In this document: positions 1-33,278 of the stretch, piece after piece
Layout: every line of letters begins with the position of its first letter
How positions within the stretch are numbered: the stretch's first letter is position 1
IMG/VR virus record: IMGVR_UViG_3300042868_003741
Location: 1-33,278 of that record
Direction: 5' to 3' (one strand)
Length of the DNA: 33,278 nt
Source: a virus
Notes under the pieces: model-generated
The model's database searches: none
What the model saw: the letters and a program-made list of their open reading frames with translations, nothing else
Told to the model about the DNA's origin: nothing
Program-made: the position numbers and the translations under genes

Positions 1-1733
1 AACTAGATACAAAACTACGTTTCTTAGATCTAGCCAATGAACTAGCACATGACAACACAGTGCTACTACAGACTACTATGGGTGCTGTAGCAGTTACTGA
101 ACAGGCTATTATCAATGAAGCACATCAATTAGGTATGGTTGTTCCAAATCGTAACCGTGATGAGCAGTTTGACACACAAGCGGCGGGTGCGTATGTGGCT
201 ACTCCTAAAGCAGGCATGCATGATTACATTGGTGCTATCGACATCAACTCACTATATCCTTCAGCTATTCGTGCGCTTAACATGGGCCCAGAAACTATCG
301 TTGGACAACTGCGTCAGACCATGACTGAACACTATATTAAAGAGAAACAAACAGCAGGCAGTAGTTTTGCTGACGCATGGGAAAACTTATTTGGTAGTTT
401 AGAATATACCGCAGTTATGAATGGTGAGATTGGCACAGAGATTACCATTGACTGGGCCAATGGTACTAGTGATGTGCTCAGTGCCGCAGATGTTTGGCGA
501 TTGATCTTTGACAGTAATAAACCTTGGATACTATCAGCTAACGGTACTATATTCAATAATGAACGCAAAGGTGTTATCCCTGGCTTGCTAGAACGTTGGT
601 ATGCTGAACGTAAAGAAATGCAGGCTAAGAAGAAAGAAGCTACAACTGATGAGGACACAGCATTCTGGGACAAGCGTCAGCTAGTTAAGAAAATTAACTT
701 AAACTCCTTGTATGGTGCTATTCTTAATCCTGGTTGTCGTTTCTTTGATAAACGTATTGGACAATCAACTACCTTAACTGGTCGTACTATCGCTAAACAC
801 ATGGATGCTTATATCAATGAATGTATCACCGGTGTTTATGATCATACTGGTGAAGCAATTATCTATGGTGACACTGACTCATGTTACTTTAGTGCGTATC
901 CAATGGTCAAGGCTGATGTTGAGGCTGGTAAGATGGAATGGAACAAAGATATAGCAGTGGGTTTATATGACAGCATCGCCGATCAGGTCAATGAAAGTTT
1001 TCCGGCATTCTGTGAACGGGCATTCCATACTCCAAGACGCCAAGGTGACTTGATCAAAGGTGGTCGTGAGCTGGTTGCACTCAAAGGTTTATTCATCAAG
1101 AAGAAACGGTATGCTGTGTTGATCTATGACATGGAAGGGCACCGTTTAGATAGTCACGGCACTCCGGGCAAAGTAAAAGCCATGGGCCTGGACTTAAAGA
1201 GATCCGATACTCCAAAAGTAATCCAAGACTTCTTAAGTGATATTTTATTACAGGTGTTAACTGGTACAGGGCGTGATGCTATCATCGACAAAGTACGTGA
1301 GTTCAAGCTAGTATTCACAGAGCGTCCAGCTTGGGAAAAAGGTACACCTAAACGTGTAAACAACCTGACCAAGTATAGTAAAGAAGAAGAACGCCTAGGC
1401 AAAGCCAACATGCCAGGGCATGTGCGTGCAGCCATGAACTGGAACAATCTAAAACGTATGATGGGTGATCAATATAGTATGAGTATTGTTGATGGTATGA
1501 AAACAGTTGTGTGTAAACTTAAAGACAATCCATTGGGCTATAGTAGTGTTGGATACCCCACAGATGAAACACATATACCAGCATGGTTCAAAGAACTACC
1601 ATTTGATGATGCTAGTATGGAAACTGGTATCGTAGATCAAAAGGTAGAAAACTTACTAGGTGTGTTGAAATGGCAAATTGCAGAGAACACACAAATTTCC
1701 ACAACCTTTGATAATTTGTTTAGTTTTGAATAA
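1..1733 (+). CDS. gp43: Family B DNA polymerase (T4 gp43 type), C-terminal part, 5' end outside window
   Basis: This is the replicative DNA polymerase of the phage. The frame is open from base 3 with no start needed, so the N-terminal exonuclease part lies upstream of the window. The palm is complete. Motif A reads DINSLYPS, motif B is KINLNSLYGA with the N-S-x-YG core, and motif C is YGDTDS carrying the two metal-binding aspartates. The protein ends in FDNLFSFE, which resembles the short hydrophobic C-terminal peptide that docks T4 gp43 on the sliding clamp. The clamp gene lies about 1.1 kb downstream. The TAA stop shares its last A with the next ATG (TAATG), so the two genes are probably translationally coupled. 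Identity as gp43-type is secure. No intein or intron is visible in the part present. Confidence 0.96.
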   Translation, partial: LDTKLRFLDLANELAHDNTVLLQTTMGAVAVTEQAIINEAHQLGMVVPNRNRDEQFDTQAAGAYVATPKAGMHDYIGAIDINSLYPSAIRALNMGPETIVGQLRQTMTEHYIKEKQTAGSSFADAWENLFGSLEYTAVMNGEIGTEITIDWANGTSDVLSAADVWRLIFDSNKPWILSANGTIFNNERKGVIPGLLERWYAERKEMQAKKKEATTDEDTAFWDKRQLVKKINLNSLYGAILNPGCRFFDKRIGQSTTLTGRTIAKHMDAYINECITGVYDHTGEAIIYGDTDSCYFSAYPMVKADVEAGKMEWNKDIAVGLYDSIADQVNESFPAFCERAFHTPRRQGDLIKGGRELVALKGLFIKKKRYAVLIYDMEGHRLDSHGTPGKVKAMGLDLKRSDTPKVIQDFLSDILLQVLTGTGRDAIIDKVREFKLVFTERPAWEKGTPKRVNNLTKYSKEEERLGKANMPGHVRAAMNWNNLKRMMGDQYSMSIVDGMKTVVCKLKDNPLGYSSVGYPTDETHIPAWFKELPFDDASMETGIVDQKVENLLGVLKWQIAENTQISTTFDNLFSFE

Positions 1734-2764
1734 TGGGAAAATTACGTGAACTAGTCAAGTTTAGAAATGAACTTGTAGAGAAACTTGATCAGTTAGATCT
1801 CAATGAAGATATAGAAAATAAAATTCGATCGCTATCTATATTGTCATTTGAGAACTCTGAGTCAACGTATTTGTCAAATATAAGTGATGCTATAACCTCG
1901 TATCAATCTCTGCAGACCGAGGCGCAAACTGTTAAAAATAAATTAAAAGAATTTCTTAAAGAGATTAATAAAGAACTTTACTCGTATGCCAGAACTGAAT
2001 ACACTTCTGACTTCTATCAAAAAAACTTTGTAGAGGAAGGAATTAAAAAACATTTAACACTAAATGTAGACCTAACAGATAAAATAGTCAGTAGGATCAC
2101 ACTGTATTGTGATTGGCATTATCCAGGTTTGCTGATCATGCCAAGAAGTAAAGATTATATAGACCTAATGGTTGGATGTGATCCGTTATATCTGACTGCT
2201 TATTCTACACCAATCCTTTGGGATTTATCTCCAGGAATGGAAAAGGTTGTTCATGATGGATTAGTAGATGCCCTTGACTCATTTGAATCCTGGGAAATAT
2301 ATAATCTAAAAGAGATGATTGCCAAATACCCATTAGTCTATCAGCGTAGGGTAAGACTATACAGTATTAAAGATAGAGATTTTAGAATTTTACCAAGAGA
2401 GCAATTTGGATTTGTACTATGTTGGGATACGTTTGATTATCTGACCTATGACATTATCAAACAATACGTACAAGAAGTCTTCAAAATGCTACGCCCGGGT
2501 GGCGTGTTTATGTTTAGTTACACTAATTGTGAACTAACAGAATCTGCGGACAAGGTTGATTCATGGAATGCCAGTTGTTGTTTTTCATCTTGGTTATCAG
2601 AACTATTCTTAGAAATTGGTTATGAGTTAATTACATTTTATGATGAAAGAATTGACGGGGAGAGACCGTCATATATTAGTTGGGCAGAAGTACGTAAGCC
2701 CGGAGAACTTAAAACAATTAAATATCATCAATCAATGGGCGAAATACGAGATATCAATGAATAA
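1733..2764 (+). CDS. Methyltransferase-like protein with coiled-coil N-terminus, function unknown
   Basis: This 343-residue protein starts at an ATG overlapping the polymerase stop. Residues 1-110 are charged and helical, probably a coiled coil (for example KNKLKEFLKEINKELYSY). The second half resembles class I SAM-dependent methyltransferases: FGFVLCWDTFDYL looks like the strand 4 region, and VFKMLRPGGVFMFSY is the typical post-motif segment of these enzymes. The usual glycine-rich SAM loop is weak; DLMVGCDPLYL sits where motif I might be. It may therefore be a divergent methyltransferase or a relative that has lost activity. Its place between polymerase and clamp suggests co-expression with replication genes. 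The phage also encodes MetK, which would provide SAM. The substrate is unknown. Confidence 0.6.
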   Translation: MGKLRELVKFRNELVEKLDQLDLNEDIENKIRSLSILSFENSESTYLSNISDAITSYQSLQTEAQTVKNKLKEFLKEINKELYSYARTEYTSDFYQKNFVEEGIKKHLTLNVDLTDKIVSRITLYCDWHYPGLLIMPRSKDYIDLMVGCDPLYLTAYSTPILWDLSPGMEKVVHDGLVDALDSFESWEIYNLKEMIAKYPLVYQRRVRLYSIKDRDFRILPREQFGFVLCWDTFDYLTYDIIKQYVQEVFKMLRPGGVFMFSYTNCELTESADKVDSWNASCCFSSWLSELFLEIGYELITFYDERIDGERPSYISWAEVRKPGELKTIKYHQSMGEIRDINE

Positions 2765-2779
2765 ATTTTATCAAACCAC

Positions 2780-2808
2780 TTGCAAAACCTAAATAAACCA
2801 TATATAAT
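2780..2808 (+). promoter_or_regulatory. Sigma70-type promoter with embedded CTAAATA element, for the clamp gene
   Basis: A TTGCAA box (2780-2785), 17 bp and a perfect TATAAT (2803-2808) lie in the short gap before the clamp gene. CTAAATA (2789-2795), a possible late-promoter element, sits inside the spacer. The folE promoter has nearly the same design. The leader ends with a good AGGAGA ribosome binding site before the ATG at 2832. Confidence 0.75.
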
Positions 2809-2831
2809 ACATTATCAAACAGGAGAATTAA

Positions 2832-3563
2832 ATGCGTGATCACTTATTAGACATCGTTAAAAACACTTATGGATTGGGCAATATCGATTTAGTTAAAATC
2901 GTAGGCACTGATTCAGAAACAGCAATTGAGGCACTAGCAGAAGACCGTAGTGTTATTGTACAGGCTAAACTAAACGGACCAGTGGCAGAATTCATTGGCA
3001 CATTTGGCATGCCAAACTTAGGTAAACTAAGTATTATCTTAGGTATTCAGGAATACAAAGAAAATGCTAAAATTAGTTTAACCAAACAAGATCGCAATGG
3101 TGAACAAGTTCCAGTGGGCTTACATTTTGAAAATGCTGCTGGCGACTTTAAGAATGATTATCGTTTTATGAGCCAAGAGATTGTCAACGACAAACTTAAA
3201 ACAGTTAAGATGCGTCCAGTAACATGGAATGTAGAGTTTGTGCCAAGCGTGGCAAATATCCAAAGATTGAAGTTTATGGCCAGTGCTAATGCAGAAGAAG
3301 CAAACTTTACTGCTAAGACTAACAACGGTAACTTAGAATTATCATTTGGTGATCATTCAAGTCACGCAGGTAATTTTGTATTCCAAGCAGGTGTTACAGG
3401 TACATTAACCAAAGCATGGTCGTGGCCAGTAGGGGCAGTTATTAGTATCTTAAACCTAGCTGGTGATAAGAAATTTAGCATCAGTGATGAAGGTGCGGCA
3501 CAGATCACTGTTAATAGTGGTCTAGCAACTTATAACTTTATCTTACCAGCACAGAGCAAGTAA
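2832..3563 (+). CDS. gp45: DNA polymerase sliding clamp (T4 gp45 type)
   Basis: This is the trimeric ring that tethers the polymerase to DNA. In T4-like phages it also activates late transcription. At 243 residues it is slightly longer than T4 gp45 (228). Recognition rests on the overall pattern: GPVAEFIGTFGMPNLGKL, repeated beta-rich segments, and a C-terminal half with SFGDHSSHAGNFVFQAG and TYNFILPA. There is no catalytic motif to check. Support also comes from its place next to gp43 and its own strong promoter. AGGAGA lies 7 bases before the ATG. The stop at 3561-3563 shares a base with the next start (TAATG). The identity is likely but less certain than the polymerase, because clamps diverge strongly. 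Confidence 0.82.
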   Translation: MRDHLLDIVKNTYGLGNIDLVKIVGTDSETAIEALAEDRSVIVQAKLNGPVAEFIGTFGMPNLGKLSIILGIQEYKENAKISLTKQDRNGEQVPVGLHFENAAGDFKNDYRFMSQEIVNDKLKTVKMRPVTWNVEFVPSVANIQRLKFMASANAEEANFTAKTNNGNLELSFGDHSSHAGNFVFQAGVTGTLTKAWSWPVGAVISILNLAGDKKFSISDEGAAQITVNSGLATYNFILPAQSK

Positions 3564-4138
3564 TGTCAAGTAAATGGGCACACCTAGGGCATACCTTAGG
3601 TGAATGCTGGAATGACTCAGACAAATCAATAACATTTGTCAATATTCCAAAAAATGCCAGTAGTTTTATCAAAGGGTGTTTGCTCAGCAGTGGTAATTTC
3701 ACGCACAGCGATAGTCTAGTCACTGCTGACCACTACCTTGTTGCTCTACGTGATCCAATTGATCGTTGGATCAGTGGTATTGCTCAATTTATGAATGATG
3801 AAAATAATCAAAGTGTTACACTGCATGATCTAGTTGACCGTGTGACTATTGATGATCACACAGAATTACAAACATACTTCTTAGAAGGAGTTGACTTGGA
3901 TCGTTGTACTTTTATTCAAGTTGATAAGAATTTAAGAACAAATTTATCCGCATGGTTCAAAGAAAACGATTATATTGTCAACATGGATAATATACCAAAC
4001 ATTAACCAAGGTAACCAATTACTCAAAGACAGATTTGCCGCAATGGTTGACGGCAACAGTCAAATCAAGTTAAAATTAGTTACACACTACGAACAAGACT
4101 ACGCACTAATTAATCGAGTAAAATTTTATGGAAATTGA
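3563..4138 (+). CDS. Sulfotransferase-like protein
   Basis: The 191-residue protein has the two signature segments of PAPS-dependent sulfotransferases in the right order. FVNIPKNASSFIKG (about residues 25-38) resembles the 5'-phosphosulfate loop (IPKxAS..). YLVALRDPIDRWISG (about 58-72) resembles the 3'-phosphate-binding segment (LRDPxxRxxS). It would move sulfate from PAPS to an alcohol or amine, but the acceptor is unknown. The protein is shorter than typical members (about 250 or more residues), so the C-terminal acceptor part is reduced. It starts on the last base of the clamp stop and overlaps the start of the DpdA-like gene by 11 bases, so it is probably co-translated with the modification enzyme. 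Confidence 0.65.
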   Translation: MSSKWAHLGHTLGECWNDSDKSITFVNIPKNASSFIKGCLLSSGNFTHSDSLVTADHYLVALRDPIDRWISGIAQFMNDENNQSVTLHDLVDRVTIDDHTELQTYFLEGVDLDRCTFIQVDKNLRTNLSAWFKENDYIVNMDNIPNINQGNQLLKDRFAAMVDGNSQIKLKLVTHYEQDYALINRVKFYGN

Positions 4139-5693
4139 TAATTTAACCAGCAAGCAACTAGACTATGCTGTATTCCTACCAGCATTGAGTGGCTTCTACG
4201 CTACTTATGTAGGTAAGCAACGTCATGATCCCACGTATGTAGATCCGGCACGCATACCGGCAGACTTTGAAAACGGCATTGAAGGACTTAACTGGCTCAA
4301 TCCAGATGCGGCATACTTTCCATATCAATGGGCGTTATACTCAGCAGGTCATGCAGAACTTGATGTCAATAAGCATAGCCCCAAAGAAGATATGATACGT
4401 AATCGTGATCGCAGTAGATCATTTGTCTTAGGCGACAGTGGTGGGTTCCAGATTGGTAAGGGCGTATGGGAAGGTGATTGGAAGAATCCTACGTGTCCTA
4501 AAGCACAAAAGAAACGTGAGCTAGTGCTCAAGTGGATGGATGCTTACATGGACTATGGTATGATTTTAGATATCCCAGCTTGGGTATGTCGTAGTCCAGC
4601 AGGCCGTGAAGCCACAGGCATTACTACTTACATGGAAGCCGTTGAAGGTACTTATATCAATAATGATTACTTTATGGCTAACCGCACAGGTGCTTGTAAG
4701 TTCTTAAACGTATTACAAGGTGAGAATCACACAGAAGCAGAAGATTGGTATCAACGCATGAAGAAGTACTGTGATCCTAAACAGTACGACAAACCATTCA
4801 ATGGGTGGGCTATGGGTGGGCAGAACATGTGTGATGTTCATTTGATACTTAAACGTTTAGTGTCCCTACGCTTTGACGGATTGTTACAAGAAGGCCTGCA
4901 TGACTGGATGCACTTCTTGGGTACAAGTAAACTTGAGTGGGCATGTTTATTAACCGACATTCAACGTGCTGTACGCAAATATCATAATCCTAACTTTACT
5001 GTGAGCTTTGACTGTGCTAGTCCTTTCTTAGCTAGTGCCAACGGACAGATTTATATCCAAACAGAAATTGAAAACAAAAGTAAATGGACTTATCGCATGG
5101 TACCAAGTGTAGACGATAAGAAATATGCTACGGACACACGTCGTTTCCGTGATGCTGTATTACAAGATAACTTATTCAAAGCATTTACAGAAAGTCCAGT
5201 GAGCCAACGTTGTACTATTAAAGATATTTGTATCTACAAGCCGGGTGACCTAAATAAGATTAACAAAGAAGGTCGGACAAGTTGGGATAGTTTCAGCTAT
5301 GCTATACAGATGGGCCATAATGTTTGGAGTCATTTGACAGCGGTACAAACAGCTAATCAAGAATACGATCGTGGAATCATGCCAGCTATGATGCACAGTG
5401 AAACCGCAGATAAGAAAACTCCTAGAAACTACGGAACAAATACTTTCCGTGAGATCGTTGACTTAATATTTGCTGTAGATAATAGAGAAGACGCACTAGC
5501 ATTGATCGAATATTACAGCGCATACTTCCAAGATATCAGAGGAACACGTGGAGCCACTGGTGACAAAGCTGTCAATGCTGGTACTATGTTTAATAGTTTA
5601 TTTGGTAGTGATGAACCAGAAGAACATCACGTAGATGACAGTGGATTAGATGAAGCTAGCTTAGACGATTTAGAAACCCAACTAGGAGAATAA
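4128..5693 (+). CDS. dpdA: DpdA/TGT-like transglycosylase (7-deazaguanine insertion into DNA)
   Basis: The 521-residue protein carries the active-site pattern of tRNA-guanine transglycosylases. LGDSGGFQIG (D103) matches the TGT substrate-binding aspartate. MILDIPAW (D148) and GWAMGGQ (226-232) match the guanine pocket. FDCASPF (D295) matches the FDCVxPT segment that holds the nucleophile. I see no CxCxxC zinc site of the tRNA enzymes. With FolE, QueD and QueE in the same phage, the best reading is a DpdA-family enzyme that swaps guanine for a 7-deazaguanine in phage DNA and so protects it from restriction. The C-terminus is acidic (DDSGLDEASLDDLETQLGE). AGGAGA near its end serves the next gene. 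The exact DpdA subfamily and the base used cannot be read from sequence. Confidence 0.85.
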   Translation: MEIDNLTSKQLDYAVFLPALSGFYATYVGKQRHDPTYVDPARIPADFENGIEGLNWLNPDAAYFPYQWALYSAGHAELDVNKHSPKEDMIRNRDRSRSFVLGDSGGFQIGKGVWEGDWKNPTCPKAQKKRELVLKWMDAYMDYGMILDIPAWVCRSPAGREATGITTYMEAVEGTYINNDYFMANRTGACKFLNVLQGENHTEAEDWYQRMKKYCDPKQYDKPFNGWAMGGQNMCDVHLILKRLVSLRFDGLLQEGLHDWMHFLGTSKLEWACLLTDIQRAVRKYHNPNFTVSFDCASPFLASANGQIYIQTEIENKSKWTYRMVPSVDDKKYATDTRRFRDAVLQDNLFKAFTESPVSQRCTIKDICIYKPGDLNKINKEGRTSWDSFSYAIQMGHNVWSHLTAVQTANQEYDRGIMPAMMHSETADKKTPRNYGTNTFREIVDLIFAVDNREDALALIEYYSAYFQDIRGTRGATGDKAVNAGTMFNSLFGSDEPEEHHVDDSGLDEASLDDLETQLGE

Positions 5694-5694
5694 C

Positions 5695-5883
5695 GTGAAT
5701 AAGGACAAATTGCAACATCACCTTAAACATTTAGAAGAACGTCACGCAGAGTTAGAAAAGAAAATTAAAGAAGGGTACAGTCATTACCTAGATGATGCAC
5801 ACCTTGGTAAAATCAAACATGAAAAATTAGGTATTAAACGCGATATTGGAAAAACTCTTAAACAACTGGAAGAATATAAATGA
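5695..5883 (+). CDS. Small helical protein, YdcH/DUF465-like
   Basis: This is a 62-residue, highly charged helical hairpin. The pattern HLKHLEERHAELEKKIKEG...LGKIKHEKLGIKRDIGKTLKQLEEY matches small YdcH/SlyX-like (DUF465) proteins: HxxLexxkxxLdxxI, a turn, then LKkeKLxlKDeI. The start is GTG, chosen because AGGAGA lies 5 bases upstream. It sits one base after the DpdA-like gene and overlaps the next gene by 4 bases (ATGA). Its function is unknown. Confidence 0.7.
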   Translation: MNKDKLQHHLKHLEERHAELEKKIKEGYSHYLDDAHLGKIKHEKLGIKRDIGKTLKQLEEYK

Positions 5884-6398
5884 AACGTGAATATGTATCT
5901 GGTGAAAGAGACGCAGTAACTTACTTTGTAGGTGATGAAATTGAACACACACCTGCTTTTGGTATGCGTACACTATTTGTAGTGGGTATACAGAAAGTAG
6001 AAGAAATTATCAGCCTAGCCGAGTTACACAAGTGCAAGCATATCTACTTTGGTGCTAATCAAAGCTATAGTCCAGAATCTACAGATGAAATGTTTGTTTG
6101 GGATCATATGATCATGGAATGCCTAACTGAGAATTATTGGTGTACTTTAGATTTTGATGCACAGTGGGTAGAAGATGTTATTGAAGGTGGTATAGTTGAG
6201 CAACGTCGTTTTATTCCACAAATTTCGGTAAAATTGCCCTACTTGACACAGCTAGGATATAATGCTACAATTAAGATAGACGATAAAGATTTTGATGCAA
6301 CAAACCCAGGTGTTTGGTGTCATCGCCTACGTGATTTAACAACAACTAACTCATTCACTGACTGGGATGAATATGGCAAGGATATTGTTATAAAATGA
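5880..6398 (+). CDS. Conserved-looking phage protein, function unknown
   Basis: The 172-residue protein is acidic to neutral and has no membrane segment or signal peptide. It contains FGMRTLFVVGIQKVEEI and CKHIYFGANQSYSP, which look like a Rossmann-like strand-helix-strand, followed by WDHMIMECLTENYWCTLDFD. I recall similar proteins in marine T4-like phages but know no function. It overlaps both neighbours by 4 bases (ATGA), so it belongs to the dpdA operon. The downstream neighbour is the T-fold-like protein. Confidence 0.7.
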   Translation: MKREYVSGERDAVTYFVGDEIEHTPAFGMRTLFVVGIQKVEEIISLAELHKCKHIYFGANQSYSPESTDEMFVWDHMIMECLTENYWCTLDFDAQWVEDVIEGGIVEQRRFIPQISVKLPYLTQLGYNATIKIDDKDFDATNPGVWCHRLRDLTTTNSFTDWDEYGKDIVIK

Positions 6399-6838
6399 TA
6401 TTAGAAGAACGTGAACGTATAGATAGAATTATCAAGGCTGCACAGAAAAAGGTATGGGTCACCTTTCAAAAGGAGGGCATTCATTGCTTTCCGGCGGCTG
6501 CAACTGATCCTAAACTAAATACTGGAGATGAGTATGATGTTTCGTTTCTTGCTAATCCTCATCGTCACATCTTTCATTTCAGGGTGTGTATTGATGTCTT
6601 CCACGACGACAGGGAACTTGAGTTCATCCAATTCAAACGATGGCTTGAATCCTTATACCGTGGTAACATTTTGAAATTAGATTTCAAAAGTTGTGAAATG
6701 ATCTCAGATGATCTTTACTTAAAGATTGCTGAAAAGTATCCCAATCGTGATGTTCACATAGAAGTAAGTGAAGATGGCGAAAATGGGAGTTATGTTGAGT
6801 ACAACTGTACTCGTCCTTACCAAACTGTCACTGTATAG
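6395..6838 (+). CDS. Putative T-fold protein resembling QueD/PTPS or QueF
   Basis: The 147-residue protein can be laid over the tunnelling-fold family (QueD, FolE, QueF). H30 in KEGIHCF and H56/H58 in NPHRHIFHFRV would match the three zinc-binding histidines of 6-pyruvoyl-tetrahydropterin synthase/QueD, where the pair reads HGH. EFIQFKRWLESLYRG resembles both the GMVxDFxxLK helix of QueD and the ELKSLKLYLxSFR helix of QueF. VHIEVSEDGENGS resembles the last strand with its acidic ligand. The QueD catalytic cysteine four residues before the HxH is absent. It may be a non-catalytic or differently acting relative of the separate QueD at 22470. This is pattern reasoning, not a database match. It overlaps the previous gene by 4 bases. 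Confidence 0.5.
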   Translation: MILEERERIDRIIKAAQKKVWVTFQKEGIHCFPAAATDPKLNTGDEYDVSFLANPHRHIFHFRVCIDVFHDDRELEFIQFKRWLESLYRGNILKLDFKSCEMISDDLYLKIAEKYPNRDVHIEVSEDGENGSYVEYNCTRPYQTVTV

Positions 6839-6849
6839 GAGATTTAATC

Positions 6850-7083
6850 GTGGCAACTCAAAACAAGCCTAATAGGACTTATCCAATGAAGGCCGAAGTA
6901 AGACAAATTTTCAATGACTTAGACGCATGGCTTAACTACTGTCGTTTCCGTATGATCAAGTATGATGAGGCTGATCTTTATCGTTCAGTAGAATACAAAG
7001 AATGGCAAGAGCGTCGAAAGAAACGCCAACAATGGCAGGCTCGTAATGGCATTGTCTACAATAAACAAAATCGAGGTCGATAA
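6850..7083 (+). CDS. Small basic protein, function unknown
   Basis: This 77-residue, strongly basic protein is rich in aromatic residues (WLNYCRFRMIKYDEADLYRS, KEWQERRKKRQQW). It might bind nucleic acid, but no known domain is recognised. The GTG start is supported by AGGAGA 6 bases upstream. The stop shares a base with the next start (TAATG). Confidence 0.7.
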   Translation: MATQNKPNRTYPMKAEVRQIFNDLDAWLNYCRFRMIKYDEADLYRSVEYKEWQERRKKRQQWQARNGIVYNKQNRGR

Positions 7084-8177
7084 TGACTGTATTTCTAGTT
7101 GATCTAGAAGCAGTTGAAACTAGGTACACGGGTCAATGGAAGACTCATGTACCTGCTCTCTTACGAAAGGAAGGACATGATGTTCATATCATTGAAGGAC
7201 CCACTGATATACCAAGTGCTACTACCCCTGGTGCTTTTCTTAATTTCGGCGGTACTAACATATACAAAGCCCGCCAAGTCGAACAGATGGGGAGATTGTT
7301 TTGCGATGGTAGAGTTAACTCTGGTGATCACTTTCTTTTTACTGATGCATGGCATCCTGGAATTATTAATCTAAAGTACATGAGCGAGTTGTTAGGTATC
7401 AAAGTAACTATCCATGCCCTATGGCATGCTGGTAGTTATGATCCTCAAGACTTCTTAGGTAGATTAATTGGTGATACACCGTGGGTTAGAAATGCCGAAA
7501 AGAGTTTCTTTCATGCTGTAGATCACAACTATTTTGCCACAGACTTTCACATTAAAATGTTTTATGAAACTCTACTACAAAACGGACTGATGTTAGAACA
7601 CGCATGGGCAGAAGAATGGTTTGAAGAATTACATCAAGATAGTAAAATCGTACGTACAGGTTGGCCTATGGAATATATGGACAGTGCGTTAACGTTATAT
7701 AAGAATATGGACAAGCGCGATTTAATCTTATTTCCACATCGTATTGCTCCAGAGAAACAAGTAGAAATATTCCGTGACTTAAAAGAACACTTACCACAAT
7801 ACGAATTTGTTGTTTGTCAAGATCAACATCTTACAAAGAATGAATATCATAATTTGTTAGGTGAAGCTAAACTTGTGTTTAGTGCTAACCTACAGGAAAC
7901 ACTTGGTATTAGTTGGTACGAAGGTGCTGTTGTGGATGCTATTCCAATGGTGCCGGATCGTTTAAGTTATAGCGAAATGGCCATGGATGAGTTCAAATAC
8001 CCAAGTGAGTGGACAGAATCATTTGATGCATACAAACAACATAGAACAGAAATCATCGCAAAGATTGACAACTACATGAAAAACTATAATTCATTCTTGC
8101 CCGCATTAAAAACACAAACTCACAAGCTAACAGCTAACTTCTTTAGCGCAACCAATCTATTAGAAAATATTAAATAA
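7083..8177 (+). CDS. GT-B fold glycosyltransferase (GT4-like)
   Basis: The 364-residue protein has the layout of a retaining GT-B glycosyltransferase. The N-terminal half is Rossmann-like (HVPALLRKEGHDVHIIEGP) but lacks a glycine-rich nucleotide loop. The C-terminal half begins at RDLILFPHRIAPEKQVEIF, the usual phosphate-contact segment of GT4 enzymes. It continues through YEFVVCQDQ to KLVFSANLQETLGISWYEGA, which carries an E-x7-E pattern for binding the sugar nucleotide. The sugar and acceptor are unknown. Lying between dpdA and folE, it could decorate the modified DNA base, as phage base glucosyltransferases do. A glycan on a virion protein is an equal alternative. Its stop overlaps the next ATG (TAATG), linking it to the aminotransferase. 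Confidence 0.75.
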   Translation: MTVFLVDLEAVETRYTGQWKTHVPALLRKEGHDVHIIEGPTDIPSATTPGAFLNFGGTNIYKARQVEQMGRLFCDGRVNSGDHFLFTDAWHPGIINLKYMSELLGIKVTIHALWHAGSYDPQDFLGRLIGDTPWVRNAEKSFFHAVDHNYFATDFHIKMFYETLLQNGLMLEHAWAEEWFEELHQDSKIVRTGWPMEYMDSALTLYKNMDKRDLILFPHRIAPEKQVEIFRDLKEHLPQYEFVVCQDQHLTKNEYHNLLGEAKLVFSANLQETLGISWYEGAVVDAIPMVPDRLSYSEMAMDEFKYPSEWTESFDAYKQHRTEIIAKIDNYMKNYNSFLPALKTQTHKLTANFFSATNLLENIK

Positions 8178-8761
8178 TGGGATTTGAAAAGATCTCAGAG
8201 TTTGAATCTGCACTAGCCAAGTTTACTGGTGCGCCATATGCAGTTATGACTGACTGTTGCACACATGCCATTGAATTATGCCTACGATTTGATCAAGTTA
8301 AATCAACACAATTTACTCCATATACATATCTTAGTGTTCCAATGACCATGCACAAGCTAGGTATAGAATATTCTTATTTGGACATATCCAAACAATGGGT
8401 AGGTGAATACCAATTTCAAGGTACTCGAATCTGGGACAGTGCCCGTCTGTTAAAACAAAACATGTACCGCTCAGGTATGCTACAATGTTTAAGTTTTGGC
8501 CATGACAAACCACTATCAATCGGTCGAGGTGGTGCAGTATTAACTGATGATGTAGAAGTATATGATGTACTCAAACATCAATGCTATGATGGCCGTGATC
8601 TAACTGTTAGTCCCTGGGAACAACAACTAACATTCCGTGTTGGTTATCATTATCGCCCAACCATAGAAGAAGCAGTACGAGCATTAGAATTATTATCAAC
8701 TGTTGACCAAAAACCTAAATACAAACAGTATCCAGACCTACGTGATATTATTATCAAATAA
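8177..8761 (+). CDS. Very short DegT/DnrJ/EryC1-type PLP aminotransferase
   Basis: The protein resembles sugar aminotransferases of the DegT/DnrJ/EryC1/StrS family but has 194 residues instead of about 370-400. Visible pieces are CCTHAIELCLRF (the GT/SxA-type cofactor phosphate loop), TPYTYLSVPMTMHKLGIEYSYLDI, RIWDSARLL (D87, matching the ring-nitrogen aspartate) and LSFGHDKPLSIGRGGAVLTDD. In the last, K111 matches the Schiff-base lysine and GRGGAVLTDD the family signature. The C-terminal domain is missing, with no frameshift or downstream remnant. A functional mini-enzyme or a reduced binding protein are both possible. It is coupled to the glycosyltransferase, which suggests an amino sugar. 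It ends just before the folE promoter. Confidence 0.72.
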   Translation: MGFEKISEFESALAKFTGAPYAVMTDCCTHAIELCLRFDQVKSTQFTPYTYLSVPMTMHKLGIEYSYLDISKQWVGEYQFQGTRIWDSARLLKQNMYRSGMLQCLSFGHDKPLSIGRGGAVLTDDVEVYDVLKHQCYDGRDLTVSPWEQQLTFRVGYHYRPTIEEAVRALELLSTVDQKPKYKQYPDLRDIIIK

Positions 8762-8763
8762 GT

Positions 8764-8792
8764 TTGACATAGACCTAAATAACCTATATAAT
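8764..8792 (+). promoter_or_regulatory. Consensus sigma70-type promoter for the folE operon
   Basis: A perfect TTGACA (8764-8769), 17 bp and a perfect TATAAT (8787-8792). CTAAATA (8775-8781) lies in the spacer, as in the clamp promoter. The 44-base leader carries CGGAGTAAAG before the TTG start of folE at 8837. Confidence 0.85.
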
Positions 8793-8836
8793 ATTAACAT
8801 ATCCCAATCCACTGGGTAAACATCGGAGTAAAGAAA

Positions 8837-9532
8837 TTGTCAAAATATAAAGTAAGTGAAACAATTCGTAATAACTTGAAAGCAAGTAACAAACGCTTTT
8901 GGGCTGGCGATAATATTTCAGAATATATTACAGCAGAAAATAAAGAACTGTTAATTGACGAAGCCACTGAAGCATTTGAAAGTGTTTTAGATACGTTATT
9001 AATTGATCGTGAAAATGACCCAAACAGTCACGGTACAGCTAGACGACTAGCTAAAATGTACTTTAACGAGATCATGGCAGGTAGATATGAGCCTAATCCA
9101 GATGCTACAGCATTTCCAAATGACAGCGTAGATCGTTATGAAGGTATGTTGGTAGTACGTAGTGAACTACGCAGTATGTGTAGTCATCATCACCAACCAG
9201 TTAAAGGTGTAGCCTATATTGGTATTATTGCCGCTAGTAAACTAATTGGACTTAGTAAGTATACACGTATTGCACAATGGTGTTCTACCCGTGGTACATT
9301 ACAAGAAGAATTATGCAATGATATCACACGCGAGATTATGAAAGCCACAGGCAGTGAAAACGTTGCCGTATACATCCAAGCAACACATGGTTGCTGTGAA
9401 AATCGTGGTATTATGGCACATAGTAGTCTAACACAAACAACAGTGTTAAAGGGCGCATTCAAAGATGATCCAGACACCAAGAAAGAGTTCTTTGACAATA
9501 TTAAATTACAACAGGAGTTTGCACCAAGATGA
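8837..9532 (+). CDS. folE: GTP cyclohydrolase I
   Basis: This enzyme converts GTP to dihydroneopterin triphosphate, the entry step for both folate and 7-deazaguanine synthesis. The 231-residue length is normal. Key motifs are DPNSHGTARRLAKMYFNEI, SMCSHHHQPVKG with the zinc cysteine and adjacent histidine, LIGLSKYTRI, and ATHGCCENRG with the second zinc cysteine and catalytic region. The start is a TTG supported by an upstream GGAG and its own consensus promoter. It heads a second operon running through the phosphoribosyltransferase. In this phage it most likely feeds QueD and QueE. A role in folate supply with the phage DHFR and ThyA is possible too. Confidence 0.95.
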   Translation: MSKYKVSETIRNNLKASNKRFWAGDNISEYITAENKELLIDEATEAFESVLDTLLIDRENDPNSHGTARRLAKMYFNEIMAGRYEPNPDATAFPNDSVDRYEGMLVVRSELRSMCSHHHQPVKGVAYIGIIAASKLIGLSKYTRIAQWCSTRGTLQEELCNDITREIMKATGSENVAVYIQATHGCCENRGIMAHSSLTQTTVLKGAFKDDPDTKKEFFDNIKLQQEFAPR

Positions 9533-9858
9533 GTGACTTAAAACAACTAGCAAGAAATTATTTTGAAACATTTAGTCGCATGGACATCAATGGCCTTGAA
9601 GCGTTATTCAGTGATGACATAGTATTACGTGATTGGGAACAGGCAGCTATTGGCAAGGTTGATGTGATCACATCTAATCAAAACTTGTTTCAAAGAGTAA
9701 CAAGTATTCAAGTTGACCCAGTTCAAATTTATCAAGATGAGAACACTGTGGCGGCTGAATTAATTGTTACTATTAATAATGAAATTAGATTATTAGTAAC
9801 AGATGTGATAACATTTACAGGCGACAAGATCAGCAGTATCAGAGCCTACAAAGGATAA
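9529..9858 (+). CDS. SnoaL/NTF2-like fold protein
   Basis: The 109-residue protein has the layout of NTF2/SnoaL-like proteins: an N-terminal helix pair (LKQLARNYFETFSRMDINGLEALFSDDIVLRDW), then strands such as TVAAELIVTINNEIRLLVTDVITF, ending in SIRAYKG. These small cone-shaped proteins act as enzymes (isomerases, cyclases, hydrolases) or binding modules. No specific catalytic residues can be assigned. It overlaps the folE stop by 4 bases (ATGA), so a link to pterin or deazaguanine metabolism is possible but unproven. Confidence 0.7.
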   Translation: MSDLKQLARNYFETFSRMDINGLEALFSDDIVLRDWEQAAIGKVDVITSNQNLFQRVTSIQVDPVQIYQDENTVAAELIVTINNEIRLLVTDVITFTGDKISSIRAYKG

Positions 9859-9860
9859 TC

Positions 9861-10157
9861 ATGCGTTGGATTAAAAAGAAGATATGTAATTGGTTGGGTG
9901 TCGAACGATTTGACGATTGGGGGTCTGTTGAAGAATCTACTCCGTTGAGATGTCGTAATGATTCCCCCACCTTCTTTGATCGCAATCCAGAAACTAATTT
10001 TCGTATCTACACTGCATCGGGTGGTATTATACTTGAAGTAGGTCGATGGGATAAACTTAAACAAGAATGGAATACCAACATGCATATCATCAATGATGAC
10101 GACGAGCATAAAACTGATAGTATTGCTAAAATTATGACCTTGGAGTTGATGCGATGA
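9861..10157 (+). CDS. Small protein, function unknown
   Basis: The 98-residue protein has a basic amphipathic start (RWIKKKICNWLG), then RIYTASGGIILEVGRWDKLKQEW, and an acidic end. No domain is recognised. AAAGGA lies upstream of the ATG, and the gene overlaps the phosphoribosyltransferase start by 4 bases, which supports it being real. Confidence 0.65.
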   Translation: MRWIKKKICNWLGVERFDDWGSVEESTPLRCRNDSPTFFDRNPETNFRIYTASGGIILEVGRWDKLKQEWNTNMHIINDDDEHKTDSIAKIMTLELMR

Positions 10158-10699
10158 AAAAGTTATACGTAGACGACATACAGATCCGTGAATATGTGAA
10201 TAAAATCTCATATCAAATGTACAAGGACAATTGGCGTCCGGACTATATTGTAGGACTTACCCGCGGAGGACTTGTTCCCGCGGTGTATATGAGCCATATG
10301 TTAGATATCCCTATGGAAACATTAAAGGTAGCTCTACGTGATGGACAAGGTGGCGAAAGCAACTGCTGGATGGCTGAAGACGCATTTGGTTATATTAGTG
10401 CTAGTAGTGTGCCCAGACCAGCGGATGAACCAACTAGTGATCCAGCACTGCGTAAAAACATCTTGATCTTAGATGATATCAATGATACTGGTGCTACATT
10501 AGATTGGATCATCAAAGATTGGCAAGGTATTAATTTACCCAATGATCCAGCCTGGACAGACATCTGGGGCAACAATGTCCGTTTCGCTGTGTTATTTGAT
10601 AACCTAAGCAGCAATTTTAGCCGCAAAGTTGACTATAATGCTGTAGAAATAAACAAAGCAGAAGAGGATGTTTGGATTGTCTACCCTTGGGAAAGATAA
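10154..10699 (+). CDS. Type I phosphoribosyltransferase-like protein
   Basis: The 181-residue protein has the PRPP-binding signature ILILDDINDTGAT (about residues 103-115; canonical form is four hydrophobics, DD/ED, then TGxT). It also has the upstream segment YIVGLTRGGLVPAVYMSHML typical of hypoxanthine/xanthine phosphoribosyltransferases. The family joins a base to PRPP to make a nucleotide. A hood region between residues 60 and 100 is unusual (GGESNCWMAEDAFGY). Its place four genes before queE and in the folE operon makes a nucleobase or deazaguanine salvage role thinkable. That is inference only. Confidence 0.82.
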   Translation: MKKLYVDDIQIREYVNKISYQMYKDNWRPDYIVGLTRGGLVPAVYMSHMLDIPMETLKVALRDGQGGESNCWMAEDAFGYISASSVPRPADEPTSDPALRKNILILDDINDTGATLDWIIKDWQGINLPNDPAWTDIWGNNVRFAVLFDNLSSNFSRKVDYNAVEINKAEEDVWIVYPWER

Positions 10700-10707
10700 G
10701 TATTTAG

Positions 10708-12735
10708 ATGTCAATGAAAAATATCTATCTATGGAACAAGAGTGTAGTCAGTGCTACCATCCTTCCTACCTTATGGTTTAGTGCAAAAACTTATCACGAG
10801 GAATATGGTAAAACCGCAGATCATTGGTTATGGCAAAATCCATTTATTCACCTTAGATCTATAGAAGAAGTACTTGAAGATTGTAAAATTAATCCACCAA
10901 CTATATTTGGATTTTCTCTATATCTCTGGAATCACGTAGAAGCTGATACCTTAGCACAAGAAATTAAAAAACAATATCCTAAATGTCTTATAATCTACGG
11001 TGGACCGCAGGTTGACATTAAATATTCAGATAAATTCTTTCAGTTAAAACCGTGGGTTGATTTGGTAGTACCCAGTGATGTCTACGGTGAGCCATTATTA
11101 TCATATATTTTGGATAACTTTGATAATCTAAAAGTACAAGAAATTCCAGAAGTTTACTACCATCGCGGCGGGATTAAATTTAGATCTAAAGTTCCGTTCG
11201 TTAAACGTAGTTTCACCTGGCCTAGTAATATCTTTGAAAAACAAAAAGATTATATTAATATACCCGAAGGCGAATCGTTTGTTGCAGTATATGAGACTAC
11301 CAGAGGATGCCCATATGGGTGTACTTATTGCGACTGGGGTGGTGGCACTTATACTAAGGTGGTTCGCAAGCCAATGGCCACTATCTTATCTGAGCTAGAA
11401 TTTTTAAGTAAAAACAAAGTTGAATATATTTACATTGCAGATGCTAACTTTGGAATTTATAAAGATGATATTAACATAATCAATCATATCGTTGATCTTA
11501 AAGAAAAATACGGGTATCCGCTCAAAATGAGCGTTGAAAATGCCAAAAATAATTTAGATCGTGTAGTTCAAATACAAGAACTACTAGTTAAAAATCAATT
11601 AGTAAATTATTATAAAATCTCAATACAAAATACCAATGATGAAATTAAAAAAAATATTGATCGTGTTGATATCCCGTTCAACGACCAATTGAACGCTATT
11701 TTAGAGCTTAAGAAAAAATACAATGTTCCTATCCTCATTGAGACTATCTTAGGATTACCCGGAGACAATTACAAGCATACACTAGAAAGTATTGACATAT
11801 TTCATCAAAACGAAATTGAAAGTCATCGACCTGCTATATGGAATTTATTGCCCGAAGCGCCTGCTTATGCTCCGGCACAACGAGAAAAATTTAAGATTAA
11901 AACTAAATGGTTTGAAGTATATAGTATAGCATTTAGGTATAAAAATTCAGCCATAACTGATGAGGGTGTTAATACTGTAACTGGCAGATTGATGGCTGAG
12001 AATGTAATTAGTACCTACTCATATTCGGAATATGAATGGTGTGATATGTTGGCAGTTAATATGATAAGTGGTATATCTGCTACCTTAGGTTTTAATTTTT
12101 TAACCGGATATCTTAATAAACAACATGATTTAAGTTCTAGTGTATTTTACGATAAAATTTATAAAGAACTATTGGTTAAAAAGAATTTCACATCAGATGT
12201 GTTAAATGAAAAACTTGGCGGAATAGTTGATCATCTATATAAAGTAATTGATGATGATTCTATACAATCAATTGAATTTGATGTAGGACCAAACTTTCCA
12301 ATGTGGTTGGCTCCGTTTGTGTATGTTGGTTTTATAATAATGCTATACCCAAAAGAGTTTTTTACTGATATTGGGAACCTTTTTACTAAAATTACCAATG
12401 ATGAAAAAATTGTTGACTTGTGCATGTATTTGGCAAATATTATAATCGATATTGATTATGATCCTGTAGTCAAAAGAACTTTTCAAACTAACTATAATTG
12501 GTACAGTCATTTTAATGATAAAAAACCATTGCTTAAATCCAAATATGAATATAAAATATTAGATGAGAGGTTGAAATTTACAGGTACATCAAATTTTGAA
12601 ATATCAGATTATCATACATGTAAAGATAGAGACCAAAAAATTAAACAATTCTTTTATCACAGAGCATCTAATGCGGCGAGAAAGAAATACGCAGAGCATA
12701 TAATTGAGAATGAAGTTCTTCAGACAACAAAGTAA
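10708..12735 (+). CDS. B12-binding-domain-type radical SAM protein
   Basis: The 675-residue protein begins with a cobalamin-binding-like Rossmann region (residues 1-135: GFSLYLWNHVEADTLAQEI, then CLIIYGGPQVD, VDLVVPSDVYGEPLL). It then carries the radical SAM cluster motif TTRGCPYGCTYCDWG with C201, C205 and C208. YIYIADANFGIYKDD and ILIETILGLPGD match later strands of the radical SAM barrel. About 250 C-terminal residues (from 430) are unassigned. Substrates in this broad class range from lipids to peptides and natural products, so no function is offered. The gene is visibly richer in A and T than its neighbours, suggesting recent acquisition. It starts 8 bases after the phosphoribosyltransferase with only a weak ribosome binding site; ATG at 10714 is an alternative start. 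Confidence 0.85.
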   Translation: MSMKNIYLWNKSVVSATILPTLWFSAKTYHEEYGKTADHWLWQNPFIHLRSIEEVLEDCKINPPTIFGFSLYLWNHVEADTLAQEIKKQYPKCLIIYGGPQVDIKYSDKFFQLKPWVDLVVPSDVYGEPLLSYILDNFDNLKVQEIPEVYYHRGGIKFRSKVPFVKRSFTWPSNIFEKQKDYINIPEGESFVAVYETTRGCPYGCTYCDWGGGTYTKVVRKPMATILSELEFLSKNKVEYIYIADANFGIYKDDINIINHIVDLKEKYGYPLKMSVENAKNNLDRVVQIQELLVKNQLVNYYKISIQNTNDEIKKNIDRVDIPFNDQLNAILELKKKYNVPILIETILGLPGDNYKHTLESIDIFHQNEIESHRPAIWNLLPEAPAYAPAQREKFKIKTKWFEVYSIAFRYKNSAITDEGVNTVTGRLMAENVISTYSYSEYEWCDMLAVNMISGISATLGFNFLTGYLNKQHDLSSSVFYDKIYKELLVKKNFTSDVLNEKLGGIVDHLYKVIDDDSIQSIEFDVGPNFPMWLAPFVYVGFIIMLYPKEFFTDIGNLFTKITNDEKIVDLCMYLANIIIDIDYDPVVKRTFQTNYNWYSHFNDKKPLLKSKYEYKILDERLKFTGTSNFEISDYHTCKDRDQKIKQFFYHRASNAARKKYAEHIIENEVLQTTK

Positions 12736-12934
12736 ATTAATAGGATGGCTAGCTAATATCGTCACTGTTGTTGGGGTGGTGTTTACCAGTCTTGACGTCT
12801 ACCCGCTCAACATTATTATACTATCAGTGGCCTGTGTATTTTGGGTCATAACAGGCATACTATGGAAGAAACCAGAGTTATGGTCATTAAATGCTATAAT
12901 ATTATTCATATATCTATACGGATTGATTAGATGA
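12710..12934 (+). CDS. Small membrane protein, function unknown
   Basis: This is a 74-residue hydrophobic protein with two or three membrane spans: IGWLANIVTVVGVVF, YPLNIIILSVACVFWVITGIL and LNAIILFIYLYGLI. Short charged ends precede the first span. I chose the ATG at 12710; a TTG two codons upstream (12704) would also work. The start overlaps the end of the radical SAM gene by 26 bases. The stop overlaps the MazG start by 4 bases. The host membrane is the expected location. Confidence 0.65.
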   Translation: MKFFRQQSKLIGWLANIVTVVGVVFTSLDVYPLNIIILSVACVFWVITGILWKKPELWSLNAIILFIYLYGLIR

Positions 12935-13203
12935 TTGCAAACAAAACACAAGAAGCATTGATTATTTTACAAGAAGAGTGCGCAGAAGTTATACAAGCGG
13001 CTAGTAAGATATATCGCTTTGGTATAGACAATGAACACAAGTCAGGAAACACACAACGAGCTAATTTAGAAATGGAAATTGGTGATGTCCTAGCATTGAT
13101 AGATATTTTAGTTGAGCAGGGTGTAGTAGATCTAAATAACATTAATGTAGCTAATGCAAACAAAAAAGAAAAACTAAAGAAATGGTCGAGCTTATATGAG
13201 TAA
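12931..13203 (+). CDS. MazG-like nucleotide pyrophosphohydrolase
   Basis: The 90-residue, all-helical protein has the MazG metal-binding pattern: LQEECAEVIQAASKI (EExxE around residues 15-19), then LEMEIGDVLALIDILVEQG (ExxGD) on the second helix. The family cleaves NTPs or dNTPs, and possibly ppGpp, to monophosphates and pyrophosphate. MazG homologues are common in marine T4-like phages. It overlaps the QueE start by 8 bases. It could clean up nucleotides during replication. The exact substrate is not readable. Confidence 0.82.
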   Translation: MIANKTQEALIILQEECAEVIQAASKIYRFGIDNEHKSGNTQRANLEMEIGDVLALIDILVEQGVVDLNNINVANANKKEKLKKWSSLYE

Positions 13204-14050
13204 ACTTAAAGTCAGTGAAATATTCTATTCAGCACAAGGTGAAGGTCGCTTCATTGGTGTGCCTAGTGTGTTCTTAAGGACCTTTGGCTGCAACTTTACC
13301 TGTGGTGGATTTGGTATGAAGGATCGAACACAGATGAGCACAGAGCGTGAGTTCATCGATCCTACAAAATATCGCATATACGAAGAGCTACCTTTGGTTA
13401 CCACAGGCTGTGATAGTTATGCCAGCTGGGATCCTCGATTTAAGAACTTTAGTCCCCTATTAGAAACAGATGCTGTAGTCAAGCGTATGCTAGATCTGGT
13501 GCCTAGCAACAGTTGGATCATGCCCAATGGTAATGATACACATTTGGTTATCACAGGTGGTGAGCCATTGCTGGGTTGGCAACGTGCTTATCCAGACTTG
13601 TTAAGTCATAAGGATATGTATAACCTAAAGAACTTAACGTTCGAAACCAATGGCACCCAGGAACTACATGAAGACTTTGCCAAGTACTTGAAACTATGGA
13701 ATCGTGGCAGTCGTGAGATAACATTCAGTGTAAGTGCTAAACTAAGTGCGTCGGGTGAGTTGTGGTGTGACGCAATTAAACCTGAGATTGTTAAGAGCTA
13801 TGAGCGTGTAGGTACAACATATCTCAAGTTTGTAGTTGAAAACCCCAATGACTTTGACGAAGTAGATCGTGCAGTATCAGAATACAGGAAGGCCAAGTTC
13901 AAAGGCGTTATATACATTATGCCAGTAGGCGGTGTTGTAAGTGTTTACAACGGCAACAAATTTAACGTAGCTGATGAAGCTATGCGTCGTGGTTATTATT
14001 ACAGCCCAAGATTACATGTTGATCTTTGGGGTAACAGTTGGGGAAAATAA
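13196..14050 (+). CDS. queE: 7-carboxy-7-deazaguanine synthase, radical SAM, with split cluster motif
   Basis: QueE converts 6-carboxytetrahydropterin (from QueD) to 7-carboxy-7-deazaguanine. The family start FYSAQGEGRFIGVPSVFLRTFGCNFTC and the SAM-binding GGEPLLGW are clear, as are FETNGTQ and FSVSAKL. The cluster motif is odd. Canonical QueE reads CxxxCxxCDTxYSW. Here C32 and C36 are followed by GGF, and the matching CDSYASWD appears only at C72, giving C-x3-C-x35-C. An insertion of about 33 residues thus separates the second and third cluster cysteines. The 284-residue length fits with this insertion. The stop is followed directly by the metK start, so the SAM consumer and the SAM producer are adjacent. 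Confidence 0.88.
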   Translation: MSKLKVSEIFYSAQGEGRFIGVPSVFLRTFGCNFTCGGFGMKDRTQMSTEREFIDPTKYRIYEELPLVTTGCDSYASWDPRFKNFSPLLETDAVVKRMLDLVPSNSWIMPNGNDTHLVITGGEPLLGWQRAYPDLLSHKDMYNLKNLTFETNGTQELHEDFAKYLKLWNRGSREITFSVSAKLSASGELWCDAIKPEIVKSYERVGTTYLKFVVENPNDFDEVDRAVSEYRKAKFKGVIYIMPVGGVVSVYNGNKFNVADEAMRRGYYYSPRLHVDLWGNSWGK

Positions 14051-15151
14051 TTGGGATATCTATTTACAAGTGAAAGTGTAGCAGAAGGCCATCCAGATAA
14101 AGTAGCGGACGCTATCAGTGATGGAATTTTAGATCTGGTAATGCGCGATGAAAACATCGCTAGCCGTTGTGCTTGCGAAACATTAGTAACAACTAATCGT
14201 GTGGTCCTAGCAGGTGAATATAAAGGTAATTTGGACTCCGCAGAAGTTGACACAACTGTAAGAAATATTATCAAAACAATTGGCTACGAACAAGCGGGCT
14301 TTGATTGGCGTACGGTAGAAATCACAAACTTACTACATGGGCAAAGTGCAGACATTGCTCTAGGCACAGACACATTTGGTGCTGGTGATCAAGGACTTAT
14401 GTTTGGTTATGCTTGTAAAGAATCAGTTGACTACATGCCTGCGGCAATTTATTGGAGTCACGAGATTCTAAAAGCTCTAAAAGCTGTACGAGAAGAAGGC
14501 ATTTCTTGGTTAGGGCCTGATGCTAAGGCGCAGGTTACACTTGAATACGACAGTAAAGGATTACCTATTCGTATTGATAAGATCGTATGTAGCACACAAC
14601 ATGATGCTGACAAAGACATTGAAGAAGTTAGAGCAGTGGTAAAATCAGTGATCCGTGCTATTGTTCCATTGTTCTTAATTGATCATCGTACAGAGTTCTT
14701 AATTAATCCAACTGGCCGTTTTGTTATTGGTGGACCAGATGGTGATACTGGACTTACAGGACGTAAGATTATCGTTGATACCTACGGTGGCAGTTGCCCA
14801 CATGGTGGCGGTGCGTTCTCTGGCAAGGATCCTACCAAAGTGGATCGTAGTGCGGCTTACATGGCTCGTTATCTAGCTAAGAACATCGTAGCCAGTGGTC
14901 GTGCTAATCAAGCAACTGTGCAGATCAGTTATGCCATTGGTGTTAAAGAACCTACTAGTTTGTTTGTTAAAACAGATCAAGGGGTTGACGTTGACAGTAT
15001 CGAATGGATACGTAAAAATGTTGATCTAACACCCAAGGGTATCATCGATCGTTTTGAATTATTCCGCCCAATCTATAGTTCTACTACTAACTATGGACAT
15101 TTTGGTAAGAGTTATTTGCCCTGGGAAGCAGTAGATTTATTCAAGGATTAA
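14051..15151 (+). CDS. metK: S-adenosylmethionine synthetase
   Basis: MetK makes SAM from methionine and ATP. At 366 residues it is near full length (about 384 in bacteria). Signatures are FTSESVAEGHPDKVADAISD, the GAGDQGLMFGYA hexapeptide region, GGPDGDTGLTGRK and GGGAFSGKDPTKVDRS, which is the second (phosphate-loop) signature. The start is TTG directly after the queE stop, giving M-GYLFTSESVAEG. The adjacency suggests that SAM supply limits QueE, the second radical SAM enzyme or the methyltransferase at 1733. It could also offset host SAM loss. Confidence 0.95.
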   Translation: MGYLFTSESVAEGHPDKVADAISDGILDLVMRDENIASRCACETLVTTNRVVLAGEYKGNLDSAEVDTTVRNIIKTIGYEQAGFDWRTVEITNLLHGQSADIALGTDTFGAGDQGLMFGYACKESVDYMPAAIYWSHEILKALKAVREEGISWLGPDAKAQVTLEYDSKGLPIRIDKIVCSTQHDADKDIEEVRAVVKSVIRAIVPLFLIDHRTEFLINPTGRFVIGGPDGDTGLTGRKIIVDTYGGSCPHGGGAFSGKDPTKVDRSAAYMARYLAKNIVASGRANQATVQISYAIGVKEPTSLFVKTDQGVDVDSIEWIRKNVDLTPKGIIDRFELFRPIYSSTTNYGHFGKSYLPWEAVDLFKD

Positions 15152-15152
15152 T

Positions 15153-15275
15153 ATGTGGAAATTAATTAAAGGATGTTGGGATGAATATGTTAATCTAATA
15201 GCACATTCATATCTGATAGATGAAGCGTATATGGAGTTTAATATGGATCAAGAATTAGGTAGGGGTAATATATAA
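15153..15275 (+). CDS. 40-residue small ORF, translationally coupled
   Basis: ATG at 15153 opens a 40-codon frame (MWKLIKGCWDEYVNLIAHSY and on) one base after metK. Its TAA shares a base with the next ATG (TAATG), the same coupling used throughout the window. It fills the only gap between metK and the next gene. It is aromatic and acidic, with no known domain. Confidence 0.5.
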   Translation: MWKLIKGCWDEYVNLIAHSYLIDEAYMEFNMDQELGRGNI

Positions 15276-15649
15276 TGTTGGATAAAATTAAAAATTTATT
15301 TAAGAAAAAAGAAGAACCAAAGGTAGAACCTAAGAAAGAGGTTAAGAAAACTCCTAAAGAACTAGCCACTCTTGCTAGTGAACCATGGGTAGAAATACTC
15401 AGTATGGAAGTTGATCCAGAGAATGTCAGTAACGGTGCGTTTGAACTTGATTGGAATGACTTCTTTGTAGCACGGTTAATCAAAGCTGGCTATCAGGGTA
15501 AAACGGATCAAGATATTGTAGACAATTGGTTCCGTAGTGTATGTCAGAATGTAGTATTAGAAATCTACGAACAAGAACAAGCCGACCCAGAAGTACGCAG
15601 TAAAAATAACCGTCGTGATCTAGGCAATGGCAGAACGGAAGTAAGTTGA
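15275..15649 (+). CDS. Conserved-looking phage protein, function unknown
   Basis: The 124-residue protein starts with a lysine/glutamate-rich tail (LFKKKEEPKVEPKKEVKK). A compact part follows: ELATLASEPWVEILSMEVD, then AFELDWNDFFVARLIKAGY and DIVDNWFRSVCQNVVLE. I recall very similar proteins in marine T4-like phages, always without function. The 3' end overlaps the SGNH hydrolase start by 4 bases. Confidence 0.75.
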   Translation: MLDKIKNLFKKKEEPKVEPKKEVKKTPKELATLASEPWVEILSMEVDPENVSNGAFELDWNDFFVARLIKAGYQGKTDQDIVDNWFRSVCQNVVLEIYEQEQADPEVRSKNNRRDLGNGRTEVS

Positions 15650-16338
15650 TCCTGTACGTCAATGGTGACAGCCATACGGCTGGTGCTGAAGCAATTAACT
15701 CTCATGCATTCGCAGAGGATGATCCATTATATCACGCTCTAGGCAAAGTTCCACATCCAGACAATGAAAAGGTTAGTTATGGCTGTTTATTAGCCAATGC
15801 GTTCTTTGCTATCCTGCACTGCGATGCAGAAAGCGGTAGCAGTAACGATCGCATAATCCGTACCACCCAAGACTATATCAAAACAGAAAAGCCAGATGCA
15901 GTTGTTATTGGTTGGTCAACTTGGGAACGTGAAGAATTCCTTATTGATGACTATTATTACCAATTCAGTGCTGGCCGTAGAATCAGTGATTGGCCCAAGC
16001 ATGTTGAACAAGAATATAAGTCTTGGGTAATTGGTGCTAATCCGATAGCCAAAGCCAAAGAACAGCATGATAAAATCCATGCTTTCCATATGGAACTAGT
16101 TAACCAAAATATACCGCACTTGTTCTTTAATTCATTCCATTCATTTAACCATTCTTCTATTACTCCAGTAGATTGGTCCAATAGCTATATCGATCCATAT
16201 AACGATCTTGGTACATACTATCATTGGTTAAAGGCCCATGGGTATAATACAGTTAATCCAAACAGTTACCATTTTGGTGCGGACGCACATCGCGCCTGGG
16301 CTGAATTCTTACTTCCCCACTTGACAAATTTGATTTAA
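15646..16338 (+). CDS. SGNH/GDSL-like hydrolase
   Basis: The 230-residue protein shows the block pattern of SGNH hydrolases. VNGDSHTAG near the N-terminus is the GDS-type block with the nucleophile serine. GSSNDRI fits the glycine/asparagine region, and FGADAHRAW near the C-terminus gives the D-x-x-H pair. Members are esterases, lipases or carbohydrate deacetylases. In a phage it might act on surface sugars or be a base or glycan deacetylase, but the substrate is unknown. The start is TTG overlapping the upstream gene, chosen because the GDS motif lies directly after it. The -35 box of the downstream promoter lies inside its last codons. Confidence 0.75.
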   Translation: MILYVNGDSHTAGAEAINSHAFAEDDPLYHALGKVPHPDNEKVSYGCLLANAFFAILHCDAESGSSNDRIIRTTQDYIKTEKPDAVVIGWSTWEREEFLIDDYYYQFSAGRRISDWPKHVEQEYKSWVIGANPIAKAKEQHDKIHAFHMELVNQNIPHLFFNSFHSFNHSSITPVDWSNSYIDPYNDLGTYYHWLKAHGYNTVNPNSYHFGADAHRAWAEFLLPHLTNLI

Positions 16339-16349
16339 GAAAGTATAAT
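16321..16349 (+). promoter_or_regulatory. Consensus sigma70-type promoter, leaderless start for the 5' nuclease
   Basis: TTGACA (16321-16326), 17 bp, TATAAT (16344-16349). The ATG of the nuclease gene is at 16356, only 6 bases past the -10 box. Transcription should therefore begin at or next to the A of the start codon. Confidence 0.85.
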
Positions 16350-16355
16350 AACTAA

Positions 16356-17357
16356 ATGAGATATCTATTAGTTGACACAGCAAACACATTCTTCAGAGCC
16401 CGACATTCAGCACATCGCCAAAGTGATACTTGGGACAAGCTGGGTTTTGCTATACATGTGACCTTAGCATCAGTAAACAAAGCATTCCGTGATCAAAAGG
16501 CTGATCATGTTATATTCTGTTTAGAAGGACGCAGTTGGCGCAAAGACTTCTATGAACCCTATAAGAAAAATCGTAGCGTAGCACGTGCGGCACTTACTGA
16601 CAGCGAAGCAGAAGAAGACAAATTATTTTGGGAAACGTTTGATACGCTCAAAACATTCATAGCAGAAAAAAGTAATTGCACAGTACTTCAACACAATGAA
16701 CTCGAAGCAGATGATCTTATCGCTGGATTTATACAAGCTCATCCTGGCGATCATCATACTATCGTTAGCAGTGACACTGATTTCTATCAGCTACTCAATG
16801 ATAACGTTAATCAATACAACGGTATCAGCGACGAGCTTCATACCATAGAAGGTATCTTTGATAAGAAAGGCAAACCTGTCATAGATAAAAAGACCAAAGA
16901 GCCTAAGAAGATTCCTGATCCTAAGTTTATACTTTTTGAAAAGTGTATGCGTGGTGATCCTACAGACAATGTATTTTCCGCATTTCCAGGCGTGCGCACC
17001 AAAGGCAGTAAGAACAAAGTAGGTCTTGAAGAAGCCTATAGTGACAAAGATAAGAAAGGGTATAATTGGAACAACATGATGTTACAGCGTTGGGTCGATC
17101 ATAACGGTGTAGAACATCGTGTGTTAGATGACTACGAACGCAATCGTGTCCTAGTTGATCTAACAGCACAACCAGATGAGATTAAAGCCAAGATAGCAGA
17201 AACCATAGCCAACGGACAAGTACCTAAAAATGTTCCAATGGTGGGTGCTCAGTTCTTAAAATTTTGTGGAAAATATGACCTAGTTAAATTGAGTGAGAAT
17301 GCTAGTAGCATGGCCGAATGGCTTACTGCTAGTTACCCACAGAAAGATTATGCATGA
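16356..17357 (+). CDS. rnh: 5'-3' exonuclease / RNase H, FEN-1 family (T4 Rnh type)
   Basis: The enzyme removes RNA primers and trims 5' flaps during lagging-strand synthesis. The 333 residues carry the full set of acidic metal ligands. These are VDTANTFFRARH (D7), RKDFYEPYKKNR, ELEADDLIAGF (E115, E117, D119, D120), VSSDTDFYQLL (D140, D142) and MRGDPTDNV (D201, D204). It is a little longer than T4 RNase H (305). It has its own consensus promoter and appears to be read from a leaderless message. The DEDDh exonuclease gene overlaps its end by 4 bases. Confidence 0.92.
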   Translation: MRYLLVDTANTFFRARHSAHRQSDTWDKLGFAIHVTLASVNKAFRDQKADHVIFCLEGRSWRKDFYEPYKKNRSVARAALTDSEAEEDKLFWETFDTLKTFIAEKSNCTVLQHNELEADDLIAGFIQAHPGDHHTIVSSDTDFYQLLNDNVNQYNGISDELHTIEGIFDKKGKPVIDKKTKEPKKIPDPKFILFEKCMRGDPTDNVFSAFPGVRTKGSKNKVGLEEAYSDKDKKGYNWNNMMLQRWVDHNGVEHRVLDDYERNRVLVDLTAQPDEIKAKIAETIANGQVPKNVPMVGAQFLKFCGKYDLVKLSENASSMAEWLTASYPQKDYA

Positions 17358-17935
17358 TAGCAGATGGCAAGTTCCTAGCATTAGATCTAGAATTAAACCA
17401 ACCCAGTGGCAAGATCATACAGGTTGGCGTAGCCATAGGTGATAAGAACACACGCTTTGAAGACTATGTTGTCCGTAAATGGTACATAGACCCACAGGAA
17501 CCTATCAGTGAATTTATCAATGATCTCACAGGTATAACTGATGCTGACATACGTGCAGAAGCATATAGTCATGAACATGTTGCCCGTGAGCTAGGTGAAC
17601 TGATACGTGAGCATAAGGTCTTTGTCAACCCAGTGACCTGGGGCGGTGGTGATAGTGTGGAATTATTGGCAGAATTCTGCAAAAATCATGCTGATTTCCC
17701 GCATTTTGGCCGTCGTTGGATCGATGTTAAAACCTGGTACACATACTTGATGCTGACCAGAGGTAAAGCACCCAGTGGTGGACTAGCAAGTGCTATGGGC
17801 TACTTTAAGCTACAGTTCAAAGGTAAAGCACACAGGGCAGATGTAGATGCGGCTAATACCCTAGTATTGTTTTTCAAACTGCTAGAACGACAAGCCAAAT
17901 TGGAAAGTATATTAGATTCAGCTAAAAATATCTAA
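17354..17935 (+). CDS. DEDDh 3'-5' exonuclease (DnaQ/DexA-like)
   Basis: The 193-residue protein has the three exonuclease motifs of the DnaQ superfamily: LALDLELNQ (D11, E13), TWGGGDSVELL (D100) and AHRADVDAANT (H160, D165), making it the DEDDh subtype. FINDLTGITDADI is typical of the proofreading/oligoribonuclease group. It could be the counterpart of T4 DexA, degrade DNA or RNA 3' ends, or assist repair. It overlaps the RNase H gene by 4 bases and is probably co-translated. No clear terminator is visible in the 136 bases that follow. Confidence 0.87.
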   Translation: MIADGKFLALDLELNQPSGKIIQVGVAIGDKNTRFEDYVVRKWYIDPQEPISEFINDLTGITDADIRAEAYSHEHVARELGELIREHKVFVNPVTWGGGDSVELLAEFCKNHADFPHFGRRWIDVKTWYTYLMLTRGKAPSGGLASAMGYFKLQFKGKAHRADVDAANTLVLFFKLLERQAKLESILDSAKNI

Positions 17936-18009
17936 TTTTAAGTAATAAAATCAATGACTTAGCAACTACTATACAGCAATATTTGGATAATTTGAGCCAG
18001 TAATTTTGG

Positions 18010-18038
18010 TTGACTTTTGGTAAAAATGGTGCTATAAT
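18010..18038 (+). promoter_or_regulatory. Sigma70-type promoter with extended -10, for the helicase-nuclease
   Basis: TTGACT (18010-18015), 17 bp, and TATAAT (18033-18038) preceded by TGC, an extended -10. A 33-base leader with no strong Shine-Dalgarno precedes the TTG start at 18072. The first 12 bases (TTGACTTTTGGT) recur exactly in the promoter at 25686. Confidence 0.85.
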
Positions 18039-18071
18039 AGCTTTATATTAATAATTAGAAAGTATCAAACT

Positions 18072-20993
18072 TTGTTAAAACAACTACTTAATAAACATCA
18101 AAATCATTTAGATTTTTGGGAAGATCTTGAAGTCCAGGGAGGTCGTTTATTATTTGAAGAATATGTTGCTCTGTATCTTAAAGCTACCCTGCCAGGTGAT
18201 ACATACTGGCTTGGTGAAGATGTTGTGCCAGCACACATCGCACAAAAATATCGTTTTACAAACCTACTCAAAGGCAAGCGTAGTTTAGGCGGTGATGTTA
18301 TTAATGTCTACCAAAATCGTGCCGTTGCTTACGAATCTAAATGGTTTGATGAAAAAGAATCTATCAACTTAAAACTTGTTGCTAATAAGCAACAAGTTAT
18401 CAACAAAACTGGTATTGACCAACTTATCTTTGCTACAAATGCTCGTCGTACTTCAGATGCTGTTACAGAATGGGTCGACGAAGCAGGTTTCATGTTCCAA
18501 GAAGAATGGATCACTAAAGAAGTCTATGACACAGTTAAAGCATATATCAAGGGTCAAGTAAAGAAAACTTACGAGCCAATGACTCTGCGACCAGAATGTT
18601 TGCCTGGAGAAGCTGTGCCGTTCTTTGAGCAAGCAATGTTGGAACTACAGGCAGACTTTGACAAAAAGTTTACCAAAACTCCTGTTAACAAAATACTTAC
18701 TCGTATCTTTCAACACTGGCCAGCGGCTTCTGGCAAAGGTAGTTTTCCTCGCTTGGCTTACGATATGATTTTTGAGTCTCGTTGGAACTACAAGAAGGCA
18801 CATCCTATTAACACGGTTATCAATCCTACGCTGACTGTTTTGAAGGGCAACCTTGTTAAACATATTCATCATGATATCGGTTTGGGTAATATTGACAATG
18901 TGATCCATGTTATCTACGCAGGCGATGTTACTAAAGCCGCAAAGGATACAGAAGAACTACAAGCCATCCGTTCTATGGCAAAGGTGTTTGTTAATAAGAT
19001 TGAATTTGTAAAGTTTCTACGCGAAATTCAAAACCAAACAGTGTGGGTTCATACTACTGTTCATAGTTACGATAGACTTGCCAAAGTAATGAAAGGTCAG
19101 AAGAAAAGTTTCTACTTTGGGCACATTGACGAAGTCCATCACATGATTCAACCGGATTATTCCACTTGGACCGCTTCACTTAACGACGCCGCTTGCCTTA
19201 TTCAAATTCGTTTGATGACTAGTGCCAACAAGCGTAAGGCTCGTGGATCTGGTGCTACTTATAGTATGGACGATCCTGCATTCTGTGATATTCAAGTTAA
19301 AGACTTAGACGAACAGACCGCAGTAAAACTTGGTTACAAGCGTAAGACAGTTTTATTAAACTATGTTTACGATGACAATAGTTTTCCAACAGATTGGATC
19401 GAACGACTTGAAAATGGCGGACAGCCCTTAATCAAACTTAAAGACACTGATATTGTTGTACCTATGAGTTGGTTTATGGCAGTTGATAGTTTGTTACGAT
19501 TCCGTGTTGAATATAGTGAACGCAATCATACCAAACTCACTTTGAACTCTATTAAAGAGTGTCAGGAGTTTGCTAAGTTTATTATGGCAATTCGTCCTAA
19601 ACTTCTTAAGGAACTTGCTCATTCTAACAATCCTGTGTATCGTCGTTTGCTCAAGGCAAAAGTGATGGTAGCGGATACACAAGAAAATTCTACTGTAAAA
19701 TTGTTGAAAGAAGTAAGTGCTATTCCCGATACTTTTGAAGACAGTTTTATTATTCATTGCCGTTTGCTTGGCGAAGGTTGGGATCCAGAAAACGGTTGGA
19801 TTGACAGCAATATGTTTATCAGTCCCACGCACAGTGAAATTCGTATCTATCAAGACGTGAATCGCGGTAGCCGGATTGGTGATGGTAGTAAATCTATTAA
19901 CCATGTTGTTCAGTTTTTCCTCAAAGACGAAGAAAACCACTTCAATGACATGTTTGCTCGTGTCAAGCATGTAGGAGAAGCGTTAGAAGTAGGTGTTGAT
20001 GAGATCACTGAACAAGTTATTTTTAAGCAAATCCGCAACATTCCTAAAGGTAAGAAAATGTCTCGCCAAGCCGGCACAGATGTTTTATCTTACTATGACG
20101 AAGTCAGTGCTGACTTTTTTGCTAATAGTTTTAACACCTATATCAAAGAAGGACGATATCATAGGTTTGGTGGTGTGGTGAATGATATTATTATTAGTTG
20201 GATTAAAATGGACCAGGAACGGAGAGGGTATCTACCTACCTGGAAAATCATTAATCAAATGAAGAAGGATATTAAAGGACAGTATAAAGATTTTTTTAGT
20301 CAATTCAAAAGTGATGTTAGTTTAAGACGGATTATTAACGGAGAACACCCCTTACTGTCAGACGAAAATATGATGTTGGCAATTAATTGGCAAATTGAAA
20401 GAGTAGAACTTGCTGAAGTAGTTCGACAGGATATCAGAAATATTGTAGATACTTGTATGGCTCGACAACCAAGTTTTGGTGCCATTTTTCAAGAATTTGG
20501 AAATATTATTAAAGAAAAATATGGAACAGACCAAGCAACCATCAGACGAATTGCTAAGGACATCTACAAAAAATATCCAAAAGAATATTATGATAGAACG
20601 TATAAAATCATTGCCGATCTTATGATCAAGAACAAAACAAAGGCAACTACGTTAGCAGAACTATCTAATGTCATCTTAAATCAGTTAGAAGATACCGGAA
20701 TAAGCACATCAAAATTATCCAAGAACTTAACTAATATATGGTTCAAAGGGCACAAATCTTTAAGCAAAACAACGTTAGAGAAGATGAGGCAGATTCGAGC
20801 AGAACTTACAGGTAAGGCTATTAGCAGAGCAAGTAGTGGAAGAACAGCATCTATCGAAACTCGGAAAAAAATGTCTGCGTCAGGGAAAGGTCGAAAGCAA
20901 ACACCCAAACAAATCGCCAAGCGTGCCGAAACTCGTCGGGCTACTATTATTGAAAAATATGGAAGCATGGAGGCATTTTATCAACAAATTTAG
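18072..20993 (+). CDS. Restriction-endonuclease/SF2-helicase fusion with NUMOD3-like C-terminal tail
   Basis: The 973-residue protein starts with a PD-(D/E)xK nuclease-like domain: FEEYVALYLK, then GGDVI (D75) and AVAYESKWF (E88, K90). This is the D...ExK layout of Mrr-like domains. An SF2 helicase of the restriction-enzyme type follows. It has a modified Walker A (PAASGKGSF, 217-225), HIDEVHHM (motif II, 353-356), MTSAN (motif III, 382-386), GEGWD (motif V, 567-571) and QDVNRGSR (motif VI, 594-601). The end (about 915-960) reads SGRTASIETRKKMSASGKG and then GRKQTPKQ, the NUMOD3 pattern of homing endonucleases. The closest class known to me is COG4889/type ISP restriction helicases, but no methyltransferase domain is fused. 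It has its own promoter and could be a homing-type element, an anti-competitor nuclease or a restriction system. The TTG start is uncertain. Confidence 0.78.
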   Translation: MLKQLLNKHQNHLDFWEDLEVQGGRLLFEEYVALYLKATLPGDTYWLGEDVVPAHIAQKYRFTNLLKGKRSLGGDVINVYQNRAVAYESKWFDEKESINLKLVANKQQVINKTGIDQLIFATNARRTSDAVTEWVDEAGFMFQEEWITKEVYDTVKAYIKGQVKKTYEPMTLRPECLPGEAVPFFEQAMLELQADFDKKFTKTPVNKILTRIFQHWPAASGKGSFPRLAYDMIFESRWNYKKAHPINTVINPTLTVLKGNLVKHIHHDIGLGNIDNVIHVIYAGDVTKAAKDTEELQAIRSMAKVFVNKIEFVKFLREIQNQTVWVHTTVHSYDRLAKVMKGQKKSFYFGHIDEVHHMIQPDYSTWTASLNDAACLIQIRLMTSANKRKARGSGATYSMDDPAFCDIQVKDLDEQTAVKLGYKRKTVLLNYVYDDNSFPTDWIERLENGGQPLIKLKDTDIVVPMSWFMAVDSLLRFRVEYSERNHTKLTLNSIKECQEFAKFIMAIRPKLLKELAHSNNPVYRRLLKAKVMVADTQENSTVKLLKEVSAIPDTFEDSFIIHCRLLGEGWDPENGWIDSNMFISPTHSEIRIYQDVNRGSRIGDGSKSINHVVQFFLKDEENHFNDMFARVKHVGEALEVGVDEITEQVIFKQIRNIPKGKKMSRQAGTDVLSYYDEVSADFFANSFNTYIKEGRYHRFGGVVNDIIISWIKMDQERRGYLPTWKIINQMKKDIKGQYKDFFSQFKSDVSLRRIINGEHPLLSDENMMLAINWQIERVELAEVVRQDIRNIVDTCMARQPSFGAIFQEFGNIIKEKYGTDQATIRRIAKDIYKKYPKEYYDRTYKIIADLMIKNKTKATTLAELSNVILNQLEDTGISTSKLSKNLTNIWFKGHKSLSKTTLEKMRQIRAELTGKAISRASSGRTASIETRKKMSASGKGRKQTPKQIAKRAETRRATIIEKYGSMEAFYQQI

Positions 20994-21044
20994 TAATCTC
21001 ATAATTACCTCGTAGCAGTTTGGCAAAACTAAATAGAAATTATA

Positions 21045-21075
21045 GTTGAACTGTTCAACAGTTTAGTTGTATAAT
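21045..21075 (+). promoter_or_regulatory. Promoter overlapped by two interleaved palindromes (possible operator)
   Basis: TTGAAC (21046-21051), 18 bp, and a perfect TATAAT (21070-21075). Two perfect 15-base palindromes overlap it: GTTGAACTGTTCAAC (21045-21059, centre 21052) and AACTGTTCAACAGTT (21049-21063, centre 21056). A repressor binding either one would cover the -35 box. As RNA, the same bases could form alternative hairpins. Confidence 0.6.
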
Positions 21076-21093
21076 TAAGTAATACAACTCCTA

Positions 21094-21226
21094 GCCAACC
21101 GGAGTATCTACCCGGCCCCTGACACAAGTCAGAAGCGAACACAATAGACAGGTAGCCCAGCGTCACAGCATGTGGCAATGGTAGGTTATGATATCACTCG
21201 ATAGACATGATCAACGTCAGGTTGGC
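21094..21226 (+). ncRNA. Candidate structured RNA in the leader of the 21256 operon
   Basis: The 262-base gap 20994-21255 has no plausible gene. Within it, GCCAACC (21094-21100) pairs perfectly with GGTTGGC (21220-21226). Inside this closing stem, CTACC (21108-21112) pairs with GGTAG (21151-21155) around a hairpin CTGAC-ACAA-GTCAG (21119-21132). A further hairpin GTCACA-GCA-TGTGGC lies at 21162-21176, and a short TATC-ACTC-GATA stem follows. This gives a closed multibranch fold of about 133 bases just downstream of a promoter. It resembles a riboswitch or regulatory RNA, but I cannot match it to a known class. It lacks the features of a tRNA or a complete group I intron. Confidence 0.4.
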
Positions 21227-21255
21227 ATATTATTAACTATAAGGACAAAAATAAT

Positions 21256-21489
21256 ATGACAAGAATAAAAGTTTATTCAACACAAAAACCCGCATTTCCG
21301 CAGACTGTAGAAATATATACTGTTGAGGATGGCACTAAAAGTAAAAGTTCTTGGTGCTCAGAAATCAACACCAATGACTATCTTAAAACTCGAGTCGAGT
21401 TAGAACAACTCGAATACCTAGCGCATCCGATCAATAGCCAAGAAATCACCACCCAGGAATACAGCACATTCCATATGGGAGGTAACTAA
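21256..21489 (+). CDS. Small protein, function unknown
   Basis: This 77-residue protein (TRIKVYSTQKPAFPQTVEIY and on) is beta-rich at the start and helical later. No domain is recognised. It is the first gene after the structured leader, with AAGGAC 9 bases before the ATG. It is followed one base later by the next gene, so any riboswitch or operator upstream would control both. Confidence 0.65.
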   Translation: MTRIKVYSTQKPAFPQTVEIYTVEDGTKSKSSWCSEINTNDYLKTRVELEQLEYLAHPINSQEITTQEYSTFHMGGN

Positions 21490-21490
21490 C

Positions 21491-22192
21491 ATGGCAAACA
21501 AATTTTTCAATTACCAAGGCGCACCCTGGCAAATCATTGAAACAACGGACCCATGGGGTAACCCATTGACCTATGCTGTGGAGATGGACTCTACCGACGG
21601 AGCGATGTTAAACACAGAAGAATATAGTGAGGGCAGCGATTGGGAATACGTACAGGCTACGGATGTTAGGATCGATGCCTGGTTCTTAAAAAGTGACCCA
21701 AATGATTTGTTTGGTGATGAGGACGAACCCGATGAAGAAGAACCATTTGATCCTGCACAAACTATCAACACTAGTAAATTAAAAGCCATGTTGGACCAAC
21801 TTAACAACAGACCAACCGACGGCCCAACCAGGCATTGGAGTATAACCCAAGACGATGATCCAACTAAACCTAATGGAACCATAGACCGTGCCGTGGACAT
21901 ACTCAGCATGATACGTGCTCGTCAAGAGAATGAAATGCGCCCAACCGTGATATTAAATGCAAGTAAATACACAGATTCAAAGTCCTTAGAGTCAGCATTA
22001 GAGACGATTCGTAAAAAAGATCAAGAGGCTGATATATGGGTAGGTACTACCCGTGCAGATGATTTCTTAGCAACATTGAAGAATCAAGAAACGATTGGTC
22101 TTAGTAGTGTTCCGGATGACTCTAAACCATTGGGATTAATGTTAGATCAAGAAATTCTTGAGTTAATTAAACGATTACGTCCAAAAAAGTAG
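21491..22192 (+). CDS. Acidic protein, function unknown
   Basis: The 233-residue protein has an N-terminal part rich in aromatic residues (FFNYQGAPWQIIETTDPWGN) and a very acidic linker (DEDEPDEEEPFD, about residues 77-88). The C-terminal half is helical, with DRAVDILSMIRARQEN and ESALETIRKKDQEADIWVGT. No known domain is recognised. AGGTAACTAAC precedes the ATG. The TAG stop lies one base before the -35 box of the next promoter. Confidence 0.7.
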   Translation: MANKFFNYQGAPWQIIETTDPWGNPLTYAVEMDSTDGAMLNTEEYSEGSDWEYVQATDVRIDAWFLKSDPNDLFGDEDEPDEEEPFDPAQTINTSKLKAMLDQLNNRPTDGPTRHWSITQDDDPTKPNGTIDRAVDILSMIRARQENEMRPTVILNASKYTDSKSLESALETIRKKDQEADIWVGTTRADDFLATLKNQETIGLSSVPDDSKPLGLMLDQEILELIKRLRPKK

Positions 22193-22221
22193 TTGACATT
22201 TATCAAAAATCTAAATATAAT
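22193..22221 (+). promoter_or_regulatory. Consensus sigma70-type promoter, leaderless start for the 22227-queD operon
   Basis: TTGACA (22193-22198), 17 bp, TATAAT (22216-22221). ATG at 22227 lies 5 bases past the -10 box, predicting a leaderless message. CTAAATA (22211-22217) overlaps the -10 box. Confidence 0.85.
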
Positions 22222-22226
22222 ATAGT

Positions 22227-22469
22227 ATGACTAAAGAATTAGATCGATTAGCAGCTCAAGCAGGATTACCCGTAACAGATAATCTTGAACATTTCTATCG
22301 TCTAGTTGGTGAACGCTGTGCTGACATCTGTGGTAGTCAGGGTGATCAAAAGAACATCAGGCGCCATTTTGGTCTAGAATACTATGATGGCCCTAGTCAT
22401 TATCAAAACAAAACATATCAGGAAACACAGTATGACTGGAACAAACACTACATTGAGGAAAAGAAATAG
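22227..22469 (+). CDS. Small protein upstream of queD, function unknown
   Basis: The 80-residue protein has a helical start (ELDRLAAQAGLPVTDNLEHF), two cysteines (RCADIC) and an aromatic, charged end. No domain is recognised. It is read from a predicted leaderless start, and its stop is followed directly by the queD ATG, so it is co-expressed with QueD. Confidence 0.68.
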   Translation: MTKELDRLAAQAGLPVTDNLEHFYRLVGERCADICGSQGDQKNIRRHFGLEYYDGPSHYQNKTYQETQYDWNKHYIEEKK

Positions 22470-23018
22470 ATGGCACATATAATTGATAAAACATTTGAAT
22501 TCTGTTATGGACACAGAGTTTGGACACAGAAACTAAATGGTGAGTATGCGGCAGACTTAAAGTGTGCTTGTCGTCACCTACATGGACATGAAGGGAAGAT
22601 GCAGGTTTATCTAAAGAGCCCAAGTGGTGAATTAGATCCAACTGGTATGGTAACAGACTTCCGTCATCTTGAATGGTTGAAGAAATGGATCAACGAACAT
22701 ATTGATCATCAGTTTATTGTAGATCGTAGTGATCCATTATATGATCAATTACTTGGCGGTAGTGTATTGTATCCAGTGACTATTCCAGAGACAGATGTAG
22801 TAGCAGGATATAAAATTGACTTGGGTGGATTAGAACCCAACACACCAGAGTATGAATACTTTGAAGGGTTCTTTGTAGTAGACTTTGTTCCGACTAGTGA
22901 AAACTTATCCAGTTGGATGGCAGAGTTAGTAGATGCTAAAATGAAAAAATTAAATGTAACAGTTGACCGCATTGATTGGTGGGAAACTCCTAAGAGCCGT
23001 AGTGTATTTTATAGATAG
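22470..23018 (+). CDS. queD: 6-carboxytetrahydropterin synthase (QueD/PTPS family)
   Basis: QueD turns dihydroneopterin triphosphate (from FolE) into 6-carboxytetrahydropterin for QueE. The zinc and catalytic pattern is complete: FCYGHRVW (first His), CRHLHGH with the catalytic cysteine and two zinc histidines, GMVTDFRHLEWL, IDHQFIVD, VPTSENLSSWM and WWETPKSR. At 182 residues it is longer than typical (about 120-140). The extra stretch of about 45 residues lies between DHQF and PTSEN (QLLGGSVLYPVTIPETD onward). It is some 8 kb from queE, so the pathway is split across operons. A true pterin synthase role cannot be excluded. Confidence 0.92.
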   Translation: MAHIIDKTFEFCYGHRVWTQKLNGEYAADLKCACRHLHGHEGKMQVYLKSPSGELDPTGMVTDFRHLEWLKKWINEHIDHQFIVDRSDPLYDQLLGGSVLYPVTIPETDVVAGYKIDLGGLEPNTPEYEYFEGFFVVDFVPTSENLSSWMAELVDAKMKKLNVTVDRIDWWETPKSRSVFYR

Positions 23019-23026
23019 GAACTGAT

Positions 23027-23341
23027 ATGTCAGGCTATACTCCAGAACGTTGGGTAGTATTAGAATTTGTAGCACCGGATGAAACGATCCAAAAAGTATT
23101 TGCAGGTTGGTATGGTGGATATTTAGATGGTGATAGTTGGAAGCTCAACAGTGGCAACACAGCAGAACGAGAACTAGATGACCGTTGGGAATTTGATGGC
23201 TACAGTGGTAGTACCTACGTATGTCACAAGAGTGCATACGGACTAAGTGGATATATGAGTAGTCTATTATCAGGTTGGTTAGAGCAAGGCAAAAAAGAAA
23301 ACGTTACAATTAATATTTTAGATCGATACGAGAGTAAATAA
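23027..23341 (+). CDS. Phage protein, function unknown
   Basis: The 104-residue protein is aromatic and glycine-rich, with a beta-type start (ERWVVLEFVAPDETIQKVFAGW), then YGGYLDGDSWKLNSG, WEFDGYSGSTYVCHKS and LSGYMSSLLSGWLE. I recall similar small proteins in marine T4-like phages but no function. It sits 8 bases after queD and overlaps the next ATG by one base. Confidence 0.7.
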   Translation: MSGYTPERWVVLEFVAPDETIQKVFAGWYGGYLDGDSWKLNSGNTAERELDDRWEFDGYSGSTYVCHKSAYGLSGYMSSLLSGWLEQGKKENVTINILDRYESK

Positions 23342-23709
23342 TGAACGCAACAGTTTTCATCTTACTGGCACTATTTGGCATCAAGCATTTCATCGCTGAT
23401 TTCTTGATGCAGTATGACTACATGCTCAGGGAAAAAGGTATCTATGGTGCCATTGGTGGCTTACATCACGCCATAGTCCATGCTAGTTTTACTTTTTTAA
23501 TTCTAGTGTTCTTTTGTGATAACGCAAATGATATTATCGCACTTTCCTTCGCAGACTTTGTCTTACATTATCATATAGATTATTTTAAGCAACAATTGAA
23601 CAAGGGACTTACGCCAGCAGATCGTCAGTTCTGGATATGGCTTGGTGCAGATCAAGCACTGCATTACTTAACTTATATAGGGATTATTACCTATGCCACA
23701 GCACTATGA
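23341..23709 (+). CDS. DUF3307-like membrane protein
   Basis: The 122-residue integral membrane protein has three or four spans. FGIKHFIADFLMQYDYML, then GLHHAIVHASFTFLILVFF and WIWLGADQALHYLTYIGII match the conserved His, Asp and Gln positions of DUF3307 proteins (HfiADflLQ, DQxxHyl). The family function is unknown. In a phage it could modify the host membrane. It overlaps the upstream stop by one base and the next gene by 17 bases. Confidence 0.78.
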   Translation: MNATVFILLALFGIKHFIADFLMQYDYMLREKGIYGAIGGLHHAIVHASFTFLILVFFCDNANDIIALSFADFVLHYHIDYFKQQLNKGLTPADRQFWIWLGADQALHYLTYIGIITYATAL

Positions 23710-24280
23710 TAAAAAAGAATGTAAATTACACGCAACTTGTCAGGACTCAGACTCCTGCGGAGGTCCAATGATAATGTTATTAGCCAAAGCCATCGTTAAG
23801 AATAAATGCTGGATCGTTGAAGATGATAACAACAATAAAATTGGTACTATCATGACCAACCCACAAGGGGTAGTTTATCAACATGATCAGACTCGTGAAC
23901 AATTCCCTAGTTTGAAAATGCTCAGTGACAAGTACAACATTATTGTAGACAAGGCGCCACCTAAGCGTATCATCACAGAAGGCAATGATGTGTATGGATA
24001 TCCCTGTGAGCATAAACCTAACAATGTATTATGGGACGTACCTAAACGCTTACCAGTGTTTACTAAAGGTACTAAAAGCAAAAGTTTCTTCTGTGCTGGT
24101 TATTATATTGTTAAGTTTAACAACGGTTGGGTTAAATCATATTGTCCTAAACTAATCACGTTAAATCGGTATCCCTATGCTGGTCCATATCAGACCTTAG
24201 AAGAAATGCAGGAAAACCTGCGTATTGCCAATGGAGCTCTACATGGAACATCGATTAAGTATGCATCTGAAGAAGTTTAA
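23693..24280 (+). CDS. Phage protein, function unknown, start uncertain
   Basis: The 195-residue protein has a core of KCWIVEDDNNNKIGTIM, VYGYPCEHKP, then KSKSFFCAGYYIVKFNNGWV and YCPKLITLNRYPYAGPY. It looks like a conserved T4-like marine phage protein, but I know no function. The first ATG overlaps the membrane protein gene. An alternative start at 23768 or 23774 follows a strong GGAGGT (23759-23764). That would remove about 25 residues that include four cysteines (KKECKLHATC, SDSCGG). Confidence 0.7.
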   Translation: MPQHYDKKECKLHATCQDSDSCGGPMIMLLAKAIVKNKCWIVEDDNNNKIGTIMTNPQGVVYQHDQTREQFPSLKMLSDKYNIIVDKAPPKRIITEGNDVYGYPCEHKPNNVLWDVPKRLPVFTKGTKSKSFFCAGYYIVKFNNGWVKSYCPKLITLNRYPYAGPYQTLEEMQENLRIANGALHGTSIKYASEEV

Positions 24281-24461
24281 TGACCGTGTACAGGTGATGA
24301 ATCAGACCAATGCTAGAGACCTTACGTTAACGGCATTAGATGCACGTAATCTGCAAGCTGAGATATTTGAATTACTGACCAAGATCAACGACCTAGTTGA
24401 ACTTAAAAAAGACAAGAAAGAAGAGGTTATCAACATCGATGTTGGTGGTGGTAATTTCTAA
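24243..24461 (+). CDS. Small helical protein, function unknown
   Basis: The 72-residue protein is helical and probably a coiled coil: DARNLQAEIFELLTKINDLVELKK. It ends in VGGGNF. I chose the ATG at 24243 because GGAG lies 6 bases upstream; a TTG at 24225 and an ATG at 24261 are alternatives. It overlaps the previous gene by 38 bases. Function unknown. Confidence 0.6.
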   Translation: MEHRLSMHLKKFNDRVQVMNQTNARDLTLTALDARNLQAEIFELLTKINDLVELKKDKKEEVINIDVGGGNF

Positions 24462-24482
24462 TTATATACTCTGATAATTGGC

Positions 24483-24512
24483 ATAAATAATATGTGGAGA
24501 TACACATATTAT
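24483..24512 (+). promoter_or_regulatory. Late-type ATAAATA element with start-codon hairpin (T4 gene e-like switch)
   Basis: ATAAATA (24483-24489) resembles the T4-type late promoter. A perfect 10-bp hairpin follows: ATAATATGTG (24487-24496), loop GAGATA, CACATATTAT (24503-24512). The Shine-Dalgarno GGAGA is in or next to the loop, and the AT of the start ATG is in the 3' arm. A transcript begun at the late element would lose the 5' arm and stay open. A read-through transcript would fold and hide the start. Confidence 0.55.
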
Positions 24513-24798
24513 GTCAAGACCAAAACCAACGGTTCTATTAGAACACGTTAACAAAACAAATTACAAGAGTGATCAGATCTTAGATAGCGAGGGTATCTGG
24601 GCAGTGTTCTACGATGGCCAACCTATTAACCTTAAGACACAGAACATACTTGTAGCGTATCCAGGTCCTAAATATAAAAAAGTTAGTTTCAGTAACCCTG
24701 GTCATGCAATTAACCTAGCTAAAAAATTAAACACCTTATTCAAGTGTGATAAGTTTAGCGTGGTACTACTCAAAGCCGGTGACAAGATTTACCCTTAG
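24511..24798 (+). CDS. Phage protein under a putative late switch, function unknown
   Basis: The 95-residue basic protein contains GIWAVFYDGQPINLKTQN, YPGPKYKKVSFSNPGHAINL and KKLNTLFKCDKFSVVLL. The pattern looks conserved among marine T4-like phages, but the function is unknown to me. Its ribosome binding site lies in the hairpin described at 24483-24512, so late-phase expression is likely. Confidence 0.72.
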   Translation: MSRPKPTVLLEHVNKTNYKSDQILDSEGIWAVFYDGQPINLKTQNILVAYPGPKYKKVSFSNPGHAINLAKKLNTLFKCDKFSVVLLKAGDKIYP

Positions 24799-24800
24799 TC

Positions 24801-25196
24801 ATGGCACGCACTGCTGAATCATTGCAGGTCATATGGCAGGATCAATTTCAACAATATCAACTTAACCCTTTTACCAACGATCCCAAACTTGGACTGCGCT
24901 ATCAACGCTATGACAATCCAGCCAGCTGGTGGCACAATCCTGTAAACCCAGATAGTCTGCGGTTAACACGGCCAGCATTTAACATGCTGAGTAAAAATAA
25001 GGATATCAAAAGTTGGCAATTCAAACTACCCACTCCATTGGTTACACGTGCTTATATCCAATTGGAAAAACATTTTACTAGCCCGTATTACATACCCACA
25101 CATACCAGCATTTACGTGTTTGGAGAACAAGATAGTATAATGCTAGCCCTACATGGCTCAAATCTACAACAATATCTTGACAATCTAGCCAGTTGA
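24801..25196 (+). CDS. Phage protein, function unknown
   Basis: The 131-residue protein is rich in Q, N, Y and W (WQDQFQQYQLNPFTNDPK, NPASWWHNPVN). It has KSWQFKLPTPLVTRAYIQLE and a C-terminal SIMLALHGSNLQQYLDNL. No domain is recognised. It starts 2 bases after the previous stop, so it follows the putative late gene. The -35 box of the next promoter lies inside its 3' end. Confidence 0.65.
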   Translation: MARTAESLQVIWQDQFQQYQLNPFTNDPKLGLRYQRYDNPASWWHNPVNPDSLRLTRPAFNMLSKNKDIKSWQFKLPTPLVTRAYIQLEKHFTSPYYIPTHTSIYVFGEQDSIMLALHGSNLQQYLDNLAS

Positions 25197-25205
25197 TGCT
25201 ATACT
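25177..25205 (+). promoter_or_regulatory. Sigma70-type promoter with extended -10, leaderless start at 25212
   Basis: TTGACA (25177-25182), 17 bp, TATACT (25200-25205) preceded by TGC. The next ATG is at 25212, 6 bases past the -10 box, so a leaderless message is predicted. Confidence 0.78.
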
Positions 25206-25211
25206 AGTTTT

Positions 25212-25424
25212 ATGGCTTCAAAATTTGACGAATTTGATTATCATCTAAAAATGGCATTTAATGCTCTCATAGCCATGGCCAATGAAGAGTATCCAAACGA
25301 CGACCCAGTGGGTCGTGCAATACGCAGTTATACTTTGCCTAATCTGCATAGATGGGTACAGGGTAATGACCAGGCTGGTAATTTGCCGCATCTTAAAGAA
25401 CTAATAGATAGTAAAGATGTTTGA
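25212..25424 (+). CDS. Small helical protein, function unknown
   Basis: The 70-residue acidic helical protein (DEFDYHLKMAFNALIAMANE, DPVGRAIRSYTLPNLHRW) has no recognised domain. It is expressed from its own promoter with a predicted leaderless start and overlaps the next gene by 8 bases. Confidence 0.66.
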   Translation: MASKFDEFDYHLKMAFNALIAMANEEYPNDDPVGRAIRSYTLPNLHRWVQGNDQAGNLPHLKELIDSKDV

Positions 25425-25668
25425 GTACCTAGCCACTTTAATAGGCATGCATTCTGCAGATGGAATGATATCATCTGCCCAGGCAGAACAATCCTCACAA
25501 AAAACTCAAGTAGTGCAAATGGGACCGCCTAGGCCTGTTTATCGTATTCCACGTGATCAACGTTTTGAAGCAATCCGCAAGCGTTTTGAACAGCAACGAG
25601 AAGCGGATAAAAACACTCCTGATCCCTACGCAGATATGTGGGATAAAGATTGGGTCAATAAACCCTAA
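25417..25668 (+). CDS. Small protein, function unknown
   Basis: The 83-residue protein has a short hydrophobic start (MFEYLATLIGMHSADGM), a polar middle, then PPRPVYRIPRDQRFEAIRKRFEQQREAD, a basic helix. It ends in DMWDKDWVNKP. No domain is recognised. It overlaps the previous gene by 8 bases. Confidence 0.62.
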   Translation: MFEYLATLIGMHSADGMISSAQAEQSSQKTQVVQMGPPRPVYRIPRDQRFEAIRKRFEQQREADKNTPDPYADMWDKDWVNKP

Positions 25669-25685
25669 AATTATCTATATTTTGG

Positions 25686-25714
25686 TTGACTTTTGGTTAG
25701 AAAGATGCTATAAT
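25686..25714 (+). promoter_or_regulatory. Sigma70-type promoter with extended -10, leaderless start at 25722
   Basis: TTGACT (25686-25691), 17 bp, TATAAT (25709-25714) preceded by TGC. ATG at 25722 is 7 bases past the -10 box. The element is very similar to the helicase-nuclease promoter at 18010. Confidence 0.85.
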
Positions 25715-25721
25715 TATACAC

Positions 25722-25898
25722 ATGACACTAGAAGAACAACAGATTATTGATGCAATTTGGGGTACTGATGCCAACGATATAGATCGTGCTGATGCTACCC
25801 AAGTAATACAAGGCATTTATGCCATGGCTGATATTATGAAATCTCGTATAGAAGCTGGTAAGATTGCCTATATTCCCTTAACAGATTATCTACATTAG
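25722..25898 (+). CDS. 58-residue small protein, function unknown
   Basis: The frame from ATG 25722 to TAG 25898 encodes 58 acidic, helical residues (MTLEEQQIIDAIWGTDANDI and on). Support comes from the consensus promoter placed to start transcription at its ATG and from codon use like its neighbours. No domain is recognised. Confidence 0.65.
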   Translation: MTLEEQQIIDAIWGTDANDIDRADATQVIQGIYAMADIMKSRIEAGKIAYIPLTDYLH

Positions 25899-25906
25899 GA
25901 TCTAAC

Positions 25907-26014
25907 ATGATCGAATACATATTGTGCTATGCCTGGGCTTTTACTCTAGGCGCATTCTTTGGGGGTGCTGTGGTTTGGTACCTATTCTACTTAAAATCTA
26001 AGGGTAAAATTTAA
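25907..26014 (+). CDS. 35-residue single-span membrane peptide
   Basis: ATG 25907 to TAA 26014 encodes a 35-residue peptide with one membrane span (YAWAFTLGAFFGGAVVWYLF) and a lysine-rich end (KSKGKI). AGGA lies 6 bases before the ATG, and the gene follows the 58-residue gene by 8 bases. Function unknown; small phage membrane peptides often act on the host envelope. Confidence 0.58.
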   Translation: MIEYILCYAWAFTLGAFFGGAVVWYLFYLKSKGKI

Positions 26015-26015
26015 C

Positions 26016-26044
26016 TTGACAATTGGTTAGTTTGAGTGTATAAT
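26016..26044 (+). promoter_or_regulatory. Consensus sigma70-type promoter for the MoxR ATPase gene
   Basis: TTGACA (26016-26021), 17 bp, TATAAT (26039-26044). The 14 bases TTTGAGTGTATAAT are identical to the promoter of the metallopeptidase/VWA gene at 27206. The leader ends in GAGAGGGTTAGACAA before the ATG. Confidence 0.87.
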
Positions 26045-26080
26045 AGTCGTGTTATCGTTAATTAAGAGAGGGTTAGACAA

Positions 26081-27169
26081 ATGGCAGTTACCGAAAATCG
26101 TACCGTTACAAGTGAAGAGGCACGTGTAGCCCTAGTACAATGTTTCAATAAGAAACGTCCAGTTTTCTTATGGGGTCCTCCAGGTATTGGCAAGAGTGAA
26201 TTAGTAGAAGGTATTGCTAATGAAATGGGTGGTCATATGATTGACCTGCGCCTAGGACAAATGGACCCAACAGACATCCGTGGTATTCCTTTTTACAATA
26301 AAGAACTAGGCTTAATGGATTGGGCACCTCCAATTGACTTGCCAAGTGAAGAACTTGCTAGTCAGTACCCAGTGGTTGTTCTATTCTTTGACGAGATGAA
26401 TTCAGCGGCACCTAGTGTGCAATCTGCGGCTTATCAACTAATCCTTAACCGTCGTGTTGGTAAGTACAAATTACCAGACAATGTGGTCATGGTTGCCGCA
26501 GGTAACAGAGAAGGTGACAAAGGTGTTACATTCAAGATGCCTAGCCCACTAAGCAATCGTTTCGTCCATTTAGAAATGCGTCCAGACTTTGATGCATGGC
26601 AAAAATGGGCAGTGCTCAACAACATACATAAAGACGTTGTGGGTTACGTGTCATTTGCTAAACAGGACCTGTTTGACTTTGATCCTAAGAGTTCAAGTCG
26701 TGCGTTTGCAACACCACGTAGCTGGACTTTCGTTAGTCAATTGCTTGAAGACAACTTACCAGCTAGCGTAGAAACAGACTTGGTAGCAGGTACAGTTGGT
26801 GAAGGTACCGCGGTTAAGTTTATGGCGCATCGTAAAGTAGCAGGTCAGATGCCTAATCCACGTGACATCTTAGATGGTAAAGTTAAAGAACTTAAAGTTA
26901 AAGAAATCTCAGCTATGTATTCATTAACTGTGAGTATGTGCTATGAACTTAAAGATCTTAACGGTAAAGAAACTAACAAGGATGCCTGGCATGAGAAAGT
27001 AGATAACTTCTTCAAGTTTATGATGGAGAACTTTACTACAGAACTCACTGTCATGGGTGCTAGGGTAGCCCTTACTGTTTACAATTTACCATTTGTTCCT
27101 GGCAAACTTAAAACGTTTGATGAGTTCCATAAACGTTTTGGTAAGTATATCGTTCAAGCTGTTGCGTAA
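26081..27169 (+). CDS. MoxR-family AAA+ ATPase
   Basis: The 362-residue protein has Walker A GPPGIGKS (about 32-39), Walker B VVVLFFDEMNSA (near residue 100), sensor 1 VVMVAAGNRE, and an arginine-finger-like segment KMPSPLSNRFVHLEM. MDPTDIRGIPFYN is typical of MoxR/CobS-like members. MoxR ATPases remodel partner proteins and usually work with a VWA-domain partner. Exactly such a partner is encoded next (27267) under a near-copy promoter. Marine T4-like phages often carry ATPases annotated CobS; the role here need not be cobaltochelatase. The partner's client is unknown. Confidence 0.88.
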   Translation: MAVTENRTVTSEEARVALVQCFNKKRPVFLWGPPGIGKSELVEGIANEMGGHMIDLRLGQMDPTDIRGIPFYNKELGLMDWAPPIDLPSEELASQYPVVVLFFDEMNSAAPSVQSAAYQLILNRRVGKYKLPDNVVMVAAGNREGDKGVTFKMPSPLSNRFVHLEMRPDFDAWQKWAVLNNIHKDVVGYVSFAKQDLFDFDPKSSSRAFATPRSWTFVSQLLEDNLPASVETDLVAGTVGEGTAVKFMAHRKVAGQMPNPRDILDGKVKELKVKEISAMYSLTVSMCYELKDLNGKETNKDAWHEKVDNFFKFMMENFTTELTVMGARVALTVYNLPFVPGKLKTFDEFHKRFGKYIVQAVA

Positions 27170-27183
27170 TTGAATAGGTCCTA

Positions 27184-27234
27184 GTCAAGTTACATTTACT
27201 GTAACTTGACATTTGGGCAATTTGAGTGTATAAT
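27184..27234 (+). promoter_or_regulatory. Promoter of the metallopeptidase/VWA gene, with hairpin/operator over the -35
   Basis: TTGACA (27206-27211), 17 bp, TATAAT (27229-27234). An 11-bp perfect inverted repeat, GTCAAGTTACA (27184-27194), TTTAC loop, TGTAACTTGAC (27200-27210), covers the -35 box. It lies just after the MoxR stop and lacks a T-run, so it looks more like an operator or RNA processing site than an intrinsic terminator. Confidence 0.72.
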
Positions 27235-27266
27235 ATACATATTACAGTGAGAAAGAGACTAGACAA

Positions 27267-28553
27267 ATGGCAAAAGCAAATACAAAAGGCACTACAACTA
27301 CTAAAGCCAAAAACTATGTAGGTGTTAAAACTAATCTAGAAACAGATCGTGCAGTCAGAGAAAAGATTGTTGGTGCTCGTATTGCCCTATTACTTAAAGC
27401 ACCTTTCTTTGGTAACCTAGCAACTAGGTTACAGTTAGTCAATGCTGATGAATGGTGTCCAACTGCCGCAACTGACGGGCGTAAGTTCTACTATAACAGC
27501 GAATTCCTTAAGAAAATGCCAGCTAAACAGCTAGAATTCCTTATGGGTCATGAAGTATTACATTGTGTCTATGATCATATGGGTCGTCGTGGTGAACGTG
27601 ATCCTCAGTTATGGAATATCGCTGATGACTACTGTGTTAATCAAGACCTATTAGATCAACGTATTGGTGAACGTATTCCAGTTGGATTATACGAACCCAA
27701 GTACAAAGGTTGGTCAGCCGAAGAAGTATATGATGACTTATACAAAAATGCAGAGAAAATCAACATCGACGATCTATTAGATAAACTACTCGACGAACAT
27801 TTAGACGGTGAGGGCGAGGGTGGTGAGGGCGAAGACGGCGACGAAAAGAAAGAAGGTCAAGGCCGCCCTAAACTAAGTGAAGAAGAAAAGAAAGCTATAC
27901 GTGATGAGATTAAAGAAGCTGTTATGTCTGCGGCACAAACAGTAGGTGCAGGTAACTTGCCCAGTGGTGTTAAGCGTATGATCAAAGATCTAACAGCACC
28001 ACAATTGGATTGGCGTGCTCTATTACAGCAACAGATCCAAAGCACTCTACGCACTGATTATACTTGGTCCAAAGCTAGCCGTAAAGGGTGGGATATGGAT
28101 GCTATCATGCCCGGTAGTGATTGGGACAAAGAGATTGATATCTGCGTAGCCATTGACACATCAGGTAGTATGTCTGAACTTATGCTTAAAGATATCCTTA
28201 GTGAAGTCAAAGGTATCATGGAGAGCTATACCAGCTTTAGATTACATTTATGGTCATTTGACACAGAAGTATACGCAGAAGGTGCTAAGGTATTCACAGC
28301 AGATAACCTAGACGAGATCATGGATTGGGAACCACTAGGTGGTGGTGGTACCGACTTTGAAGCTAACTGGACATGGATGCGTGAGAACGATATCCAACCT
28401 AAGAAGTTCATCATGTTCACAGACGGTTATCCATTTGGATCATGGGGTGACCCAGATTACTGTGATACTATGTTTGTTATCCACGGTTCAACTACTATCG
28501 AAGCACCGTTTGGTATCACTACCTACTATGAATTAAGCAAAGAACATGCTTAA
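27267..28553 (+). CDS. Metallopeptidase-like plus VWA domain protein (DUF2201 type), MoxR partner
   Basis: The 428-residue protein has an N-terminal zinc-peptidase-like domain with GHEVLHCVYDH (H95-E96-x2-H99) followed by WNIADDYCVN. A very acidic, glycine-rich linker (GEGEGGEGEDGDEKKEGQG, about 181-199) leads to a C-terminal VWA domain. The VWA domain has the MIDAS residues DTSGS (297-301), GGGGTDF and MFTDGYP. This matches bacterial proteins with the VWA-like DUF2201 pair, which work with MoxR ATPases. The ATPase lies immediately upstream. A chelatase (CobT-like) or protein-remodelling role is possible. A protease role is suggested by HExxH but not proven. A strong terminator lies 36 bases after the stop. 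Confidence 0.88.
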   Translation: MAKANTKGTTTTKAKNYVGVKTNLETDRAVREKIVGARIALLLKAPFFGNLATRLQLVNADEWCPTAATDGRKFYYNSEFLKKMPAKQLEFLMGHEVLHCVYDHMGRRGERDPQLWNIADDYCVNQDLLDQRIGERIPVGLYEPKYKGWSAEEVYDDLYKNAEKINIDDLLDKLLDEHLDGEGEGGEGEDGDEKKEGQGRPKLSEEEKKAIRDEIKEAVMSAAQTVGAGNLPSGVKRMIKDLTAPQLDWRALLQQQIQSTLRTDYTWSKASRKGWDMDAIMPGSDWDKEIDICVAIDTSGSMSELMLKDILSEVKGIMESYTSFRLHLWSFDTEVYAEGAKVFTADNLDEIMDWEPLGGGGTDFEANWTWMRENDIQPKKFIMFTDGYPFGSWGDPDYCDTMFVIHGSTTIEAPFGITTYYELSKEHA

Positions 28554-28830
28554 ACTGGGCGAGGCAAATCCCCTAAACGTGCATCAATTGAGGAGGGTAC
28601 ATCATTGCCCTCCTCATTTTGAGCAAGTAGTTTTTGAACCATATGCCACAGAAAAACAAATTACAGATTGGTTATACGAAAACCTAGAAGGACGTTTCTT
28701 TGTAGGTAGTATAGATATAGCACGTACACCGGGTGGTAAGCCCATAGATCGCAACTTACTAGTGGCCTTTGAATTAGCTAGCGAAGCCACTTATTTCAGC
28801 TTATATCTTCCACAGATTAATATAATTTAA
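28546..28830 (+). CDS. Small protein, function unknown, start doubtful
   Basis: The frame covers 94 residues, but the first 25 (through VHHCPPHF) lie across a strong terminator hairpin and look unlike protein. The convincing part is FEQVVFEPYATEKQITDWLY, ENLEGRFFVGSIDI and LLVAFELASEATYFSLYLP. A TTG at 28588 in the hairpin is a possible start. No ATG occurs after the hairpin. Function unknown. Confidence 0.5.
   Translation: MLKLGEANPLNVHQLRRVHHCPPHFEQVVFEPYATEKQITDWLYENLEGRFFVGSIDIARTPGGKPIDRNLLVAFELASEATYFSLYLPQINII
28589..28620 (+). terminator. Rho-independent terminator after the metallopeptidase/VWA gene
   Basis: A 9-bp GC-rich perfect stem, TGAGGAGGG (28589-28597) and CCCTCCTCA (28608-28616), has a 10-base loop and is followed by TTTT (28617-28620). 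It lies 36 bases past the VWA stop. It is the clearest intrinsic terminator in the window. Confidence 0.75.
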
Positions 28831-28858
28831 GAAAATTTTTCCACCTCTCATCTAGCTG

Positions 28859-28865
28859 TTAAATA
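28859..28865 (+). promoter_or_regulatory. Possible late-type promoter element TTAAATA
   Basis: TTAAATA lies 28 bases before the ATG at 28894, in a 63-base gap with no sigma70-type box pair. A strong AAGGAG follows it. It is assigned by similarity to the T4-type late element and to the other NTAAATA sites here. Confidence 0.4.
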
Positions 28866-28893
28866 GAATTGTCCCCTAAGGAGAATTTTATAA

Positions 28894-29148
28894 ATGGCCA
28901 AGAAAGAAACACAACCAATTTCGACTGCTGAAACACCAGCACAAGAACAAGCACCTGCAGGTCTTGCATTAAACGACCTGATCACAGTAGTGCAAATTAT
29001 CCAACTCAGTTCACAACGCGGTGCTTTCCGTGCTGAAGAATTAGCTGATGTTGGCGCTTTATATAATAAATTAGTTACATTCTTACAAGCTAGCGGTGCA
29101 CTTGCTAGACCTGAAGATGCGGCTAAACAGGAGAAAGAAAATGCTTAA
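28894..29148 (+). CDS. Small phage protein, function unknown
   Basis: The 84-residue protein has a disordered, Ala/Gln/Pro-rich start (ETPAQEQAPAG), then LALNDLITVVQIIQLSSQRG, GAFRAEELADVGALY and NKLVTFLQASG, which look helical. I recall similar proteins in marine T4-like phages, with no function known to me. A strong AAGGAGA precedes the ATG. The next gene starts inside its 3' end (8-base overlap). Confidence 0.72.
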   Translation: MAKKETQPISTAETPAQEQAPAGLALNDLITVVQIIQLSSQRGAFRAEELADVGALYNKLVTFLQASGALARPEDAAKQEKENA

Positions 29149-29788
29149 ACACGTAGGCCGTCATGGCGAAAAGCGAGTAGTAGTTGCTTACAATACAGTA
29201 CCAGGTGAAGATCACATGGCATTGGTAATTTACAGCGATTCATTACCAGCAATGTTACACGATGAAGTTATGAAAGTAGTAGAAAGTCAAGCTGGACAAG
29301 GTGCCAAAGTATTAGCTGACGCATTATTCCGTAACACAATGCCAGATGGTAATAATACACTTACAGCATTACACGGTGGTAAATTCCTTAAGAAAGTACA
29401 AACTAAACAAATCATTTTACAACCAAATGCTAAGTCAACAGTACGTCTTGATGAACTAAATGAAATCCTTAGAAAGATGGAAGGTGGTCAAGAGGCTATT
29501 GATAAACTAGCTAAAATTGATGAAGGACGTGGTTTTCGTGATCCAGAAAAAAATAGCAAGACAACAAGTCGCGATGTTGGTGAACCAACTGCACCTGTAG
29601 TCGCAGGTGGTGCATTAAGCGATGCTGATTTAGCCAAGGCTAATTTAGATCAAGCTACAAAAATGGAGGCTCAGGCTAAGACATTATTAGCTGAAGCTAA
29701 ACGATTAAAAGAAGAAGCAAAGCAATTTGCGCCAACAAAGAAAACTACTAATGTCAGAAAACCAAGCACCAAAAAAACCGCGGCCTAG
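29141..29788 (+). CDS. Phage protein with Lys/Ala-rich helical tail, function unknown
   Basis: The 215-residue protein starts at ATG 29141, chosen because GGAGAAAG lies just upstream; an upstream in-frame start at 29096 would overlap its neighbour heavily. The N-terminal part (RVVVAYNTVPGEDHMALVIY, then GQGAKVLADALFRNTMPDGN) looks folded. Residues from about 155 form a long charged helix (ATKMEAQAKTLLAEAKRLKE) ending in a very basic tail (TKKTTNVRKPSTKKTAA) similar to histone-like tails. It could bind DNA or act as an assembly protein. I recall marine T4-like relatives without function. Confidence 0.72.
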   Translation: MLKHVGRHGEKRVVVAYNTVPGEDHMALVIYSDSLPAMLHDEVMKVVESQAGQGAKVLADALFRNTMPDGNNTLTALHGGKFLKKVQTKQIILQPNAKSTVRLDELNEILRKMEGGQEAIDKLAKIDEGRGFRDPEKNSKTTSRDVGEPTAPVVAGGALSDADLAKANLDQATKMEAQAKTLLAEAKRLKEEAKQFAPTKKTTNVRKPSTKKTAA

Positions 29789-30098
29789 TAAAGCTAAGAA
29801 GCTTAATCTTAATAAAAGAAAAAGCTGGCAAGATATAGTCAATGGTGTTGATAAAAAAGAAGTTCCAATTAATGTCCTGCAATCAATACAGGTAATGTTA
29901 ATAGATGGAACTACTATTAATATCAACATCAAAGATTTAATTGGTGAAGGGCAAGATCCACATGAAATTGAAGCCATGTTAGACGATAAATTTAATGAAC
30001 TTGATCAATACATCAAGACAGTTGACTTTTTCGTTGACATTGACAAAGTCAAAGACACTGTACAACCCGAAACTGACAGGGTACTAAAAGGCCTATGA
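29751..30098 (+). CDS. Small phage protein, function unknown
   Basis: The 115-residue protein has a basic start (KKPRPSKAKKLNLNKRK) and a compact acidic part (INVLQSIQVMLIDGTTININ, EIEAMLDDKFNELDQYIKTV). ATG 29751 is chosen over the upstream in-frame start at 29727. It overlaps the previous gene by 38 bases and the DHFR start by 4 bases. No domain is recognised. Confidence 0.7.
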   Translation: MSENQAPKKPRPSKAKKLNLNKRKSWQDIVNGVDKKEVPINVLQSIQVMLIDGTTININIKDLIGEGQDPHEIEAMLDDKFNELDQYIKTVDFFVDIDKVKDTVQPETDRVLKGL

Positions 30099-30592
30099 TC
30101 TGCAGCATATTAGCTAGTACCAATATGGGTGGCATAGGCAACAGAGGTACTCTGCCTTGGCCTAAACACAGTGAAGATATGCTTTGGTTCAAAGAACACA
30201 CTGAGAATCAAATTGTGGTTATGGGGCGTAACACTTGGGACGATCCAAAGATGCCCAAACCTTTACCAAATCGTCAAAATTATGTTGTTAGCAGTCGTCA
30301 CGTGGATAAAGAATACCAACATCTTGTACGTTGGGTTCCCGGTGATGCTGTTAATAATATTAAACAGATCCAAAAGCAAAATCCAAAACAAGATGTGTTC
30401 ATCATTGGTGGTAAGCAGTTGTATGATGCTACTGAACCATTGGTTGAACGTGTCTACTTAACTCGAATGAAAGGCGCATGGTTCACAGATACACGTATTG
30501 ATCTAGAACGGTATCTAGCATGTTTCCGCATTTATGGTGTACGCCCAGGTAATAACTGCACCTACGAAACGTGGAATCGTGTTATATTCTAG
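30095..30592 (+). CDS. folA: Dihydrofolate reductase
   Basis: The enzyme reduces dihydrofolate to tetrahydrofolate and recycles the product of thymidylate synthase. At 165 residues it has the normal DHFR length. Visible motifs are GIGNRGTLPWP (the Met20 loop), SEDMLWFKEHT with the catalytic acidic residue, VVMGRNTWDD, PLPNRQNYVVSSR and DVFIIGGKQLYD, the NADPH-binding GG segment. thyA follows 35 bases later behind its own promoter, the same functional pairing as frd-td in T4. Confidence 0.94.
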   Translation: MICSILASTNMGGIGNRGTLPWPKHSEDMLWFKEHTENQIVVMGRNTWDDPKMPKPLPNRQNYVVSSRHVDKEYQHLVRWVPGDAVNNIKQIQKQNPKQDVFIIGGKQLYDATEPLVERVYLTRMKGAWFTDTRIDLERYLACFRIYGVRPGNNCTYETWNRVIF

Positions 30593-30621
30593 TTGACATG
30601 TTGTAGCAGACCTGCTATAAT
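30593..30621 (+). promoter_or_regulatory. Consensus sigma70-type promoter of thyA, leaderless, with spacer palindrome
   Basis: TTGACA (30593-30598), 17 bp, TATAAT (30616-30621) preceded by TGC. ATG lies at 30628, 6 bases past the -10 box. The inverted repeat TAGCAG-AC-CTGCTA (30604-30617) fills the spacer and reaches the -10 box, so it could be an operator. Confidence 0.85.
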
Positions 30622-30627
30622 AGTAAA

Positions 30628-31539
30628 ATGAAAACCTATCTCAAAAGTCTAAAATTTGTTTTAGAAAACGGCTCTGTACGAGAAGATCGCACAGGCACAG
30701 GTACCATTGGTGTTTTTGGTATGCAACAGCGTTATGATCTAAGCCTAGGCTTCCCAGCAGTAACAACCAAAAAACTAGCATTCAAAGCCTGTCTAAGTGA
30801 ACTTTTATGGTTCCTTGAAGGCAGTAATGATGAACGTAGACTATGTGAAATCCTACATGGTACCAGAGACACATCTAAACGAACTATTTGGACAGACAAT
30901 GCTACCAGTGATTATTGGCAGCCAAAAGCTCGTTACAGCGGTGATCTAGGTCGAGTGTATGGTGTCCAATGGAGACATTGGCGTAAACCTACAGAGATGG
31001 AAAGCTACTACATTTGGGAAAATACCGAACATGGTATGCAGGCTAAGGAAAAGAAAGAACTTGTGGTAGATCAAATCCAACAATTAATTGATGGTATCAA
31101 AAAAGACCCATATGGTCGTAGGCATATTTTGTCTGCTTGGAATCCAGGCGAGTTAGACCAAATGGCCTTACCACCCTGTCACTGTTTTGCGCAGTTCTAT
31201 GTCTCAGCAGACGGTAAGTTAAGTTGTCAGATGTACCAGCGTTCCTGCGATATGTTCTTGGGCGTGCCCTTTAACATAGCATCCTATTCCTTGCTCACAC
31301 ATATGATCGCGCAGGTATGTGGGCTTGAGGCAGGTGAGTTTGTTCACGTACTCGGCGACGCACACATATATCTGAACCACGTGGAGCAGGTAAAAGAACA
31401 ATTGGCACGTGAGCCCTTACCGCTCCCCACTTTGTGGATTAATCCTGATGTCCGAGACATCTTAACGTTTACTATGGAGGACTTTAGACTAGATGGATAC
31501 AACTGTCACACACCAATCAAAGCGCCAATGGCGGTATGA
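30628..31539 (+). CDS. thyA: Thymidylate synthase
   Basis: ThyA methylates dUMP to dTMP using methylene-tetrahydrofolate. The 303-residue protein has all class I signatures: [14 protein letters not shown], the [13 protein letters not shown] region, [26 protein letters not shown] with the catalytic cysteine, and [17 protein letters not shown]. It ends in the usual PIKAPMAV-type tail. No intron interrupts it, unlike the T4 td gene. It is read from a consensus promoter with a predicted leaderless start. Confidence 0.96.
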
Positions 31540-31813
31540 ACGTCCTCATCGTGTGAGGTTGTTTAGTCATGCTATACATTTTAACAATGCCAGTGAGTTG
31601 ACTGCCCGTCAGATCTATTTACAGTGTGCTGGTCACTTTAGTGAGACTGATGAGTATCGTTGGGTAGAAGAAAACGATATTGAGATAGATTACTTCTTTG
31701 ACGATCAAGTTACCAGCTGGCACAAGACTGTGCTGTTCTACGCAGATTTAAGTGAGGCTGAATATGTGGATTATAGTTTAAGATTTTTCAAGCACGGAGA
31801 AGAATGGAAATGA
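31493..31813 (+). CDS. Phage protein, function unknown
   Basis: The 106-residue protein contains [34 protein letters not shown] and [20 protein letters not shown]. The assigned ATG overlaps thyA by 47 bases. A GTG at 31553 would avoid the overlap but remove conserved-looking residues, so the start is uncertain. No known function. Confidence 0.66.
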
Positions 31814-31989
31814 TAGAATACGAACAACAAGATTATGACGTTGCTAAAAAAATAATTGATCTTGGCTTCTTTATGGATTTAGATAAAAAAACATTAGAAC
31901 TAACTGAAGAAAATATCATAGATGTTGCTAAAAAATATTATACTTTAAGATTAAGAACATTTGACCCCACAACAGGAACACATCAATGA
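31804..31989 (+). CDS. Small acidic protein, function unknown
   Basis: The 61-residue helical protein (YEQQDYDVAKKIIDLGFF, KTLELTEENIIDVAKKYYTL) overlaps both neighbours, by 10 and 4 bases. The upstream GGAGAAG supports the ATG. No domain is recognised. Confidence 0.65.
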   Translation: MEMIEYEQQDYDVAKKIIDLGFFMDLDKKTLELTEENIIDVAKKYYTLRLRTFDPTTGTHQ

Positions 31990-32645
31990 AAGTTTACATA
32001 AACAAATACCGTGACCATTGGCTGAGTCCATATACCATCTGTGAGAAGATCTGTTGGTGGCGTGAGATTGACTATGATGAGCCCTGGGTTCAAAAGGTAG
32101 TTAAAGTATTAAATCCTGTCATGAGCTTATGGAGAGATTTCTTAGACTTTGTCCACCCTAGAATTGAATACGTTAAGATTGATCCATGGGATACCTGGAG
32201 CATGGATTCAACATTAACTCCTATTATCTTGCCTATGTTAAAACAACTAAAAAAAGACAAGCACGGCGCTCCATACACCGAAGATGCAGATGTGCCAGAA
32301 CGATTACGTAGCACTACTCCTGCGGCACAAAAGGCTAAAAAAGAGTCATGGGACACTGATGGCAATCACTTCAAGCGTTGGGATTGGATCATGGACGAAA
32401 TGATCTGGGCATTCGAACAACTTGCTGATGATACGTGGGAAGAACAATACTTCACAGGTAAGAGTGATTATACATGGATCCCAAGCAAAGAACTTGATGC
32501 TAAGGGTAGGCCCAGAACTTACGAAATGAAAAAGAGTCCTAAAGACACACGCAAGTATGATAAAAAAGGTTACATGAAACACAGTGCTCGTATAGACAAC
32601 GGAACACGCTTGTTTGGCAAGTATTTCCGTGCTCTTTGGGATTAA
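31986..32645 (+). CDS. Phage protein, function unknown
   Basis: The 219-residue, tryptophan-rich protein contains VKIDPWDTWSMDSTLTPIIL, MLKQLKKDKHGAPYTEDADV, WIMDEMIWAFEQLADDTWEE and a C-terminal NGTRLFGKYFRALWD. The WDTWSMDxTLxPIILPML pattern recurs, from memory, in hypothetical proteins of diverse tailed phages. No function is known to me. No membrane segment is seen. Confidence 0.76.
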   Translation: MKVYINKYRDHWLSPYTICEKICWWREIDYDEPWVQKVVKVLNPVMSLWRDFLDFVHPRIEYVKIDPWDTWSMDSTLTPIILPMLKQLKKDKHGAPYTEDADVPERLRSTTPAAQKAKKESWDTDGNHFKRWDWIMDEMIWAFEQLADDTWEEQYFTGKSDYTWIPSKELDAKGRPRTYEMKKSPKDTRKYDKKGYMKHSARIDNGTRLFGKYFRALWD

Positions 32646-32650
32646 AAAGC

Positions 32651-32682
32651 GTAAATACATAATATAGGAGAACTAATTATGT
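32651..32682 (+). promoter_or_regulatory. Late-type GTAAATA element with start-codon hairpin
   Basis: GTAAATA (32651-32657) is followed by a 7-bp stem ACATAAT (32657-32663) and ATTATGT (32676-32682). The loop holds AGGAG, and the 3' arm contains the ATG of the next gene (32679). A start about 6 bases after GTAAATA would remove the 5' arm. This is the same layout as at 24483. Confidence 0.5.
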
Positions 32683-32843
32683 CACAAAATTTTATACCTG
32701 AAAACCCATCAATTGGCCAAAAATGGTATGACCCTAGCGTACAACCAACAGGACAACTGAAGATTTGGAATGGTACAGCATGGGTTGAGGCTGAATTCAA
32801 ACAAGGATTTGGGCCAGGGTCAACGGCTGTTGAAAAGCAATAG
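32679..32843 (+). CDS. 54-residue protein, possible virion protein
   Basis: ATG 32679 opens a 54-codon frame ending at TAG 32843. It contains NPSIGQKWYDPSVQPTGQLK and IWNGTAWVEA, the short 'xGxxWYdpxxG..kiWnGxxWV' pattern common in phage head- or tail-fibre proteins. AGGAGAA lies 7 bases upstream. A possible late promoter precedes it, which fits a structural role. Confidence 0.6.
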   Translation: MSQNFIPENPSIGQKWYDPSVQPTGQLKIWNGTAWVEAEFKQGFGPGSTAVEKQ

Positions 32844-33096
32844 TGTAAGAATTGTAGTACACAAAATTCCCATGGGTGATGTAGAGGATCCTGAACTCTA
32901 TGCCGCAGAACCCATTATCGCGTTTGAAAAGACCGAGCAAGGAAAGTGGCTACATGCGAATTCTACTAGGCAATTAGAATTTATTGTAAGACCCAATCAA
33001 GAATCATATGGGTGGCTGGTGATTATATTTGCTTGGTTAACTGAGCAAGATATAACATATTATCAATTAAAATGGGGAAATCAAAATGGCCTATGA
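32830..33096 (+). CDS. Small phage protein, function unknown, start uncertain
   Basis: The convincing coding part runs from VRIVVHKIPMGDVEDPELYA, then EPIIAFEKTEQGKWL and EQDITYYQLKWG. The pattern GDVEDPxLYAAEP...SEQGxW resembles small conserved T4-like phage proteins of unknown function. No ATG lies before the conserved start. I chose TTG 32830, which overlaps the previous gene by 14 bases. The ATG at 32872 would cut off conserved residues. Confidence 0.6.
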   Translation: MKSNSVRIVVHKIPMGDVEDPELYAAEPIIAFEKTEQGKWLHANSTRQLEFIVRPNQESYGWLVIIFAWLTEQDITYYQLKWGNQNGL

Positions 33097-33241
33097 CATA
33101 CTAAAAGCCGCATTAGAAAAAAAGAAACAACAACAGCAACAAGGTGTAAAAGGTACTGCTGTTGATTCCAAAGGTGGTCCTGTTAAGTCACAGGTTACTG
33201 CGAATAAACCTACTAAAAAATCAGCTGGAAGGGGAAGATAG
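33086..33241 (+). CDS. 51-residue basic, glutamine-rich protein
   Basis: ATG 33086 to TAG 33241 encodes 51 residues with a helical start (AYDILKAALEKKKQQQQQG) and a basic, disordered end (KPTKKSAGRGR). It overlaps the previous gene by 11 bases, and its stop shares a base with the next GTG (TAGTG). Function unknown. Confidence 0.55.
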   Translation: MAYDILKAALEKKKQQQQQGVKGTAVDSKGGPVKSQVTANKPTKKSAGRGR

Positions 33242-33278
33242 TGAGACGTTTAGTTACAGGTGGTGCTGGGTTTATTGG
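33241..33278 (+). CDS. Start of an NAD-dependent epimerase/dehydratase, cut by window end
   Basis: GTG 33241 begins MRRLVTGGAGFIG, the GxxGxxG Rossmann loop of extended short-chain dehydrogenases such as UDP-sugar 4-epimerases and dTDP-glucose dehydratases. GGAAG lies 8 bases upstream. Only 12 codons are present, so the subfamily is open. It may belong with the aminotransferase and glycosyltransferase in sugar-nucleotide metabolism. Confidence 0.65.
   Translation, partial: MRRLVTGGAGFI

Follow-up and report, generated by a model that had tools for sequence, protein, structure and literature searches.

Several described nucleases combine features relevant to the phage gene reported here. In the Type ISP enzymes LlaGI and LlaBIII, a single chain begins with a nuclease, continues with an SF2 helicase-like motor and ends with a DNA-recognition part (PMC4666363), and CglI is a helicase-like ATPase restriction enzyme that performs NTP-dependent cleavage at its recognition site (PMC5737866). 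In Vibrio phage ICP1, Odn is a chimeric nuclease that pairs a nuclease domain of the homing family with a DNA-binding domain borrowed from elsewhere, and the counter-defence locus of this phage holds either CRISPR-Cas or Odn (PMC8263062, PMC9040626). The PhiPA3 intron endonuclease homes and also interferes with a phage infecting the same cell (PMC11620839), which indicates that homing and interference roles can coincide.

The gene analysed here lies at positions 18072-20993, on the plus strand, of a linear IMG/VR viral record of 33278 bases (hereafter 'the window'). Its product is predicted from sequence to have the nuclease, motor and recognition order of the Type ISP enzymes; it differs from them in lacking a methyltransferase, both in the protein and on the contigs examined, in its homing-type tail and in matching neither Mrr nor ResIII. 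CglI differs by being bacterial, made of two separate subunits and devoid of a homing-type tail. Like Odn, the window protein appears to be a chimeric nuclease carried by a phage and equipped with a DNA-binding domain taken from another source, encoded at a locus filled elsewhere by another defence system, but Odn has a GIY-YIG-type T5orf172 nuclease domain, no motor has been described for it and its DNA-binding domain is similar to a satellite replication protein. The likeness to the T4-type homing endonucleases MobE and I-TevI concerns the DNA-binding modules of the two tails described below; MobE and I-TevI have catalytic domains of other kinds and no known ATPase motor. The PhiPA3 endonuclease, which is intron-encoded, similarly has no known motor.

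The ORF is real, as evidenced by its 973-codon open frame, which starts with TTG and spans exactly 18072-20993, by a promoter-like site just upstream (TTGACT-17-TATAAT, 18010-18038, plus strand), and by its occurrence on other contigs in near-identical or homologous form. We scanned viral contigs with the single protein, with alignments and with a motif-designed alignment; the motif-designed queries (A4 and A5) included invented rows and served only to guide search patterns. This yielded a near-identical copy (contig L001, and L006 as a fragment), a 1040-residue allele called P0002 (L002 and L003), and an allele represented by a 361-residue fragment at a contig end (L004). The gene is rare, since only two alleles were found in addition to that of the window, P0001. 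No copies of the body were detected in the genome contigs, which were scanned twice, or in the plasmids and phage records searched. Three distinct phage locations harbour the gene, and two of them are cleanly empty in close relatives. Between P0001 and P0002, dN is 0.080 and dS 1.28 over 722 codons (residues 1-730), and the resulting omega of 0.062, which is approximate because dS exceeds 1, points to strong purifying selection on the body (omega 0.06).

An initial annotation, made from the window sequence, described the protein as a PD-(D/E)xK nuclease-like domain joined to a restriction-type SF2 helicase of the COG4889 type. The N-terminal domain (18072-18590) is a candidate PD-(D/E)xK nuclease: D75 (18294-18296), E88 (18333-18335) and K90 (18339-18341) are unchanged in 3 of 3 alleles, a weak test as the alleles are 77-92% identical in this region, and the protein has no match to Mrr_cat_2. 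AlphaFold models, each computed from three sequences, gave pLDDT values of 31 for the full-length protein and 42 for residues 1-173, and neither model speaks for or against the fold proposed for residues 1-160. The motor (18660-20170) is SF2-like according to its motifs, which we read by eye and which are in the correct order. The Walker-A-like PAASGKGS (residues 217-224, 18720-18743) and DEVH (residues 353-356, 19128-19139) are invariant in the three alleles, and GEGWD (residues 567-571, 19770-19784) and QDVNRGSR (residues 594-601, 19851-19874) in both alleles that reach that far. The helicase assignment is thus backed by these ordered, invariant motifs, but the motor has no match to ResIII or other Pfam profiles and no sequence match to solved helicases. 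A sequence search of the PDB with the nuclease and motor parts returned chance matches only (thermosome, CD86). With neither Mrr_cat_2 nor ResIII matched, the assignment to COG4889 is not confirmed. No family in Pfam, NCBIfam or PADLOC matches the protein, and no nuclease, helicase or defence-protein profile was hit; for the PADLOC anti-phage defence profiles this holds at E=0.1. The fused methyltransferase typical of COG4889 enzymes had been noted as missing, and neither the protein nor contigs G000, L001, L003 and L004, which are fragments, gave a methyltransferase match.

The comparison of P0001 and P0002 indicates that the C-terminal part of the protein is exchangeable. Their bodies are ~90% identical over residues 1-695, identity drops to <25% near residues 695-720, and beyond a short island at residues 751-780 the tails share nothing; the exchangeable segment of the window gene covers 20170-20990. 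As only two alleles are full length, tail exchange rests on this one comparison. The window tail ends in NUMOD3-like repeats of the MobE type (residues 894-973, 20751-20990), with the best Pfam stretch at 20838-20894. In a PHROGs search, the whole protein gave a homing-endonuclease match in its tail alone (phrog_314, residues 883-961, E=7.5e-4; E=7.8e-5 for the tail by itself). A tblastn search with the last 80 residues (best E=0.009) returned mainly annotated homing endonucleases, one of them MobE, and the best relatives of this tail are NUMOD3-bearing phage homing endonucleases. The NUMOD3-like tail of the initial annotation is supported by weak phrog_314 and MobE-type matches but not by PF07460, which stayed below its curated cut-off (14.2 versus 20.4 bits; 19 of 37 positions, E=0.002 for one genome). 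The P0002 tail resembles the DNA-binding domain of I-TevI (PDB 1i3j) over 61 residues (E=0.0064), and I-TevI was again among the tblastn hits. Each of these matches is weak singly, and more weight lies in the fact that both tails, although unrelated, lead to DNA-binding modules of homing enzymes. That one body bears different homing-type tails, as would be expected for an exchangeable specificity domain, strengthens the proposed union of nuclease, helicase and homing-type tail. The last third of the gene had also been described as AT-richer, and GC content is indeed lower for residues 731-973 (35.4%) than for residues 1-730 (38.8%), but the minimum lies at residues 701-900 (31-35%) and the NUMOD3-like end (residues 901-973) is at 43%.

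We collected eighty relatives using the neighbouring flap-exonuclease protein. In five of them (L007, L009, L017, L020 and L021), the exonuclease stop codon abuts the promoter of the next gene, and the whole 17936-22193 segment, which runs in the window from the exonuclease stop to the TTGACA promoter of the next gene, is missing. The comparison with empty sites called for by the initial annotation thus reveals a clean, insert-free junction. The segment also contains two accompanying genes on the plus strand, coding for proteins of 77 and 233 residues (21256-22192), which in L011 and L090 follow a gene for a 131-residue protein. At its left side, on the same strand, a boundary sequence after the exonuclease stop (17936-17961) is common to L015 and L013, and is followed by a remnant of the 3' end of the L011 131-residue gene (NLQQYLDNLSQ and stop; 17972-18007; 92% identity over 36 bases, E=5.6e-8). 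Because of this 36-base remnant on the left and the 77- and 233-residue genes on the right, the cassette probably once sat after the 131-residue gene and moved with its flanks. The last serine codon of the exonuclease is recoded in nearly all occupied relatives (TCA or TCG, versus AGT in empty ones), with the exception of L008. The latter contig has a separate insert between a DUF3307 gene and the next gene (3317-6586), in which we recognized by eye a FkbM-like methyltransferase gene, a gene for a 507-residue ParB-like protein and an HNH-like gene.

Other relatives carry methyltransferase genes at these positions. At the exonuclease/QueD-side junction, the slot used in the window, there are PF01555 methyltransferase cassettes in L013 (E=1e-35; 5853-10003) and L176/L180 (E=1.4e-43; 8209-10135 in L176) and an N6_Mtase cassette in L015 (8477-10298). 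A methyltransferase-bearing cassette occupies a second slot in L011 (6219-10484; DNA methyltransferase PHROG, E=8.5e-9), the slot in which the window cassette seems to have originated, and in L068 an Eco57I gene follows the 131-residue gene. Most partner proteins in these cassettes are without known family; a 266-residue protein of L013 is weakly similar to a Type II enzyme (E=0.017). Beside the methyltransferase gene of L013, a 656-residue protein (7643-9613) looks by eye like a GHKL ATPase and matches no family. The methyltransferase-bearing cassettes are probably restriction-modification (R-M)-like and use two recurrent slots of one phage group. As genes that are not R-M-like also use the slots (L008, L010 and L056), slot sharing is suggestive only. 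In five cassettes, including both helicase cassettes, TTGAC(T/C)-17-TATAAT is found at near-equal spacing before the first gene; this promoter-like arrangement is 59-66 bases from that gene in the L003, L011, L013 and L015 cassettes.

Directly after the nuclease-helicase gene, we identified a previously unreported structured RNA element (21087-21245, plus strand) with covarying helices and a long-range pseudoknot. It is present in 10 viral contigs, including at L003 4181-4282, L011 10539-10649, L176 10204-10312 and L177 12807-12916 (minus strand), and has no Rfam match at E=1. In nine base pairs both partners vary while pairing is preserved, a count reached by 0 of 500 shuffles in our covariation test, and the seven pairs of the pseudoknot covary. 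Among the distinct contexts with upstream sequence, two correspond to the nuclease-helicase gene, in two phage backgrounds, three to methyltransferase cassettes (L011, L176/L180 and L177, in which the RNA follows the methyltransferase genes), and one (L090) has no cassette. The RNA precedes small genes, and its position before a start codon suggests that it is a leader.

The initial annotation also took the DNA of the phage to be probably base-modified. The window encodes FolE (E=2.6e-38), a QueD-type PTPS (E=9.2e-27) and QueE (E=7.8e-52); QueC was not seen. The product of 4128-5693 harbours a DSGGFQ motif, read by eye, and has unannotated relatives (30-35% identity) in PA5oct-type jumbo phages. 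Its assignment to the TGT family was not kept, as there is no Pfam match. Divergent DpdA2 enzymes are known (PMC6884629), and we tentatively consider this transglycosylase-like product, on the basis of its motif, as a divergent DpdA. The FolE, QueD and QueE genes are thus real, the transglycosylase is proposed from a motif, and 7-deazaguanine DNA is plausible from the pathway genes.

Altogether, the exchanged tail, the purifying selection and the slot shared with R-M-like cassettes lead us to propose, with a probability of about 0.5, that the product is a restriction-type nuclease, ATP-dependent and directed to specific sites, whose gene is carried as an exchangeable weapon cassette. In this view the tail would bind a specific DNA site, the SF2-like motor would use ATP to move along or remodel DNA, and cutting would be done by the N-terminal nuclease. 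The target would likely be the DNA of rival phages or mobile elements, possibly that of the host. As no methyltransferase accompanies the gene, the DNA of the phage itself would be spared by lacking the site or by carrying a modified guanine. A restriction function, one of the two options initially put forward, gains support from the R-M-like cassettes that relatives keep in the same slot, together with the shared promoter placement, the same RNA and the FolE, QueD and QueE genes of the window, and the alternation of CRISPR-Cas and Odn in ICP1 provides a precedent for a weapon cassette. It is weakened by the low pLDDT of the models (31 and 42) and the lack of matches to nuclease, helicase or defence profiles, by the fact that DNA-binding modules like those of the tails are otherwise known from homing enzymes, and by the occurrence of the RNA without a cassette in L090.

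The main rival, which is compatible with a weapon function, is that this is a gene for a homing endonuclease to which a motor has been added: its tail would find the insert-free site in a relative infecting the same cell, the nuclease would break it, and repair would copy the cassette into it. The tails resembling homing-endonuclease modules, their pairing with two insertion sites and the clean empty sites at two loci all fit this possibility, and the L003 locus favours it. The L003 insert, made of an HNH gene on the minus strand, the helicase gene and two small genes, breaks the 3' end of a gene that we take, by eye, to code for a UV-damage endonuclease, 10 codons before its stop. It supplies a recoded replacement end, the old 33-base end being left at the right junction, and relatives L092-L104 are insert-free at this site. 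Furthermore, when L003 1-5079 is compared with L002, a contig from another metagenome, and with L092, L002 and L003 show 100% identity over 5078 bases encompassing the insert and ~300 bases beyond. After the switch they are ~10% divergent, and L003 becomes 99.7% identical to the insert-free L092, a pattern indicative of recent transfer with flanking sequence. The switch sits within a 22-base stretch common to the three sequences; with so short a shared stretch, an assembly chimaera is unlikely. One contig (G018, L164) carries an L003-type locus plus flap-exonuclease and QueE genes, indicating that the two phage groups are related. Homing, the other option initially considered, thus also gains ground, through the empty sites and the gene split by the L003 insert. 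However, the ordinary HNH homing endonuclease gene in the L003 insert could by itself explain the move, and the window insert has no such gene. The latter is larger, carrying a pair of passenger genes plus a leftover from a different locus, and looks like the result of recombination between slots and not of homing; moreover, translocating nucleases are not known to home. We regard homing as a possible but less probable main function.

Helicase and nuclease are often fused in the enzymes of phage DNA metabolism, and the window gene adjoins those of the flap exonuclease and an RNase_T-type exonuclease, so that its product might instead help to degrade the host genome, to replicate or to recombine DNA, and have a tail that binds DNA non-specifically. 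Such a DNA-processing role is unlikely, because the gene is missing from nearly all relatives with those exonucleases, occupies three locations and has exchanged its tail between alleles. That it is a broken, functionless remnant of a bacterial restriction enzyme, as its rare and patchy occurrence without a methyltransferase or close relatives in the genomes or plasmids searched might suggest, is very improbable considering its dN/dS of 0.062 over 722 codons, its intact frame and the motifs conserved in its alleles.

A broader, more speculative proposal is that of a class of motor-driven phage nucleases in which one ATP-dependent body would accept plug-in homing-endonuclease tails for different sites, in a cassette that would move from phage to phage with its promoter and the new RNA, and would serve to interfere with rivals as well as to spread itself. 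If this is true, restriction-type motors and homing-type targeting, which are usually treated apart, would be united in one phage enzyme with exchangeable specificity. The phage would represent a testable case of attack on rival DNA that spares its own without a companion methyltransferase, and, as in ICP1, a single slot would hold R-M-like cassettes in some phages and one chimeric nuclease in others.
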